From Streptomyces sp. ICBB 8177 (GTDB lineage Bacteria; Actinomycetota; Actinomycetes; Streptomycetales; Streptomycetaceae), in contig NZ_NSKH01000018.1 of assembly GCF_003144095.1 (NCBI RefSeq), forward strand, positions 1,836,183-1,900,182: a stretch of DNA of 64,000 bases, written 5' to 3'. How positions within the stretch are numbered: position 1 is the stretch's first letter; every line of letters starts with the position of its first letter. Under the pieces are notes generated by a model, which did not search any database, had not been told where the DNA came from, and was given only the letters and a program-made list of their open reading frames with translations. This document shows, in pieces, positions 1 to 64,000 of this stretch. The position numbers were made by a program, and so were the translations under genes.

Positions 1-1
1 G

Positions 2-1789
2 GGTGGCGGAGAGGGGAGCGATCCGGCCCGCCGTGCGCTCGAAGCGGCCCGAGCCGCCGCGGCCGTACCGGACCACCCCAGGCTCGTACAGGTCTTCGAC
101 GTGCTGGTCGAGCACGGCAGCCTTTGGGTCGTCTCCGAACTCGTGCCCGCCCGGCCGGTGGCCGCGCTCATAACCGAGGAGCGCCTGAGCCCCTACCGCG
201 CCGCCGAGGTGGCCTCCGATCTGCTCGGCGGCCTCGGCGCACTGCACGCGCACGGCTGGGCGCACCGCAACATCACCGCGCAGACCGTGCTGGTCTGCGA
301 CGACGGACGCGCCATACTCGACGGGCTCGCGTTCGGCGCGGCGCAGGAGGCGCTGTGCGGCTACGACCCGGTACCGGCCCAGGTGTTGACCGCCCCGCGC
401 CGCGAGGGGACCGCACAGGGCGACGCGGACGCCGTCGGCGGCGGTGACGGCGATCGTGCGGAGGGCGGCGGCGCGCGCGATCGCGTGGGCTGGGGCGGGC
501 CGGACTCCGCCCTCGCCCTGGAACGGGCCTGGCAGGCGCGCCTGACGGTCGTCGGACCGGTCACCGAACGCTGGGCGCCCGAGCAGGCCGCGGCCCCCGT
601 GGGCGGCAACTGGCAGCTCGCTCCCCCGGTCGGCCCGGCGGCCGACATGTGGGCGCTCGGCGCGCTGCTCTTCCGCTGCGTGCAGGGGCACCCGGCGTTC
701 CCCGAGGAGAGCGCCACCGAACTCGTCGCCCTGGTGTGCGCGCAGCCGCCCGCGCTCGCCGAGGAGTGCGGTCCGTTGCGGCCGGTCGTGGAGTCGCTGC
801 TGCGCCAGGACCCGGACGAGCGGCCCGAGTTCGAGGAACTGCGCGGCTGGCTGCGCTCGCTGGTCCGCTCGGCGCCCGAACCAGGCGTCGGCACCCGCAC
901 CCTCCAGGTCCCCTCCGACCACGTCGATCCGCGCAGGCTGCCGGAAGTCCGACGCAAGGGCGAACTCGTGCGGCTGCGTGGACGCAGGGCGTCGCGCGGT
1001 CACGTCGAGCACGGACGGCACGCCCGCGCGAGGAGGACGCCGCGGACTCCGGTCGCCGTACCGGAGCGCGAAGCGCCGCTCGTGACACGGCAGGCGACGC
1101 GCGCGGACGCGCCCGCCCACCGCGGCCCCCGGCGTCTCGGCCTGCTACTGGTCGCATTGGTGATCGCCGCGCTACTGGCCGGACTCGCGTACGCGACGCT
1201 GCTGATGCCGCACCGGCGTACCGGCACCGGCGCGCGGCCCGCGCCCGGTACGGGGTCGGTGGCGTCGACCGGTACGCAGGACGCGCCGACGCCCAGCGAC
1301 CACTCGATGGCGCCGGGGCCCGCCGTTCCGTCCGGCTTCGCGCTGCGCAAGGACCCGGCGGGGTTCACCGTCGCGGTGCCGGACGGCTGGACCAGGTCCA
1401 CCGGCCCGGACAACGAGGCGGTCTACGCGTCGAACGACGCCACCTATCGTCTCGTCGTCGCCGACGGACGTGACACGGTGGCGAGTTACGGTTCCGACCC
1501 GCTCACGTACGAGAACCAGAAGGAGCCGGAGCTGTCCGACTTCCGCGCGAGCAGCTGGGCGTCATCGTCGGACGTGAAGAACGTGCAACTGACCGGCGCT
1601 CCGGCGGCGGAAGGCACGTTCACCTGGCGCGACCCCGATTCCGGTGAGCAGTTGTACGCCCGCAATCTCGCGGTGCTGAACGACGGCGCCTACGACGTCG
1701 TGCTCGTCATCGGCCCGGACGACCAACAGGCCTCGGTCGACACGGACTTCACGGCAGCGGCGGGCAGCTTCCGCCCGGGCGCCTCCTGA
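2..1789 (+). CDS. Kinase-like membrane protein, likely pseudokinase (5' truncated by window edge)
   Basis: The open frame runs from the window edge without a stop, so the true start lies upstream. The N-terminal part reads as a bacterial Ser/Thr protein kinase fold: a DHPRLVQVFDV strand pair, an HRN in place of the catalytic HRD (about residue 89 from the edge), DGL in place of DFG (about 107-109), then a recognisable APE and a D-x-W-A-L-G helix. A hydrophobic transmembrane segment lies near residues 379-401. After it comes a Pro/Thr-rich linker and an extracytoplasmic domain of about 180 residues beginning at the sequence GFTVAVPDGW. The ATP-loop region is not in the window. Loss of both catalytic Asp residues suggests a pseudokinase that binds or senses rather than phosphorylates. 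Kinase-like architecture is clear; inactivity is inferred. Confidence 0.8.
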   Translation, partial: GGGEGSDPARRALEAARAAAAVPDHPRLVQVFDVLVEHGSLWVVSELVPARPVAALITEERLSPYRAAEVASDLLGGLGALHAHGWAHRNITAQTVLVCDDGRAILDGLAFGAAQEALCGYDPVPAQVLTAPRREGTAQGDADAVGGGDGDRAEGGGARDRVGWGGPDSALALERAWQARLTVVGPVTERWAPEQAAAPVGGNWQLAPPVGPAADMWALGALLFRCVQGHPAFPEESATELVALVCAQPPALAEECGPLRPVVESLLRQDPDERPEFEELRGWLRSLVRSAPEPGVGTRTLQVPSDHVDPRRLPEVRRKGELVRLRGRRASRGHVEHGRHARARRTPRTPVAVPEREAPLVTRQATRADAPAHRGPRRLGLLLVALVIAALLAGLAYATLLMPHRRTGTGARPAPGTGSVASTGTQDAPTPSDHSMAPGPAVPSGFALRKDPAGFTVAVPDGWTRSTGPDNEAVYASNDATYRLVVADGRDTVASYGSDPLTYENQKEPELSDFRASSWASSSDVKNVQLTGAPAAEGTFTWRDPDSGEQLYARNLAVLNDGAYDVVLVIGPDDQQASVDTDFTAAAGSFRPGAS

Positions 1790-1969
1790 ACGGCCTCACA
1801 TACTCCTTGAGGTGCCGGCCTGTTTGCGCTTCGCAGCCGTTGACGCTTCGCACGCGCTCGCGTAGGCGCCTCGTCGCGGCTCGCCCTCCAACGAGTGACG
1901 GATGAGGAGGCGGCGCGTCCCCGGTGATAGACAACCCGGGTCCGGCGCACGCGAGTTTGGAGTCACCCC

Positions 1970-2986
1970 ATGTCCATCGACACCACCTCCGCGCACGTTC
2001 CGGTACCGCGTCCGGCCCTCAGGCCCGTGGACCGACCGGCGGACGTCGTAGAGGAACACCGGCTCTCCTTTGACGGGTTCGGCTTCGTCGCCCGGGTGGT
2101 GCGCGGGGCGGACGCGGACGGTGAGCGGCACGCGGGCAACGGCAGGAGTGACGGGGGCGGCGGGGGCGCCGCCGTCGCGCCGCTGGTGGTGTTCGGCGGC
2201 TCGTCACAGGACCGGATGTCGTGGGCGCGGCATGAGCGGTGGCTCACGCCGTTGTGCCCCGTGGTCACCGTCGACCTGCCGGGCTACGGCGAGGCCGATC
2301 CGCTGCCGACCCGCTACGGCATGGACTTCCTGGCCGCCGCCGCCCGCCACATGCTCCACGAGCTGGACATGCCCCGTGTCAACCTGCTGGGCGCCTGCTT
2401 CGGCGGTGCCATCGCGCTGCGGTTCGCCCAGCACTACCCGGACACGCTGGAACGACTGCTGCTGGCCGGCATGACGCCGTACGTGCCGGAGGAGTACGCG
2501 CGGGCCGTGCCGCTGTGGCTGCGGATGCTGGACGACGACCGGCATGCCGACATGGCCGACCAACTCGTCGGACGGTTCATGTCGAACCCCGGCGCCGGTG
2601 ACATCCGGCGGCACGCGGCCATCTCGCGGCTGATCCACCGGCAGTTCATGGAGCAGACGCCGCGGCAGATCCGGATGGCGGTCGTCGACCACAACACCCG
2701 CCTGCTCAACCACGAGTGGTACCGCCCGGAGCGGGTGGCGGCGGTGCCCACGCTGGTCTTCACCGGCGAGCACGACTCACTGACCACGCCGGCCATGGGC
2801 CGCGCGCTCGCGCAGCGACTGCCCGGCGCGGTCTTCACCACCGTCCGGGGCGCCGACCACCTCGTGCACATGGAGAGGATCGAGGAGTTCGCCGACCTGA
2901 TCGCCCGGTTCCTCACCGGCCGGCCGCTGGACGGCCTGCCCTACCTCAACGCCGTGGAGACCCCGCGACCTTCACCCTGTGGATAA
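1970..2986 (+). CDS. Alpha/beta hydrolase with Cys at the nucleophile elbow
   Basis: The 338-residue protein has the alpha/beta hydrolase layout. It starts with an oxyanion-region strand (VVFGGSSQDRMSW), followed by DLPGYGEAD, the nucleophile elbow G-A-C-F-G (Cys143), an acidic residue after strand 6 (VFTGEHDS, Asp269) and a C-terminal His (GADH, His297). The usual serine of G-x-S-x-G is therefore Cys, as in PHA synthases and dienelactone hydrolases. There is no signal peptide, so it should be cytoplasmic. ATG follows GGAG by 7 nt. The Gly/Asp-rich insert at residues 47-67 looks like a flexible loop. Substrate is unknown; an acyl-transfer role like the RhlA/PhaG relatives is possible but not shown. 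The stop codon lies inside a DnaA-box-like nonamer. Confidence 0.8.
   Translation: MSIDTTSAHVPVPRPALRPVDRPADVVEEHRLSFDGFGFVARVVRGADADGERHAGNGRSDGGGGGAAVAPLVVFGGSSQDRMSWARHERWLTPLCPVVTVDLPGYGEADPLPTRYGMDFLAAAARHMLHELDMPRVNLLGACFGGAIALRFAQHYPDTLERLLLAGMTPYVPEEYARAVPLWLRMLDDDRHADMADQLVGRFMSNPGAGDIRRHAAISRLIHRQFMEQTPRQIRMAVVDHNTRLLNHEWYRPERVAAVPTLVFTGEHDSLTTPAMGRALAQRLPGAVFTTVRGADHLVHMERIEEFADLIARFLTGRPLDGLPYLNAVETPRPSPCG
2978..2986 (-). other. DnaA-box-like nonamer overlapping a stop codon
   Basis: The minus strand reads TTATCCACA, a perfect match to the classical DnaA box. It covers the last codons and stop of the hydrolase. A second perfect copy lies at 50128-50136. An isolated box far from oriC may be chance or a DnaA titration or regulatory site. 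Confidence 0.35.
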
Positions 2987-3230
2987 CTCCCACGGCGCCC
3001 CGCCCGGGTCCATGATGGCCACACGGCGGACGAGAGGAGGCGGACGCCGGCGGGCACCGCGGCCGGCGGTGTCCATGAGGGACCTCAGGCGTTCGTGGGG
3101 CCTCTCTCAACGGCGGCCGTGCCCGGTGCGGGGCCCGTCCGACCGCACCCGTGACAGCGGGACGCGGCGGGGCGGACGCGCGCGTACCGTGGGAAGGGAC
3201 TCCTGACGTAGCGCGCGCGAGGAGGACCCC

Positions 3231-4652
3231 ATGGCTGCCGGTCCGGTGGACTACGCGGATGTGATCGTCGTGGGGCTCGGCCCCGGTGGGGAGGATGCCG
3301 CTGGAAGACTCGCCGACGCGGGACTGGACGTGGTGGGCGTCGACGAACGGCTGGTCGGCGGGGAGTGTCCGTACTACGGCTGCATTCCGTCGAAGATCAT
3401 GGTGCGGGACGCGGACCTGCTGGCCGAGGGGCGCCGCATTCCCGGGCACGCCGGGACGGCGATGGTGCACCCCGACTGGCACCCGGTCGCCCGCACCGTG
3501 CGCGAGGCCACCACCGACTGGGACGACAAGATCGCGGTGGACCGGCTGACCGGGCGCGGCGTGCGCTTCCTGCGCGGCACCGGCCGCCTGACCGACCGCG
3601 ACGAGGTGACCATCGCGGACGCCGACGGCAACGAGACCGCGATCCGGGCCCGCCGTGCGATCGTGCTCGCCGTCGGCAGCGAGCCCGCCGTGCCACCGGT
3701 CCCGGGCCTGGCCAGGACGCCGTACTGGACCAACCGCGACGCCATCACCGCCGAGGAGCCGCCGCGCTCCCTGCTGGTGCTCGGCGGCGGCGCGATCGGT
3801 CTGGAACTGGGGCAGGCGTTCAGCAGGTTCGGCACCGCGGTGACCGTGGTCGAGGGCGCCCCGCGCCTGCTGCCGCGCGAGGAGCCGGAGGCACACGAAC
3901 TGCTGCTGCGCGTCCTGACCGAGGACGGGCTGAACGTGCACACCGGCGCCGAGGTCGGCTCGGTGGAGTACGGGGACAGCTGCGGCTTCACCATGCGGTG
4001 CGCCCGCGGTGAGCGCTTCACCGCGCAGCGGCTGCTGGTCGCCACCGGCCGCCGTACCCCGCTGGCCAGGCTGGGCGTGGTCGCCGTCGGGGTCGATCCG
4101 GACGCGCGCGCGATCCCGGTGGACGAGCGGATGCGGGTGATCGCGCCGGGCGGCGGCAGGCCCGGAGTGTGGGCGCTGGGCGACGCCACCGGCAAGGGCG
4201 CGTTCACCCACGTGTCGATGTACCAGGCGGAGCTGGTGGTGCGCGGGGTGCTCGGCGAGGGCGGCGCGCCCGCGGCGTACCACGCCGTGCCACGGGTCAC
4301 CTTCACCGATCCGGAGGTCGGCGCGGTCGGGCTGACCGAGGCGGAGGCGCGGCAGCGGGGGCTGGCGGTGCGCGCCGGGTTCACAGACCTGGCGGCGAGC
4401 AGTCGCGGCTATGTCCACCAGACGGGCAACGCGGGCTTCGTGAAGGTGGTCGCCGACATGCTCAGCGGCGTCCTGGTGGGCGCGACCGCGGCCGGGCCGT
4501 ACGGCGGCGAGATCCTCGGGGCGCTCGCGGTGGCCGTCCACGCCCGGGTACCGCTGGCGGTGCTGCGCGAGCAGATCTGGGCGTATCCGACCTTCCACCG
4601 GGCGATCGGCGACGCGCTGAAGGACGCCCTGGCGGGCACCCCGGCACCCTGA
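3231..4652 (+). CDS. NAD(P)/FAD-dependent disulfide oxidoreductase family protein
   Basis: The protein (473 aa) belongs to the class I pyridine nucleotide-disulfide oxidoreductases (dihydrolipoyl dehydrogenase, mercuric reductase and glutathione reductase family). Visible features are the FAD GxGxxG at residues 14-26, the redox pair in GGECPYYGCIPSK (Cys46, Cys51), a second nucleotide-binding motif LVLGGGAIGLELG near 183, an ATG-type FAD motif with GDAT near 322, and the C-terminal dimer domain. The canonical HPT-x-SE of lipoamide dehydrogenases is replaced by YPTFHRAIGDAL, so the proton-relay His is displaced. It is therefore probably not a true Lpd; a quinone or low-molecular-weight disulfide reductase is more likely. 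The start is fixed by GAGGAGG about 7 nt upstream. No 2-oxoacid dehydrogenase partners are adjacent. Confidence 0.85.
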   Translation: MAAGPVDYADVIVVGLGPGGEDAAGRLADAGLDVVGVDERLVGGECPYYGCIPSKIMVRDADLLAEGRRIPGHAGTAMVHPDWHPVARTVREATTDWDDKIAVDRLTGRGVRFLRGTGRLTDRDEVTIADADGNETAIRARRAIVLAVGSEPAVPPVPGLARTPYWTNRDAITAEEPPRSLLVLGGGAIGLELGQAFSRFGTAVTVVEGAPRLLPREEPEAHELLLRVLTEDGLNVHTGAEVGSVEYGDSCGFTMRCARGERFTAQRLLVATGRRTPLARLGVVAVGVDPDARAIPVDERMRVIAPGGGRPGVWALGDATGKGAFTHVSMYQAELVVRGVLGEGGAPAAYHAVPRVTFTDPEVGAVGLTEAEARQRGLAVRAGFTDLAASSRGYVHQTGNAGFVKVVADMLSGVLVGATAAGPYGGEILGALAVAVHARVPLAVLREQIWAYPTFHRAIGDALKDALAGTPAP

Positions 4653-4665
4653 GCCAACGCTGGAC

Positions 4666-4764
4666 GGCGACCGCGGCGACCGCGGCGACCGCGGCGACCG
4701 CGGCGACCGCGGCGACCGCGACCACCGCGGCGACCGCGGCGACCGCGGCGACCGCGACCACCGC
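4666..4764. repeat. Nine-bp tandem repeat in the 4653-5252 intergenic gap
   Basis: Eleven consecutive 9-bp units fill this stretch: six GGCGACCGC, one GACCACCGC, three GGCGACCGC and one GACCACCGC. The rest of the 600-base gap (to about 4900) holds degenerate TCCGCGACTCCGGCGG-like copies, then a C-rich tract to 5150. Open frames cross the whole gap on both strands but their products are Ala/Thr or Arg/Gly repeats, so I see no gene there. Confidence 0.85.
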
Positions 4765-5252
4765 GGCGGCTTCGGCCGCTCCGCGACTCCGGCGGCTCCG
4801 CGACTGCGTCCACTCCGCGATCCGGCGGACGCGGCGGCTCCGGCCACTCCGCGACTCCGGCGGACGCGACGGCTCCGGCGACTGCGGTGGCTCCCGCGAT
4901 CGGGCTCGTTCGCCGACCTTGCGCCTTCGCCCTCGGGCCCGACGGCCTCGGCGTTCCCCAACCGTGCCAGCCCCGCTGCCCCCCGGCCCCGCCAACTCAA
5001 GCGACCGCCCGGCCCGCTCCCGCCCGTACCCGCAGCGTCTCCCGCCCCCGCGGCGTCCCACGCCCCGCCTCCCACTCCATCCGCCCCCGCCCCCCGAACG
5101 CCTGACCGCCGCCCTCCCGCCCCAGAAAGAAACCGCCTTCGCCCCAGAAAAAGCCTCACCGTGCCAGCAATCACTGGCGCATTTGTGGATGACCCGTGAA
5201 TACCGGTTACCGCCGGGTATCCAAAAGCGCGCGGCGGTCGTAATCTCGCGCC

Positions 5253-6905
5253 ATGACGGATGCGCAGGCCTCAGCCACGACTCCCGACGCTCCCGACGCC
5301 ACCGACGACGGCACGCCGGGCGGTGTCCCCCGCAATCCCGTGCTCCCAGCGGGTCCCCGTACCGCGGCCGACGTCGTCACCCCGGAGCTGGTGGCCCGCC
5401 TGACCCGGGGCGTCACCGGCTCGGGCCGTACCGCCAACCACACGCCGTTCACCGGCGAGAAGCTGGCGGACCTGCCGGAGGCCACCCCCGAGGACGTCGC
5501 CGCCGCCTTCGAAGGGGCCCGCGCCGCCCAGCGGGCCTGGGCCGAGACCCCGGTGCGGCGGCGCGCCGCCGTGCTGCTGCGCTTCCACGACCTCGTGCTG
5601 CGCCGCCAGTCCGAGGTGCTCGACCTGATCCAGCTGGAGACCGGCAAGACCCGGCTGCACGCGCACGAGGAGGTCCAGGCGGTCACCGTCGCCGCCCGGC
5701 ACTACGGCCTGAAGGCCCCCGCGTACCTGCGCGCCAAGCGGCACACCGGCGCCATCCCGGTGCTGACCAAGGTCACGGAGCTGCGCCACCCGCGCGGTGT
5801 CGTCGGGCAGATCGCGCCGTGGAACTACCCGCTGGAGCTGTCCATCGGCGACGCGCTGCCCGCCTTCGTCGCGGGCAACGCGGTCGTGATGAAGCCGGAC
5901 ACCGAGACCGCGCTGACCGCCCTGTGGGCCCGCGAGCAGCTCATCGAGGCCGGGCTGCCCGCCGACGTCTGGCAGGTCGTCATCGGGGACGGGCCGGTCG
6001 TGGGCCCGGCGGTCGTGGAGCACGCCGACTACGTGTCGTTCACCGGCTCCACCCGCACCGGCCGTGACGTCGCCACCCGTGCCGCCTCCCGGCTGATCGG
6101 CGCCTCCCTCGAACTCGGCGGCAAGAACGCCATGCTGGTGCTGCGCGACGCCGACCTGGACAAGGCCGCCGAGGGCGCGGTGCGCGCCTGCTTCTCCTCC
6201 GCCGGTCAACTGTGCATCTCCATCGAGCGGTTGTACGTCGAGGAGTCGATCGCGGAGGCGTTCCTTGAGCGCTTCGCCGTCCGCACCCGGGCCCTCAAGC
6301 TCGGCACCGCGCTCGCCTACGGCGCGGGCATGGGCTCGCTCGCCGGACAACGGCAGCTCGACGCCGTCGTGCGGCACGTCGAGGAGGCGGTGGCCAAGGG
6401 TGCCACGGTGCTCGCGGGCGGCCGGGCGCGCCCTGACGTCGGCCCGTACTTCTTCGAGCCGACCGTCCTCGACGGCGTCGAGTCCCCGATGGCCGTGTGC
6501 ACCGAGGAGACCTTCGGTCCGGTCGTCTCCGTCTACCGCTTCCGCGACGAGGCCGAGGCGATCGAACGTGCCAACGCCACGCCGTACGGGCTCAACTCCT
6601 CGGTGTGGACCCGCGACACCCGCCGCGGCGCCCGCGTCGCCGCCGCCTTGCGCACCGGCACGGTCAACGTCAACGACGGCTACGCGCCCGCCTACGGCAG
6701 CGTCCAATCGCCGATGGGCGGCATGAAGGACTCCGGGCTCGGCCGCAGGCACGGTTCCGAGGGCATCCTCAAGTACACCGAGGCGCAGACCGTGGCGACC
6801 CAGCGGCTGCTGCCGATGGCGCCCTCGCTCGGCATGGACGACGAGAAGTACGCGGCGTTCATGAGCCGCAGCCTGCGCGCGATGAAGGCGTTCCGCCTGC
6901 GCTGA
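5253..6905 (+). CDS. gabD: Succinate-semialdehyde-type aldehyde dehydrogenase
   Basis: This 550-residue protein is an NAD(P)-dependent aldehyde dehydrogenase. The general-base Glu287 is in LELGGKN and the nucleophile Cys321 is in SAGQLCIS. The Rossmann strand [15 protein letters not shown], the FTGSTRTGR turn and the C-terminal bridging-domain signature [12 protein letters not shown] are all present. Sequence style matches the actinobacterial succinate-semialdehyde dehydrogenase (NADP+) group, which oxidises succinic semialdehyde to succinate in GABA breakdown. The N-terminal 50 residues are an extension rich in Ala and Asp. The next gene starts 104 nt downstream on the same strand, and the pair is plausibly co-transcribed. 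The family call is firm; the exact substrate is inferred. Confidence 0.88.
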
Positions 6906-7009
6906 CCGCGTTCGCCGGCGCGCGCCGCCTGAAACAGCCGCGCCGGTCCGGCCCGCCCCCGTCCCCTCACCACGCCACCCCGCCCGCACCACCTAAGGAC
7001 TGAGCACTG

Positions 7010-8890
7010 GTGTCGTACGACTACGACGTGATCGTGATCGGATCGGGCTTCGGCGGATCCGTCAGCGCGCTGCGCCTGACCGAGAAGGGCTACTCGGTCG
7101 GCGTGCTGGAGGCGGGCCGCCGCTTCACCCGCGCCACCCTGCCGAAGAGCTCCTGGGACATCCGCAACTACCTGTGGGCCCCGGCGCTCGGCCTGTACGG
7201 CATCCAGCGCATCCACCTGCTCAACAACGTGATGATCCTGGCCGGCGCCGGGGTCGGCGGCGGTTCGCTCAACTACGCCAACACCCTCTACGTGCCGCCC
7301 AGGGCGTTCTTCACCGACCGCCAGTGGGGCCACATCACCGACTGGCAGCGGGAGTTGGAGCCCTACTACGCGCAGGCCCGGCGGATGCTCGGGGTGCGGC
7401 TCAACCCGACGATGACGCCCTCCGACGTCCATCTGAAGGCCGCCGCCGAGAAGATGGGCGTCGGCGACACCTTCCACATGGCCCCGGTCGGCGTCTTCTT
7501 CGGCGACGGCGAGGACGCCGACGGTTCGGCGAAGGCCGCGCCGGGGACCGAGGTACCCGACCCGTACTTCGGCGGCGCGGGGCCGTCCCGCAAGGCCTGC
7601 ACCGAGTGCGGCGAGTGCATGACCGGCTGCCGCCACGGCGCCAAGAACACCCTCAACGAGAACTACCTCCACCTCGCCGAACGCGCCGGCGCCCGCATCC
7701 ACCCCATGACCACGGTCACCGCGCTCGCCGAGAACCCCGAGGGCGGCTACGACGTCACGGTCGCCCCCACCGACCGCCGCCGCCGCGCGAAGGTCACGCC
7801 CCGGGCGCTGCGCTCCCGTTACGTGGTCGTCGCGGCCGGCACGTACGGCACGCAGACGCTGCTGCACCGGATGCGGGACGAGGGACGGCTGCCCGGCATC
7901 TCGCCGCGGCTGGGCGAGCTGACCCGGACCAACTCCGAGGCGCTGGTGGGCGCGCAGACCACCGACCGCCGCTACCGCGCGCGCACCGGGCAGCGGCGCG
8001 CCGACTTCACCCGCGGCGTCGCCATCACGTCCTCCATCCATCCGGACGAGAACACCCACATCGAACCGGTCCGCTACGGCCGCGGCTCCAACGCGATGGG
8101 CGCGCTGTCCATCCTCCAGGTGCCGCACGGCGGGCGGCTGCCGCGCTCCCTCGCCTTCCTGGCCAACTCCGCCCGCCACCCGGTGCTCACGGCACGCTCG
8201 CTGTCCAACCGCCGCTGGTCGGAGCGGACCATCATCGGCCTGGTCATGCAGTCCCTCGACAACTCGCTGACCACGTACCGCAAGCGCGGCGGCGTCGGCA
8301 AGGGCCTGCTCACCGCCCGCCAGGGGCACGGCGCGCCCAACCCCGACTTCATCCCCGAGGGCGCCGAGGCGGCCCGGCTGATCGCCGAGGACATCAACGG
8401 CTTCGCGGGCAGCAACGTCGGCGAACTCATGGGCACCCCGCTGACCGCGCACTTCCTCGGCGGCTGCCCGATCGGCGAGGACGGCGAGCACGGCGTCATC
8501 GACCCGTACCACCGCCTCTACGGACACCCCGGCATCGCGGTCGTCGACGGCTCGGCCGTCTCCGCCAACCTCGGCGTCAACCCGTCGCTGACCATCACCG
8601 CGCAGGCGGAACGGGCGATGTCGCTCTGGCCGAACAAGGGCGAGCCGGACCCGCGCCCGGCCCAGGGCGAGGCGTACGAGACCGTGGCCCCCGTGCCGCC
8701 GCGCAGTCCCGCCGTCCCGCCGGACGCCTTCGGCGCGCTCGTGCTGCCGGTGCCGACGGTGCCGCCGAAGAAGCGGGGGAGGGCGGAAGACTCTGCGAGG
8801 TCAGGGCGTGCGGAGCCGCCCGCGCCGCCTTCGGGCACGGCGGACCCGGTCCCGGGCACGGCCGAGCCGCTCCCGGACACGGCGGAGTAG
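7010..8890 (+). CDS. GMC-family oxidoreductase (cholesterol-oxidase-like) with four-Cys motif
   Basis: The 626-residue protein begins with an FAD-binding GSGFGGSVSALRL and continues with the GMC-type AGAGVGGGSLNYANT. Its C-terminal part has the family motifs HFLGGCPIG and VVDGSAVSANLGVNPSLTITA. This pattern fits the ChoD/cholesterol oxidase-like branch of GMC flavoproteins. A compact C-x2-C-x2-C-x3-C cluster (Cys197, 200, 203, 207) sits in the middle and resembles an Fe-S ligand set. The last 80 residues are Pro/Ala-rich low complexity. GTG is the start, 10 nt after AAGGA. There is no signal peptide. Actual sterol activity is unproven; many relatives act on other alcohols. Confidence 0.85.
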   Translation: MSYDYDVIVIGSGFGGSVSALRLTEKGYSVGVLEAGRRFTRATLPKSSWDIRNYLWAPALGLYGIQRIHLLNNVMILAGAGVGGGSLNYANTLYVPPRAFFTDRQWGHITDWQRELEPYYAQARRMLGVRLNPTMTPSDVHLKAAAEKMGVGDTFHMAPVGVFFGDGEDADGSAKAAPGTEVPDPYFGGAGPSRKACTECGECMTGCRHGAKNTLNENYLHLAERAGARIHPMTTVTALAENPEGGYDVTVAPTDRRRRAKVTPRALRSRYVVVAAGTYGTQTLLHRMRDEGRLPGISPRLGELTRTNSEALVGAQTTDRRYRARTGQRRADFTRGVAITSSIHPDENTHIEPVRYGRGSNAMGALSILQVPHGGRLPRSLAFLANSARHPVLTARSLSNRRWSERTIIGLVMQSLDNSLTTYRKRGGVGKGLLTARQGHGAPNPDFIPEGAEAARLIAEDINGFAGSNVGELMGTPLTAHFLGGCPIGEDGEHGVIDPYHRLYGHPGIAVVDGSAVSANLGVNPSLTITAQAERAMSLWPNKGEPDPRPAQGEAYETVAPVPPRSPAVPPDAFGALVLPVPTVPPKKRGRAEDSARSGRAEPPAPPSGTADPVPGTAEPLPDTAE

Positions 8891-9013
8891 GGGCGCGCCA
8901 GGAGGGGTCGGCGTCCACTGGCGTCCTGCTGACTCACTCGATCGAGCGTCGTAAGCCCCTGGGACCCCATGCGTACGAGTCGGGAGCGCATGCGTATGGG
9001 TAGGGTGCATCGC

Positions 9014-9100
9014 GTGTTGTTCGCAGAGCGGCCGGGCCCAGGCGTCCCCGGGACCGACCGCCTCTTTGTGTGCGGCGACCGGGCTGCTGTCCCCTGCTGA
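9014..9100 (+). CDS. Possible leaderless 28-codon ORF in the 8891-9355 gap
   Basis: A -10-like TAGGGT at 9001-9006 is followed after 7 nt by GTG, the spacing expected of a leaderless transcript. The frame encodes 28 residues (starts MLFAERPG, ends AAVPC) and stops at 9098-9100. A second open frame (from GTG at 9070 to 9291, ends HVPYG) begins inside it in another phase, so this could also be a frameshifted remnant. Nothing here is recognisable to me. The rest of the 465-base gap contains a pair of ATGCGTAYG repeats at about 8969-8999 and no other supported feature. Confidence 0.25.
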   Translation: MLFAERPGPGVPGTDRLFVCGDRAAVPC

Positions 9101-9355
9101 CCGGTCACCTCTGGCACCGGGGCGAGGTCCCACGACGTGCAACCCAGGCACGCCTCATCGCCCCGGTGAACTCCACTCAGCTGCGCCTGAGCGGTCTCCA
9201 CGCGTGGTTGTTTCCATCCCGACCGCCCCTGGCTGGAACGGCACTCGGTCCAACGAACCGCCGCCCGGCCGGTCACGTGCCGTACGGGTGATGGGCCCCG
9301 AACGGGCTACCCGGCGCACCCCGCGCCGGGCCGCGCCGCGGCCGGGGCCCCCGGG

Positions 9356-9694
9356 TCAGACCCGGCCCCGGCACAGCTCCAGCAGCGTCATCGCCAGCGC
9401 GGTGCCCGGCTTGCCCAGCTGGTCGCTGTACGTCCCGATGATCTCCATTTCGCGTGCCAGGTTGACGCGCCGCCCGCCGGAGCCCAGGCGGGCCCGCTGG
9501 ATGCCCTCGGACACCGCGACCCGTTCCCGGACCAGCGCGACGATCCGCCGGTCGAGGTCGTCGATCCGTTCCCGCGCGCCGGTGATCAGTTCCGCGGCCT
9601 CGTCGGTGCGCGCGCCGGTGTCGACCGCCCCGGCCGCCGTCCCGATCGCGGTCGTGGCCTCCGTCGTGGCCGTGGCCGTGCTGCTCGTGCTCAT
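9356..9694 (-). CDS. Chorismate mutase
   Basis: This 112-residue protein has the AroQ helical fold. A Thr/Ala-rich N-terminus of about 35 residues is followed by the ERIDDLDRRIVALVRERV helix, then the second helix with NLAREMEII and the short C-terminal helix ending LLELCRGRV. It converts chorismate to prephenate, the branch point to phenylalanine and tyrosine, in the cytoplasm. AGGAG at 9702-9706 on the plus-strand numbering sets the ATG. No signal peptide is present, so this is not the secreted *AroQ type. Its 5' region carries a short Phe/Tyr-containing ORF and a 16-bp perfect hairpin, suggesting attenuation. It is divergent from guaA. Confidence 0.88.
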   Translation of the reverse strand: MSTSSTATATTEATTAIGTAAGAVDTGARTDEAAELITGARERIDDLDRRIVALVRERVAVSEGIQRARLGSGGRRVNLAREMEIIGTYSDQLGKPGTALAMTLLELCRGRV

Positions 9695-9750
9695 CCGGTG
9701 GCTCCTGCCTGTGGTGCGGAGCCCCGCCGCGCGTACGGTCGCGGAGACGC

Positions 9751-9786
9751 CAGGCGCCCCGGACCGAAACCGGTCCGGGGCGCCTG
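9751..9786 (-). terminator. Candidate attenuator hairpin before chorismate mutase
   Basis: The arms 9751-9766 and 9771-9786 are perfect 16-bp complements with a 4-nt loop. The hairpin lies 20 nt after the stop of the small Phe/Tyr ORF and 56 nt before the chorismate mutase start, on the same strand. No U-tract follows, which is common for streptomycete terminators. A terminator or attenuator role is inferred from position. It is symmetric, so it could also work on the plus strand. Confidence 0.6.
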
Positions 9787-9805
9787 ATGGATGTCTGGGG
9801 TTCGT

Positions 9806-9877
9806 TCAGACAGCGTGACCATGGCAGCCGGGCCGGCCGGTGCCATAGGTAAACGCGAAACGCGTGCCGCTGAACAT
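9806..9877 (-). CDS. Putative aromatic-amino-acid leader peptide (23 aa)
   Basis: The ORF encodes MFSGTRFAFTYGTGRPGC followed by HGHAV, with Phe at positions 2, 7 and 9 and Tyr at 11. Two of these aromatic codons are TTT and TAT, which are rare in such a GC-rich genome. A near-consensus -10 box CATAAT (9884-9889) ends 6 nt before the ATG, so the mRNA would be leaderless, as reported for other bacterial leader-peptide transcripts. It is followed by the 9751-9786 hairpin and then chorismate mutase. The arrangement copies classical Phe attenuators. Function is inferred from content and position; the ORF could be chance. Confidence 0.5.
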   Translation of the reverse strand: MFSGTRFAFTYGTGRPGCHGHAV

Positions 9878-9883
9878 GCCGCC

Positions 9884-9889
9884 ATTATG
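9884..9889 (-). promoter_or_regulatory. -10 box for the leader/chorismate mutase transcript
   Basis: The minus strand reads CATAAT, five of six matches to TATAAT, 6 nt before the leader ATG. No good -35 is visible 16-18 bp upstream. Confidence 0.45.
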
Positions 9890-9946
9890 CCCGACGCCCG
9901 GCTGCTCCGACCGCCTCCTTCCCCAGGGCCGCCCACGGGACCCCCT

Positions 9947-10008
9947 GCAAGCCCGCCCACGAGGCCGCCCGCAAGCCCGCCCACGGGACCCCTGCAAGCC
10001 CGCCCACG
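9947..10008. repeat. Three copies of a 15-bp motif between chorismate mutase and guaA
   Basis: GCAAGCCCGCCCACG occurs at 9947-9961, 9971-9985 and 9994-10008, with 23-24 bp periodicity and shorter degenerate copies on either side. No gene is apparent in 9890-10090. Confidence 0.7.
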
Positions 10009-10097
10009 AGCTCGCCCACGAAACCCCGGTGAGGCCGCCCCGAAGCCCGCCGCACGCCCGCAACCGGGCGCCGATCCGGCAACCGTCGTATCAACGG

Positions 10098-10103
10098 TAG
10101 AAT
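10098..10103 (+). promoter_or_regulatory. -10 box upstream of guaA
   Basis: TAGAAT matches the housekeeping -10 consensus and lies 40 nt before the guaA start. A convincing -35 is not visible. The start itself is set by GGAAGG at 10132-10137. Confidence 0.45.
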
Positions 10104-10143
10104 CGGAGACCGATCCCTTGTAGCAATCGCCGGAAGGCCGCCC

Positions 10144-11760
10144 GTGGCATCAGCGACCCCCGCCCCGCTCGACAACGCGACGCCGGACACCCCGGACACC
10201 CCTGACGTCGTTCTCGTTGTCGACTTCGGAGCGCAGTACGCCCAGCTCATCGCCCGCCGCGTCCGCGAGGCCCGGGTCTACAGCGAGATCGTGCCGAGCA
10301 CCATGCCGGTCGCGGAGATGCTCGCCAAGAACCCGAAGGCGATCATCCTGTCCGGCGGCCCCTCGTCGGTCTACGAGGAAGGCGCCCCGCGGCTCGACCG
10401 TGCGCTGTTCGAAGCCGGTGTGCCGGTCTTCGGCATGTGCTATGGCTTCCAGCTGATGGCCATCACCCTCGGCGGCTCGGTCGACAACAACGGCCGCCGC
10501 GAGTACGGCCGCACCCCGCTGCACGTCGCCAAGCCCGGCTCGACCCTGTTCGAGGGCACCCCGGACGAGCAGACCGTGTGGATGTCGCACGGCGACGCCT
10601 GCTCGGCCGCCCCCGAGGGCTTCACGGTCACCGCCTCCACCGACGAGGTCCCGGTCGCCGCCTTCGAGAACGACGCGCTGCGGCTCTACGGCGTCCAGCA
10701 CCACCCCGAGGTCATGCACTCCACGTACGGGCAGCAGGTGCTGGAGCACTTCCTGTACCGGGGCGCGGGCCTGGAGCCCACCTGGACCACGCACAACGTG
10801 GTCGAGGAGCAGATCGCCGCGATCCGCGAGCAGGTCGGCACCAAGCGCGTCATCTGCGGCCTGTCCGGCGGCGTGGACTCCGCGGTGGCCGCCGCCCTCG
10901 TGCAGAAGGCCGTCGGCTCCCAGCTGACCTGCGTCTTCGTGGACCACGGGCTGTTGCGCAAGGGCGAGGCCGAGCAGGTCGAGAAGGACTTCGTTGCCGC
11001 CACCGGCGTGCAACTGAAGGTGGTCGACGCGCAGGAGCGGTTCCTGACCGCGCTCGCCGGGAAGACCGACCCGGAGGAGAAGCGCAAGATCATCGGCCGG
11101 GAGTTCATCCGGGTCTTCGAGCAGGCCGCCTCCGAGGTCGTCGCCGACGCGGGCGCGCACGGCGAGCAGGTCGAGTTCCTGGTGCAGGGCACCCTCTACC
11201 CGGACGTCGTGGAGTCCGGCGGCGGCACCGGCACCGCCAACATCAAGTCCCACCACAACGTCGGCGGCCTGCCGGAGGACCTCCAGTTCCGGCTGGTCGA
11301 GCCGCTGCGCAAGCTGTTCAAGGACGAGGTGCGCAAGGTCGGCGAGGAACTGGGCCTGCCCTCCGAGATCGTCTGGCGCCAGCCGTTCCCCGGCCCCGGC
11401 CTGGGCATCCGCATCATCGGTGAGGTCACCCGCGAGCGGCTCGACCTGCTGCGCGACGCGGACGCGATCGCCCGCGAGGAGCTGACCGCGGCCGGCCTCG
11501 ACCGCGAGATCTGGCAGTGCCCGGTCGTGCTGCTGGCCGACGTCCGCTCGGTCGGCGTCCAGGGCGACGGCCGCACCTACGGCCACCCGGTCGTGCTGCG
11601 CCCGGTCTCCTCCGAGGACGCGATGACCGCCGACTGGTCGCGGCTGCCGTACGAGGTGCTGGAGCGGATCTCGACGCGCATCACCAACGAGGTCGCCGAG
11701 GTCAACCGGGTCGTCCTCGACGTGACGAGCAAGCCGCCGGGCACGATCGAGTGGGAGTGA
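10144..11760 (+). CDS. guaA: GMP synthase (glutamine-hydrolysing)
   Basis: GuaA aminates XMP to GMP using glutamine and ATP. The 538-residue protein has the full two-domain layout. The class I glutamine amidotransferase comes first ([11 protein letters not shown], nucleophile Cys99 in [13 protein letters not shown] triad His and Glu near 187-189). The N-type ATP-pyrophosphatase follows (P-loop GLSGGVDSA at about 239-247), then the XMP-binding dimerisation domain ending KPPGTIEWE, which is the family's invariant C-terminus. GTG is chosen because GGAAGG lies 6 nt upstream. The first 20 residues are a Pro/Asp-rich extension. A 13-bp-stem terminator follows directly. Confidence 0.97.
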
Positions 11761-11774
11761 CCTCCCGTTTCGTC

Positions 11775-11820
11775 AACGACCGCACCGTCGCTCATTCGTT
11801 TGGGCGGCGGTGCGGTCGTT
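11775..11820 (+). terminator. guaA terminator
   Basis: The arms 11775-11787 (AACGACCGCACCG) and 11808-11820 are perfect complements, followed by TGTG, 14 nt after the guaA stop. Confidence 0.8.
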
Positions 11821-11872
11821 TGTGCTGGGTAGGGTGACGGTAACGACGAGACTGCCTGTCATGGGAGCACTG

Positions 11873-12484
11873 ATGACCGTCGATCCGCGACGCGCAGGGG
11901 ACCCGGACTACGAGTGGCCACGCCCGCCCGCGGGCGGTTACACGTCGGACGACCTCGACCGGCTTCCGAACCTGCCGCCGCACACGGAGCTGATCGACGG
12001 GAGCCTCGTTTTCGTGAGCCCGCAGACCCGATTCCACCTTCGTGCCATCCGCCTGCTGGAGTACGCACTGCTCGCGCAGGCACCGGACGAGTACGACGTG
12101 GACCGCGAGTTCAGCGTCGAGCTGGACCGGCGCGACCGTCCCGAGCCGGATCTCGCCGTGACCAGGGCAGAAGCGGACCGGGGGCCGAAGCAGACCAGAC
12201 TCCTACCCGAAGACGTCGTCCTCGTCGTCGAGGTCGTCTCGGAGGAGTCCGTGGAACGCGACCGCGAGGTCAAGCCGCGCAAGTACGCCGCCGCCGGCAT
12301 CCGCCACTTCTGGCGGGTGGAGGGCGACGACGGCCGCCCCGTGGTGTACGCCTACGAGCTGGACCCGGCCACCAAGACCTACGCGCCCACCGGCATCTTC
12401 CACGACCAGCTCAAGACCCGCGTCCCCTTCGACATCGAGATCGACCTCACCGCCATCAACGAACGTCCACGGGATCGGCGCTAG
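11873..12484 (+). CDS. Uma2 family (DUF820) endonuclease-like protein
   Basis: The protein (203 aa) matches the Uma2/DUF820 family, a PD-(D/E)xK nuclease fold common in multiple copies in Streptomyces and cyanobacteria. Signature segments are LPNLPPHTELIDGSLVFVSP, EPDLAV with the active-site Asp, LVVEVVSEES with the Glu, and KPRKYAAAGIRHFW with the Lys. The ATG at 11873 is preferred over an upstream GTG at 11810 because GGAG lies 5 nt before it and the family start DPR/AG pattern fits. A TAGGGT hexamer at 11830-11835 could be its -10. Cellular role of the family is not established. Confidence 0.85.
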   Translation: MTVDPRRAGDPDYEWPRPPAGGYTSDDLDRLPNLPPHTELIDGSLVFVSPQTRFHLRAIRLLEYALLAQAPDEYDVDREFSVELDRRDRPEPDLAVTRAEADRGPKQTRLLPEDVVLVVEVVSEESVERDREVKPRKYAAAGIRHFWRVEGDDGRPVVYAYELDPATKTYAPTGIFHDQLKTRVPFDIEIDLTAINERPRDRR

Positions 12485-12528
12485 CGAACCCCTGGTCAAC
12501 CGGTGTACCTGGCGGTAACTTCCGTCGC

Positions 12529-13335
12529 ATGACGGACACCAGCGCGCGCCCCGCTCCCGAGCCGATACCCACCGACCAGCTCCAGTTCGCCCTGCCGCCG
12601 TCGTTCGGTGACGACGTCGCCGGTGAGCGCCGGTACCGCAAGGAACGCCTCGCCGCCGCCCTGCGGCTCTTCGGGCGGTTCGGCTTCGAGGAGGGCGTCG
12701 CCGGACACATCACCGCCCGCGACCCGGAGTTCACCGACCACTTCTGGGTGAACCCGTTCGGGATGTCCTTCAAGCACGTCACCGTCAGTGACCTGATCCT
12801 GGTCAACCACTCCGGCCAGGTCGTCGAGGGCCGGTACCACGTCAACCAGGCCGCGTTCGCCATCCACAGCCAGGTGCACCGGGCCCGTCCCGACGTCGTC
12901 GCCGCCGCGCACAGCCACTCCACGTACGGCCGCGCCCTGTCCGCGCTGGGCGAGCCGCTGGAGCCGATCACGCAGGACGTCTGCGCGTTCTACGAGGACC
13001 ACGCGGTGTTCGACGACTACACCGGCGTCGTGGTGGACGCCGAGGAGGGCCGCAGGATCGCCGGGGCGCTCGGCCCGCACAAGGCGGTCATCCTGCGCAA
13101 CCACGGCCTGCTCACCGTCGGCGACTCGGTGGACGCGGCGGCCTGGTGGTTCATCACCATGGAGCGTTCCTGCCAGGTGCAGCTGGCTGCGAAGGCGGCG
13201 GGCAAGCCGGTGCCGATCACCCACGAGAACGCGGTGCACACCCGCGACCAGCTCGGCAACGACCTCGTCGCCTGGATCAACTACCAGCCGCTGTTCCAGC
13301 AGATCAGCCGCAGCGAGCCGGACCTGTTCACCTGA
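12529..13335 (+). CDS. Class II aldolase/adducin family protein
   Basis: The protein (268 aa) has the class II aldolase/adducin fold. The zinc ligands appear as the pair in AAAHSHSTYGRA and the His in LRNHGLLTVG, and the phosphate-binding-like stretch GVAGHITARDPEF is near residue 58. The family includes L-fuculose and L-ribulose phosphate aldolases/epimerases, but many actinobacterial members are of unknown substrate. There is no Shine-Dalgarno. Instead TAACTT at 12516-12521, with TGGTCA 17 bp further upstream, leaves 7 nt to the ATG, fitting a leaderless transcript. An in-frame ORF extends far upstream to 11914 but overlaps the Uma2 gene and is rejected as the start. Confidence 0.87.
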   Translation: MTDTSARPAPEPIPTDQLQFALPPSFGDDVAGERRYRKERLAAALRLFGRFGFEEGVAGHITARDPEFTDHFWVNPFGMSFKHVTVSDLILVNHSGQVVEGRYHVNQAAFAIHSQVHRARPDVVAAAHSHSTYGRALSALGEPLEPITQDVCAFYEDHAVFDDYTGVVVDAEEGRRIAGALGPHKAVILRNHGLLTVGDSVDAAAWWFITMERSCQVQLAAKAAGKPVPITHENAVHTRDQLGNDLVAWINYQPLFQQISRSEPDLFT

Positions 13336-13445
13336 GCCGGGGCGAGGCGGCCTTCCGGCTGCGCCGGTCGGGTGTACCGCTTGAGCGGATCGCTCCCGTA
13401 CCCCGTACACCCGGTCACACAGGTTGAATCGGAAGAATCGGTGAC

Positions 13446-14009
13446 GTGATGACCGGAATCGACGCGATGAACCACACGACCACTGGCTCGAACCCGAACC
13501 ACCGCGCCGGCGGCGGACCGAGCGGACTGCGTGCCCAAGCCGCCCGCCACGCCCTGCTGCCGCTGCGCGTCTTCCTCGGCGTGACGTTCGTCTACGCCGG
13601 TCTGGACAAGCTCACCACGCCGGCGTTCTTCTCCGGAAGCGGGCCCGACGCCCTGGTGACCACCCTGCACGCGGTGCGCGACAGCGCCGCCATACCGGGG
13701 CTGGTCGACCTCGCCCTCAGGAGCCCGGCCGGGTTCGGCTACGCGATCGCGTTCGGCGAGCTGGCCGTGGGGATCGGCACGCTGGTCGGCCTGCTGGGCC
13801 GGGTCGCGGCGGCGGGCGGCGCGCTGATCTCGCTGAGCCTGTGGCTGACGGTCAGCTGGTCGACCACGCCGTACTACTACGGCAACGACCTCGCCTATCT
13901 GATGGCGTGGCTGCCGCTGGTGCTGGCCGGGACGCCCTACCTGTCACTGGACGCGCTGCTGGCGGCACGGCGCCGACGGCGCGGGACGTCCGGCGCGGTG
14001 GACGCCTAG
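13446..14009 (+). CDS. DoxX family membrane protein
   Basis: The 187-residue protein carries a DoxX-like four-helix membrane domain: LLPLRVFLGVTFVYAGLDKL, GFGYAIAFGELAVGIGTLVG, GGALISLSLWLTVSW and YLMAWLPLVLAGTPYLSL. The Ala/Asn-rich first 35 residues are cytosolic. DoxX proteins are small quinone-linked or redox-associated membrane proteins; no specific partner is adjacent. The start is uncertain: GTG 13446, ATG 13449 and ATG 13467 are all possible, with GGAAG 10-13 nt upstream of the first two. Its 3' end overlaps by 4 bases the stop of the convergent small membrane gene. Confidence 0.85.
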   Translation: MMTGIDAMNHTTTGSNPNHRAGGGPSGLRAQAARHALLPLRVFLGVTFVYAGLDKLTTPAFFSGSGPDALVTTLHAVRDSAAIPGLVDLALRSPAGFGYAIAFGELAVGIGTLVGLLGRVAAAGGALISLSLWLTVSWSTTPYYYGNDLAYLMAWLPLVLAGTPYLSLDALLAARRRRRGTSGAVDA

Positions 14010-14239
14010 GACCGCTTGCGGCGGCGGCGCTGCCGTACCGCCTCCGTCGCCCCCGCCGTCGCGCCGGTCAGGGCCAGGCCGATGCCCAGGGTGGGCGCGA
14101 GGAACCACGTGTCGGGGTGCCACAGCCCGGCCGCCTCGCAGCCGAAGGCGGCGGCGATGCCCAGGAAGAGCAGCCCGGCCACCAGGGACGCCGGTTCGAA
14201 CCGCGGCTCGCGCCGGGCCTCGTCGTCAGGACTGGTCAC
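14006..14239 (-). CDS. Small two-helix membrane protein coupled to PspC gene
   Basis: The 77-residue protein has two hydrophobic segments (SLVAGLLFLGIAAAFGCEAAGL and FLAPTLGIGLALTGATAGA) and a very basic tail RQRRRRKRS, which predicts the C-terminus inside the cell. Its ATG lies 14 nt inside the 3' end of the PspC gene, so translation is probably coupled. I do not recognise a characterised family beyond small actinobacterial membrane proteins found beside PspC genes. A partner or stabiliser of the PspC protein is a guess from position. Confidence 0.75.
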   Translation of the reverse strand: MTSPDDEARREPRFEPASLVAGLLFLGIAAAFGCEAAGLWHPDTWFLAPTLGIGLALTGATAGATEAVRQRRRRKRS

Positions 14240-15617
14240 GCAGCACCTCCAGCTCTCCGGTGCCCAGGCGCAGGTCGAGGGCGATCGTGCCGCCGGACGC
14301 GGTGCCCTCGGGGGGCGCGAGGGTGACGGAACGGTTCTGGTCGGGGGCGACCCTGACCTTGTGCTCGCCGTCGCCGAGCCGCACGTCGCCGACGCCGACG
14401 TGGGCGGTCACCCGCACGGTGGCGTTCCGCGGCACCCGTACCTCCAGGCGTCCGGCGCCCACCGACACGGACGTCGCCGTCGTCGCCTCGCGCCGCGGCG
14501 CGAGCCCGCTCAGGTCGAGCGCCGCCTCGCCCGCGCCCAGGTCGTAGTGCGGCCGGACCTGGGCGGCGGTGGCGGGACGCCAGGTCACGTTCTCCCACCG
14601 GGTGCCCACCGAGGGCGGCACCAGCGAGGCACCGGCCAGCAGGACGCAGGTCAGCACCGCCCACGTGATCGTGCCGCCCGCCCGGCGTCCGGTGAACGCG
14701 GCGACGACCAGGCCGAGTCCGAACACCGACAGCGCGGCGACCAGACCGATCTCCAGGATCGTGCGCAGCGCGTGCCCGTGCCAGGTCACCGTGGTCCCGA
14801 TCCCGCAGGCGGCGACCGCCAGCAGGAAGGTGATCGCGCCGAGGTAGGACCGCCGCGGTCGGCTGCCCGTCGGCCGGTCCGCGTCGCCGTCCCGCTCCTT
14901 CTCGTACGAGTACGCGCCCTCGTAGCCGGAGGAACCGGCGCCCGGCCCCTCCTCCGGTCCCCACAGGTAGCGCGTCCCGCGGCCGTCCGAGCCGCCGCCC
15001 GCCGGGCCGTACGCGTCGGACTTGTCGAACGACACCGCCCCCGCGCCGGTCGTCCGCCACCACGAGGGCGTCGCGGTGGGCGGCGGCTGCGCGGCAGGCG
15101 GCGCGTCGGCGGCCTGGCCGGAGGCGCCCGCCAGGGAGCCCTCGCCGTCGCCCTGCCCCGCGCCCGGCATCGTCCTGCGCCGCCACGACCAGTAGACGGC
15201 GCCCACGGTGGCGGCGGCCAGGCACAGCGAGAACGCCTGGTTGTCGCCGTTGTCGATGGTGGACAGGAACAGCCCGGAGCCGACCAGCGTGCTCAGCACG
15301 GCGGTCAGCGAGCCGCCTTCGAGCCGTCCGGACAACAGCCTGCGCAGCTCCGTCTCGTCCTCGCCCTCCATCGGGATCAGCAGCCAGCCGATGCCGTACG
15401 AGATGAGGCCGATGCCGCCGGTCAGGGCGAGGACGGCGATCACGACGCGGAAGACGACCGGGTCGATGCCGAAGTACCGGCCCAGGCCGCCGCACACGCC
15501 GCCCAGCACCTTCTGGCGGCGGCTGCGGGTCAGCGGCCTGCGCGCCGGCCCGGTGTCCCGCGCGGCCCAGGAGGCGTCGGAGGAGCCGGTGGTGACCCCG
15601 GTCGTGTCGTCGGTCAT
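14226..15617 (-). CDS. PspC domain membrane protein with DUF2154-like C-terminal domain
   Basis: A PspC domain occupies about residues 30-95 (QKVLGGVCGGLGRYFGIDPVVFRVV and GGIGLISYGIGWLLIPM). It is followed by several transmembrane segments and a C-terminal beta-rich domain (from about 375) with repeated valine strands, like those of phage-shock/LiaF-type envelope sensors. Length is 463 aa. The ATG at 15617 is preferred to upstream in-frame starts because CACGAT lies 6 nt before it (leaderless pattern) and the divergent kinase begins nearby. It is divergent from a PspC-fused histidine kinase, implying a shared envelope-stress circuit. Function within that circuit is inferred. Confidence 0.85.
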   Translation of the reverse strand: MTDDTTGVTTGSSDASWAARDTGPARRPLTRSRRQKVLGGVCGGLGRYFGIDPVVFRVVIAVLALTGGIGLISYGIGWLLIPMEGEDETELRRLLSGRLEGGSLTAVLSTLVGSGLFLSTIDNGDNQAFSLCLAAATVGAVYWSWRRRTMPGAGQGDGEGSLAGASGQAADAPPAAQPPPTATPSWWRTTGAGAVSFDKSDAYGPAGGGSDGRGTRYLWGPEEGPGAGSSGYEGAYSYEKERDGDADRPTGSRPRRSYLGAITFLLAVAACGIGTTVTWHGHALRTILEIGLVAALSVFGLGLVVAAFTGRRAGGTITWAVLTCVLLAGASLVPPSVGTRWENVTWRPATAAQVRPHYDLGAGEAALDLSGLAPRREATTATSVSVGAGRLEVRVPRNATVRVTAHVGVGDVRLGDGEHKVRVAPDQNRSVTLAPPEGTASGGTIALDLRLGTGELEVLRDQS

Positions 15618-15826
15618 GCGCCCATCGTGCCGGGTGGGGGAGGCCGACCGGTATCCGTGACGACCCTGGCGGGACCCTGATTCGGGGTCGGGGCACCCGG
15701 CGGGCGGTCGGGCCGGGTCCCCGACAGCACCTCGGCGAGGATGCCGCGTCCGCGACCGGCCGCGTCCGGGGTTCCCCGGGGACAACCCTGATGCCGGACC
15801 GCCTCCCGCCGTGTGACCATCAAGGC

Positions 15827-17101
15827 ATGTCAGCCACGTCCGCGCCCGCGCCGCCCGCCGGGCCCGCCCGCGACGCCTCCGACGACCCGCCCCCGCCGCG
15901 GCTCTACCGCAGCTCCGAGGGCCGGATCATCGGCGGCGTGGCGCGCGGGCTCGCCGGGCACCTGGGCCTGCCGGTGACGTGGGTGCGCGTGGTCTTCGTC
16001 ATCCTGGCCACGTTCGGCGGTCTCGGCGTGCCGCTCTACGCGGTCTTCTGGTTCGTCGTGCCGCTCGGCATCGGCGGTGTGGACGCGGCGTGGGAGCCTC
16101 GGGACGCGCGGTTCTGGCTGGCCGGGCGCAGGCCCGATCGCGGGTCGGTCCTCGCGCTGGTGGTGATGGTCGGTGGCCTCGCGGTCGTGGTGGACAACCT
16201 TCACCTCGGCGCCGCCAACGCCTACGTCTGGCCGATGCTGCTGATCGGTGCGGGCGTCGCGCTGGTGTGGCGGCAGGCGGACAACGCGCGGCGCGCCCGC
16301 TGGGTGGAGATGAGCCGGGGCAAGCGCTTCTGGCCGCTGGCGCGCGGCGTGGGCGGCGTGGTCCTGGTGGCCGCCGGGGTCACCGCGTTCCTCGTGCTCC
16401 AGGGCTCCGCCCGCCACCTCGGCGCGATCGTGCAGGCGTCGCTGGCCGTGCTGGTCGGCATCGCGCTGCTCGCGGGCCCGTACGTCGTGCGCATCACCCA
16501 GGACCTGTCGGACGAACGCATGATGCGCATCCGCGCGCAGGAACGCGCCGAGGTCGCCGCCCACGTGCACGACTCCGTGCTGCACACCCTCACCCTGATC
16601 CAGCGCAACGCCGACGACGCTCGCGAGGTGGCCCGCCTCGCCCGCGCGCAGGAACGCGAACTGCGCGCCTGGCTGTACCGGCCGGAGGGCACCGGCCGCG
16701 AGGACGAGCCGGACACCCTGGCCGATGCGGTGCGCCGCGCCGCCGCCGAGGTCGAGGACCACCACGGGGTGCCGGTCGAGGTCGTGTGCGTGGGCGACTG
16801 CCCGCTGGAAGGCGCGCTCGGCGCGTTGATGCAGGCCGCGCGTGAGGCGATGGTCAACGCGGCCAAGTACGGTGGCGGCGGGCCGGTGCAGGTCTACGCG
16901 GAGGTCGAGGACGGCCGCGTCTTCGTCTCGGTGCGCGACCGCGGTCCCGGCTTCGACCTGGACGCGGTGCCGGACGACCGCATGGGCGTACGCGAGTCGA
17001 TCATCGGCCGGATGCGCCGCAACGGCGGCGAGGCACGGCTGCGCGCCGCGCCCGGCGGGGGAACGGAAGTCGAGTTGGAGATGGAGAGGTCGGCGGCATG
17101 A
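15827..17101 (+). CDS. PspC-domain-fused sensor histidine kinase
   Basis: The 424-residue protein has an N-terminal PspC domain (SEGRIIGGVARGLAGHLGLPVTWVRVVFVI), two to three further membrane helices, and a cytoplasmic kinase core. The core is a HisKA_3 H-box with the phospho-acceptor in AHVHDSVLHTLTLIQ and an HATPase domain with REAMVNAAKYGG and DRGPGFD. Such kinases sense envelope or membrane stress in actinobacteria. An ATG at 15827 is used, with an in-frame GTG/ATG upstream at 15791 less likely. It overlaps the response regulator by 4 nt (ATGA), so the pair is translationally coupled. The divergent PspC membrane protein may be the target or co-sensor. Confidence 0.92.
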   Translation: MSATSAPAPPAGPARDASDDPPPPRLYRSSEGRIIGGVARGLAGHLGLPVTWVRVVFVILATFGGLGVPLYAVFWFVVPLGIGGVDAAWEPRDARFWLAGRRPDRGSVLALVVMVGGLAVVVDNLHLGAANAYVWPMLLIGAGVALVWRQADNARRARWVEMSRGKRFWPLARGVGGVVLVAAGVTAFLVLQGSARHLGAIVQASLAVLVGIALLAGPYVVRITQDLSDERMMRIRAQERAEVAAHVHDSVLHTLTLIQRNADDAREVARLARAQERELRAWLYRPEGTGREDEPDTLADAVRRAAAEVEDHHGVPVEVVCVGDCPLEGALGALMQAAREAMVNAAKYGGGGPVQVYAEVEDGRVFVSVRDRGPGFDLDAVPDDRMGVRESIIGRMRRNGGEARLRAAPGGGTEVELEMERSAA

Positions 17102-17796
17102 CCGAGGAAACCCAGGAGACCCAGGGGCCGGCGGCCCGTCAGGTGCGGGTCGTGCTCGTCGACGACCACCGGATGTTCCGCACCGGGGTGCAGGCGGAGA
17201 TCGGCGAGACGTCCCGTACCGGTGTCGAGGTGGTCGGCGAGGCGGCCGACGTCGACCAGGCCGTCACGGTGGTCACGGCCACCCGGCCCGACGTCGTCCT
17301 GCTCGACGTCCACCTGCCGGGCGGCGGAGGGGTCGAAGTGCTGCGCCGCTGCGCGCCGTTGATGGGCGACACGGAGCAGCCGGTGCGCTTCCTCGCGCTG
17401 TCGGTCTCGGACGCGGCAGAGGACGTCATCGGCGTGATCCGCGGCGGCGCGCGCGGCTACGTCACGAAGACGATCACGGGTCCGGACCTGGTCGACAGTG
17501 TCTTCCGGGTCGCGGACGGCGACGCGGTCTTCTCCCCGCGCCTGGCGGGCTTCGTCCTCGACGCCTTCGCCTCGACCGACGCCCCGCCGGTGGACGAGGA
17601 CCTCGACCGCCTGACCCAGCGCGAACGCGAGGTGCTGCGGCTGATCGCGCGGGGCTACGCGTACAAGGAGATCGCCAAGCAGCTGTTCATCTCGGTCAAG
17701 ACCGTCGAGTCCCACGTCTCGGCGGTCCTGCGCAAGCTGCAACTCTCCAACCGCCACGAGCTGACGAGGTGGGCCACGGCCCGACGGCTGGTGTGA
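17098..17796 (+). CDS. LuxR/NarL-family response regulator
   Basis: The 232-residue protein has a receiver domain with acidic pocket Asp22/Asp23 and phospho-acceptor Asp70 in DVVLLDVHLPGG. A C-terminal LuxR helix-turn-helix (LTQREREVLRLIARGYAYKEIAKQ... with VKTVESHVSAVLRKL) spans about 165-225. It is the cognate partner of the PspC-fused kinase, whose stop overlaps its ATG. Phosphorylation should enable dimeric DNA binding, and the divergent PspC operon is the obvious candidate target. I see no clear inverted-repeat operator in the 15618-15826 spacer. Confidence 0.95.
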   Translation: MTEETQETQGPAARQVRVVLVDDHRMFRTGVQAEIGETSRTGVEVVGEAADVDQAVTVVTATRPDVVLLDVHLPGGGGVEVLRRCAPLMGDTEQPVRFLALSVSDAAEDVIGVIRGGARGYVTKTITGPDLVDSVFRVADGDAVFSPRLAGFVLDAFASTDAPPVDEDLDRLTQREREVLRLIARGYAYKEIAKQLFISVKTVESHVSAVLRKLQLSNRHELTRWATARRLV

Positions 17797-17858
17797 ACCC
17801 GGGGTGGGTACGGGGGGCGGCCTCAGGGCCGTTGGGCGGGCTGGTTAGGCTCGCCGGC

Positions 17859-18212
17859 ATGGACGTGCTCACCCACCTGTTCGTCGGGCTCCACATCATC
17901 GGTATCGCCGCGCTGCTCGGTGGCGTGCTCACCCAGATGAACGCGATGCGCGGCGGCGGGGCCCGCGTCGTGCCCGCGATGTTGCACGGCGCGCTCACCA
18001 TGCTGGTGACCGGCATCGTGCTGGTCGGGCTGAGCGAGGCACAGCACGTCCACCTCAGCGTGCCGAAGATCGGGCTGAAGCTCGCGTTCCTCGTGGTCAT
18101 CCTCGGCCTGGTCTACGTCAAGCGGGACGAGGAGACCGTCGAGAAGGGCGTGGTGGCGACGGTCGGGGCGCTGACCGTCGCCAACATCTTCATCGCCGTG
18201 CTGTGGACCTGA
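17859..18212 (+). CDS. Small four-helix integral membrane protein
   Basis: The 117-residue protein is almost entirely membrane-embedded, with four hydrophobic segments at about 5-22, 40-60, 70-88 and 98-116. Charged residues are confined to loops, such as YVKRDEETVEKG. No enzymatic motif is visible. The longer frame from 16842 is a shadow of the kinase gene. TAGGCT at 17846-17851 precedes the ATG by 7 nt, suggesting a leaderless transcript separate from the response regulator. I do not recognise a family name with confidence. A 7-bp-stem hairpin follows the stop. Confidence 0.8.
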   Translation: MDVLTHLFVGLHIIGIAALLGGVLTQMNAMRGGGARVVPAMLHGALTMLVTGIVLVGLSEAQHVHLSVPKIGLKLAFLVVILGLVYVKRDEETVEKGVVATVGALTVANIFIAVLWT

Positions 18213-18216
18213 TCCC

Positions 18217-18234
18217 GCGGGTCTTCTGACCCGC
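18217..18234 (+). terminator. Short convergent hairpin
   Basis: GCGGGTC, a TTCT loop and GACCCGC form a 7-bp stem 4 nt after a stop codon, between convergent genes, so it may serve both. Confidence 0.5.
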
Positions 18235-18298
18235 TTCGCGCCGCCGGTGCGCCGATCCGCCGCCGCGCTCGGTCGGCGCCCGACCTGGCCCGCGCCCC

Positions 18299-19414
18299 TT
18301 ATGCCGGACGCGTCACCCCGTAGATCGGCATCTCCGTGACCGGCTGGACGTCCACCACCGCGCCCGTGTGCGGGGCCTGGATCATCTGGCCGTTGCCGAT
18401 GTACATCGCCACGTGGCTGATGTCGCTGTAGTAGAAGACAAGGTCGCCCGGCTGCATGTCGTCGACCGGGACGCGGGTGCCCACCTTGACCTGGTCCCAC
18501 GTCGTGCGCGGCAGTGTCACGCCCGCCGCCGCCCAGGCCGCCTGGGTCAGGCCCGAGCAGTCGTAGGAGTTCGGGCCCGTCGCGCCCCACACGTACGGCT
18601 TGCCGAGCTGTGCCCTGGCGAACGCGATCGCCTTGGCCGCCTTCGCCGCGAACGACGCGTCGGACGAAGAGCCGCCGGACGACGAGCCGCCCGACGACTG
18701 CTTCGCCCGCTGCCTCTGCTCGGCCGCCAGCTTCGCCGCCGCCCGCGCCGCCGCCTCCTCGCGCTGCTTCTGCAACGCGGCGAGCTTCGCCTTCTGCTGC
18801 GCGGTGAGGCTGTTGAGCAGCCCCTGCGCCTGCGCGAGCTTCTTCTGCACGGTCGCCTTGTCGCGCGCCAGCTTCTGCTGCGAGAGCGTGAGCGCCTGCA
18901 CGCCGCTCGCGGCGCGGGCCCGGGCGTCGGAGGTCCTCGCCTGCTGGGTCTCGTAGTCCGACAACGCCTGTTGCTGCCGCTGGGTCATGCGATCGAGGGT
19001 GTGCGTCTGCTCGAACAGCTGCTGGGGGTCGGAGGCGAGCAGGAACTGCGCCGTCTGCCCGAGACCGCCGGTCCGGTACTGCGCGTCGGCCAGCTGCCCC
19101 AGCGTGCGCCGCGCGTCGTTGAGCCGCTGGGCGCCCTGGGCGAGCTGGTCCAGCAGCGCGTCGGCCTCCCGGCGCCGGCCGGCGGTGTTCTGCGCGGCCT
19201 GGTCGTACCGGTCGGCGGCCAGCTCCGCCTGGTGGTTGAGGGAGTCCACCTCGGCCTGCACCTGGGCGATGGTCGGCTGGGGCCTCGCCGGGGCTGCGGA
19301 GGCGTTCTCGCTGAGCAGGGTGACGGTCGCCAGCGCGGCGGCCGTGATGCCGATCGCCGCGCGGGGGCCGGGTATCGCGGCGATGCGGGGGGACGGTTTG
19401 CGGTGCGACGCCAT
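18299..19414 (-). CDS. Secreted NlpC/P60 cell-wall endopeptidase with coiled coil
   Basis: The 371-residue protein starts with a signal peptide (basic start, hydrophobic IGITAAALATVTLL, probable cleavage after ASA near 41). A long coiled coil rich in Gln, Ala and Leu covers about 45-230, with a Ser-rich linker, and the C-terminal NlpC/P60 domain covers about 260-371. Catalytic residues are Cys in SYDCSGLTQ, His in SHVAMYIG and a third polar residue in APHTG. It should cleave peptidoglycan stem peptides outside the membrane, like the RipA relatives. The ATG at 19414 is set by AGGAG 8 nt upstream; an in-frame ATG at 19522 is rejected. No ydaO/c-di-AMP riboswitch core was found upstream. Confidence 0.93.
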   Translation of the reverse strand: MASHRKPSPRIAAIPGPRAAIGITAAALATVTLLSENASAAPARPQPTIAQVQAEVDSLNHQAELAADRYDQAAQNTAGRRREADALLDQLAQGAQRLNDARRTLGQLADAQYRTGGLGQTAQFLLASDPQQLFEQTHTLDRMTQRQQQALSDYETQQARTSDARARAASGVQALTLSQQKLARDKATVQKKLAQAQGLLNSLTAQQKAKLAALQKQREEAAARAAAKLAAEQRQRAKQSSGGSSSGGSSSDASFAAKAAKAIAFARAQLGKPYVWGATGPNSYDCSGLTQAAWAAAGVTLPRTTWDQVKVGTRVPVDDMQPGDLVFYYSDISHVAMYIGNGQMIQAPHTGAVVDVQPVTEMPIYGVTRPA

Positions 19415-19596
19415 GGACGGCGCTCCTTCCGTGGACCGCCCGCCGGTGGCTTGTTCCGCGTGCGGCGGCCGTCGGCGTGCCGGAGGGGAGCCCCGGAAGG
19501 CGGAGGCGTACCGCACCGGCACTGCGCCGGTGGTGGGGGACGGCCGCCTTGGCCGAGCACGCTAGCGAACCCGTGGGGTGGGTGTGAAGCCTGAGA

Positions 19597-19626
19597 CGTG
19601 ATCTGTCCGAAATGCTTTCGTGATCT
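19597..19626 (-). promoter_or_regulatory. Direct repeats upstream of the NlpC/P60 gene
   Basis: CGTGATCT (plus strand) occurs at 19597-19604 and 19619-19626, exactly 22 bp apart, about two helical turns. They sit in the spacer between divergent nlpC-type and pcrA genes. A regulator site is possible; its protein is unknown. Confidence 0.35.
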
Positions 19627-19714
19627 ACGGCACGGCCGGTCGGCGCGTCCGGCACCGAGCCAGGTCAACGCACCGGCCACCGCACCGGTCACCGTTTCCG
19701 GGACGCGCCGCGGG

Positions 19715-19737
19715 CTGTCGGTGCCGCCGCCTAGACT
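19715..19737 (+). promoter_or_regulatory. PafBC/RecA-NDp-type DNA-damage promoter of pcrA
   Basis: CTGTCGGTG, 8 nt, then TAGACT matches the mycobacterial RecA-NDp consensus TTGTCRGTG-N8-TAnnnT at all but the first base. The ATG of pcrA begins 9 nt after the -10 box, so the transcript would have almost no leader. Confidence 0.65.
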
Positions 19738-19746
19738 CGTACGACG

Positions 19747-22257
19747 ATGAGCAGCCTCTTCGACGACAACTTCCTCGCCTCGCTCGAACCGCCCGCGGAC
19801 GAGGCGCCCCCGCCACCGGACGACGACGCCCACGCGGCCCACGAGGGCGCGCCGCCCGCGGGCCACGACGAGCCGGACGACCTGTTCGGCGGTCGCTTCG
19901 ACGTGCCCGCGCCCCGGGACGCGCACTACCGTGACGGTGTGGCCCGCCCCGTCGTCGATGCGGCCGCGCTGCTCGACGGGCTGAACGAGCAGCAGCGCGC
20001 CGCCGTCGTCCACTCCGGCTCGCCCCTGCTCATCGTCGCCGGCGCGGGGTCGGGCAAGACCCGCGTGCTCACCCACCGCATCGCCCACCTGCTGGCCGAC
20101 CGCGGTGTCCACCCCGGCCAGATCCTCGCGATCACGTTCACCAACAAGGCCGCGGGCGAGATGAAGGAGCGCGTCGAGCAGCTCGTCGGCCCGCGCGCCA
20201 ACGCGATGTGGGTCTCCACGTTCCACAGCGCGTGCGTGCGCATCCTGCGCCGGGAGAGCAAGCACCTGGGCTTCACGTCCAGCTTCTCGATCTACGACGC
20301 GGCCGACTCCAAGCGCCTGATGGCCCTGGTCTGCCGCGACCTGGACCTCGACCCGAAGACGTACCCGCCGAAGTCGTTCAGCGCCAAGGTCTCCAACCTC
20401 AAGAACGAGCTGATCGACGAGGAGACCTTCGCCGGGCAGGCGGAGAACCCGTTCGAGAAGAAGCTCGCCGAGGCGTACGCGCTCTACCAGGCCCGGCTGC
20501 GCGAGGCCAACGCGCTGGACTTCGACGACATCATCATGACGACGGTCAACCTGCTCCAGGCGTTCCCGGACATCGCCGGGCACTACCGCCGCCGCTTCCG
20601 CCACGTCCTCGTCGACGAGTACCAGGACACCAACCACGCCCAGTACACGCTGGTGCGCGAGCTGGTCGGCACGCCGGGGACCGTCGAGCCGGACACCGCC
20701 GTGCCGCCGCAGGCCGCCGACCCGGACGAGGCGATGGCCGAACTGTGCGTGGTGGGCGACGCCGACCAGTCGATCTACGCGTTCCGCGGCGCGACCATCC
20801 GCAACATCCTCCAGTTCGAGGAGGACTACCCCAACGCGACCACGATCCTGCTGGAGCAGAACTACCGCTCCACGCAGAACATCCTGACCGCCGCCAACGC
20901 CGTCATCGAGCGCAACACCAGCCGCCGCCCGAAGAACCTGTGGACCGAGGCCGGCGCGGGCCCGGTGATCACCGGCTACGTCGCCGACACCGAGCACGAC
21001 GAGGCGCAGTTCGTCGCCGAGGAGATAGACCGCCTCACGGACGCGGGCCACGCCAAGCCCTCGGACGTCGCGGTCTTCTACCGCACCAACGCGCAGTCCC
21101 GTGTGTTCGAGGAGATCTTCATCCGGGTCGGCCTGCCGTACAAGGTCGTCGGCGGCGTCCGCTTCTACGAGCGCAAGGAGGTCCGGGACGTCCTGGCCTA
21201 TCTGCGCGTGCTGGCCAACCCCGAGGACACCGTCCCGCTGCGCCGCATCCTCAACGTGCCCAAGCGCGGCATCGGCGACCGCGCCGAGGCGATGATCGAC
21301 GCGCTGGCGCTGCGCGAGCGGATCTCCTTCCCGCAGGCGCTGCGCCGGGTCGACGAGGCGTACGGCATGGCCGCGCGCTCGGCGAACGCGGTGCGGCGCT
21401 TCAACGAGCTGCTGGAGGAGCTGCGCACGATCGTGGAGTCCGGCGCGGGACCGGCCACCGTGCTGGAGGCGGTGCTCGAACGCACCGGCTACCTGGCCGA
21501 GTTGCAGGCGTCCACCGATCCGCAGGACGAGACCCGGGTGGAGAACCTCCAGGAACTCGCCGCCGTCGCCCTGGAGTTCGAGCAGGAGCAGCCCGAGGGC
21601 ACGCTGGCGGACTTCCTGGAACAGGTCGCCCTGGTCGCCGACTCCGACCAGATCCCCGACGAAGGGGAGGGGGAGGAGAGCGGCGGGGTGATCACGCTGA
21701 TGACGCTGCACACCGCCAAGGGCCTCGAGTTCCCCGTGGTGTTCCTGACCGGCATGGAGGACGGCGTCTTCCCGCACATGCGGGCCCTCGGCCAGACGAA
21801 GGAGCTGGAGGAGGAACGGCGACTGGCGTACGTGGGCATCACCCGCGCCCGCGAGCGGCTGTACGTGACGCGGTCGGCGATGCGCAGCGCGTGGGGCCAG
21901 CCCGCGTACAACCCGCCGTCGCGGTTCCTGGAGGAGATCCCGCCGACGCTGATCGACTGGAAGCGCACCGGCGGTTCCTCCCCGTCGCCGAAGGCCTCGG
22001 CCGGGTCGTCGGTACTGGCCTCCGGCGGGCGCGGTGGCGGCGGCACGTCCTCGCGGTTCGCGACGCGGCGGGCGGGCGCGCGGGAGCGCGAGGTGGTCGC
22101 GCTCACGGTCGGCGACCGCGTCACGCACGACTCGTTCGGCCTCGGCACGGTCGTCGCCGTCAAGGGCAGCGGGGACAACGCGGAGGCGACGGTGGACTTC
22201 GGCGGCGAGAAGCCGAAGCGGCTGCTGCTGCGGTACGCGCCGGTCGAGAAGCTGTAG
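19747..22257 (+). CDS. pcrA: UvrD/PcrA-type ATP-dependent DNA helicase
   Basis: The 836-residue protein is a superfamily 1A 3'-5' helicase. Visible motifs are Q-motif LNEQQRAAVVH, Walker A GAGSGKTR (98-105), TFTNKAAGEM, Walker B VLVDEYQDTN (Asp290), QNYRSTQNIL, and the C-terminal TLMTLHTAKGLEFPVVFLTG and YVGITRARERLYVT. The last 50 residues form the KOW/Tudor-like domain (VGDRVTHDSFGLGTVVAVKG) that contacts RNA polymerase in UvrD/PcrA proteins. It unwinds DNA in nucleotide excision repair and removes roadblocks. The acidic first 70 residues are a lineage extension. The upstream sequence matches a PafBC-dependent promoter. Confidence 0.96.
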   Translation: MSSLFDDNFLASLEPPADEAPPPPDDDAHAAHEGAPPAGHDEPDDLFGGRFDVPAPRDAHYRDGVARPVVDAAALLDGLNEQQRAAVVHSGSPLLIVAGAGSGKTRVLTHRIAHLLADRGVHPGQILAITFTNKAAGEMKERVEQLVGPRANAMWVSTFHSACVRILRRESKHLGFTSSFSIYDAADSKRLMALVCRDLDLDPKTYPPKSFSAKVSNLKNELIDEETFAGQAENPFEKKLAEAYALYQARLREANALDFDDIIMTTVNLLQAFPDIAGHYRRRFRHVLVDEYQDTNHAQYTLVRELVGTPGTVEPDTAVPPQAADPDEAMAELCVVGDADQSIYAFRGATIRNILQFEEDYPNATTILLEQNYRSTQNILTAANAVIERNTSRRPKNLWTEAGAGPVITGYVADTEHDEAQFVAEEIDRLTDAGHAKPSDVAVFYRTNAQSRVFEEIFIRVGLPYKVVGGVRFYERKEVRDVLAYLRVLANPEDTVPLRRILNVPKRGIGDRAEAMIDALALRERISFPQALRRVDEAYGMAARSANAVRRFNELLEELRTIVESGAGPATVLEAVLERTGYLAELQASTDPQDETRVENLQELAAVALEFEQEQPEGTLADFLEQVALVADSDQIPDEGEGEESGGVITLMTLHTAKGLEFPVVFLTGMEDGVFPHMRALGQTKELEEERRLAYVGITRARERLYVTRSAMRSAWGQPAYNPPSRFLEEIPPTLIDWKRTGGSSPSPKASAGSSVLASGGRGGGGTSSRFATRRAGAREREVVALTVGDRVTHDSFGLGTVVAVKGSGDNAEATVDFGGEKPKRLLLRYAPVEKL

Positions 22258-22327
22258 GGCTGCCTGGGCTGTCGCAGGGCTCACCGCTCGCCGTCGTTGC
22301 AGGGCTGACCGCTCGCGTTCTCGGGGC

Positions 22328-23302
22328 TCAGCGGGGGTCGAGGCCGTGGGCGAGCAGCCAGGGCAGCGGGTCCACCGGCGCCCCGCCGTGCGGCCGCACC
22401 TCGAAGTGCAGGTGCGGCCCGGTGGTGTTGCCGGTGTCGCCGGAGTACGCGATGACCTCGCCCGCGTGGACCGCGCCCGAGGTGACCCGCGCCGCGCTCA
22501 GGTGGCAGTACCAGGTCTGCGTGCCGTCCGGCGCGGTCAGTTCGACCATGTTCCCGTACGACGGGTTCCACTTGACGCGCACCGTGCCGTCGGTGACCGC
22601 CCGCACCGGCGTGCCGGGCTCCACGGGGAAGTCGATGCCGGTGTGCATGGACAGCCAGTGCGCGCCGGTCTCGCCGAAGTACGCGCTCAGGCCGCGCTGG
22701 GCGACGGGCAGGACGTCGTGCGGCACGTCTCGCGCTCGTGCCTGGCGTCGCGGCAGAGCCGCGCGGCGGCGGGCGCGGTCGGCGGCGGGGGTGGCGGTAC
22801 GTGCGGTGGCCCCCGAGGCGGTCGTGGCGGCGGCCGTCCCATCGGCGCCGTCATCGGGGCGCTGGTGGACGGCCGTTGACGCGGCGTCGGTCCGCGGGTG
22901 GCCGCCGCCGTGGTGCCCGGCCGCGAAGCTGCTCACCGCCGCCGCGGCCACCCCCAGCAACGCGAACGAGGGCACCGCCACCGTCAGCAGGGTGAACCGC
23001 TTCGGCGGCGTCTTGCGACGCCGTCCCCCCGCCCGACCACGAGCCCGGCCACGAGCCGGCCGCCGATGCCGGGCGGGCCCGCCGGCGGGGGAGTCGGGGA
23101 CACGGGTTGCGGCCCCGGGCGGGGGGAGATCGGGGACGTCGGCGGGGTCGGTCCGGGCGGTGGCGGAGTCGTCGTACGCGCTCCCGTACGAGGCGGTCGG
23201 CGGCTCGTACGGTTCGCCGTACGCGTACGCGAACCCGCCATCGTGACCACCGGGCAACGGACCGAAAAGCGGATCGTATTCACGATCGTCCACCGTCGAC
23301 AT
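22328..23302 (-). CDS. Membrane-anchored M23 family metallopeptidase
   Basis: The 324-residue protein has an acidic cytosolic N-terminus, a very basic stretch before one membrane anchor (FTLLTVAVPSFALLGVAAAAVSSFAAG), a low-complexity Ala/Arg linker, and a C-terminal LytM/M23 domain. Zinc ligands are visible in MHTGIDFPV (HxxxD) and GPHLHFEV (HxH). M23 enzymes cut peptidoglycan cross-bridges in the cell wall. ATG 23302 is chosen over an upstream in-frame start at 23386 because GAAAGAG precedes it and a TTGTCC/TATACA promoter lies just upstream. Together with the NlpC gene it brackets pcrA with cell-wall hydrolases. Confidence 0.9.
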   Translation of the reverse strand: MSTVDDREYDPLFGPLPGGHDGGFAYAYGEPYEPPTASYGSAYDDSATARTDPADVPDLPPPGAATRVPDSPAGGPARHRRPARGRARGRAGGRRRKTPPKRFTLLTVAVPSFALLGVAAAAVSSFAAGHHGGGHPRTDAASTAVHQRPDDGADGTAAATTASGATARTATPAADRARRRAALPRRQARARDVPHDVLPVAQRGLSAYFGETGAHWLSMHTGIDFPVEPGTPVRAVTDGTVRVKWNPSYGNMVELTAPDGTQTWYCHLSAARVTSGAVHAGEVIAYSGDTGNTTGPHLHFEVRPHGGAPVDPLPWLLAHGLDPR

Positions 23303-23338
23303 CTCTTTCGCGTCGGCGTCATGACAATGATCGGCGAC

Positions 23339-23366
23339 TGTATACCGATGTGACAGAACCGGACAA
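23339..23366 (-). promoter_or_regulatory. Promoter of the M23 peptidase gene
   Basis: TTGTCC and TATACA on the minus strand are separated by 16 bp, giving a start near 23332 and a leader of about 30 nt with a purine-rich ribosome site. Confidence 0.5.
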
Positions 23367-23424
23367 TGCCCAGGAATTTCGGGCATACGCGCGAGGAGTG
23401 CGAGTGGGGGACGACTCGGACGAC

Positions 23425-24402
23425 TCAGGCCGCGTCGACCGCCTCAAAACTCCCGGAATCGCCTCGCAATGCCTGCCGTACTCCTGCCACGACCTGCGCG
23501 TTCACCGCCATCGCGAGATGGCCGACGCCATGCACACCGATATTCTCGATTATCAGATCCGGATGATCGATCCGCGCGGATTCCGTGGGCGCCATGATGT
23601 GGTCGGCGTCGCTCCAGAACGCGATGAACCGGGTGCGGCAATCGGGCGCGGGAAGCGCGAGTTCGGCCATCAGCGCGGAATGCGGTCGCATTTGCCGTAC
23701 GACCGGATGCGGATCGGCGAACGGCACCGCTCGTGTCCCCGCGTGCGGCGTCGCCAGCGTGACCAGCGTCCGCACCCGGACGTCACCGCCGAGCCGCTGC
23801 GCGTAGTACCGCCCGATCAGCCCGCCGAGACTGTGCCCGACGAGGTCGATGCGCGGACTGCCGGTGCGCTCGCACAACTCCTCGACGTGGCGCCCGAGCA
23901 GCGCGGCCGCGTGCCGGACGTCGCTCGTCAGCGGCGAGTAGTTGAGCGCGCTCACCTGCCGCCAGCCGTGCCGGCGCAGGTTCCGGCGCAACGGGGTGAA
24001 GACGGAACGGTTGTCCACGAACCCGTGCAGCAACAGCACCGGCAGCTGCCCGTCGGCGCCTGATCCGGTACGGGCTTCGATGTCCGCGACGGGAACGGGC
24101 GCGGGCACGGGCCCGGCCACCGGCGTGCGGCCGGAGGGACGGGGCGGGCCGGAGGGGGCGTACGGAGCGTGCGGGGCGTGCGGCGGGCCGGAGGGCTGTG
24201 CCACCGCGGGGGGCGCGGTGCGCTGCCGGGGTACGAGCGCGGGGGGCGGGGGCTCCTGGAGGACGCCGGTCGGGTAGAGCAGCAGGTGCCCCGCGAGCAC
24301 CGCCATCTCCATCATCGTCACCCTGGCCGCGGCGGCCATCCGCCACAGTCCGTACGGATTCCGGGTCTCGTCGGTCGTCTTGCTCGGGTCGCTGCTGTCC
24401 AT
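23425..24402 (-). CDS. Alpha/beta hydrolase, lipase class (LipA/GHSLGG type)
   Basis: The 325-residue protein has a hydrophobic N-terminal segment (MAAAARVTMMEMAVLAGHLLLY) that may be a signal anchor. A Pro-rich spacer of about 70 residues follows, then an alpha/beta hydrolase core with the oxyanion motif PVLLLHGFVDNRSVF, nucleophile elbow VGHSLGGLIGRYYAQ, and a C-terminal His in GVHGVGHLAM. The acid is probably the Asp of FWSDADHIM. This matches triacylglycerol lipase/esterase families. ATG 24402 is fixed by GGGAGG 8 nt upstream; longer in-frame starts to 24717 are rejected. Only 122 nt separate its stop from the M23 start, so both could share a transcript. Confidence 0.88.
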   Translation of the reverse strand: MDSSDPSKTTDETRNPYGLWRMAAAARVTMMEMAVLAGHLLLYPTGVLQEPPPPALVPRQRTAPPAVAQPSGPPHAPHAPYAPSGPPRPSGRTPVAGPVPAPVPVADIEARTGSGADGQLPVLLLHGFVDNRSVFTPLRRNLRRHGWRQVSALNYSPLTSDVRHAAALLGRHVEELCERTGSPRIDLVGHSLGGLIGRYYAQRLGGDVRVRTLVTLATPHAGTRAVPFADPHPVVRQMRPHSALMAELALPAPDCRTRFIAFWSDADHIMAPTESARIDHPDLIIENIGVHGVGHLAMAVNAQVVAGVRQALRGDSGSFEAVDAA

Positions 24403-24845
24403 GGCCTGCCTCCCCGCGCGGCGTACGCGGGCGGCATCGTCCCCGTACGCCCTTGAGGGCAGCCGTAGGGCAGGCGTGAGCGGCTCGGCGGGCGGCCGGG
24501 CCGGTACACGGGCCGGGCTGATGGCGTGCCGACGCGAGAGGTGGCGGTCGGCGGCCCGCTCGCACCGCCGTGCCGGGCGGCTGACGGCACGGCGGCGCGG
24601 GGCCTGGCTGCGGCTCCCCTGGCGCGCGCGGCCCCCTCGCCACGGAGTCCGGCTGTGGCGTGACGCCGGATCACGGAGGGCGGGACTCGGGCCGGGCGCG
24701 CCGTGAATATGTCCCACGTGTGATTTCCCCCTCCCCCCGCGCCGCGAAACTGCCTCGTGCGGGATGCTGGGGGATAACGTTCGTTCACAACATGAGTTCC
24801 GATGGCAGCGTCGGCAGCGATGGCACGGCAGGCATGGAGGCAGTG
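24403..24845. other. Divergent intergenic region, lipase/icmB
   Basis: No gene is supported here. In-frame upstream extensions of both neighbours cross it but lack ribosome sites and use low-complexity codons. GATAAC near 24773 could be a -10 for icmB, 70 nt before its start. Confidence 0.4.
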
Positions 24846-25259
24846 ATGGGTGTGTCGGGTCCGATCCGCGTGGTGGTCGCCAAGCCGGGGCTCGACGGCC
24901 ACGACCGCGGTGCCAAGGTCATCGCCCGCGCGCTGCGGGACGCGGGCATGGAGGTCATCTACACCGGCCTGCACCAGACGCCGGAGCAGATCGTGGACAC
25001 CGCGATCCAGGAGGACGCCGACGCGATCGGCCTGTCCATCCTGTCCGGCGCCCACATGACGCTCTTCGCCAAGGTCATCGAACTGCTCGGCGAGCGCGAC
25101 GCCCGCGACATCCAGGTCTTCGGCGGCGGCATCATCCCCGAGGCGGACATCCCGCCGCTCAAGGAACTCGGCGTCGCCGCGATCTTCACCCCCGGCACGA
25201 CCACCGGCGACGTCGTGACCTGGGTCCGCGAGAACGTCCGCCAGCCCGCGGAGGCGTAG
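24846..25259 (+). CDS. icmB: Cobalamin-binding small subunit of isobutyryl/methylmalonyl-CoA mutase type
   Basis: The 137-residue protein is a stand-alone B12-binding domain. The cobalt-ligand motif D-x-H-x-x-G is Asp17-Gly-His19-Asp-Arg-Gly22, followed by the SxL element (LSILSGAH) and the GGG element (VFGGGIIP), as in methylmalonyl-CoA mutases. Length matches IcmB, which pairs with a separate IcmA to interconvert isobutyryl-CoA and butyryl-CoA. No large subunit or MeaB chaperone is adjacent, so its partner must be encoded elsewhere. ATG 24846 is preferred because GGAGG lies 5 nt before it and the encoded start fits the family; an in-frame ATG at 24792 is an alternative. Confidence 0.9.
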
Positions 25260-25300
25260 CCCGCCCCCCGGGCAGCCCCGGCCCGCCGGCCGCACCCGGC

Positions 25301-25437
25301 CGCACCAGCCTGTCGGCAGCGCTCGGCCTGCGGCGCAGCGCCCGTCCGCCGGCAGCGCCCGCCCGCACGGCCCGTCGGCCGCGCGCGCCCGCACCGGCCC
25401 GTCGGCAGCGCTCGGCCTGCGGCGCACCGCCCGTCCG
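25301..25437. repeat. 48-bp direct repeat between convergent genes
   Basis: Copies at 25301-25348 and 25390-25437 agree at 45 of 48 positions (both start CGCACC and end CCCGTCCG). They lie between icmB and the convergent DUF5691 gene. Confidence 0.75.
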
Positions 25438-25457
25438 GCTTGCCGTGCCCCGGCGCC

Positions 25458-27518
25458 CTACGCGTCCGGGGCCGGCTGGGCGCGCGTGTCCGGGGGTGTC
25501 TCGGCGTGCGCGTCCGGGGCGAGCTCCGCGTGCATCGCGGCCCGCAGCCGCAGCGTCCCCACCAGGCGCTGGAACGCCTCCGACCAGTAGCCCCCGGCGC
25601 CGGGTGAGCCGTCCGGCGGTTCTTCGGGTATCGCGGTGAGCGGCTCCAGCCGGTCCGCCTGCGCCGGGTCGAGGCAGCGCTCCGCCAGCCCCATCACCCC
25701 GCTGAAGCTCCATGGATAGCTGCCCGCCTCCCGGGCGATGTCCAGTGCGTCCACCACCGCGCGGCCCAGCGGTTCCGCCCACGGCACCGCGCACGCCCCC
25801 AGAAGCTGGAACGCCTCCGACAGCCCGTGCGCCGCGATGAACCGCGTCACCCAATCCGCTCGCTCCTCGCGCGGCAGCACCGACAGCAGCTTCGCCGGAT
25901 CGCCCACCACGGAGGCCGTACCGCCCGCGTCCGCCCGCTCCGGCGGCGGCCCGAGCAGCGCCCGCGCCCACGCGCCGTCCCGCTGCCGCACCGCGGCCCG
26001 GCACCAGGCGGCATGCAGGTCCGCCTGCCAGTCGTCGGCGACCGGCAGCGCCACGATCTGTCCGGGCGACCGCCCGCCCAGCCGCTCCGTCCACACCCCC
26101 AGTGGCGCGGCCTCCACCAACTGCCCCAGCCACCAAGCCCGTTCGCCCCGGCCGGAGGGCGGTTTGCGGACCACTCCGTCGCGCTCCATCGCCGCGTCGC
26201 ACTCGTGCGGCGCCTCCACCACGATGCGCGGACCGACCCCCGTACGGTCCAACGCCACGCAGCTGAGCGCCCGCGCCCCCATCCTTGTGGCCAGCGCGGA
26301 ACCCGGCAGACATGCCAGCAACTCCGCGGCCGTCGCCCGCACGTTGCGGCTGCGGTCGGCGAGCGCCTGCTCCAGGAACGGCTCGTCGTCCGCCGACAGC
26401 CGCTCCCGCAGCGAGTCCAGGAACAACAGCCGGTCCTCGGCCCGCTCCCGCCCCCACGTCGAACGCAACAGCGCCAGCCCCTCGGCCGGATCGCGCTCCC
26501 GTATCGAGGTCAGCACCGCGACGCGCTCCGCGAACAGCCCCTCCTCCCACAACCGCCGCGCCGCCTCCGGGTCGTCCGCCGCCTGCCCCGCCGCGCCGCG
26601 CCCGCCGGAACGCAGCGCGAACCGCCAGTCAGGGTTCAGCTCCGCGAGCCACAGCCCGCGCGGTCCGGCCAGCGCCAGCGCGTCGGGCCGCAGATCGGTC
26701 CTGGCCCGCGCCGCGTCCAGCAACGCGGGCAGCACGGCCTCGGGAGCGCGATATCCGTACGACGTGGCTGCCGCCAGCCACTGCGGCAGCAACTCCGCGA
26801 GCGCCGGAGCCGTCCCGCGCCGCCCGCCCCCGCCCGAGCCGCCGGCGCCCACGCGGTCGCTGAGCAGCATGGTGAGCCGAACCCGGGCCGCCGCGGGGAG
26901 CGGTGGCCGGGGGTCGTGCTGTGCGGGCGCGGGCCGGGGCGCGGCGGGCGCGGGCCGCAGACCCGCCCGCCTGCGCACGGTCTCCACGGCCGCGGCGTCC
27001 AGCAGCGCCCGCGCCGGGTCGTCGCTCGCGCCGGGCAGGCAGTCGGGCCTACGGCGGTCGGTGCCGAGCAGGGCGGCGGACAGCAACTCCTCCCAGGAGG
27101 GATGCGGCTGAGCGGGGGCGCCGCCGGGAGTCGGCCCAGGCGCGGGGGCCGGGGATGGGGCAGGGTCGGGCGCGGGCCGGGGTGCCGCAGCGGGGGGCGG
27201 AGCCGGGGCGCGGGCGGGCCGGGGTGCCGCGGCGGTATCGCGGATGTCCGGGCCGGGCCGCCCACCCGGGGGGCTGTCGAAGGCTGCCCGCCTGCGGGAC
27301 CCGGGCTTCGCAGGCTGGGCAGTGCCGGCCGACCCGGCTGGTCCAGCGCATCCTTCCGGTCCTGCCGGGCTGGTAGGCCCGGCAACGTCCCCCGCCGGCC
27401 CTGCGGGCCCGGTCGGCCTGGTTGCCCCGGCCGGCCCGGCAGCACCCTCCGGTCCCGCAGGGCTCGCGCTGCTCGCGTCGGTCCCGGCAGCGGGTGAACG
27501 CGGTTTCGTCAGTGCCAT
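25458..27518 (-). CDS. DUF5691 family protein of the SWIM/MoxR module
   Basis: The 686-residue protein starts with about 140 residues of Pro/Gly/Ala low complexity. It continues with the DUF5691 signature SWEELLSAALLGTDRRRP and then a long alpha-helical region resembling HEAT-type repeats (ALADRSRNVRATAAELLACLPGSALA, in which helices are rich in Leu and Arg). No catalytic motif is evident, so a scaffold or binding role is likely but inferred. It lies 212 nt downstream of the SWIM-domain gene on the same strand and shares its divergent partner, the MoxR operon. Family membership is recalled from sequence pattern. Confidence 0.75.
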   Translation of the reverse strand: MALTKPRSPAAGTDASSASPAGPEGAAGPAGATRPTGPAGPAGDVAGPTSPAGPEGCAGPAGSAGTAQPAKPGSRRRAAFDSPPGGRPGPDIRDTAAAPRPARAPAPPPAAAPRPAPDPAPSPAPAPGPTPGGAPAQPHPSWEELLSAALLGTDRRRPDCLPGASDDPARALLDAAAVETVRRRAGLRPAPAAPRPAPAQHDPRPPLPAAARVRLTMLLSDRVGAGGSGGGGRRGTAPALAELLPQWLAAATSYGYRAPEAVLPALLDAARARTDLRPDALALAGPRGLWLAELNPDWRFALRSGGRGAAGQAADDPEAARRLWEEGLFAERVAVLTSIRERDPAEGLALLRSTWGRERAEDRLLFLDSLRERLSADDEPFLEQALADRSRNVRATAAELLACLPGSALATRMGARALSCVALDRTGVGPRIVVEAPHECDAAMERDGVVRKPPSGRGERAWWLGQLVEAAPLGVWTERLGGRSPGQIVALPVADDWQADLHAAWCRAAVRQRDGAWARALLGPPPERADAGGTASVVGDPAKLLSVLPREERADWVTRFIAAHGLSEAFQLLGACAVPWAEPLGRAVVDALDIAREAGSYPWSFSGVMGLAERCLDPAQADRLEPLTAIPEEPPDGSPGAGGYWSEAFQRLVGTLRLRAAMHAELAPDAHAETPPDTRAQPAPDA

Positions 27519-27730
27519 GACTGTTCTCCCCCTTCTGACTTCTGAGCGTGTCGTTCTGCACTCGGCGCCTCACGCTGTCGTTCCCGTGAGCGCGGTCGTG
27601 ACCTTGTACGCGGCCCGCGGTATGCCGTACTCGGTAAGCGCGGTCGCGCGGTCACGGCCGCGCGGTTGACGCAGCCGTCTCGCCGGACGGCATCGCGGCG
27701 GCCGACCCCCGTACGGCTGCCGCGTGCCGT

Positions 27731-29128
27731 TCACAGCCGTACCGGGTCGCCCGGGGCCTGAGGTGACCAGGCCGTCAGGGGCGTGAAGCCGCGATGGCCC
27801 AGCGCGCCGAAGACGGTGACCGGGGCGCCGCCCGAGACCGCGGCCAGCCGCCACAGGCCAGGGCGGTCCAGGCGTCGGGGATCGACCGGCAGCGCCGAGT
27901 CCCCTTCCGCGTCCGCCAGTTGCCAGCCCTGCGGCGTCGGCACGGGCACGACCTGGCCCAGCACGACCGGCCACTCGTCCAGCCACGGATCGGCGCGCAG
28001 TGCCTCCCCGTACGCCCCGAGCGCGTCCCCGACCGCTACTCCGGCCGGTATTCGGCCCTGCTCCGGCGCGCCGTGCTGAGGTCCGAGCGCGGCGCGCAAC
28101 GGGAGGGCGGCGGGGTGGTAGGCGAGTTCGGCGTCGACGATCCGGCCGACCGGAAGCGACAACTCCGGCGTGCGGCCCGCCGCACCGAACCCCAGGAGCA
28201 GCGCGGGGCGCCCCCGTTCCGTACCGAGCAGCCATATCCGCCGGGTCGTCAACTGCCCGTCCAGTGAGTCCTGCTGGGACAGCACCAGCCAGCGGTCCCG
28301 AACGGTGGGGCCGGCGAGCAGTTCCGTGGTGTCCGCGGTGAAGCCGACCCGGGTACGGACGGTGGCCGCCAGGCCCTCGGGCAGCCCGTCACAGCCGAGG
28401 TAGCCGCGGGCCAGCAGATGAAGCAGGCTCTGCTCCTCCAGCAGCCGCGTCGGCCAGTCGCCACCGGACCCCGGTATCACCGCCAACTCCCGTGCTCGCG
28501 AGGCCAGTCCGGGGGCTTGGGCATCCACCATGCGGGCGGCGACCTCCTGCCAGATCCGCCGGTCCTCGTGGCCCGCGGAGGCCAGGCCCGACCGCAGGGT
28601 GTCGGCCAGCCGCTGGTCCAGTTCCGCCGCGCCGGAGGCCACCCGGGACGCCCTGCGCTCCGCCCTGCGCCGGGCCGCCGCCGGATCGGCCACCTCGGCC
28701 CTGGGCGTGCGTCGCCGTGTCGCCGAGGCCTGGCGCCCAGCCCGCCACTCGCGCACCCACTCCGGCGCCTCGGCCCCCTCGATGCCGCCCTCCCGGCCCT
28801 GGGACCACAACAGGAGGAGCCCCAGGGCGTGCTTGCACGGGAACTTACGGCTGGGGCACGAGCACTTGAAGGCGGGAGCGGCGACGTCCACGACCGTGCG
28901 GTACGGGGTCTTGCCGCTGCCCCGGCACAGGCCCCAGACCATGAGCGCGTCTGGGCGCCCGTCGTCCCCGGCCGGGCCCCCGCCGCCCGGCGGCGCGCAG
29001 CCCTCCGAGGTGCCCGTGCCGGACCACGGGCCGGGCACGCCGAGCTTGGTGCCCGCCCTGCTTGACGCGGCGTCAGGAGCGAATGCGAGCACCTGCTCGG
29101 CCGACCACCGCTGTTCGGTGTCCTCCAT
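27731..29128 (-). CDS. SWIM zinc-finger protein of the MoxR-linked module
   Basis: The protein (465 aa) has a SWIM zinc finger at residues 89-100 with CxC-x6-CxH spacing (Cys89, Cys91, Cys98, His100). It is preceded by a strand-rich start (QRWSAEQVLAFAPD) and followed by a basic coiled region and a mostly beta/alpha region of unknown fold. SWIM domains bind nucleic acid or proteins. ATG 29128 is 7 nt from TAGCGT, so the message is predicted leaderless. The upstream in-frame start at 29341 is rejected because it would overlap the divergent MoxR promoter. Its promoter matches the PafBC DNA-damage consensus exactly. Confidence 0.85.
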   Translation of the reverse strand: MEDTEQRWSAEQVLAFAPDAASSRAGTKLGVPGPWSGTGTSEGCAPPGGGGPAGDDGRPDALMVWGLCRGSGKTPYRTVVDVAAPAFKCSCPSRKFPCKHALGLLLLWSQGREGGIEGAEAPEWVREWRAGRQASATRRRTPRAEVADPAAARRRAERRASRVASGAAELDQRLADTLRSGLASAGHEDRRIWQEVAARMVDAQAPGLASRARELAVIPGSGGDWPTRLLEEQSLLHLLARGYLGCDGLPEGLAATVRTRVGFTADTTELLAGPTVRDRWLVLSQQDSLDGQLTTRRIWLLGTERGRPALLLGFGAAGRTPELSLPVGRIVDAELAYHPAALPLRAALGPQHGAPEQGRIPAGVAVGDALGAYGEALRADPWLDEWPVVLGQVVPVPTPQGWQLADAEGDSALPVDPRRLDRPGLWRLAAVSGGAPVTVFGALGHRGFTPLTAWSPQAPGDPVRL

Positions 29129-29135
29129 GTCCGCA

Positions 29136-29158
29136 ACGCTACGAGCGGCCACTGACAA
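29136..29158 (-). promoter_or_regulatory. PafBC/RecA-NDp-type promoter of the SWIM gene
   Basis: On the minus strand TTGTCAGTG (29150-29158), 8 nt, then TAGCGT (29136-29141) matches TTGTCRGTG-N8-TAnnnT at every defined base. The ATG starts 7 nt after the -10. Confidence 0.75.
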
Positions 29159-29196
29159 CCGGCTCTGACCTGCGGGTTCGCTGGTTCGGAGGGGTG

Positions 29197-29219
29197 TTGT
29201 CAGTGGTCGGGTGCAAGGT
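29197..29219 (+). promoter_or_regulatory. PafBC/RecA-NDp-type promoter of the MoxR operon
   Basis: TTGTCAGTG (29197-29205), 8 nt, then CAAGGT (29214-29219). The upstream nonamer is identical to the divergent copy; the -10 has C in place of T. The predicted leader to the MoxR ATG is about 90 nt. Confidence 0.65.
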
Positions 29220-29316
29220 GGATTCACAGGCGGCCCACGGGGGTTGGACGAGGGCCGTGCTGCCCGCGCACGGCCTCGTTCGGGCGCGGCCGTTTCCACA
29301 TCTTCAGGGGGAAGCC

Positions 29317-30708
29317 ATGTCGAACAACGGGGTCGAGGCATCGCAGAGCAGGACTGAGGAATCCGGGGTCAGGACCGGGGGACCCGGGGCCAGGGTCGGT
29401 GGGCCCGGCGCCACGGTCGGTGAACCCGGCGCCAGGATCGGTGGGCCCGGGCCCGGGTCCGGGCCCGGGGCCGAGGGGTCGAAGAACGAGGCTCGGGAAT
29501 CCAGGACCAGGGCCGAGGGGTCTGGGACCAGGGTCGAGGGGTTCGGGACCAGGGCCGGGAAGTCGACGTCGACGACCATGGCCGGGAAAGCGGCGACCGG
29601 GGCCCAGGAGGCAGAGGCCGGGACGGGGGAAGAGGCTCTCAGGCCGCACGCCGAGGACGCCTTCGCGCACGAGTTGAAGGCGCTGGCAGCCGCCGACGAC
29701 CGCCCGCGTCCGGCGCGTTGGAACCTCTCGCCGTGGGCCGTCGCCACCTATCTCCTGGGCGGGGTGCTGCCGGACGGCACGGTGATCTCGCCCAAGTACG
29801 TGGGGCCGCGGCGGATCGTCGAGGTCGCCGTGACCACGCTCGCCACGGACCGCGCGCTGTTGCTGCTTGGGGTGCCGGGGACAGCCAAGACCTGGGTGTC
29901 GGAGCACCTCGCGGCGGCCGTCAGCGGCGACTCGACGCTGCTGGTCCAGGGCACCGCGGGCACGCCGGAGGAGGCGATCCGGTACGGCTGGAACTACGCC
30001 CAGTTGCTCGCCCACGGACCCAGCCGGGACGCGCTCGTGCCAGGTCCCGTCATGCGGGCGATGTCCGGCGGTGGCATCGCGCGCGTCGAGGAGCTGACCC
30101 GTATCCCGGCCGACGTGCAGGACACGCTGATCACGATCCTCTCCGAGAAGACCCTGCCCATACCGGAGTTGGGTCAGGAGGTGATGGCAGTACGCGGCTT
30201 CAATCTGATCGCCACCGCCAACGACCGCGACCGCGGGGTCAACGACCTGTCCAGCGCGCTGCGCCGCCGCTTCAACACGGTGGTGCTGCCGCTGCCCGCC
30301 ACGGTCGAGGACGAGGTGGACATCGTCGCACGGCGCGTCGACCAGATCGGGCGCGCCATCGACCTGCCGCAGGCCCCGCCCGGCGCCGACGAGATCCGCC
30401 GCGTGGTCACCGTCTTCCGCGAACTGCGCGACGGCGTCACGGCGGACGGGCGCACCAAGGTCAAGTCCCCCTCCGGGACGTTGTCCACGGCCGAGGCGAT
30501 CTCGGTCGTCACCGGCGGCCTGGCCCTCGCCGCGCACTTCGGCGACGGGGTGCTGCGCTCCGCCGACGTGGCCGCGGGCGTCCTCGGCGCGGTCGTCCGC
30601 GATCCGGCCGCCGACCGCGTCGTCTGGAACGAGTACCTGGAGTCCGTGGTCCGCGAGCGCGACGGCTGGAAGGACTTCTACCGGGCCTGCCGGGAGGTGA
30701 GCGCGTGA
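29317..30708 (+). CDS. MoxR-type AAA ATPase
   Basis: The 463-residue protein begins with about 110 residues of Gly/Pro/Arg imperfect repeats (GGPGARVGGPG style). The AAA core of the MoxR branch follows: Walker A GVPGTAKT at 185-192, a Walker B region with Glu in VEELTRIP, the sensor-1 strand NLIATANDRD, and the arginine finger region SSALRRRFNTVVLPLP. MoxR ATPases act as chaperones that insert cofactors or remodel partners holding VWA domains; the VWA protein encoded two genes downstream is the expected partner. ATG 29317 follows GGGGGAAG. The stop overlaps the next gene by 4 nt. Confidence 0.9.
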   Translation: MSNNGVEASQSRTEESGVRTGGPGARVGGPGATVGEPGARIGGPGPGSGPGAEGSKNEARESRTRAEGSGTRVEGFGTRAGKSTSTTMAGKAATGAQEAEAGTGEEALRPHAEDAFAHELKALAAADDRPRPARWNLSPWAVATYLLGGVLPDGTVISPKYVGPRRIVEVAVTTLATDRALLLLGVPGTAKTWVSEHLAAAVSGDSTLLVQGTAGTPEEAIRYGWNYAQLLAHGPSRDALVPGPVMRAMSGGGIARVEELTRIPADVQDTLITILSEKTLPIPELGQEVMAVRGFNLIATANDRDRGVNDLSSALRRRFNTVVLPLPATVEDEVDIVARRVDQIGRAIDLPQAPPGADEIRRVVTVFRELRDGVTADGRTKVKSPSGTLSTAEAISVVTGGLALAAHFGDGVLRSADVAAGVLGAVVRDPAADRVVWNEYLESVVRERDGWKDFYRACREVSA

Positions 30709-33182
30709 CCACCCAGAAGGAGCCCCGGCATCTCCGGCCTCCCCGGCCGCCGGGCGACGACGACGTGCGGCTGCTGGGCGTACGGCACCACGGGCCCGGC
30801 TCGGCCCGCGCTGTACGGGCCGCGCTGGATCAGTACGACCCGCAGGTGGTGCTGGTCGAGGGGCCGCCCGAGGCGGACGCGGTCGTGGACATCGCGGCCG
30901 ACGAGGGCCTGCGTCCGCCGGTGGCGCTGCTGGCGCACGCTACGGACGAGCCCGCGCGGTCCGCGTTCTGGCCCTTCGCGGAGTTCTCGCCGGAGTGGGT
31001 CGCCATCCGCTGGGCGCTCAAGCGCGGTGTCCCGGTCCGCTTCATCGATCTGCCCGCCTCCAACTCGCTCGCGACGAGAGGGGATTGGGCGGACGCGGGA
31101 CCGGACGAACCGGCGGGGGCGGCTCCCGGCGAAGACGCCGGCCCCGCGCACGCCGGCCCCGCGCACGCCGGCACGGGGGACGCCGAGACCGAGGACCCTG
31201 TCCGCATCGACCCCATCGCGGTACTCGCGGAGGCCGCCGGGTACGACGACCCGGAGCGCTGGTGGGAGGACGCCGTCGAGCATCGCGGGGGCGCGGCGGA
31301 CGGCGGTGACGCGCTCGCGGCGTTCGAGGCGGTGGCCGAGGCCATGGAGGAGTTGCGGGAGCGGTACGGCGACGGCGGGCACCCGCGCGACGCGGTGCGC
31401 GAAGCGCACATGCGGCTGCGCCTGAGGGAGGCGCGCCGCGCGTACGACCGTACGGCGGTGGTGTGCGGCGCCTGGCACGTGCCCGCGCTCGCCGCCCGTA
31501 CGACCGTGGCCGCCGACCGCGCGTCGCTCAAGGGGCTGCCCAAGGTGAAGGCCGAGGTCACCTGGGTTCCGTGGACGCACCGGCGGCTGAGCCGGGACAG
31601 CGGGTACGGCGCGGGGATCGACTCGCCCGGGTGGTACCGGCACCTGTTCGGCTGCGAGGACCGGCCGGTGGAGCGGTGGATGACCAGGGTCGCGGGGCTG
31701 CTGCGCGCGGAGGACCGGCAGGTCTCCAGTGCGCACGTCATCGAGGCGGTCCGGCTCGCCGAGACGCTGGCGGCGATGCGCGGGCGTCCGCTGGCCGGCC
31801 TGGGCGAGACGACGGACGCGGTGCGAGCGGTGATGTGCGAGGGCTCGGACGTCCCGTTGGAGCTGATCCGTGAACGGCTCGTCGTCGGCGACGAGATGGG
31901 AGAGGTGCCCGACTCCGCGCCCGCCGTCCCGCTCGCCCGCGACCTCGCCCGGCAGCAGCGGGCGCTGCGGCTCAAGCCCGAGGCCGCCGACCGGGAACTC
32001 GATCTCGATCTGCGCAAGGACACGGACGCGGGCCGCAGCAGGCTGTTGCACCGGTTGCGGCTGCTGGGCGTGGAGTGGGGGGCGCCCACGCGTTCGCGTA
32101 CCGCGGGCACGGGGACGTTCCGCGAGACGTGGCGGCTCAGCTGGGAGCCGGAGTTGACGGTCCGGGTGGCCGAGGCGGGCGTGTGGGGGACGACGGTGGA
32201 GTCGGCTGCCACCGCGAAGGCCGAGGACGCGGCGGTGACCGCCGTGACGCTCGCCGAGGTGACCGGGCTGGCCGAGTGGTGCCTGCTCGCCGGATTGCCG
32301 GACGCGCTGCCCACCGTGATGCGGGTGCTCGCCGACCGGGCCGCGCTCGACGCGGACGTGCTCCAACTCGCCGAGGCACTGCCCGCGTTGGTGCGTTCCG
32401 TGCGGTACGGGGACGTGCGCGAGACGGATTCCGGCGCGCTGCGGGAGGTCGCCGAGGGGGTCGCCGTGCGGGTCTGCGTCGGGTTGCCGTCGGCCTGCGC
32501 GGGACTGGACGAGGACGGCGCGGCCGGGGCGCGCCCGCACCTCGACGCCGTGCACACGGCGGTGGGCCTGCTGACCAGAGCCGGTGACGAGCTGCGGGAG
32601 CGCTGGGCCGGGACGTTGCACGCGCTCGCCGAACGGTACGGCGGCATAACGGGGTTGATACGCGGGCGGGCGGCCCGGCTGCTGCTCGACGACGGACTGC
32701 TGGACGCGGAGCGGGCCGCGCGGTTGATGGGTCTCGCGCTGTCGCCGGGGACCGAGCCACGGGTGGCGGCGGCTTGGGTGGACGGCTTCCTGTCCGGCGG
32801 CGGCATGCTGCTGCTCCACGACGAACGGCTGCTGGGGCTGGTGGACGCCTGGCTGTCGTCCGTTCCGGCGGAGGCGTTCACGGACGTACTGCCGTTGGTG
32901 CGCAGGACGTTCGCCGGATTCGAGTCCGGAGTGCGGCGCGGGGTGGGTGAGCTGGTGCGGCGGGGGACCGGCACGGCCGGCGGCTCCGCGACGGCTCCGG
33001 GCGCCGCGGTGGGCTTCGGTGCGGGGCTGGACCTCGCGCGGGCCGACGCCGTACTGCCCACGCTGAGGCTGCTGCTGGGGATCGCCGCACCGGTGCCCGA
33101 GGGGACCGCCGCACCGGCTCCCGCCCTTGCCGGCGCGGCTGCCGCCGCCACCACTCACGACGACGCAGGAGGTCCCGTATGA
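30705..33182 (+). CDS. DUF5682 family protein of the MoxR-VWA module
   Basis: The protein (825 aa) begins with DVRLLGVRHHGPGSARAVR and QVVLVEGPPEADAVV, a TraB/ChaN-like pattern typical of DUF5682. Later come the helical segments VVCGAWHVPAL and a long Leu/Arg-rich helical C-terminal half without recognisable catalytic residues. The His-rich start (RHHGP) and GAWH resemble TraB-family metal sites, but activity is unproven. GTG 30705 overlaps the MoxR stop (GTGA), and its own stop overlaps the VWA start (ATGA), so the three proteins are made in a coupled fashion and probably act together. Overlapping genes and family name are firm; function is not. Confidence 0.85.
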   Translation: MTTQKEPRHLRPPRPPGDDDVRLLGVRHHGPGSARAVRAALDQYDPQVVLVEGPPEADAVVDIAADEGLRPPVALLAHATDEPARSAFWPFAEFSPEWVAIRWALKRGVPVRFIDLPASNSLATRGDWADAGPDEPAGAAPGEDAGPAHAGPAHAGTGDAETEDPVRIDPIAVLAEAAGYDDPERWWEDAVEHRGGAADGGDALAAFEAVAEAMEELRERYGDGGHPRDAVREAHMRLRLREARRAYDRTAVVCGAWHVPALAARTTVAADRASLKGLPKVKAEVTWVPWTHRRLSRDSGYGAGIDSPGWYRHLFGCEDRPVERWMTRVAGLLRAEDRQVSSAHVIEAVRLAETLAAMRGRPLAGLGETTDAVRAVMCEGSDVPLELIRERLVVGDEMGEVPDSAPAVPLARDLARQQRALRLKPEAADRELDLDLRKDTDAGRSRLLHRLRLLGVEWGAPTRSRTAGTGTFRETWRLSWEPELTVRVAEAGVWGTTVESAATAKAEDAAVTAVTLAEVTGLAEWCLLAGLPDALPTVMRVLADRAALDADVLQLAEALPALVRSVRYGDVRETDSGALREVAEGVAVRVCVGLPSACAGLDEDGAAGARPHLDAVHTAVGLLTRAGDELRERWAGTLHALAERYGGITGLIRGRAARLLLDDGLLDAERAARLMGLALSPGTEPRVAAAWVDGFLSGGGMLLLHDERLLGLVDAWLSSVPAEAFTDVLPLVRRTFAGFESGVRRGVGELVRRGTGTAGGSATAPGAAVGFGAGLDLARADAVLPTLRLLLGIAAPVPEGTAAPAPALAGAAAAATTHDDAGGPV

Positions 33183-34408
33183 CCGCGACGCGAAACCCCG
33201 TACCGGACGCGGTCGCCGAGGCCCCCGTGGCGGACGGCGACGAGCGGCTGCGCCGGTGGCGGCTGGTGCTGGGAGGTGGGGACGCGGACGGCACGGGCTG
33301 CGTGCTCGGTGGCCGCGACGCCGCGATGGACCGCACGCTCGCCGCGCTGTACGGCGGCGGCGCGGCGGGCGGTGGCTCCGGGAGCGAACGGGCTGCCGGG
33401 CTCGGGGGTTCTGCGCCGCGCGTCGCCCGCTGGCTCGGCGACATCCGCACCTACTTCCCGTCATCCGTGGTCCAGGTGATGCAGCGCGACGCGATCGACC
33501 GGCTCGGGCTGTCCGCGTTGCTGCTGGAGCCCGAGATGCTGGAGGCCGTCGAGGCGGACGTTCATCTGGTCGGCACACTGCTGTCGCTGCACCACGCGAT
33601 GCCGGAGACCACCAGGGCGACCGCCCGCGTCGTCGTCGACAAGGTGGTGCGCGACCTGGAGCGGCGGATCGCCACGCGAACCCGTTCCGCGCTGACCGGG
33701 GCGCTCGACCGGTCCACCCGCGTCAGCCGCCCCCGCCACCGGGACATCGACTGGGACCGCACCATTCGCGCCAACCTGCGCAACTACCTCCCCGACTACC
33801 GCACCGTCGTCCCCGAGCGGCTGGTCGGCCACGGCCGGGCGGCGCGTGGTGTGACGAAGGACGTCGTACTCTGCATCGACCAGTCGGGTTCGATGGCGTC
33901 GTCGGTGGTGTACGCGTCGGTGTTCGGCGCGGTGCTGGCGTCGATGCGGTCGATCGCGACGAAGCTCGTCGTCTTCGACACCTCGGTGGTCGACCTCACC
34001 GACCAGCTCGACGACCCGGTCGACGTGCTGTTCGGCACGCAGTTGGGCGGCGGTACCGACATCAACCGCGCCCTCGCCTACTGCCAGACGCTCATCATTC
34101 GCCCCGCCGACACGATCGTCGTCCTCATCAGCGACCTGTACGAGGGCGGTATACGCGACGAGATGCTGGCGCGGGTGGCGGCGATGAAGGCGGCGGGCAC
34201 GCAGTTCGTGGCGCTGCTCGCGCTCTCCGACGAGGGAGCGCCCTCCTACGACCGGCAGCACGCGGCGGCCCTCGCGGCGCTGGGGGCGCCCGCGTTCGCC
34301 TGCACGCCCGACCTCTTCCCCGACGTGATGGCGGCGGCCATCGAGAAGCGCCCGCTGCCGGTGCCGGACCCGGAACTCGACGGCGCGCCCCTCATGGTGG
34401 ACCGATGA
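33179..34408 (+). CDS. VWA domain protein (CoxE-like) of the MoxR module
   Basis: The 409-residue protein has a helical N-terminal half and a C-terminal von Willebrand A domain. The MIDAS is present: Asp234-x-Ser236-x-Ser238 in CIDQSGSMASS, the Thr in GGGTDINRAL, and the Asp in VLISDLYEGG. CoxE-like VWA proteins bind a metal ion and serve as adaptors for MoxR ATPases. It is the last gene of the operon, coupled by ATGA to DUF5682. No signal peptide or membrane helix is present, so the whole module is cytoplasmic. What client is remodelled is unknown. Confidence 0.92.
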   Translation: MTATRNPVPDAVAEAPVADGDERLRRWRLVLGGGDADGTGCVLGGRDAAMDRTLAALYGGGAAGGGSGSERAAGLGGSAPRVARWLGDIRTYFPSSVVQVMQRDAIDRLGLSALLLEPEMLEAVEADVHLVGTLLSLHHAMPETTRATARVVVDKVVRDLERRIATRTRSALTGALDRSTRVSRPRHRDIDWDRTIRANLRNYLPDYRTVVPERLVGHGRAARGVTKDVVLCIDQSGSMASSVVYASVFGAVLASMRSIATKLVVFDTSVVDLTDQLDDPVDVLFGTQLGGGTDINRALAYCQTLIIRPADTIVVLISDLYEGGIRDEMLARVAAMKAAGTQFVALLALSDEGAPSYDRQHAAALAALGAPAFACTPDLFPDVMAAAIEKRPLPVPDPELDGAPLMVDR

Positions 34409-34651
34409 CGCCGGATCGCCGACACCGACGCTTGGCCGCTCGCCGCTGGCGCAGTACCGCTCGCACTGGCGTCAAGCCGCCCGCCTCTGACGGCGGACCG
34501 CCGGCCGCCCGGTGACGGACCGCGCATAGCGGACATGACCCCGCATCAGCCGTAAGCCGGAGACGGGGGTTGCGCCGACCCCCGTCGAGCGTGCAAGGAT
34601 CGAACCCGTCACCCGGAACGTGTGTCATCCGTACGGGAAGGTCCCCCCACT

Positions 34652-35467
34652 GTGCTGCCCCCCGCCCTCGCGTTGCCCGCTGCCGTCGTGCGTCCGCGCA
34701 CCACGGCCGCCCGGCGTGCGCTGTGGGTGGCGTTGCTGCTCGGGGGGTTCCTGGCCCTCGCCTTCGTCTGCGGAGGGAAGGCGCACGCGGACACGCCGGG
34801 CAACCAGCCCGTGCGCGCCGCTGCCACCACCCTCCCCGGCGCCGCCACACTGCCCGATCGGTCGCTGTCGTCCGGTCAGGCCACACAGCGCGCCGCGGAT
34901 CAGGCCACAAGGGGCGTGAACTCGGCCGCAGGTCGGGCGGGTTCGGGCGTGCGCGGCGCGGTGGCGGCGGCCACCGGGGCCGCGCGACCGCTGAACGGTC
35001 TGGCCGACTCCGTCCGCGCCACGGCGGGCCGGATCACCGTGCCCGTCGTCCGGGTGGTCGGTGGCGTGACCGGCGGTCACCACGGGTCCGCGCACGGGGG
35101 TTCCACCTCGGGCGGGACCGTGCGGCACCGGGGCGCCGGGCGTTCCGGCTCGGACCACGGTGGCGGTTCCGCGTCGCAGGTCAGCGGGCCGCGGGTCTAC
35201 GACGTGATGGCGCACGGCGCCGCCCACCCGGTCCCGCTCGCGGGCTCGAAGGCGGCACCCCAGCAGGCCCCGGGGCACGCCCCGGCGCCCTCGGACCGCT
35301 CCGGACACCCCGTCGAGGGTGACGGCGCGGCCCACCACACGGGTGACGGGCACGCCGACCTTTCCGGGTACGGCGTGCGGTTCCCCCTGAACGCGGTCGC
35401 CTCGGGCGCCGCGCGCGGTCCGGTGCCGCCTCGGCGGGCGTCGGACGTCTCCGTACAGCCGGACTAG
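34652..35467 (+). CDS. Secreted low-complexity protein
   Basis: A signal peptide is evident (RRALWVALLLGGFLALAFVCGGKAHA, cleavage probably after AHA), followed by about 220 residues rich in Ala, Gly, Ser and Thr with His/Gly stretches (GHHGSAHGG). No domain is recognised. GTG 34652 is preferred over GTG 34622 because GGAAGG lies 10 nt upstream and the shorter form gives a compact n-region. It may be an extracellular structural or wall-associated protein and shares style with the next gene, which may be co-expressed. Confidence 0.7.
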   Translation: MLPPALALPAAVVRPRTTAARRALWVALLLGGFLALAFVCGGKAHADTPGNQPVRAAATTLPGAATLPDRSLSSGQATQRAADQATRGVNSAAGRAGSGVRGAVAAATGAARPLNGLADSVRATAGRITVPVVRVVGGVTGGHHGSAHGGSTSGGTVRHRGAGRSGSDHGGGSASQVSGPRVYDVMAHGAAHPVPLAGSKAAPQQAPGHAPAPSDRSGHPVEGDGAAHHTGDGHADLSGYGVRFPLNAVASGAARGPVPPRRASDVSVQPD

Positions 35468-35808
35468 GCGGCACCGGCCCGGCCCACCCGCGCAACGGCG
35501 ACGACGCCGCGCGGCGAGGGCGGGCGAGCGGTGCCCTTCGGGCGTGCGGCCTCTCCGGCGCCCACCACGGCCACTGGGCTTCACCACGGCCTTCCGGCGT
35601 TCACCACTGCCGCCTCGCGGTCGCAAGTAGGTGCGTCCGTGACGGCGGACGGCCGCCACGCGGTCTGCTCCGGTCGGCCCGTGGTCGGTGAACGGCCGCC
35701 CGAGCGCGGTCGGTCCGGATCGCGCCGCCACCGCTCGTACCCCCGTCGCGTCGTCCGACGCGCCCGCGTCATGTGGGACGGACCGGTCCCCGCTCCACCG
35801 GTTCCCCA

Positions 35809-35830
35809 AGCGTCACGTTCGGTTGACGCT
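35809..35830. promoter_or_regulatory. Inverted repeat in the 35468-35895 gap
   Basis: AGCGTCA and TGACGCT are separated by 8 nt, 66 nt before the next start. TTGACG at 35823-35828 could double as a -35 box. The rest of the 428-base gap holds no supported gene. Confidence 0.35.
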
Positions 35831-35895
35831 CCATCAGTTCCGTTCGCTCATGCGTGAGTCGGGACGGACCACCATCATCGAGGAGCACCATCTCC

Positions 35896-37119
35896 ATGCG
35901 TACGAGCATTCGTCGTGCCGTAGTCGTCGTCGCTGCCGCGGGCGGCATCTGGGGCCTCGGCAGCGTCGCCGCCAACGCCGCCACCCTCCCGGCCGTCCCC
36001 GGCACCGACGTCACCAGCGGCGCCGTGGGCACCGCCACCGGGGCCACGTCCGGCGTGACCGGCTCCCTGCCCGCCTCGCACACTCTGACCGGCACCGCCT
36101 CCGGTGCCCTGAGCGGCGCGACCGGCACCGCGACCCGTACCGCCTCCGGCGCCCTGGGCACCGTGACCGGTGCCGCCGGCAGCGTCGCCGACCCGTCCGG
36201 CGCGGTCGCGAACACCCTCGGCACCGTCCAGGGCCTCGCCGGGGTCGGCCAGGTCGAGCAGCCGCAGACCAAGGACGCCACCGGCGACACCCTGGGCGGC
36301 CTCGGCGCCGTCAAGTCCGTTCACGTGCCGGACACCACGGGGGTCGCCGGTGTCGCGGGTGCGGCCAGGAAGCTGCCGGTCGGTTCCGTCACGGGCGCGC
36401 TCCCGAAGGACCCGGCGGGCGCCGCGTCCGGTGTCACCGGCACCGCGAGCGGGCTGACCGGCGGCGCGGGCCGCGTTCCGTCGCTGCCGGCCGACCCGGG
36501 CAACGCGGCCGACGTCGCCAACGGCGTTCTCGCGGCGGGCACCCGGCTGGACACCCTGACCCGGATCGCCAAGTCCGCGCAGCTCACCCAGGCCCTGCCC
36601 GGCACCGGCCAGGCCACGTCCGAGGTGCTGCCCCCGGTGGCGCAGGGCGCGGTGGGCGACGTCCTGCCGGTGGCGCAGGGCGTGGTGGGAGACGTCGTGC
36701 CGGTGACGCTGAGCGCGGTGGGCAACGTGCTGCCCGTCGCCCAGGGCGCGGTCGGCGGCGTCGGCACGCTGGCGCAGGGCGTGGCCGGACAGGCCGTGCC
36801 GCTCGCCGACGGGGTGACGGCCGGCGTCGTGCCGCTGGCGCAGGGTGCCGCGGGCACCGTCGCCTCCAGCGCCCTGGCCACCGGAACCGGCGCCGTCAAC
36901 GGCGTCCGCTACACCGTGACCGCGGTGCCGGCCGGTGGCGTGGTGTCCGGCGTGACCGGCCCGGTCGGCGGCGCGACGGCGATCCCGTCGCTCCCCGCCC
37001 TGCCGACCCTGCCCTCCGCGAGCGCGCTGCCCACGGCCGGCACGCTGCCCACGGCCGGTGTCCCCACCGCCGCCCTGCCGCAGCTGCCGACCGTCACCTC
37101 GCTCCCGCTGAGCATCTGA
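35896..37119 (+). CDS. Secreted repetitive Ala/Gly/Val/Thr-rich protein
   Basis: After a signal peptide (MRTSIRRAVVVVAAAGGI, cleavage near ANA), the 407-residue protein is built of degenerate repeats: VTGxATGxxSG-type units in the first half and VLPVAQGAVGDV-type 11-13-residue units at about 250-330. No Cys and few charged residues remain, which suggests a fibrous or surface-exposed polymer-like product. AGGAG lies 10 nt before ATG. No family is recognised. Secretion is well supported; a structural role is a guess. Confidence 0.75.
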   Translation: MRTSIRRAVVVVAAAGGIWGLGSVAANAATLPAVPGTDVTSGAVGTATGATSGVTGSLPASHTLTGTASGALSGATGTATRTASGALGTVTGAAGSVADPSGAVANTLGTVQGLAGVGQVEQPQTKDATGDTLGGLGAVKSVHVPDTTGVAGVAGAARKLPVGSVTGALPKDPAGAASGVTGTASGLTGGAGRVPSLPADPGNAADVANGVLAAGTRLDTLTRIAKSAQLTQALPGTGQATSEVLPPVAQGAVGDVLPVAQGVVGDVVPVTLSAVGNVLPVAQGAVGGVGTLAQGVAGQAVPLADGVTAGVVPLAQGAAGTVASSALATGTGAVNGVRYTVTAVPAGGVVSGVTGPVGGATAIPSLPALPTLPSASALPTAGTLPTAGVPTAALPQLPTVTSLPLSI

Positions 37120-37295
37120 CGGCTTGAGCGCTCAAGCGCCTGAGCCCCGAGCCCTGAGCCCTTGAGCGCTGTCCGCTTGGCCGCTTGAGCGGCTGAAGCG
37201 GTGCCCCGACCCCGGGCGGCCCGGACGCGTGGTCACTCCCCCCACGCGCCCCGGGCCGCCCGGCCAGCTGTGAATCCGGCCCGCCCCGCAGCGGC

Positions 37296-37431
37296 ACCGG
37301 CCTCGCCGTAGAACCGGCCTCGCCGTAGAACCGGCCTCGCCGTAGAACCGGCCTCGCCGTAGAACCGGCCTCGCCGTAGAACCGGCCTCGCCGTGGATTC
37401 GTTCGCGCCGCAGAGCCGGTCGCGCCGCGGA
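37296..37431. repeat. 17-bp tandem repeat upstream of sucC
   Basis: Five perfect copies of ACCGGCCTCGCCGTAGA run from 37296 to 37380, then one near copy to 37397 and two degenerate ones to 37431. The unit is not a multiple of 3 and no gene crosses it. The surrounding 620-base gap (37120-37740) also has a 16-bp perfect palindrome (37122-37137, GCTTGAGCGCTCAAGC) with two further TTGAGCG copies, and a paired ACCGCGAT motif at about 37693-37713 just before sucC. Confidence 0.9.
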
Positions 37432-37740
37432 ACGCCGCCCGGCGGCCCGCTCTCCGGCGCCACCCGTCCGTAGCGCGCAGGCCACGTCCGCGTACGGTTC
37501 GCGTCACCCCTCGCGCACGATCCGTCGCTCTGTGACCGTTCTCACCGCCCGGGTGTTCCCTGGAATTTAGACCCTTGCCTGGGGCAGGGATAACCTGCGA
37601 TGCGGACATGCCGCGTATTTGGCCGACGTGTGCGCCCTCTCACCGATCGCGTAGTCACGCTGCCGCTCACGGCACGCCCACGCAGACACCAAACCGCGAT
37701 CACAGACCGCGATTCCAGAGAAGCTAAGGGACGGACGCGC

Positions 37741-38913
37741 GTGGACCTGTTCGAGTACCAAGCGAGGGACCTCTTCGCCAAGCACGGCGTACCCGTGCTT
37801 GCCGGTGAAGTCATCGACACCCCGGAAGCCGCGCGCGAGGTGACCGAGCGTCTCGGCGGCCGTGCGGTCGTCAAGGCCCAGGTCAAGACCGGCGGCCGTG
37901 GCAAGGCGGGCGGCGTGAAGCTGGCCGCCGACCCGGCCGACGCCGTGGAGAAGGCCGGGCAGATCCTCGGCATGGACATCAAGGGCCACACCGTTCACAA
38001 GGTGATGCTGGCCCAGACCGCGGACATCGCGGCCGAGTACTACGTCTCCTTCCTGCTGGACCGCACCAACCGCACCTTCCTCGCCATGGCGTCCGTCGAG
38101 GGCGGCATGGAGATCGAGGAGATCGCGGTCAGCAAGCCCGAGGCGCTCGCGAAGATCCCGGTCGACGCGATCGAGGGCGTCACCGACGCCAAGGCCCGCG
38201 AGATCGTGGCCGCGGCGAAGTTCCCGGCCGAGGTCGCCGGGGAGGTCGCCGAGGTCCTCAAGAGCCTGTGGAAGGTCTTCATCGAGGAGGACGCCCTCCT
38301 CGTCGAGGTCAACCCGCTGATCAAGTCCGGCGAGGGCAAGATCATCGCGCTCGACGGCAAGGTCTCCCTGGACGAGAACGCCGCCTTCCGGCAGCCGGAG
38401 CACGAGGCGCTGGAGGACAAGGCCGCCGCCAACCCGCTGGAGGCCGCCGCCAAGGCCAAGGGCCTCAACTACGTCAAGCTCGACGGCGAGGTCGGCATCA
38501 TCGGCAACGGTGCGGGTCTCGTCATGAGCACCCTGGACGTCGTCGCGTACGCCGGTGAGCGGCACGGCAACGTCAAGCCGGCCAACTTCCTCGACATCGG
38601 CGGCGGCGCCTCCGCCGAGGTCATGGCGAACGGCCTGGAGATCATCCTCGGCGACCCGGACGTCAAGTCGGTCTTCGTCAACGTCTTCGGCGGCATCACC
38701 GCCTGCGACGCGGTCGCCAACGGCATCGTGCAGGCCCTGGAGCTGCTGAAGACGCGCGGCGAGGACGTCACCAAGCCGCTCGTCGTCCGCCTCGACGGCA
38801 ACAACGCCGAGCTGGGTCGCAAGATCCTGACCGACGCCGACCACCCGCTCGTGGAGCGCGTGGACACCATGGACGGCGCGGCCGAGCGCGCCGCCGAGCT
38901 GGCTGCGAAGTAA
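37741..38913 (+). CDS. sucC: Succinyl-CoA ligase (ADP-forming) beta subunit
   Basis: SucC carries the ATP-grasp and CoA-side functions of succinyl-CoA synthetase, which turns succinyl-CoA into succinate with substrate-level phosphorylation in the TCA cycle. The 390-residue protein shows the N-terminal [19 protein letters not shown], the ATP-grasp elements [18 protein letters not shown] and [10 protein letters not shown], and the C-terminal Rossmann-like [13 protein letters not shown] and [16 protein letters not shown] is the start, with AAGGGA 9 nt before it; the in-frame ATG/GTG upstream to 37600 is not supported. Length and order with sucD (20 nt gap) are normal. Confidence 0.97.
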
Positions 38914-38933
38914 GGGACGAGGACAACCACACC

Positions 38934-39818
38934 ATGGCTATCTTCCTGACCAAGGACAGCAAGGTCATCGTCCAGGGCATGACCGGCTCCACCGGCATGA
39001 AGCACACCAAGCTCATGCTCGGCGACGGCACCAACATCGTCGGTGGCGTCAACCCCCGCAAGGCCGGCCAGAAGGTCGACTTCGACGGCACCGAGGTGCC
39101 GGTGTTCGGCTCCGTCAAGGAGGCCATGGAGGCCACCGGCGCGGACGTCACCGTCATCTTCGTCCCGGAGAAGTTCACCAAGGACGCGGTCGTCGAGGCC
39201 ATCGACGCCGAGATCCCGCTGGCCGTCGTGATCACCGAGGGCATCGCGGTGCACGACAGCGCCGCGTTCTGGGCGCACGCCGGTGCCAAGGGCAACAAGA
39301 CCCGCATCATCGGCCCGAACTGCCCCGGCCTGATCACCCCGGGCCAGTCCAACGTCGGCATCATCCCGGGCGACATCACCAAGGCCGGCCGCATCGGCCT
39401 GGTCTCGAAGTCCGGCACGCTGACGTACCAGATGATGTACGAGCTGCGCGACATCGGCTTCTCCACCGCGGTCGGCATCGGCGGCGACCCGATCATCGGC
39501 ACCACGCACATCGACGCGCTCAAGGCCTTCCAGGACGACCCCGACACCGACCTGATCGTCATGATCGGCGAGATCGGCGGCGACGCGGAGGAGCGCGCGG
39601 CGGCGTTCATCAAGGAGAACGTGACCAAGCCGGTCGTCGGCTACGTCGCGGGCTTCACCGCCCCGGAGGGCAAGACCATGGGCCACGCCGGCGCCATCGT
39701 CTCCGGCTCCTCCGGCACCGCGCAGGCGAAGAAGGAGGCCCTGGAGGCCGCCGGCGTCAAGGTCGGCAAGACCCCGTCCGAGACCGCCCGCCTCGCCCGC
39801 GCCGCGCTCGGCGCCTGA
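38934..39818 (+). CDS. sucD: Succinyl-CoA ligase (ADP-forming) alpha subunit
   Basis: SucD binds CoA and carries the phosphohistidine intermediate. The 294-residue protein shows the CoA-binding start [15 protein letters not shown], the [12 protein letters not shown] strand, and the phosphorylated His251 in GHAGAIV near the C-terminus. It follows sucC after 20 nt with ACGAGGACAACC in the spacer, so both subunits are co-translated from one mRNA. Length is standard. A strong terminator lies 110 nt downstream. Confidence 0.97.
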
Positions 39819-39927
39819 ACGCCGGCGCTCCGCCGAGGCGTCCGATGACGCCCGGCGCGCTCCACTGAGGCGTTCGAGGGCGCCCGTACGGCCGTGAGGC
39901 GGTGCGGGCGGCCCTCGTGCTCGTGAC

Positions 39928-39969
39928 CGAAGGCCCGGTTCCCACCGTTCGCGTGGGGCCGGGCCTTCG
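39928..39969 (+). terminator. sucCD terminator
   Basis: GAAGGCCCGG (39929-39938) pairs with CCGGGCCTTC (39959-39968), extended by CCCAC/GTGGG inside and C/G outside. It lies 110 nt after sucD and is followed by TCGTCG. Confidence 0.75.
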
Positions 39970-40073
39970 TCGTGGTGCCCGGCGTGCCACGGGGGCGATG
40001 GCGGTACGAACGACACGTCGACCAATCGGCGGGTACCGGGATGAACCGGGCGTCGTCGGCATCATGGCTCGAC

Positions 40074-41504
40074 GTGACCCAGCTCGCCTCGCCCCCGCCC
40101 TCCCCTCCGTCCGCGCGCTACACGCCGCCGCTGCGGGAACGCGCCGTACGCCGCGCTCCCGAGGCGGTCGTTGCGCTCCTGGGCGGGGTGGTGGCGGCCG
40201 GGCTCGGGCTCGGCGCGGTCGCCGTGCTGGTGCTGCTGATGTGGATCACCTCGCCCTACCCGGACGGCACTCCCGGTGACGCGCTGCACGTCGCGGCGGC
40301 CCTGTGGCTGCTGGCGCACGGCGCCCGGCTGCTGCGGCCGGACGCGCTCACCGGCGGCTGGGTGCCGGTCGGGGTCACCCCGGCGCTGCTGCTCGCGCTA
40401 CCGCTCTGGCTCGTCCACCGCGCGGCGGCCCACGCCCTGTCCGAGGACGAGCCGGACGGCGACGCGGCCACGGAGGGCAGCCGGGACGGTGACGGTGACG
40501 GTGGCGGGGCCGGGGAGGGCGGTGGTTCGCCCGGCGGACCGCGTCGCTCCTGGTCCGGGCGACCGCGCCTGCTGGGCCCGGTCGGTACGACGGCCTGGCT
40601 GGTCGGCGGGTATCTGCTGGTCGCCGCGCTGGTCGTGTGCTGCGCCCAGGTGGGGCCGCTGCGCGCCGAACCGCTCTGGGCACTGCTGCGGGTGCCCGTC
40701 GTGGCCGCTTGCGCGGGGGCGTCCGGCGCCTGGACCGCCTGCGGACGTCCGCCGATCACGCTGCCCCGGCGGCTGCGCGGGTGGTCGTACGAGATCGCGG
40801 TGGCCGTGCGCGCGGGGCTGGCGGGTGCGGTGACGCTGGCGGGCGGCGGCGCGCTGCTGGTCGCGATCGCCCTGGCCTGGCACGCGCACGCGGTCGGCGA
40901 CGCCTTCACCGGGCTCACCAACGCGCTGTCCGGCCGCTGCGCGGTGCTGCTGCTGGCGGCCGCGCTCGTGCCGAACGCCGCCGTGTGGTCGGCCGCCTAC
41001 GCCCTGGGCCCCGGTTTCGCGGTCGGCCTGAGCGGCACCGTCAGCCCCGCCGGGGCGCACGGCTACCCGCCGGTGCTGCCGCGCTTCCCCCTGCTGGCCG
41101 CACTGCCGCACGGGAGTCCGGCGGTCGCCTGGGCCGCGCTGGCGGTGCCGGTGTGCGCCGGGGGAGCGGTGGCGTGGTTCGTGGGGCGGGCGGCGGTGGG
41201 GGACGGCTGGACGGTGGCGCGGATCGCGGGGTCCTGCTGCGGGGCGGCGGTGGTGTGCGGGGGCGCGCTGGCGGTGGCGACCACGTTCACCGCGGGGCCG
41301 ATGGGCGTGCAGACGCTGTCCCGCTTCGGCCCGGACGGCCCGCTCACCGGAGGCGCGGCGGCGGCGTGGACCGCGGCGATCGCGCTGCCGGGGGCGCTGG
41401 GCGCGGGGTGGTGGCACCGCCGCGAGCCGAGGACGCCCGCCGGGGGCGCGGATGACCAGGCCGCCTCCGCCGGAAACGGCCAGGCCGAGGCCCCACGCCC
41501 CTGA
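40074..41504 (+). CDS. DUF6350 / PerM-like integral membrane protein
   Basis: The 476-residue protein (from GTG 40074; ATG 40041 is an in-frame alternative) has about ten hydrophobic helices, beginning AVVALLGGVVAAGLGLGAVAVLVLLMW, with a charged, Gly/Asp-rich cytoplasmic loop near 150-175. This fits the actinobacterial DUF6350 family, whose mycobacterial member PerM supports cell division and envelope integrity. The MTQLASP start matches what I recall of related proteins, and CATCAT lies 8 nt upstream. No catalytic residue is expected. Its position between sucD and purN is conserved in streptomycetes as I recall. Confidence 0.8.
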   Translation: MTQLASPPPSPPSARYTPPLRERAVRRAPEAVVALLGGVVAAGLGLGAVAVLVLLMWITSPYPDGTPGDALHVAAALWLLAHGARLLRPDALTGGWVPVGVTPALLLALPLWLVHRAAAHALSEDEPDGDAATEGSRDGDGDGGGAGEGGGSPGGPRRSWSGRPRLLGPVGTTAWLVGGYLLVAALVVCCAQVGPLRAEPLWALLRVPVVAACAGASGAWTACGRPPITLPRRLRGWSYEIAVAVRAGLAGAVTLAGGGALLVAIALAWHAHAVGDAFTGLTNALSGRCAVLLLAAALVPNAAVWSAAYALGPGFAVGLSGTVSPAGAHGYPPVLPRFPLLAALPHGSPAVAWAALAVPVCAGGAVAWFVGRAAVGDGWTVARIAGSCCGAAVVCGGALAVATTFTAGPMGVQTLSRFGPDGPLTGGAAAAWTAAIALPGALGAGWWHRREPRTPAGGADDQAASAGNGQAEAPRP

Positions 41505-41517
41505 CGCCGAACGGCGT

Positions 41518-42489
41518 TCAGCCCTGGTTGCCGAACACCGTCCGCAGCGGCTTCGGCAGCAGATGGCTGCACGACTGCCGGGCGGGCGTGGTGAGGGCGT
41601 CGTTCACGCAGGTGTAGTAGTTGCGGTAGGCCAGCTGGAACGAGAACGTCGCCGCCACGATCGCCAGCGTGACCGCCGCCGCGACGATCCCGCACACCGC
41701 CCCCGTGAACTGCGGGCGGTATGGTCCGGGCCCGGCCTGCGGCGCCGACCGGCCCTGCCCGGCCGGGGCGGGTGACTGCCCCGCGGACAACGCGCGCTCC
41801 CGCGCCGCCTGGTCGGCCTGCCCCGCCTTCGCGGTCTGCCCCTCCTTGCCCGCCTGCCCGGTCGCGGCGGGCGGCTTGGCCTTGCCGCGCAGCGCGCTGA
41901 TGCCCCAGTACAGCGCCAGCGCGCCCAGCAGCAGCGCCAGTTGCGGCAGGCCGAACAGCGCGAAGAACAGTCCCCACATCCCGCCCAGCAGCGCGTACCT
42001 GGCCCGCCGCTGCACCGGGTCGGTCACGTCGAAGCGCGGCCCCTGCTGCTGGCGCGCCGGTCGCCCGGGCCCCTGCTGCGCCGGCCCCGGCCCGCCGCCA
42101 CCGAACGGCCCTCCGCCGAAGGGCCCCGAGGGGCCGCTGCCCCGGCCCGGCTCCGGCTGGTGGCTGCTCCAGCGGTCGCCGCGCGGCCCGTCACCCCGGT
42201 CGCCGGAGTGCTCGCCGCCCTCATCGCCCTCGCTCCCGCCGCCGTCGCCCCGGTCGGGCTGCCGCGGCTGCCACGGCCGGGCGGGCGCGTCCTTGGGCGG
42301 CGCGGCGAACGGGTTGTCCTTCCCGGGACCGGCGCCCTGCCCGGAACCTGACCCGGCGCCCTGCCCGGAACCTGAACCGCCGGGGGAGGACGGGGTCCGC
42401 CGCTCGCGCAGCGCCGGGAGCGCGACCGGAGTGGTCCCCGCGCCGCGCGTGATGGTGATCCGGCCGCTGCTCATCGTTGCTCGCGCCAT
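41518..42489 (-). CDS. Membrane protein with long disordered cytoplasmic N-terminus
   Basis: The 323-residue protein begins [26 protein letters not shown] (ATG 42474; the ATG at 42489 adds five residues). It continues with about 110 residues of Gly/Pro/Ser/Gln low complexity and has three hydrophobic helices: [33 protein letters not shown] (a pair) and [19 protein letters not shown]. The tail [25 protein letters not shown] has two Cys that may form a disulfide outside. No family name is certain; similar short membrane proteins occur beside purN in streptomycetes. Orientation is convergent with the DUF6350 gene (13 nt apart). Confidence 0.75.
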
Positions 42490-42637
42490 GCCCTGCCGTC
42501 TGCTCCTCGTCCCGCCTGCGCGGCCGTGGTCCGGCCGTCGGCCCCGTTGCCCAAAGGGCGGTCGGCCCCCGGTACTGAGACGCTACCGGGCGCCGCCGCC
42601 CCAGTGCCTGCGGGGGCCGTTCGCCGTGCCGGTATCG

Positions 42638-42665
42638 TTGCTGACGGTCGGCGCCTTCGTAGGGT
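42638..42665 (+). promoter_or_regulatory. Promoter upstream of purN
   Basis: TTGCTG, 16 bp, TAGGGT give a housekeeping-like promoter with a leader of about 65 nt to the purN start. No PurR-type operator is recognised. Confidence 0.45.
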
Positions 42666-42737
42666 TCCCCGTATCTCCTGGCCCCTTCGGTTCGTACGAC
42701 CACACAAAAACACGGTCCCACGAGAAGGAACCCACCC

Positions 42738-43382
42738 GTGGCCTCCGCCGATTCCCCCGGAATCACCCCCGCCCGTCCCGCCCGCATCGTCGTGCTCGTC
42801 TCCGGCTCGGGGACCAACCTCCAGGCCCTGCTGGACGCGGTCTCCGCCGACCCCGGCTACGGCGCGACGATCGTCGCCGTGGGCGCGGACCGGGACGGCA
42901 TCGCGGGCCTGGACCGCGCCGAGCGCGCCGGGCTGCCGACGTTCGTGTGCCGGGTCAAGGACCACCCGGACCGGGCGGCCTGGGACCTCGCGCTGACCGA
43001 GGCGGTCGCCGCGTACGAGCCGGACCTCGTGGTCTCGGCCGGGTTCATGAAGATCGTCGGCAAGGAGTTCCTGGCCCGGTTCGGCGGGCGCTTCGTCAAC
43101 ACCCACCCCGCGCTGCTGCCCGCGTTCCCCGGGGCGCACGGGGTGCGCGACGCGCTCGCCTACGGTGCCAAGGTCACCGGCTGCACCGTCCACTTCGTCG
43201 ACGACGGCGTCGACACCGGGCCGATCATCGCCCAGGGCGTGGTCGAGATCCGGCCCGAGGACGACGAAAGCGCGCTGCACGAGCGCATCAAGGAAGTCGA
43301 GCGCCGTCTGCTCGTCGATGTCGTGGGACGTCTCGCCCGCGACGGCTACCGCATCGAGGGAAGAAAGGTCATCGTCCCGTGA
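42738..43382 (+). CDS. purN: Phosphoribosylglycinamide formyltransferase
   Basis: PurN formylates GAR with 10-formyl-THF in de novo purine synthesis. The 214-residue protein has the Rossmann start [20 protein letters not shown], the catalytic Asn-x-His in [17 protein letters not shown], and the catalytic Asp in [14 protein letters not shown] is the start, with AAGGAA 9 nt upstream. The gene overlaps purH by 4 nt (GTGA), a coupled pair in which both products use 10-formyl-THF. Length is standard. Confidence 0.96.
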
Positions 43383-44989
43383 GTACCCCCGACAGCCCCG
43401 TGAGCCCCGACCGTCCCGCCGCCGGCTCCGCGGCCTCCCGCCGCCCGGTGCGCCGAGCCCTGGTCAGCGTCTACGACAAGACCGGCCTGGAGGAGCTGGC
43501 CCGCGGACTGCACGCGGCCGGCGTCGAGCTGGTCTCCACCGGCTCCACCGCCGCCCGCATCGCCGGGGCCGGGGTTCCGGTGACCGCCGTGCAGGACCTG
43601 ACCGGCTTCCCCGAGTGCCTCGACGGCCGGGTCAAGACGCTGCACCCGCGCATCCACGCCGGCATCCTGGCCGACCTGCGCCTGGACGCCCACCGCGAGC
43701 AGCTGGCCGACCTCGGCGTCGAGCCGTTCGAGCTGGTCGTCGTCAACCTCTACCCGTTCCGGCAGACCGTCGCCTCCGGCGCGTCGCCCGACGAGTGCGT
43801 CGAGCAGATCGACATCGGCGGCCCCTCGATGGTCCGCGCCGCCGCCAAGAACCACCCGTCGGTCGCGGTCGTCGTCAACCCCGACCGCTACGCCGACGTG
43901 CTCACCGCGGTCGCCGCCGGCGGCTTCGACCTGACCGCCCGCAAGCGCCTGGCCGCCGAGGCCTTCCAGCACACCGCCGCCTACGACGTGGCGGTGGCCA
44001 ACTGGTTCACCACCGCGTACGCGCCCGAGGAGCCCGCCGCGCCGCTGCCGGAGTTCACCGGCGCCGCCCTGGAGCGCGAGCGCGTCCTGCGCTACGGCGA
44101 GAACCCGCACCAGGCCGCCGCCCTCTACACCGACGGCCGCCCCGGCGGGCTCGCCAACGCCGAGCAGCTGCACGGCAAGGAGATGTCCTTCAACAACTAC
44201 GTGGACATCGAGGCCGCCCGCCGCGCCGCCTTCGACCACGACGAGCCGTGTGTGGCCATCATCAAGCACGCCAACCCGTGCGGCGTGGCCATCGGCGCGG
44301 ACGTCGCCGAGGCGCACCGCAAGGCGCACGCCTGCGACCCGGTCTCCGCCTACGGCGGCGTGATCGCCGTCAACCGCCCGGTGACCGCGGCGCTGGCGGA
44401 GCAGGTCGCCGAGATCTTCACCGAGGTCATCGCGGCCCCCGCCTACGAGGACGGCGCGGTCGAGGTGCTGGCGCGCAAGAAGAACATCCGCGTCCTGCGC
44501 GTCGAGGGCACCCCCGCCCAGCCCACCGACCTGAAGCTGATCTCCGGCGGCGCCGTCGTGCAGCACACCGACGTCTTCCAGGCCGAGGGCGACGACCCGG
44601 CGAACTGGACCCTCGCGACCGGCGAGGCGCTGTCCGCCGAGGGCCTGCGGGAGCTGGCCTTCGCCTGGCGGGCCTGCCGCGCGGTGAAGTCCAACGCGAT
44701 CCTGCTGGCCAAGGACGGCGCGACCGTCGGCGTCGGCATGGGCCAGGTCAACCGCGTCGACTCCGCCCGGCTCGCGGTGCAGCGGGCCGGCGCCGAGCGG
44801 GCCGCCGGCTCCTACGCGGCCTCCGACGCGTTCTTCCCGTTCCCCGACGGCTTCGAGGTGCTGGCCGAGGCGGGCGTCACCGCCGTCGTCCAGCCCGGCG
44901 GCTCGGTGCGCGACGAGCTGGTCGTCGAGGCGGCGAAGAAGGCGGGCGTCACGATGTACTTCACCGGGACGCGGCACTTCTTCCACTGA
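43379..44989 (+). CDS. purH: Bifunctional AICAR formyltransferase/IMP cyclohydrolase
   Basis: PurH performs the last two steps to IMP. The 536-residue protein starts with a Pro/Ala-rich stretch of 25 residues. The IMP cyclohydrolase (MGS-like) domain follows ([47 protein letters not shown]). The AICAR formyltransferase domain shows [14 protein letters not shown], the catalytic KHANPCG and the closing [14 protein letters not shown] typical of the family. GTG 43379 overlaps the purN stop, and AAGAAAGG precedes it. Its TGA is the first unit of a 7-bp tandem repeat. One long in-frame ORF from 41669 is only a readthrough shadow. Confidence 0.97.
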
Positions 44990-45070
44990 CGGCTGACGGC
45001 TGACGGCTGACGGCTGACGGCTGACGGCTGGCGGCTGGCGGCTGGCGGCTGGCGGCTGGCGGCTGACGCC
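44987..45070. repeat. Heptanucleotide tandem repeat beginning at the purH stop codon
   Basis: Six copies of TGACGGC (44987-45028), five of TGGCGGC (45029-45063) and one TGACGCC (45064-45070) follow one another without a break. The first TGA is the purH stop. Two homogeneous blocks differing by one base suggest slipped-strand expansion. Confidence 0.95.
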
Positions 45071-45124
45071 GTCGCGCCGTTGACCATCGCCCGCGCGGGC
45101 GGCGGCCGTTCGGCCCTTCCGGGG

Positions 45125-45883
45125 TCAACGGGCGCCGCGCGCGCCCGCGTTGCCGGTGATGGCGATGACCGGGTGGCGGGCCGGGTCGAGCCAGCGCAGG
45201 ATGGCGGTCAGGACCGGCTCCGGGACGGCCACGCAGCCGGCTGTCGCACCGTGCCGCGGTCCGAGGTCGTGCAGGAAGATGCCCGCGCCGCGGCCGGGCA
45301 CCGCGGGGTCGGTGTTGAAGTCGACGACCACCGCGTTGTGGTACTGCACCGGGTAGCCGGCCAGGTGCTCGCTCGCGTGCGGTCCGGTCTCGGTGAGCGG
45401 GAAGCCGCCCTGCGACGCGCGGCGCATGCGGTTGTAGTAGCGGGAGTCGGGGTCCTCCACCCACCAGTCGTCCGCGGTGACCCGGTGGTACGGCAGCGCC
45501 GTCCCCGGGTCGGGACCCACCCCGAAGGCGTGCGTGAGGCGGTAGACGCCCGCGGGCGTGGTCTCGGTGCCCTGCACGCGCGTCGCCCCGTCGGTGACCC
45601 CGTTCGCGCCCACGCGGCCGTCCGCCGTCGCATAGACCTCGCGCCATCCGGCGCCCGTGCGCTGCCAGGCGGTCACGGTGGCGTACGAGGCGTGCGCCAC
45701 GACCGCGACGACCTGGCCCGCGCCGCCCACCTCGGCCGCGTCGGCGGGACCCGGCGGCGGGCACCGGAAGCCCGCCGTGAGCAGCGGCAGCAGTGAGGCC
45801 ACCAGTGCCGTTCGCAGCTGTGGTGCCCGGCGTCGCCGCCGGGTTCGTCGTTCTGGCCGGTCCGTCCGGTCCGCGCGAGTCAT
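45125..45883 (-). CDS. Secreted L,D-transpeptidase (YkuD-fold) family protein
   Basis: The 252-residue protein has a basic Arg-rich start followed by a hydrophobic signal ([16 protein letters not shown]). The catalytic domain shows [23 protein letters not shown], and the active-site block [19 protein letters not shown] with the His-Gly-x-x-x-x-x-Cys pattern of YkuD-like L,D-transpeptidases. It should form or exchange 3-3 peptidoglycan cross-links outside the membrane, or be a related murein amidase-like member. The ATG at 45883 is 7 nt after CATACT, a leaderless pattern. The longer start at 45928 is unlikely. Confidence 0.87.
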
Positions 45884-46027
45884 CGCCGACAGTATGCGGA
45901 CGCGCCACCCCCGGCCGTGGCAGGACACGGCAAAGGCCCCCGCCCGGACCGCAACGGGGTCCGAGTCTGAGCCGGGGGCCTCCGGCCGGGCCCGACGGCC
46001 TGCTTGTCGATGCCTGCTTGTCGACGC

Positions 46028-46807
46028 CTACTTCTTGATGACGAGCGTGCCGGCCGCGCGGTCGTGCCAGCCCTGGAGCTTGCCGCTGCTGTCGAAGAAC
46101 GGTGAGATGTAGACCAGCAGCGCGCCGATGTAGCACAGGAAGACGCCGACGACCGGGATGATGTACCGGACGAAGCCGCTGCCGAGACCGGGCACCTGGC
46201 CGTTGGCCTCCTTGACGACCCTGAGGCCGAGCGCCATCTTGCCGAGCGTCGCGCCGAGGAACGAGATCATCAGCCACTCGTAGAGCAGCGCGAATATCGC
46301 GAACACCGCCATGAATCCCAGCATCGCCGCGATCGCGCTGGTGCCTGCGGCCGCCTGGTCGTGCACGCACTGGCTGTACGCGTCGGTCGTCGGGTCGTAG
46401 CCCGAGCAGTCCTTCACCTTGTGCGCGATGCCCAGCACGCTAGCCAGCCCCGCGAACATCGCGATGCCCATGACGACGGAGGTCACGAGCCCGTCGAGCA
46501 GCCGGGCGAGGAACCGCTGGCCCATGGTGGCCACCTGGACGGTGCCCAGGTAGGCGATGTTGACGTAGCCGCTGTTGGCCTGGACGGTACCCGGCGGCTG
46601 CTGCGGGTAGCCGTACGAGGCGGCGTTCGGGTCGTAGCCCTGCTGCGGGTAGCCGTACTGCGGCTGCGGCTGCCCCTGCTGCGGGTAGCCGTACTGGGGC
46701 TGGCCCTGCTGCGGGTAGCCCTGCGGGGGCTGGCCCTGCTGGGGGTAGCCGTACTGCGGAGGCTGCTGCTGGCCGTACGGGTCGCTGGGGCCGGGCGGGT
46801 AACTCAC
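46028..46807 (-). CDS. RDD family membrane protein with YPQQG-rich N-terminus
   Basis: The protein (259 aa) starts [11 protein letters not shown], then has about 80 residues of [11 protein letters not shown]-type repeats (Tyr/Pro/Gln-rich, probably disordered). The RDD domain follows: [19 protein letters not shown], a second helix pair near 165-205 and the final [14 protein letters not shown]. The Arg-Asp-Asp signature is relaxed to RLLDGL and [11 protein letters not shown] proteins are small polytopic membrane proteins, some linked to transport. GTG 46807 is fixed by GAAGGAC 8 nt upstream. It is divergent from folD. Confidence 0.87.
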
Positions 46808-47043
46808 TGGCAAGTCCTTCGAGCCGTGGAGCGGAGAAACGGGGACGGCCGGACGCAAGAAGACATCAGGACTCCTACCGCCCCGCACCCCCGTGGCCCA
46901 GCTGCCCCATCGTCTTAGCACAGGACATGCCATGTCCAGGCAGCTCCGTCCACCGCGGGCCCCTTGCGGTGAAATGCGTGTTTTGCCGACCGGCGCTGTG
47001 TTCTGATTGGTACACCGCGCGCCCCATCCGGGACACTGGGGGC

Positions 47044-47913
47044 ATGACCGCCCAGATTCTCGATGGCAAGGCCACCGCCGCCGCGATCAAGTCCGAACTC
47101 GCCGCCCGCGTCGAGGCGCTCAAGGCCCGGGGCGTGACGCCCGGCCTCGGCACCGTCCTGGTCGGTGACGACCCCGGCAGCCACATCTACGTGGCGGGCA
47201 AGCACCGCGACTGCGCCCAGGTCGGCATCGCCTCCATCCAGCGCGAACTGCCGGGCGACGCCACCCAGGAGCAGATCGAGGCGGTCGTCCGCGAGCTGAA
47301 CGACGACCCGGCCTGCACCGGCTACATCGTCCAACTCCCGCTCCCGAGGGGCATCGACACCAACCGGGTGCTGGAACTGATGGACCCGGACAAGGACGCC
47401 GACGGCCTGCACCCGATGAGCCTGGGCCGTCTCGTCCTCGGCCAGACCGGCCCGCTGCCGTGCACCCCCAACGGCATCGTCGAGCTGCTGCGCCGTCACG
47501 ACGTCACCATCGACGGCGCCAACGTCGCCGTCGTCGGCCGCGGCATCACCGTCGGCCGCTCCATCGGCCTGCTGCTGACCCGACGTTCGGAGAACGCCAC
47601 CGTCACGCTCTGCCACACCGGCACCCGCGACCTGGCGGCCGTGCTGCGCCAGGCGGACATCGTGGTGGCCGCCGCGGGCGTGCCGCACCTGGTCAAGCCG
47701 GAGGACGTCAAGCCGGGCGCCGCGGTGTTGGACGTCGGTGTCAGCCGGGACGAGGAGGGCCGGATCGTCGGCGACGTCCACCCCGGGGTGCGCGAGGTGG
47801 CGAGCTGGATCTCGCCGAATCCGGGCGGCGTGGGCCCGATGACCCGCGCCCTGCTCCTGCAGAACGTCGTCGAAGCGGCCGAGCGCCAGGCCGCCGCGGA
47901 CCATGTCGGCTGA
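47044..47913 (+). CDS. folD: Methylenetetrahydrofolate dehydrogenase/cyclohydrolase
   Basis: FolD interconverts 5,10-methylene-THF and 10-formyl-THF, supplying the formyl donor for PurN and PurH encoded 4 kb away. The 289-residue protein shows the substrate motif [18 protein letters not shown] with catalytic Lys, the [11 protein letters not shown] segment, DKDADGLHP, the NADP site [16 protein letters not shown] and the closing [20 protein letters not shown] lies 6 nt before the ATG and there is no Shine-Dalgarno, so the transcript may be leaderless. It overlaps the next gene by 11 nt. Confidence 0.96.
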
Positions 47914-48307
47914 GCCGGCCGACGGGAAGGCCGGATTCCCGCAGACCACCGACACCGCGCGGCCCGAGGGCGGCGGCCGCGCGGTCGGCGGCGACCACTC
48001 CGCGCCGGTACGGCAGTGGCCGCTGCTGACGGTGCTGGGCGGGGTGGCGCTGGGGCTGGCGATCACCGGTGCGGGCGCCTTCCGGCCCGGGCTGATCGTC
48101 GTCGGCGCCTCGCTGCTGCTGGGGGCGCTGTTGCGCTGGCTGGTCCCCTCGGTCGGCATGCTGGCGGTGCGCAGCCGCTTCACCGACCTGATCACCTACG
48201 GCGTCCTGGGCGCCGCGATCGTGCTGCTGACGCTCATGGCGCAGCCCAACCCCGTGCTGCACCTGCAGTTCCTCGATCACCTGCTGCGGTTCGCCGTGCG
48301 CCGCTGA
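47903..48307 (+). CDS. DUF3017 small membrane protein
   Basis: The 134-residue protein has three hydrophobic helices ([62 protein letters not shown]) with a cytosolic Asp/Gly-rich N-terminus, the pattern of the DUF3017 family. It overlaps folD by 11 nt, so translation is coupled. Position after folD is typical of streptomycetes as I recall. Function is unknown. Confidence 0.85.
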
Positions 48308-48561
48308 GGCGGTGGGGCGCCGCACCGGACGGCCCGCGCCCCTCTCGCGGCGAACCCGCCGCACCCGGAGGCCTGTTCCCTTCCCGGTGAAGGGGGCGGG
48401 CCTTCGCCGTTCTGCAGCACCGGGCGGTGAGAGCCGGGCGATCACCCTGTATCTGGCCGGATCTCGGCCCAGAGGGAAGGTTTTCCGAAACCAATCTGAC
48501 CTGTATGCCGTCGCCTTGGGTAGTCATGGTGGGACACCACGCTACGAACGGGGGAATCGAC

Positions 48562-48840
48562 ATGGCAGGCTGTCGGCAGTTACCGCACGCGATGTCCGGG
48601 GCGTCCGCAGGGCCCGCGCGCACGCTCGCCGGGGACAGGCCCTACGTACCGCGGCCGCGGTCGCCGCTGCCCGGGCCGGGGGAGCGGCGGTGCCAGGATC
48701 CGGTGCTCGCCGACCGGCGCACCCGCCGAAAGCGGGCGGTCATCGCCGGGCTCATCGCCACCGCCATCCTCGGCGGCGGACTCGCCAGCGGTCTCGAACA
48801 CTCCTGTCCGCCGCCCCCGCACACCACGCGAACTCCTTGA
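48562..48840 (+). CDS. Small single-pass membrane protein upstream of mdh
   Basis: The 92-residue frame starts at ATG 48562, 7 nt after GGGGGAAT. It encodes a basic, Pro-rich region and one membrane helix (RAVIAGLIATAILGGGLASGL) near the C-terminus. Codon use is GC3-rich. A small hypothetical gene is usually present between DUF3017 and mdh in relatives as I recall. The longer frame from 48427 is unsupported. It is plausible but not certain. Confidence 0.5.
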   Translation: MAGCRQLPHAMSGASAGPARTLAGDRPYVPRPRSPLPGPGERRCQDPVLADRRTRRKRAVIAGLIATAILGGGLASGLEHSCPPPPHTTRTP

Positions 48841-48966
48841 GGACGGTGTCCAGCCGTCCCCCGCGCGCCGGGCGTTGAACGGCCGCCCCGGGCCCGGGAC
48901 GGAGTGGGACGCACCACACCCTCCCGGCGATCCCGGGCGGCCGCCGTCCGATAGCCTGACGGCGGT

Positions 48967-48984
48967 TCTCTCGGCGTCGAGAGA
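48967..48984. promoter_or_regulatory. Palindromic operator in the mdh 5' region (TamR-like)
   Basis: TCTCTCG, GCGT, CGAGAGA forms an 18-bp near-perfect palindrome just downstream of a -10-like TAGCCT (48952-48957). TamR, a MarR-family regulator, is reported to control mdh and other TCA genes in S. coelicolor through conserved palindromes, so it is a candidate binder. The inner 14 bp differ at one position from the palindrome at 50975. Confidence 0.55.
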
Positions 48985-48987
48985 TGA

Positions 48988-50073
<1,086 letters not shown>

Positions 50074-50127
50074 CCTCGGGGGCCTGAGCGAGTTCCACAC
50101 TACTCGTGTCCAGGGAGTGACCCAGAG

Positions 50128-50136
50128 TTATCCACA
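50128..50136 (+). other. DnaA-box nonamer downstream of mdh
   Basis: TTATCCACA is a perfect DnaA box. A weaker TTTTCCACA follows at 50163-50171 inside the hairpin loop, 35 bp away. Two boxes this close are more than expected by eye but not proof of function. Confidence 0.35.
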
Positions 50137-50147
50137 GGTGGGGGCGG

Positions 50148-50188
50148 CAGCCCGCCGTCAGGTTTTCCACAGGCCTGGCGGCGGGCTG
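50148..50188. terminator. mdh/DUF4360 bidirectional hairpin
   Basis: Arms 50148-50162 and 50174-50188 pair at 14 of 15 positions with an 11-nt loop, between convergent genes, 75 nt after the mdh stop. Confidence 0.7.
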
Positions 50189-50198
50189 TCGCGCGTGG

Positions 50199-50855
50199 TC
50201 AACTTGTCGGGCAGGTGGCCCAGTCGAGGTGGTAGATCGTGGTCAGGCTGCCGTCGGTCGAGTCCATGGTCATGAAGCTCGTGCTCGACGGGTCGGAGGA
50301 CCCGGCGCTGACGTTGAGCTGGGTGTTGATGTTGAGGTTGCGGGTCTCACCGCAGGGCGCGTAGACGAGGGAGGCGATGCCGGTGACGTCGGAGGCCTGC
50401 CAGTCGTCGTCCATCGGGCCGGAGAAGGTGTGCGTGGCGCTGCTGGTCTGCGACTCGCCCTGGAAGTAGTAGTTGGCTCTCTCCTGGGCACTGGCGCCGC
50501 TCGCCAGATAGGCGTAGCCGCGGTAGTCGGCCTCCGCGATGGCATACGTGAGCCCCTGGGGGGCGTTGACTCTGACGTCGAGCTGGCAGTTCTTGCGGAA
50601 GTCGGTGGGCGCGGCGCCGCCGCCGGTCTGGGCGAGGTAGTTGCTGTAGCTCACGGTGAACGCCGTGTCGTCCGGCGAGACGGCCACCGCCGCGGTCCCG
50701 GCAGGGCAGCCGGAGCCGTTGACGCTGACGAGCCCGACCGTGAACGACGGCGGCGGGACGTCGCCGATGGGCCACACCTGCGTGCTGTGGCCGCCGATGA
50801 GCGACGACGCGATGAGCGACGCTGCCGCCCCGCCTATGGCTAACGCACCGAGCAT
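50199..50855 (-). CDS. Secreted DUF4360 protein
   Basis: The 218-residue protein has a short hydrophobic export signal (MLGALAIGGAAASLIASSLI). The DUF4360 pattern follows: VNGSGCPAGTAAVAVSPDDTAFTVSYSNYLAQ, the paired Cys of KNCQLDV, and the late CGETRNLNINTQLNV with a final WATCP. Four Cys suggest two disulfides. The family occurs in Streptomyces, Actinobacteria and fungi, function unknown. AAGGGAA lies 8-9 nt before ATG. A perfect palindrome overlaps its promoter. Lower GC3 than neighbours near the C-terminus may reflect selection for secretion or later acquisition. Confidence 0.85.
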   Translation of the reverse strand: MLGALAIGGAAASLIASSLIGGHSTQVWPIGDVPPPSFTVGLVSVNGSGCPAGTAAVAVSPDDTAFTVSYSNYLAQTGGGAAPTDFRKNCQLDVRVNAPQGLTYAIAEADYRGYAYLASGASAQERANYYFQGESQTSSATHTFSGPMDDDWQASDVTGIASLVYAPCGETRNLNINTQLNVSAGSSDPSSTSFMTMDSTDGSLTTIYHLDWATCPTS

Positions 50856-50974
50856 GGGGAGGTTCCCTTCGATCGCTGCCGCAGGTCAGGCGGGCGGCAC
50901 CGGCGGGTGGAGCCAGTGGGTGGAATCGGTGGACCGGGAGCTGCTGCCTGACTGGGGCATGCCAATAATGGGTG

Positions 50975-50988
50975 TCTCGGCGCCGAGA
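50975..50988. promoter_or_regulatory. Perfect 14-bp palindrome in the DUF4360 promoter
   Basis: TCTCGGCGCCGAGA is a perfect palindrome, 120 bp upstream of the DUF4360 start. A -10-like CATTAT (minus strand, 50963-50968) lies 6 bp away, so a bound repressor would block the promoter. It matches the mdh palindrome core at 13 of 14 bases. Confidence 0.55.
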
Positions 50989-51220
50989 GGATCCACACGA
51001 TAGGGCCGCGTCCGACGGCCCCGACAGAGCGGGATCCGGCCGAACGACCGGCTTTTTCGGGGTGGTTGGACGGCCGGTTCTCGCCGTGACGGAGGGTGAT
51101 GGTGGGCGGTGGACTTGCACGAGGCGGACGCACGTGCGCGATTCGTGTGAACGCCCCCCTTGTACGGGCTCGCGTGGAGCTGGTCTGCCTGTGCGGCCTG
51201 CGGGGGGGGCTTGCCCGCGT

Positions 51221-51390
51221 GAGCCTGCGTGGGACCGGCCTCCCCCGTGCGGACCTGCGTCGGACTGGGCATCGCCTACGGGCCTGCGTGGCCTGGCCTC
51301 CCGTGCGAACCTCCGGGGACCAGCCTCCCCGTGCGGATCTCCAGGGACCGGCCTCTCCGTGCGGCCTGCGCGGGTCGGCCCCGCGCGGGG
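51221..51390. repeat. Degenerate tandem repeats in the 50856-51432 gap
   Basis: About five diverged units of 30-35 bp share the core CGTGCGRAYCT plus GGACCRGCCTCCC. Apart from the palindrome at 50975, no gene or other feature is supported in this 577-base gap; open frames across it are repeat translations. Confidence 0.6.
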
Positions 51391-51432
51391 CCGGTCGGGC
51401 CGGGCTTCGCGCGGGCCCGCGAACCTGCGGTC

Positions 51433-52905
51433 CTACCCCGCCAGCACCGCGCAGAGCCTCTCCAGCGCGCCGGTGAAGGCGTGTTCCGGAGGGCTGCCGT
51501 AGCCGATGACCAGGGCGGGACCGGCCGCGTCCACCGTCCCGTAGTAGCTCTTGCCGGCCAGCGCCAGGTCCAACCGGGCCGCGCGCGCGACGAGTTCGTC
51601 CTCGGACGGGGAGCCCGGGGGCAGTTCCACCACCGCGTGCAGTCCCGCCGCGATGCCCGACACCCGTACACGCGGGGCGTGTTCGGCCAGTGCGGCCACC
51701 AGGCGGTCGCGGCGGCCGCGGTAATGCAGCCGCATCCGCCGCACATGGCGGTCGTACGCGCCCGAGGAGATCAGTTCCGCGAGCGTCAACTGGTCGATCA
51801 CGGGGGAGTGGTGGTCGGCCATCCGCTTCTCCGCCACGACCGGCTCCAGCAGGCGCGAGGGAAGCACCAGCCAGGCCAGCCGCAGCCCCGGCACCAGACT
51901 CTTGCTCGCGGTGCCCGCGTAGACGACCGCCGACGGATCGAGACCCTGCAACGCGCCGACCGGTTGCCGGTCGTACCGGAACTCCCCGTCGTAGTCGTCC
52001 TCGACGACCACCCCTCCCGTCGCCCGGGCCCACGCCACCACCTCGCCTCGCCGCGTCGGCGAGAGCGGAACGCCGGTCGGGTACTGGTGCGAGGGCGTGA
52101 GCAGGACGGCGTCGGTGTCGCCCAGGGCGTCCACGCGGGCGCCGTCCGCGTCCACCGGCAGTTCGTACGTGGTCAGCCCCGCCCGGCGCAGCACGGTGCG
52201 CGTGTCGGGGAAGCCCAGCGCCTCGACGGCGATGCGCCGACCGCCGCGCGGCGTACCGCGACCCGTCGACGACGCCCCATGCCCGGCCGCCAGAGCCCTG
52301 CCCAGCAGCCCCACGGCCTGGACGAACCCGGTGCACACCACCACCAGATCGGGGTGTGCGCGCACGCCCCGTGCTCGTGACAGGTATCCGGCGAGCGCCT
52401 CGCGCAGTTCCGGGCGGCCCCGTGGGTCGGTGTAGCCGAACGCTTCGTTCGGCGCGCGGTTCAGTGCCTGCCGGGCGGCGGCCAGCCAGGCCGCGCGGGG
52501 GAACGACGACAGGTCCGGCGAGCCCGGCCGCAGGTCGTACTGCCTGGGCTGCGCGAGCGTGGCCGTCTCCGACAAGCCGTGCTCCGCGGCCTGCGACACG
52601 GGGTCGATCAGCGTGCCCGCCGGCAGGGGCGGCTCCGGGCAGGCCCGCCCGGCGACCCGGGTGCCGGAGCCCTGCCGCGCCGTCAGCCACCCTTCCGCGA
52701 CCAGTTGCCCGTACGCGTCGGCGACCGTGTTGCGCGCGATCCCGAGGTCCTTCGCCAGTGTGCGCGACGAGGGCAGCCGGGTGCCGGCGGCGAGGCGGCC
52801 CTCCCGCACCGCCGCCCGCAGCGCCCCTTCGAGTCCGGCCCGCAGACCGCCGTCGCGGGACAGCTCCAGATGCAGGTCGACGCCGTGATTGGCCCGCTCG
52901 TCCAT
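51433..52905 (-). CDS. MocR-type GntR regulator with aminotransferase domain
   Basis: The 490-residue protein joins an N-terminal GntR winged helix (residues 1-85; LPSSRTLAKDLGIARNTVADAYGQL, GWLTARQGSGTRV) to a fold-type I aminotransferase-like domain. The PLP-binding Lys335 is in GTASKSLVPGLR, and EDDYDGEFRYD and LTPSHQYPTGVPLS are also present. PdxR and GabR are known members; PLP or a PLP adduct is the usual effector. It is divergent from an AhpD-family gene with only 50 nt between starts, so it probably regulates that gene and itself. An AAGTGGACCA motif close to published MocR sites lies in the spacer. Confidence 0.92.
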   Translation of the reverse strand: MDERANHGVDLHLELSRDGGLRAGLEGALRAAVREGRLAAGTRLPSSRTLAKDLGIARNTVADAYGQLVAEGWLTARQGSGTRVAGRACPEPPLPAGTLIDPVSQAAEHGLSETATLAQPRQYDLRPGSPDLSSFPRAAWLAAARQALNRAPNEAFGYTDPRGRPELREALAGYLSRARGVRAHPDLVVVCTGFVQAVGLLGRALAAGHGASSTGRGTPRGGRRIAVEALGFPDTRTVLRRAGLTTYELPVDADGARVDALGDTDAVLLTPSHQYPTGVPLSPTRRGEVVAWARATGGVVVEDDYDGEFRYDRQPVGALQGLDPSAVVYAGTASKSLVPGLRLAWLVLPSRLLEPVVAEKRMADHHSPVIDQLTLAELISSGAYDRHVRRMRLHYRGRRDRLVAALAEHAPRVRVSGIAAGLHAVVELPPGSPSEDELVARAARLDLALAGKSYYGTVDAAGPALVIGYGSPPEHAFTGALERLCAVLAG

Positions 52906-52910
52906 GCTTC

Positions 52911-52939
52911 AAGTGGACCACAACAGCGAGCCAATGGCT
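52911..52939. promoter_or_regulatory. Candidate MocR operators in the divergent spacer
   Basis: AAGTGGACCA (52911-52920) resembles the AAGTGGWCYA elements described for PdxR/MocR regulators and contains the palindrome GTGGACCAC. A second palindrome, AGCCAATGGCT, follows about 10 bp later, next to a TAGGGT -10 at 52943-52948 of the AhpD-like gene. Confidence 0.45.
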
Positions 52940-52955
52940 GCCTAGGGTGGAACGT

Positions 52956-53465
52956 ATGACGACGACAGCGAACACCACCCAAGCCCTGGAGAACGGCACC
53001 GACGCCCCGGTCCCCGCCGAGCCGCAACGCATGCGGCTGCCGAAGCTCGCCCCCGACTTCTACGCGGCGATGCGTGCCCTGGACGAAGCGGCCGGCGACG
53101 GCCTCGACCCCGTCGTCAGCGAGCTGATCCGCATCCGCGCCTCGCAGCTGAACGGCTGCGCCTTCTGCCTCGACATGCACACCCGTGACGCCCGGGCGCT
53201 CGGCGTCGGCGACCGCAAGCTGACCGGCGTCGCCGTGTGGCGCGACACGCCGTTCTTCACGGCACGCGAACGCGCCGCACTGGCCCTGGCCGAGGCCATC
53301 ACGACGCTGGGCGAGCACGGCGTCCCCGACGAGGTCTACGACGAGGCCGCCCACGTCTTCGACGAGGCCGAACTGAGCCGGCTGATCGCGATGTCCATCA
53401 CGATCAACGCCTGGAACCGCATCGGGGTTACGACCCGAATGTCCCCGCCGTCGCGCGAGTCCTGA
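52956..53465 (+). CDS. AhpD-family carboxymuconolactone decarboxylase-like protein
   Basis: The 169-residue protein has the all-helical AhpD/CMD fold with the redox motif NGCAFCLDMHTRDAR (Cys68, Cys71, His75) and an RASQLNGC helix. Such proteins act as alkylhydroperoxidases or thiol carriers. TAGGGT at 52943-52948 is 7 nt from the ATG and no ribosome site is visible, so the message is likely leaderless. The divergent MocR regulator with PLP-binding fold suggests the gene responds to a pyridoxal- or amino-acid-linked signal. The substrate is unknown. Confidence 0.9.
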   Translation: MTTTANTTQALENGTDAPVPAEPQRMRLPKLAPDFYAAMRALDEAAGDGLDPVVSELIRIRASQLNGCAFCLDMHTRDARALGVGDRKLTGVAVWRDTPFFTARERAALALAEAITTLGEHGVPDEVYDEAAHVFDEAELSRLIAMSITINAWNRIGVTTRMSPPSRES

Positions 53466-53515
53466 GGACGCCTCCTGGGGCCCGCCGAGGCGGGTGATCC
53501 CCACCGGCGAAGGCG

Positions 53516-53538
53516 TTGTCAGACCCCTCTGGCAGGAT
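53516..53538 (+). promoter_or_regulatory. PafBC-like promoter of the NADAR gene
   Basis: TTGTCAGAC, 8 nt, CAGGAT keeps seven of nine upstream bases and the 8-nt spacing of the RecA-NDp consensus; the -10 has C first. The ATG starts 6 nt later. This is the weakest of the five candidates. Confidence 0.4.
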
Positions 53539-53544
53539 CCAGGC

Positions 53545-54168
53545 ATGAACGGGAACCAGGCCCCCGCAGGGAGGACCGACGGGCAGACGCCACCGGAAGT
53601 GCAGGCGCACGAGGTCCGCAGCCGCGCGGAGTTGTCGGCGCTGGTGGCCCGGGGCTTGCGCCCGGAGTACCTGATGTTCTGGGGGCATCGGCCGTCGCGG
53701 GACGGCGGCGTGGGACCCGGTTGCCTCAGCCAGTGGTGGCCCGCGCCCTTCGAGGTGGACGGCGTCCGCTACGCCACCGCCGAGCACTGGATGATGGCCG
53801 GCAAGGCGCGGTTGTTCGGTGACGAACGGACCCGAATACGGGTTCTTGCGTCGCGCACTCCCGCCGAGGCGAAGAAGCTCGGCCGCGAGGTGGCCGCCTT
53901 CGACGAGGAGGAATGGGCGCTGCGCCGCTTGGAGTTGGTGGTCGAGGGGAACGTGGCCAAGTTCGGCCAGGACCCAGCGCTGCGCGCCTACCTGCTGGGG
54001 ACGCGTCACCGGGTGCTGGTCGAGGCGAGCCCGCTCGACCGCGTGTGGGGGATCGGCCTGGCCGCTGACGACGAGCGCGCGGCGGACCCCGACCGCTGGC
54101 GCGGCCTCAACCTGCTCGGTTTCGCCCTGATGGAGGCCCGCTCCAGGCTGGCGGGGGAGGAAGCCTGA
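53545..54168 (+). CDS. NADAR family protein (DUF1768)
   Basis: The 207-residue protein matches NADAR (RibX/DUF1768). It shows LMFWGHRPSRDG, SQWWPAPFEVDGVRYATAEHWMMAGKARLFGD with the conserved Glu, GREVAAFDEEEWALRRLEL and SPLDRVWGIGLAADD. NADAR domains process riboflavin intermediates in some proteins and reverse DNA guanine ADP-ribosylation as DarT2 antitoxins in others. No DarT or riboflavin gene is adjacent. ATG 53545 lies 6 nt after CAGGAT and is preferred to the in-frame GTG at 53494. The PafBC-like promoter points to DNA damage, which would fit a repair role; this is inference. Confidence 0.88.
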   Translation: MNGNQAPAGRTDGQTPPEVQAHEVRSRAELSALVARGLRPEYLMFWGHRPSRDGGVGPGCLSQWWPAPFEVDGVRYATAEHWMMAGKARLFGDERTRIRVLASRTPAEAKKLGREVAAFDEEEWALRRLELVVEGNVAKFGQDPALRAYLLGTRHRVLVEASPLDRVWGIGLAADDERAADPDRWRGLNLLGFALMEARSRLAGEEA

Positions 54169-54210
54169 CGCGGTGCGCCGGAGGGCGCCCCGGCAGCCGT
54201 CCGACGGGAT

Positions 54211-54530
54211 GCGGCGCGCCGGGCGGCGGACCGGCGTCGACGGGATCCGGCACAGCGGATGACGGCCCGGAACAGGCCCGATACCGTGCGCCGGGCGGCG
54301 GCCCGGGACAGAGACGGGGTGCGGCGCCCCGGGCGGCGGTCCAGGCACCGACGAATCCGGCACAGCGGATGATGGCCCGGAACAGGCGCGATACGTGCGC
54401 TGGGGGCGGGGCCCGGTACCCGGTACAGAGACGGGATGCGCCGCTCCGGGCGGCGGACCGGCGCCGACGGGATCCGGTACCCGGATGATGGCCCAGCACA
54501 GCCCTGACACGGTCCCGGCACGACCGCCTG
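54211..54530. repeat. Three ~110-bp direct repeats in the 54169-54580 gap
   Basis: Imperfect copies start at 54211, 54321 and 54438. Shared landmarks are CGGGCGGCGGWCC, GGATCCGGCACAGCGGATGA and GCCCGGAACAGGC, each recurring in the same order. A minus-strand open frame crosses them but encodes only Pro/Arg repeats, so no gene is called in this 412-base gap. Confidence 0.8.
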
Positions 54531-54580
54531 GCGGCACGTCGTACGGCGGCGGCCGTCCCGGCCCCCCCAGGGCCGGGCGG

Positions 54581-55162
54581 TCAGTCCTCCCACCGCATGA
54601 GCAGGCCCGCGTCCATGACCTCCTTCAGCGACTGCGCCTTCTCGTCCTTGGGTGACATCAGCGGCTGTTCCGTGTAGCCCCACGGCAGCGCCAGATCGGG
54701 GTCGAGCGGGTCGATGTCGATCTGCGTGCCGGGCACGAACGTGCTGGAGAGCACGTAGCAGATACAGGCGTCGTCGGTGAGCGTGATGAACCCGTGGCCC
54801 ACGCCCTCGGGCACGTACACCGAGCGCCCGGACTCCGCGTCCAGCACGTTGCTCGCGTACCGGCCGAAGGTCGGCGATCCCACCCTCAGGTCGACCACGA
54901 AGTCGCGCAGCGTGCCGCGCACACAGGTGACGAACTTCGCCTGGCCCGGCGGGTTCGTCACGCTGTGGATGCCGCGCAGGGTATTGCGGCGGGAGACCGA
55001 GTAGTTGATCTGACGGGGCTCGAAGGCGTGGCCGAGCACCCGCTCGAACTCGTCGGTGCGCATGGACTCGTAGAACGTTCCACGGTCGTCGACGATCTGG
55101 TCCGGTGTGACGACGTAGGTCCCGGGAACCTCAAGCTCGGCGAAGTGCACGACTTCCCCCAC
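54581..55162 (-). CDS. dTDP-4-dehydrorhamnose 3,5-epimerase family protein
   Basis: The 193-residue cupin protein matches RmlC. It shows TPDQIVDDRGTFYESM, catalytic His66 in LRGIHSV, a Lys in QAKFV, VPEGVGHGF and Tyr136 in CICYVLSS, and the C-terminal DPDLALPWG. RmlC epimerises dTDP-4-keto-6-deoxyglucose toward dTDP-L-rhamnose. No RmlA, RmlB or RmlD gene is near, so it is an orphan here and may serve a cell-wall or secondary-metabolite sugar pathway encoded elsewhere. GTG 55162 has GGAG 6 nt upstream; GTG 55150 is an alternative. Confidence 0.9.
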   Translation of the reverse strand: MGEVVHFAELEVPGTYVVTPDQIVDDRGTFYESMRTDEFERVLGHAFEPRQINYSVSRRNTLRGIHSVTNPPGQAKFVTCVRGTLRDFVVDLRVGSPTFGRYASNVLDAESGRSVYVPEGVGHGFITLTDDACICYVLSSTFVPGTQIDIDPLDPDLALPWGYTEQPLMSPKDEKAQSLKEVMDAGLLMRWED

Positions 55163-55379
55163 CCCTTTCTCCGAAGGTCGAGAGCGCTTCCAGGCGTGTG
55201 CCGGAGCGCCGTGCTCCTGCGGTCGTCAACTCGCGCATAACACAAGGAGCCTAGGGAGCGGGCCATGGAGCCCCGCTCGACTGCGCGACGACCCGGCGGC
55301 GGCCGGCCCTTCCCACCGGACCGGCCCACGCGGCCCCGTTCCACCCCGTGACCCGAGGCGCGGCGGCCTCGCGGAGCGA

Positions 55380-55402
55380 TTGTCAGTGGTCGCTGCCAAG
55401 CT
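55380..55402 (+). promoter_or_regulatory. PafBC/RecA-NDp-type promoter of the VOC gene
   Basis: TTGTCAGTG (55380-55388), 8 nt, CAAGCT (55397-55402). The nonamer is identical to both copies at the SWIM/MoxR module, and the -10 is like that of MoxR. The leader to ATG 55461 is about 50 nt. Confidence 0.6.
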
Positions 55403-55460
55403 GGAGGGGAAGCGGGACGAGAGCCGGGAATGCCGGATCGAGAGCCGAGGAGTGTGCACC

Positions 55461-56255
55461 ATGCTCACCACGCGATACGTGCCGGGAGCGCCCAACTGGG
55501 TCGACCTCGGCACGCCTGACCCGCAGGCCGCCGTCGAGTTCTACAGCGAACTGTTCGGCTGGGCCTTCCGCTCCGCAGGGCCCGAGGCGGGTGGCTACGG
55601 GATGTTCACCCTGGACGGCGCCACGGTGGCGGCCGTGGGACCGCTGACCGAGGAGGGCGCCACCTCGGCGTGGACGCTGTACTTCACCACCGCCGACGCG
55701 GACGCCACGGCCAAGGCGGTCGAACAGGCGGGCGGGCAGGTCCGCTCCGGGCCGTACGACGTCTTCACAGCGGGCCGGACAGCCAGGCTCGCCGACCCCA
55801 CGGGGGCCGAGTTCGCCGTATGGCAGCCCGGCGGCACGAAGGGCCTGGACGCGGTCACCGATCCGGGCACGCTGTGCTGGACGGAGCTGCACAGCACGGA
55901 CCCGGCCCGGGCGAAGGACTTCTACGCCTCGGTCTTCGGTTGGGAGACCCAGGACTCGCCTATGGAGGGGTTCACGTACACCGTCGTCAGCCCCGCGGGC
56001 GCGGGAAGCGCGGAGGCGGCGCACGGCGGCATCATGCCTCTCGCGGAGAACCTGGTGGAGGCCGGGACGTCGTCCAGCTGGCGGCCCTACTTCGAGGTCG
56101 CCGACGCGGACGCGGCCGCCGCGACGACGGCCGCCCGGGGCGGAAGCGTGATCATGCCTCCGGCGGAGATACCCGGCGTGGGCCGTTCCGCGGTCCTGGC
56201 GGACCCCTTCGGCGCGCCGTTCGCGGTCATCAAGAGCGCCCCGGCGGCGGCCTAG
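55461..56255 (+). CDS. Two-domain VOC family protein
   Basis: The 264-residue protein is a tandem of two glyoxalase/bleomycin-resistance (VOC) modules. The first, about 8-120, begins GAPNWVDLGTPDPQAAVEFYSELFGW. The second, about 140-260, begins TLCWTELHSTDPARAKDFYASVFGW. Each ends with a DPxGAxFAVW/I-type strand. Metal-binding residues are partly kept. Members bind small hydrophobic or DNA-cleaving drugs or act as dioxygenases; substrate is unknown here. GAGGAG 9 nt upstream sets the ATG. A DNA-damage-type promoter suggests a protective role. Confidence 0.9.
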   Translation: MLTTRYVPGAPNWVDLGTPDPQAAVEFYSELFGWAFRSAGPEAGGYGMFTLDGATVAAVGPLTEEGATSAWTLYFTTADADATAKAVEQAGGQVRSGPYDVFTAGRTARLADPTGAEFAVWQPGGTKGLDAVTDPGTLCWTELHSTDPARAKDFYASVFGWETQDSPMEGFTYTVVSPAGAGSAEAAHGGIMPLAENLVEAGTSSSWRPYFEVADADAAAATTAARGGSVIMPPAEIPGVGRSAVLADPFGAPFAVIKSAPAAA

Positions 56256-56413
56256 CCCGCGCCCGCGTCCGCGTCGAAGCCCCCGCCCGCGCCGGCCCCC
56301 GCGTCGGCCCGATGCGCGGCCGCCTGCGCCGCAACCCACGTCGCACCCGAGTCCGCGCCGGCCCGCGTCGTGCCCGCCCGCTCCGGAGCCCCCGCCGCTC
56401 GCGCCCGCCTCGG

Positions 56414-57322
56414 CTACGCCGAAGTCCCGCCTCCGGTGTCCTCCGCACGCTCGGGCGCCGTCGGAGCCTCCGCGCCCCCGGCCTGGGGCTCCGCTCCGCC
56501 CTCACCGAAGCGGGCCAGCGCCAGGGCGCCGACGACGGCCAGGGCGTAGCCCGCGATGGCCAGGCCCGCAAGCCCGTCGCGGGTGCGGTCGCCGAGGGCC
56601 AGGACGCCGACCAGCGCGGGGCCGATCGTCTCGCCGATCACCATGCCGGCGGTGGCCACGGTCACCGAGCCGTGCTGCAACGCGGTCGTCAGCAGCAGGA
56701 ACGCGGTGCCGCCGCCCAGCAGCACGGCGTAGGTCGCGGGGTTGGTGAGCAGGTCGGTGATGCCGAAGTCGGGGATCAGCCGCACCGCGACGGTCACCAC
56801 GCCGAAGCCGAGCCCCGCGCCGAGCCCCAGCGCCGCCGACCGCGCCCGGGCCGGCAGGCGGGCCGCGGCGAGACCGGCGACGAGTACCAGTGCCGCCGCG
56901 CCCAGGGTGCCCCAGCGCAGCGCCGGTCCGCCGGTGCCGTGGCCCTCCGCGCCGGAGGCCACCGCCAGCAGCCCGAGGCCGAGGCAGACGACGAGGACGG
57001 CACCCCACTCCGCCCTGCCCAGCGACACCTTCAGCACCCAGGAGGCCACCACCGCCGTCACCGCGAGGCTCGCGGCCAGCGCCGCGCCGACCGCGTAGAT
57101 CGGCACGGAGCGCAGCGCGACCAGTTCCAGGAGGAAGCCCGCCCCGTCGAGCGTGAGCCCGAGCACGTACCAGCCCTGCCGCACCGCGCGCATCACCAGG
57201 CGCGGATCGACGCCCGCGGAGTCGTCCGCGGAGGCCGCGCGGCGGGCGGCCACGGCCTGGAAGACGGAGGCGGTGCCGAAGCAGACGGCGGAACCGAGAG
57301 CACAGAGCAGACCAAGTAGCAC
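56414..57322 (-). CDS. EamA/DMT-like membrane transporter
   Basis: The 302-residue protein has ten hydrophobic helices in two related halves. The first starts MLLGLLCALGSAVCFGTASVFQAVAARR; the second contains TFLLLTTALQHGSVTVATAGMVIGETIGPALVGVLALGDR, a DMT/EamA-type signature. The C-terminal tail is Gly/Ala/Glu-rich. Such proteins export metabolites or act as Mg transporter-like permeases. TAGAGT at 57330-57335 precedes GTG 57322 by 7 nt, indicating a leaderless transcript. A longer start at 57766 runs through low-complexity repeats and is rejected. Confidence 0.87.
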   Translation of the reverse strand: MLLGLLCALGSAVCFGTASVFQAVAARRAASADDSAGVDPRLVMRAVRQGWYVLGLTLDGAGFLLELVALRSVPIYAVGAALAASLAVTAVVASWVLKVSLGRAEWGAVLVVCLGLGLLAVASGAEGHGTGGPALRWGTLGAAALVLVAGLAAARLPARARSAALGLGAGLGFGVVTVAVRLIPDFGITDLLTNPATYAVLLGGGTAFLLLTTALQHGSVTVATAGMVIGETIGPALVGVLALGDRTRDGLAGLAIAGYALAVVGALALARFGEGGAEPQAGGAEAPTAPERAEDTGGGTSA

Positions 57323-57540
57323 GCCCCGGACTCTACGGGGCCGCCCCGCCCGGAGCCGACTTCCCACTTCCGGCTGCCCGCCGCCCCGATCGCCGCCACC
57401 CTCCGACCCCCCGTCGCCCCGTCGCCCCCGATCGCCGTCCCCTCCCGACCGCCCCCAGTCCACCTGCCGCCCCCCGACAGCCGCCACCCCCCGACCCCGC
57501 CACCCCCCGACCCCGCCACCCTCCGACCGCCGTCCCCTCC

Positions 57541-57591
57541 CGACCGCCCGCGGCCCCCGACCGCCCGCGGCCCCCGACCGCCCGCGGCCCC
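57541..57591. repeat. Three 17-bp tandem repeats in the 57323-57738 gap
   Basis: CGACCGCCCGCGGCCCC is repeated three times exactly. C-rich degenerate units (CCCCCGACCCCGCCA style) precede it from 57400. No gene is apparent in this 416-base gap. Confidence 0.9.
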
Positions 57592-57738
57592 CGGGACACC
57601 CCGCCGCCCACCCGCCGCCCCGCCGTCCGCTCCCCGGGCCGTCCCGGCGCTCGCGCCCTCTTACGTGAGATCCTGTTCGCGGCGTACAACGGCATTGACG
57701 TGCGACGGAAGTACGGGAGCGGGGAGAGCGGCGGCGGT

Positions 57739-60009
57739 ATGACGGGACTGAGGTGGCAGGGACCAACCGGCTTGTGGGATCGGTTCGGCGCCTCCGACCC
57801 TGGGCTGCTGCGGCTGATGGCCGGGTTGCGCACGGTGGCGTCGATCGTGCTGGCGCTCGCGGTGCTGGCCGCGTTCGGGGCGCCCGCGCCGCTGCTGGTG
57901 GCCGGGGCGATGGCCGCCATGGTGGCGACGTTCGCGATCAGCGAGCGGGTGCCCAAGGACCAGGCGGTGACGCTGGCGTTGGGGTTCCCCACCGCGGTCG
58001 CGGCGGTCTCGCTGGGCGCGTTGCTCAACCAGTACGTGGTCGCCGGTGACCTGTTCTTCATCGCGTTGATCTTCAGCGCCGTGTACGCGCGGCGGTTCGG
58101 CGACCGGGGCACCGCGCTCGGCCTGATCGGGTTTCAGATCTACTTCATCTCGCTGTTCGTGCACGCCCGGGTCGGGATGCTGCCGGAGCTGACGGGGACG
58201 CTGGCGGCGGCCTTCCTGGCGGCGGCGGTCGGGAGGTTCCTGCTGGTGCGGGCGACGCCGGAGGGCGTGCTCGACCGGTTGCGGCAGGCGTTCCGGGCAC
58301 GGCTGGCGCAGGTCGTGCTGACCGAGGCCGAGCTGGTGGGCGAGACGGCCGCCGACCGCGTGGAGAAGACCGTCGACGATTTGCGCCGCCACACCGCGCG
58401 GTTGCACGAGTGCGCGTTGATGATCCAGGGCCGGCTGGACGACGGCACCCGGGACGCCGCCTCCGCCGCGCTGCTGCAACGCCGCATCGCCGACGCCGAG
58501 ATCGCCGCGGAACGCCTCGGCCTGATGTTGATGAAGGCCCGCGACTACGAGGGCGCCGACACCCTCACCCTGCACCTGCCGGACGTGTCCGCGCTCACCG
58601 CGCCGAGCGACAGCCCGATCGAGGACGCCACGACGCAGCGGCTGCGCCGCGACCTCGCCGGGCTGCACCTGCTGATCACCCGGCTCGGCCCCGACGCCCC
58701 GGGCACCGCGCTCACCGTCATCCGCAACCGGCTGCTGTCCTACCGCGACGAGGAGAACCTGCCGGACGCCCCGCTCGCCGTGCAGGACGTCTTCCGCTGC
58801 GTGGGCGAGGCGGCCCGCGCCGTGCTGGGACTGCGGCTGGCCATCAACGACGGCGTGGACGACGAGTCCGACGACGCGCCGGAGACGACGCGTTCGCGCG
58901 AGGAGTTCGAGGCCGAGGGGCTGTCGATCGCCGCAGAGGAGGCGGGCGATGAGGACGAGCAGCCGCGGGGCCTGGACCGGCCGACGACCAGGGCGGCCTG
59001 CCAGGTCGCGGTCGGCTCCGCGCTGGCCATCGTGGGCGGCGAGTTCCTGTCGTCGCAGCGCTGGTACTGGGCGGTGCTGACCTGCTGGGTGGTCTTCCTC
59101 AACACCTCCTCGACCGGCGAGATCGTCGTCAAGGGCTACCGCCGGGTGCTGGGCACGGTCTGCGGTGTCGTCGCCGGTGTCGGCCTGGCCGGGCTGGTCG
59201 GCCACCACACCTGGACCGCGTTCCTGCTGGTGCTGCTGTGCGTGTTCGGGATGTTCTTCACCGCGCCGCTGTCGTACGCGCTGATGTCGTTCTTCGTCAC
59301 CGCGATGCTCGGCCTGCTCTACACGTTGCTCAACACCTACAGCGCCGCCGTGCTGGTGCTGCGGATCGAGGAGACGGCGCTGGGCGCCAGTTGCGGGATG
59401 ATCGCGGCGCTGCTGGTGCTGCCGGTCCGCACCGGCGAACGCACCGACCAGCAGCTGCGCACCGTCCTGGAACGGCTCAGGGACGTGAGCACCGCGGCCG
59501 TGGCCCAGCTCAGCGGCGGCGCGGCCGTGGATCTGCTGGACATGGCACGGGACCTGGACACCGCGCTCGACGAACTGCGCCGCTCCACACGGCCGTTGAC
59601 GCACCCCATCACGCCGTTGCGGGTGCGCAGGCGCACCGCGCGCTACGTGGTGGCGATGCTGGAGACGTGCGCCTACCACGCGCGTTCGCTGGCGGCCACC
59701 GCCGAACTGGTGCCCGACAGCACCAGGATCGCCGCCGACCCGCGACTGGCGCGGGCCGGACGGCGCATCCGCGACAACCTCGACGTGCTCACCGCGTACC
59801 TCACCGACGAGCACGCCACCGGCGAGGTCGAGTCGGGCGCCAGCATCGCCGCCATGCTGGAGGGACCGCAGGCGGCGGGCCCGCGCCCCGGTACGGTCAC
59901 CTTCCGGGTCCTGCGCCACCTGCAACGGCTGGACGAGGGCGTGGTCGGCCTCGCCCGCCCCCTCGGTGTCCCGGTCGCGGGCACGGAGCGCCGGAAGAGT
60001 GCCGCCTGA
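57739..60009 (+). CDS. FUSC family integral membrane protein
   Basis: The 756-residue protein has two clusters of about six membrane helices (near 25-155 and near 410-550), each followed by a helical cytoplasmic region. This is the layout of FUSC/aromatic acid exporter-like (YccS/AaeB) proteins. Visible features are GLRTVASIVLALAVLAAFG, RWYWAVLTCWVVFLNTSSTGEIVVKGYRRVLGTVCGVVAG and SYALMSFFVTAMLGLLYTLL. The role is probably efflux of aromatic or hydrophobic acids; substrate unknown. ATG 57739 is used; an in-frame GTG at 57700 would add 13 residues. No ribosome site decides clearly. Confidence 0.85.
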   Translation: MTGLRWQGPTGLWDRFGASDPGLLRLMAGLRTVASIVLALAVLAAFGAPAPLLVAGAMAAMVATFAISERVPKDQAVTLALGFPTAVAAVSLGALLNQYVVAGDLFFIALIFSAVYARRFGDRGTALGLIGFQIYFISLFVHARVGMLPELTGTLAAAFLAAAVGRFLLVRATPEGVLDRLRQAFRARLAQVVLTEAELVGETAADRVEKTVDDLRRHTARLHECALMIQGRLDDGTRDAASAALLQRRIADAEIAAERLGLMLMKARDYEGADTLTLHLPDVSALTAPSDSPIEDATTQRLRRDLAGLHLLITRLGPDAPGTALTVIRNRLLSYRDEENLPDAPLAVQDVFRCVGEAARAVLGLRLAINDGVDDESDDAPETTRSREEFEAEGLSIAAEEAGDEDEQPRGLDRPTTRAACQVAVGSALAIVGGEFLSSQRWYWAVLTCWVVFLNTSSTGEIVVKGYRRVLGTVCGVVAGVGLAGLVGHHTWTAFLLVLLCVFGMFFTAPLSYALMSFFVTAMLGLLYTLLNTYSAAVLVLRIEETALGASCGMIAALLVLPVRTGERTDQQLRTVLERLRDVSTAAVAQLSGGAAVDLLDMARDLDTALDELRRSTRPLTHPITPLRVRRRTARYVVAMLETCAYHARSLAATAELVPDSTRIAADPRLARAGRRIRDNLDVLTAYLTDEHATGEVESGASIAAMLEGPQAAGPRPGTVTFRVLRHLQRLDEGVVGLARPLGVPVAGTERRKSAA

Positions 60010-60098
60010 CCGACGCCCGGCGCCGAACGCCAACCGGCGCCCGGCGGACGCCCGGCGCCGAGCGCCAACCGCCGCCCGACGAACGCCCGTTACGCCCC

Positions 60099-61382
<1,284 letters not shown>

Positions 61383-61465
61383 GGCGTTCTCCGATCGTGC
61401 TGCGCAGGAGGACCTGCGCGCGCGCAGGGCTGACCTGCTCGGGCGTCCGGCGGGGGTGGCCTCTT

Positions 61466-61521
61466 TCTATCGTCCGCCCGCGCGGCGGGGAAGAAAGCGC
61501 GCATTCCGGGTTATCGATAGA
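61466..61521. promoter_or_regulatory. Inverted TCTATCG/CGATAGA sites between rocD and glyA
   Basis: TCTATCG at 61466-61472 and CGATAGA at 61515-61521 face each other 49 bp apart in the 305-base divergent spacer. The second is inside the palindrome TATCGATA. TAGAGT at 61543-61548 could be the glyA -10, giving a 140-nt leader. A shared regulator is possible. Confidence 0.35.
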
Positions 61522-61687
61522 GCGCAAGAAAATCCCGATGGTTAGAGTGGCGACGGGCCGTGACTGGCGCGCTGGGATGGGACCGACCATCGGGGAGCGG
61601 CCCGGGAAGCGAGTGCCGTGCGCCTGGGCCGACCGACCGTTCGCAAGCGTCCGTGAAGCACGCACGTACAGACCGCCGGAGGACCCC

Positions 61688-63139
61688 ATGGCCCAAGACC
61701 CGACCCCGCGCTCCACCGAGTCCACCGCCTTCCGCGCCGCCCTCGACGTCATCCGTGACGTCGAACCGCGCGTCGCCGACGCCATCGGCGCCGAGGTCGA
61801 GGACCAGCGCGCCTCCCTCAAGCTGATCGCCAGCGAGAACTACGCCTCCCCCGCCGTGCTGCTGGCCATGGGCAACTGGTTCAGCGACAAGTACGCGGAG
61901 GGCGTCGTCGGCCGCCGCTTCTACGCGGGCTGCCGCAACGTCGACACCGTCGAGTCGCTCGCCGCCGAGCACGCCCGCGAACTGTTCGGCGCCGAGCACG
62001 CCTACGTGCAGCCGCACTCCGGGATCGACGCCAACCTCGTCGCGTTCTGGTCGGTGCTCTCCCAGCGCGTCGAGAGCCCCGCGCTGGAGAAGGCGGGCGT
62101 GCGGCAGGTCAACGAGCTGACCGACGCCGACTGGGCCGCGCTGCGCGCCGAGTTCGGCAACCAGCGGATGCTGGGGATGTCGCTGGACGCGGGCGGCCAC
62201 CTCACGCACGGCTTCCGGCCCAACATCTCCGGCAAGATGTTCGACCAGCGCTCCTACGGCACCGATCCGGCGACCGGGCTGCTGGACTACGACGCGCTGC
62301 GCGAGACCGCCCGCGACTTCCGGCCGCTGATCATCGTCGCCGGCTACTCCGCCTACCCCCGGCTGGTGAACTTCCGGATCATGCGGGAGATCGCCGACGA
62401 GGTGGGCGCGACGCTCATGGTCGACATGGCGCACTTCGCCGGCCTGGTCGCGGGCAAGGTGCTCACCGGCGACTTCGACCCCGTGCCGCACGCCCAGATC
62501 GTGACCACGACCACCCACAAGTCGCTGCGCGGGCCGCGCGGCGGCATGGTGCTGTGCCACAGCGAGCTGGCCGAGCACGTCGACCGGGGCTGCCCGATGG
62601 TGCTGGGCGGTCCGCTGCCGCACGTCATGGCCGCCAAGGCGGTCGCCCTCGCCGAGGCCCGCCGCCCCGACTTCCGCGACTACGCCCAGCGCATCGTCGA
62701 CAACGCCCGCGCGCTCGCCGACGGCCTGCTCAGCCGCGGCGCCAAGCTGGTCACCGGCGGCACCGACAACCACCTGGTGCTGCTCGACGTGACCGGCTAC
62801 GGCCTCACCGGACGGCAGGCGGAGGCCGCGCTGCTGGAGTCCGGCATCGTGACCAACCGCAACTCCGTCCCCGGCGACCCCAACGGCGCCTGGTACACCT
62901 CCGGCGTCCGCCTGGGCACACCCGCCCTCACCACCCGCGGACTCGGCACGGCGGAGATGGACGAGATCGCCGCCCTGATCGACACCGTGCTCGGCTCCGC
63001 GCAGCCCGGCCTGACCGCGGGCGGCAAGCCGTCGAAGGCGCAGCACGCGCTGGAGGAGGGCGTGGCCCTGCGGGTCGCCGCCCGTGCGGCGGAACTGCTC
63101 TCCGGCTTCCCGCTCTACCCGGGCGTCGACCTGAGCTGA
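61688..63139 (+). CDS. glyA: Serine hydroxymethyltransferase
   Basis: GlyA moves the serine C3 onto THF, giving glycine and methylene-THF for the FolD and purine pathways. The 483-residue enzyme shows the PLP-binding Lys278 in [38 protein letters not shown] and the [11 protein letters not shown] segment. It is 60 residues longer than classical GlyA because of an insert at about 120-165 ([19 protein letters not shown] and following), typical of the long streptomycete form. GGAGGA lies 5 nt before ATG; the frame upstream to 61397 is not coding. Its 3' side has two hairpins. Confidence 0.95.
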
Positions 63140-63198
63140 CCTGAGCTGACTGGCCCGTACCCCGGGCCGCCGACCCGTCGGACCCCGCAGCCGACCCA

Positions 63199-63229
63199 CC
63201 GGAGGCCGGGCCGCCGACCCGGCCTCCGG
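63199..63229 (+). terminator. glyA terminator
   Basis: CCGGAGGCCGGG and CCCGGCCTCCGG form a perfect 12-bp stem with a 7-nt loop, 60 nt after the glyA stop. Confidence 0.8.
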
Positions 63230-63234
63230 CGCCC

Positions 63235-63271
63235 GCACGGCCGCCGCGCGAGAGGGAGCGCGCGGCCGTGC
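63235..63271 (+). terminator. Second hairpin before trpS
   Basis: GCACGGCCGC (63235-63244) pairs with GCGGCCGTGC (63262-63271), extended inside by CGCGCG/GCGCGC with a bulge. It may back up the glyA terminator; GACAAT at 63293-63298 is the likely trpS -10. Confidence 0.6.
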
Positions 63272-63292
63272 CTGGCGGGGCCGGGGACCTGA

Positions 63293-64000
<708 letters not shown>

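Follow-up and report, generated by a model that had tools for sequence, protein, structure and literature searches.

The chorismate mutase (CM) gene in the stretch of DNA analyzed here, 64,000 nucleotides from Streptomyces sp. ICBB 8177 (hereafter the window), is preceded by a short leader that is real, widespread among Streptomyces relatives and, judged from its sequence, most readily accounted for as a new Phe/Tyr attenuator whose mechanism is of a known kind. We propose that it acts as a ribosome-mediated transcription attenuator that would sense charged tRNA-Phe and tRNA-Tyr and control CM, a reading to which we assign a probability of roughly 0.88. The sequence itself gave us the parts of the leader, their conservation, the codon content and the co-evolution of hairpin A, antiterminator and terminator hairpin T. 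The elements of the locus, in window coordinates, are as follows.

10144-11760, plus strand: guaA, divergent from CM; the name was read from the sequence, not from a search.
9884..9889, minus strand: -10 box CATAAT, from which a leaderless transcript is predicted to begin at the A of the leader ATG or close to it.
9806..9877, minus strand: leader peptide ORF of 23 codons, MFSGTRFAFTYGTGRPGCHGHAV followed by a stop codon; the in-frame start, without a stop before the core, is present in 108 of 108 leaders.
9845..9853, minus strand: proposed sensor codons UUU-ACC-UAU (Phe-Thr-Tyr), chosen for the conservation of the core codons.
9819..9848, minus strand: hairpin A (segment 1:2), 5' arm 9848-9837, 3' arm 9831-9819, -17.5 kcal/mol.
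9792..9812, minus strand: hairpin B (UGUCUG/CAGACA), around the leader stop codon and nested inside the antiterminator.
9775..9831, minus strand: putative antiterminator, segment 2 (9831-9818) with segment 3 (9788-9775), enclosing hairpin B.
9751..9786, minus strand: terminator hairpin T (segment 3:4) of 16 perfect base pairs closed by a GUUU loop, -38.5 kcal/mol.
9702..9706, minus strand: AGGAG, the likely ribosome binding site of CM, read from the sequence.
9356..9694, minus strand: CM of the Rv0948c (AroQ-delta) type, assigned by NCBIfam and PDB homology.

The initial annotation had described a 23-residue ORF with three Phe and one Tyr, two of these aromatic codons being rare, which lay behind a -10 box at leaderless distance and ahead of a perfect 16-bp hairpin and a CM gene, and had read the whole as a Phe/Tyr attenuation leader. 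Each of these parts was found in the window, and together they support that reading at the level of sequence. On the minus strand, CATAAT (9889-9884) is followed by a gap of 6 nt and then by ATG at 9877. The ORF from 9877 to 9806 encodes Phe at positions 2, 7 and 9 (UUC, UUC and UUU) and Tyr at position 11 (UAU); none of the 45 Phe codons in three long genes of the window is UUU, and one of their 44 Tyr codons is UAU. The hairpin extends from 9786 to 9751 and ends 57 nt before the CM start. The CM product is a mono-functional protein of 112 aa that matched NCBIfam NF005894 with 115.4 bits (cut-off 73) and is homologous to the Rv0948c structures PDB 5mpv/2qbv (E 5e-14 to 8e-14), while its score against Pfam CM_2, 25.8 bits, was slightly under the cut-off of 27.

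In the ORF list of the window the leader is not an entry of its own but forms the C-terminal part of an 85-aa ORF with a TTG start; we favored the ATG as its start because the spacing between -10 box and ATG is fixed across genomes. A mechanical scan, by its own consensus, detected no promoter and no terminator. The 188-nt leader region folded with a z-score of -5.4 against 200 shuffles. At least four Phe/Tyr residues within 10 positions were present in 2 of the 442 window ORFs of 15-35 aa, and one of these two has a -10 box at leaderless distance. The possibility of a chance ORF was ruled out by the conservation of the leader together with the scarcity of such ORFs in the window, and it is the conservation across genomes that decisively places the leader beyond chance. 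Several copies of a CCCGCCCACG-like repeat were seen by eye between guaA and the leader promoter, at about 9930-10050 of the window.

We collected CM homologues in the family from a genome scan (46 loci), from a protein search of 200 family genomes, 139 of which had a match (30 loci returned), and from the upstream regions of 40 of the other 109 matching genomes. The resulting 114 loci (74 plus 40) had a tblastn match to CM. The leader is present at 108 of them, in 101 distinct versions, and its carriers include Streptomyces albus, S. varsoviensis, S. himastatinicus, Actinacidiphila glaucinigra and Wenjunlia vitaminophila. A genome of the same genus as the window genome (G001) and Streptantibioticus parmotrematis have identical leaders (L002 and L031), which places the window in Streptantibioticus or close to this genus. 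Among the six loci that lack it, one is a truncated contig (L069) and five are distant homologues (L071-L074 and L114).

The RNA model R1 matched 221 of 249 family genomes at E ≤ 1e-3. At E ≤ 1e-13 it still matched 170 of 249, which by our own count of the table come from 16 of the 17 genera; the remaining 51 matches were weak (1e-8 or worse), with 48 in genus g15 and three in g7. Twelve genomes lacking a strong leader match were checked; none has a close CM homologue, and each has one PF01817 gene. Leader and close CM homologue are absent together from genus g15, in which five tested genomes contain a single PF01817 gene each. Because the absence of the leader coincides with the absence of the close CM homologue, we conclude that the leader travels with the gene.

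Within the window's own genome, a search with the RNA model at E ≤ 10 returned 15 matches. The single strong one is the CM-leader locus, and the 14 weaker ones all had 32 bits or less, two of them lying on the opposite strand of this locus. The DAHP synthase of the same genome (L248) has no aromatic-rich ORF on the sense strand of the adjacent 600 nt scanned; the reverse-complement scan gave one, in two versions, at the other end of the locus. The genome also encodes a second CM-like gene (L160, G000 C22:377689-377925, PF01817, 82 bits). No aromatic leader was present in the 600 nt scanned there in either orientation, and a comparison of an L160 piece, whose orientation was assumed, with NCBIfam gave no match.

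The initial annotation had named as evidence against its reading a conserved hairpin beside a start or aromatic codons that are not conserved. The opposite was found: start, frame, aromatic codons and hairpin are all kept in leaders from 16 of the 17 family genera, and Phe and Tyr replace each other. The conserved features are the leaderless start, the motif F-x(0-1)-F-[T/S]-Y-G and the rare codons UUU and UAU. A -10 hexamer ending 6 or 7 nt before the start codon was identified in 97 of the 101 distinct leaders (CATACT in 70, CATAAT in 14, others in 13). The rule applied was a match at 4 of 6 positions; four leaders had no passing hexamer and were left out, and the codon counts were made over the other 97. 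UUU encodes the core Phe in 95 of these, and UAU encodes the core Tyr in 95. Upstream of the core the aromatic codons are UUC (113), UAC (18) and UUU (3), so that UUC or UAC accounts for 131 of 134. The distance from start to core is 18, 21, 24, 27 or 33 nt, and the frame is always kept. Among the last seven codons, at least two are aromatic in 95 of 97 leaders and a single one in the other two.

Exchanges of Phe and Tyr upstream of the core occur for example in L044, L078 and L095, and other genera have RFFFYG (L107), AYFFTYG (L083) or GFFTYG (L115). The few deviants carry His (L091) or Gln (L108) at the core Tyr position, one Phe fewer (L027) or a Trp (L105). UUUACCUAUGGC and the RNA 3' of it show strong nucleotide conservation. 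On the 3' side of Tyr-Gly, the frame of the peptide differs between clades, which end in GCHGRAA or VRLPWSCCLSN before the stop codon, and the RNA is unchanged. Hence, the constraint appears to be on the peptide up to the Tyr and on the RNA beyond it.

The RNA can form alternative structures, in which segment 2 is common to hairpin A and the antiterminator, and segment 3 to the antiterminator and T. The antiterminator, a predicted pairing of segment 2 with the 5' arm of T, is an addition to the initial annotation, as are the relatives before DAHP synthase described below. In an alignment of the 101 leaders, A plus T were 94.3% paired, compared with 31-47% when the structure was slid. T has 7 of 15 pairs changed on both sides (96 distinct rows), and the covariation is located at its base and beside its loop. 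The CGCCCCGG core of T is almost invariant, which we attribute to segment 3 also pairing with segment 2 in the modeled stalled state. Hairpin A includes the Tyr codon (9847-9845) in its 5' arm, and its helix 14-24/31-41 has few covarying pairs. In two Streptomyces leaders (L033 and L037), an insertion has remodeled the 3' arm of hairpin A but left its pairing to CCUAUGGC (the Tyr-Gly codons) in place, and in the stalled state of L033 the rebuilt arm also pairs with segment 3. Read from the sequences, GUCUG/CAGAC of hairpin B is swapped for GCUUG/CAAGC, GCGUG/CACGC or GCAUG/CAUGC in other leaders. By eye, the 3' arm of hairpin B also seems complementary to the RNA just past T, and both sides change (L115, L035, L036, L105 and L106); this could be an extra regulatory pairing or chance.

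We modeled the stalled state by omitting the RNA covered by a ribosome at UAU, with an assumed footprint size, and by stopping the transcript at the end of segment 3. Pairing of segment 2 with segment 3 around hairpin B was seen in 41 leaders folded in this state, and at least six such pairs formed in 101 of 101 leaders. The antiterminator structure was 93.1% paired (helix 1, 96.2%), compared with 27-49% when slid. The covariation of its pairs in a MAFFT alignment was not significant, as 340 of 500 shuffles matched the count of covarying pairs and 46 of 500 the covariation score. Covariation is uninformative for the antiterminator because its core is almost invariant, and we therefore used a permutation test in which the pairing of each leader's own halves was compared with that of halves swapped between leaders, using 21 family representatives of at most about 80% identity. 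The own halves fitted better for the antiterminator (z -3.5) and its inner part (z -4.2; 0/500 permutations each) and for T (z -9.3, 0/500). The values for hairpin B and hairpin A were z -2.2 (11/500) and z -1.8 (13/500), and the negative controls were null, with z -0.5 (149/500) and +0.2 (286/500).

A wider set of 31 representatives that included other families gave z -6.4 for A, -4.0 for the antiterminator and -11.5 for T (0/500 each), with two null negative controls (-0.3 and +0.2); it left out 8 of 149 leaders that were not anchored (L083-L085, L088, L097, L201, L238 and L240). For the antiterminator, CM leaders taken alone gave z -5.3 (23 representatives), and DAHP synthase leaders alone were null with z +0.7 and 370/500 (8 representatives). 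An earlier version of the swap test pointed in the same direction. The permutation support for the antiterminator may carry some phylogenetic or base-composition signal.

The structure of T also bears on an improbable alternative, in which the leader ORF stalls ribosomes and thereby controls Rho-dependent termination, RNA stability or CM translation, and not an intrinsic terminator. Terminators of streptomycetes are frequently imperfect, and the T of the window is followed by hardly any U-tract (GCGUCUCC), and both points speak for this alternative. However, many relatives have a U-rich tail after T, for example UCGUUUUCC, T is the best-supported co-varying helix, and it finishes 57 nt before the CM start.

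We examined how the RNA of the window would fold at different stages of transcription. The free full-length RNA folds into A plus T. When the RNA 5' of 9833 was hidden, the antiterminator was the minimum free energy structure for transcripts ending at 9775 to 9766 (-19.5 to -20.7 kcal/mol), and it yielded once the 3' arm of T emerged. When the RNA 5' of 9795 was hidden, corresponding to a ribosome at the stop codon, T alone formed. Naked, unstalled RNA cut at 9766 also favored an antiterminator-like fold, and A is not the best structure at every length. T (-38.5 kcal/mol) is at equilibrium always more stable than the antiterminator, for which the window gives about -19 to -21 kcal/mol, and antitermination must therefore be kinetic.

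From these data we infer a scheme that would link a leaderless start of transcription and translation with ribosome stalling, with the efficiency of termination and with the direction in which CM is regulated. RNA polymerase would start at the leader AUG, and because of this ribosomes would load without a leader sequence. With Phe and Tyr plentiful, the ribosome would reach the stop codon and keep segment 2 off segment 3, so that T (3:4) would form and CM would be off. With Phe-tRNA or Tyr-tRNA scarce, the ribosome would stall on UUU or UAU and cover the 5' arm of hairpin A. Segment 2 would then be free to pair with segment 3, giving the antiterminator with hairpin B within it, which would delay T and allow RNA polymerase to proceed into CM. 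By position, a ribosome at Phe-2 misses the arm of hairpin A and one at Phe-7 covers only part of it; that upstream stalls would cover so little of A may explain why use of the rare UUU and UAU is limited to the core. As in classical attenuators, the codons of the leader ORF match the amino acids of the target pathway, sequence and folding give a mutually exclusive antiterminator and terminator with a common segment, and the sensor codons are sited so that a stalled ribosome would cover segment 1 and free segment 2.

The class-wide search with R1 counted 296 genomes, 79 of them at E ≤ 1e-5, and that with a broader model, R2, counted 394 genomes, 94 of them at E ≤ 1e-6. We read 57 loci (L183-L202 and L211-L247), comprising 55 outside the family and two second matches inside it; the R1 matches were entered as the best 19 outside the family plus one second match inside, and weaker ones were read where the R2 search recovered them. 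Eight of the 57 precede CM, in five other families, and the CM leader peptides outside the family include MFDQRFFYYG, MTRSAFFFYG and MTSAATRFFYGY. Unexpectedly, a sister set of 40 leaders precedes DAHP synthase, in two families (L185-L190, L192-L197, L200, L211, L213-L234, L238-L240 and L244). The identity of the DAHP synthase came from NCBIfam for L187 and from tblastn or a visible reading frame for the others. Nine terminator-like matches (L202, L236, L237, L241-L243 and L245-L247) had neither CM nor DAHP synthase by tblastn or visible frame and were set aside.

The aromatic codons fit the target, with Phe/Tyr in CM leaders and mostly Phe/Tyr/Trp in DAHP synthase leaders. Trp codons are present in 37 of the 40 leaders before DAHP synthase (for example MQRNFWRFYGY and MRTAFWFWYGD), compared with 0 of 8 CM leaders outside the family and 1 of 97 inside. 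One family contributed 38 of the 40, which therefore represent few independent events, and the other family's two are among the three that lack Trp. The DAHP synthase leaders are apparently an all-aromatic attenuator. We give even odds to the broader joint claim that one homologous leader RNA family acts as an aromatic attenuator across much of Actinomycetes, preceding CM in six or more families and DAHP synthase in a further two, that its sensor codons have been retuned to the branch under control (Phe/Tyr where this leads to Phe and Tyr, Phe/Tyr/Trp where it is the common trunk), and that sensing is concentrated in the rare UUU/UAU in or beside hairpin A.

These comparisons make it very improbable that the conserved RNA is the aptamer of a riboswitch whose ligand is a metabolite (Phe, Tyr, prephenate or chorismate), the ORF being incidental. 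The strong nucleotide conservation of UUUACCUAUGGC and the RNA downstream, along with the lack of conservation of the peptide tail, would suit an aptamer. However, the start codon lies at a fixed distance from the -10 box and is in frame in all 108 leaders, the indels that precede the core leave the reading frame intact, Phe and Tyr are exchanged, and Trp is added before DAHP synthase. Moreover, A, B and T are simple competing stems, and the leader stretch matched no Rfam family at gathering score, the best sub-threshold match having 20.4 bits. The only match of the window to Rfam 15 at gathering score was a ZMP/ZTP riboswitch located elsewhere (RF01750, 61550-61636, plus strand, 49 bits). Scarcely credible is a constitutive upstream terminator, or an independent small RNA or small protein gene, unrelated to CM regulation: the hairpin by itself resembles a strong terminator and 9 of the 57 wider matches are terminator-like without CM or DAHP synthase after them, but each aromatic leader that we read at these loci is followed by CM or DAHP synthase, g15 lacks both the leader and the close CM homologue, the aromatic codons suit the pathway, and the halves of the antiterminator co-evolve.

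We compared the proposed Phe/Tyr attenuator with known systems. A wider survey of attenuation is reportedly that of Lopatovskaya et al. 2010. Our literature searches found no description of the CM leader, although Lopatovskaya 2010 and Neshat 2014, the original paper on aroR-aroF, could hold one. The initial annotation thus stands in that no Phe attenuator of a Streptomyces CM was found described, but in recalling only Trp and branched-chain leaders as actinobacterial precedents it overlooked aroR-aroF. The enterobacterial pheL-pheA system belongs to another phylum and has another RNA, whereas the CM leader is leaderless and also has Tyr codons; its target is a bifunctional CM-prephenate dehydratase, here replaced by a stand-alone 112-aa CM of the Rv0948c type. 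No homology to the pheL leader RNA was found, as judged by Rfam gathering scores and not by a direct pheL alignment. The likeness, as far as the available text of PMC11802643 describes pheL-pheA, is in the Phe-containing leader peptide, the dependence on Phe-tRNA and the chorismate mutase activity in the target.

The nearest precedent is another actinobacterial aromatic attenuator, aroR of Corynebacterium glutamicum, in which a Phe-Tyr-Phe leader precedes the DAHP synthase gene aroF (available text of PMC4046766 and PMC11802643). Its target is DAHP synthase and not CM, although some relatives of the CM leader do precede DAHP synthase; the systems were compared by these descriptions and not by RNA sequence. 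The same accounts, in their available parts, report no CM target. In Streptomyces lividans, amino acid genes are preceded by short leader peptides, most of them leaderless (trpL, leuL, ilvL, alaL, thrL and metL); these differ from the CM leader in being for other amino acids (available text of PMC8079986). The transcriptome-based list of eight S. lividans leaders given there has none for Phe/Tyr, and the words 'chorismate' and 'phenylalanine' are absent from the main text as available (PMC8079986). The trp attenuators of Streptomyces and Corynebacterium resemble our leader in having three mutually complementary GC-rich segments and differ in being Trp leaders, according to the available text of PMC1262725. 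A comparative actinobacterial survey from 2005 reported no RNA element for Phe/Tyr. The terms 'chorismate' and 'leader peptide' are absent from the main text of three transcript-boundary studies of Streptomyces (PMC8914203, PMC6742748 and PMC8780764). A Term-seq study of S. clavuligerus reported 96 novel premature transcription units; 'chorismate' does not occur in its available text, and its data tables might hold the CM leader (PMC8269248).

Overall, our sequence analysis suggests that the leader very probably lets Streptomyces relatives switch on CM when Phe or Tyr is short. It would fill a missing regulatory step, the control of chorismate mutase by Phe/Tyr in these bacteria. A single locus would allow testing how leaderless leader peptides sense tRNA charging, and the leaders before CM and DAHP synthase offer a natural comparison of codon content with pathway branch. 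The leader is also a plausible engineering target for natural products derived from aromatics.
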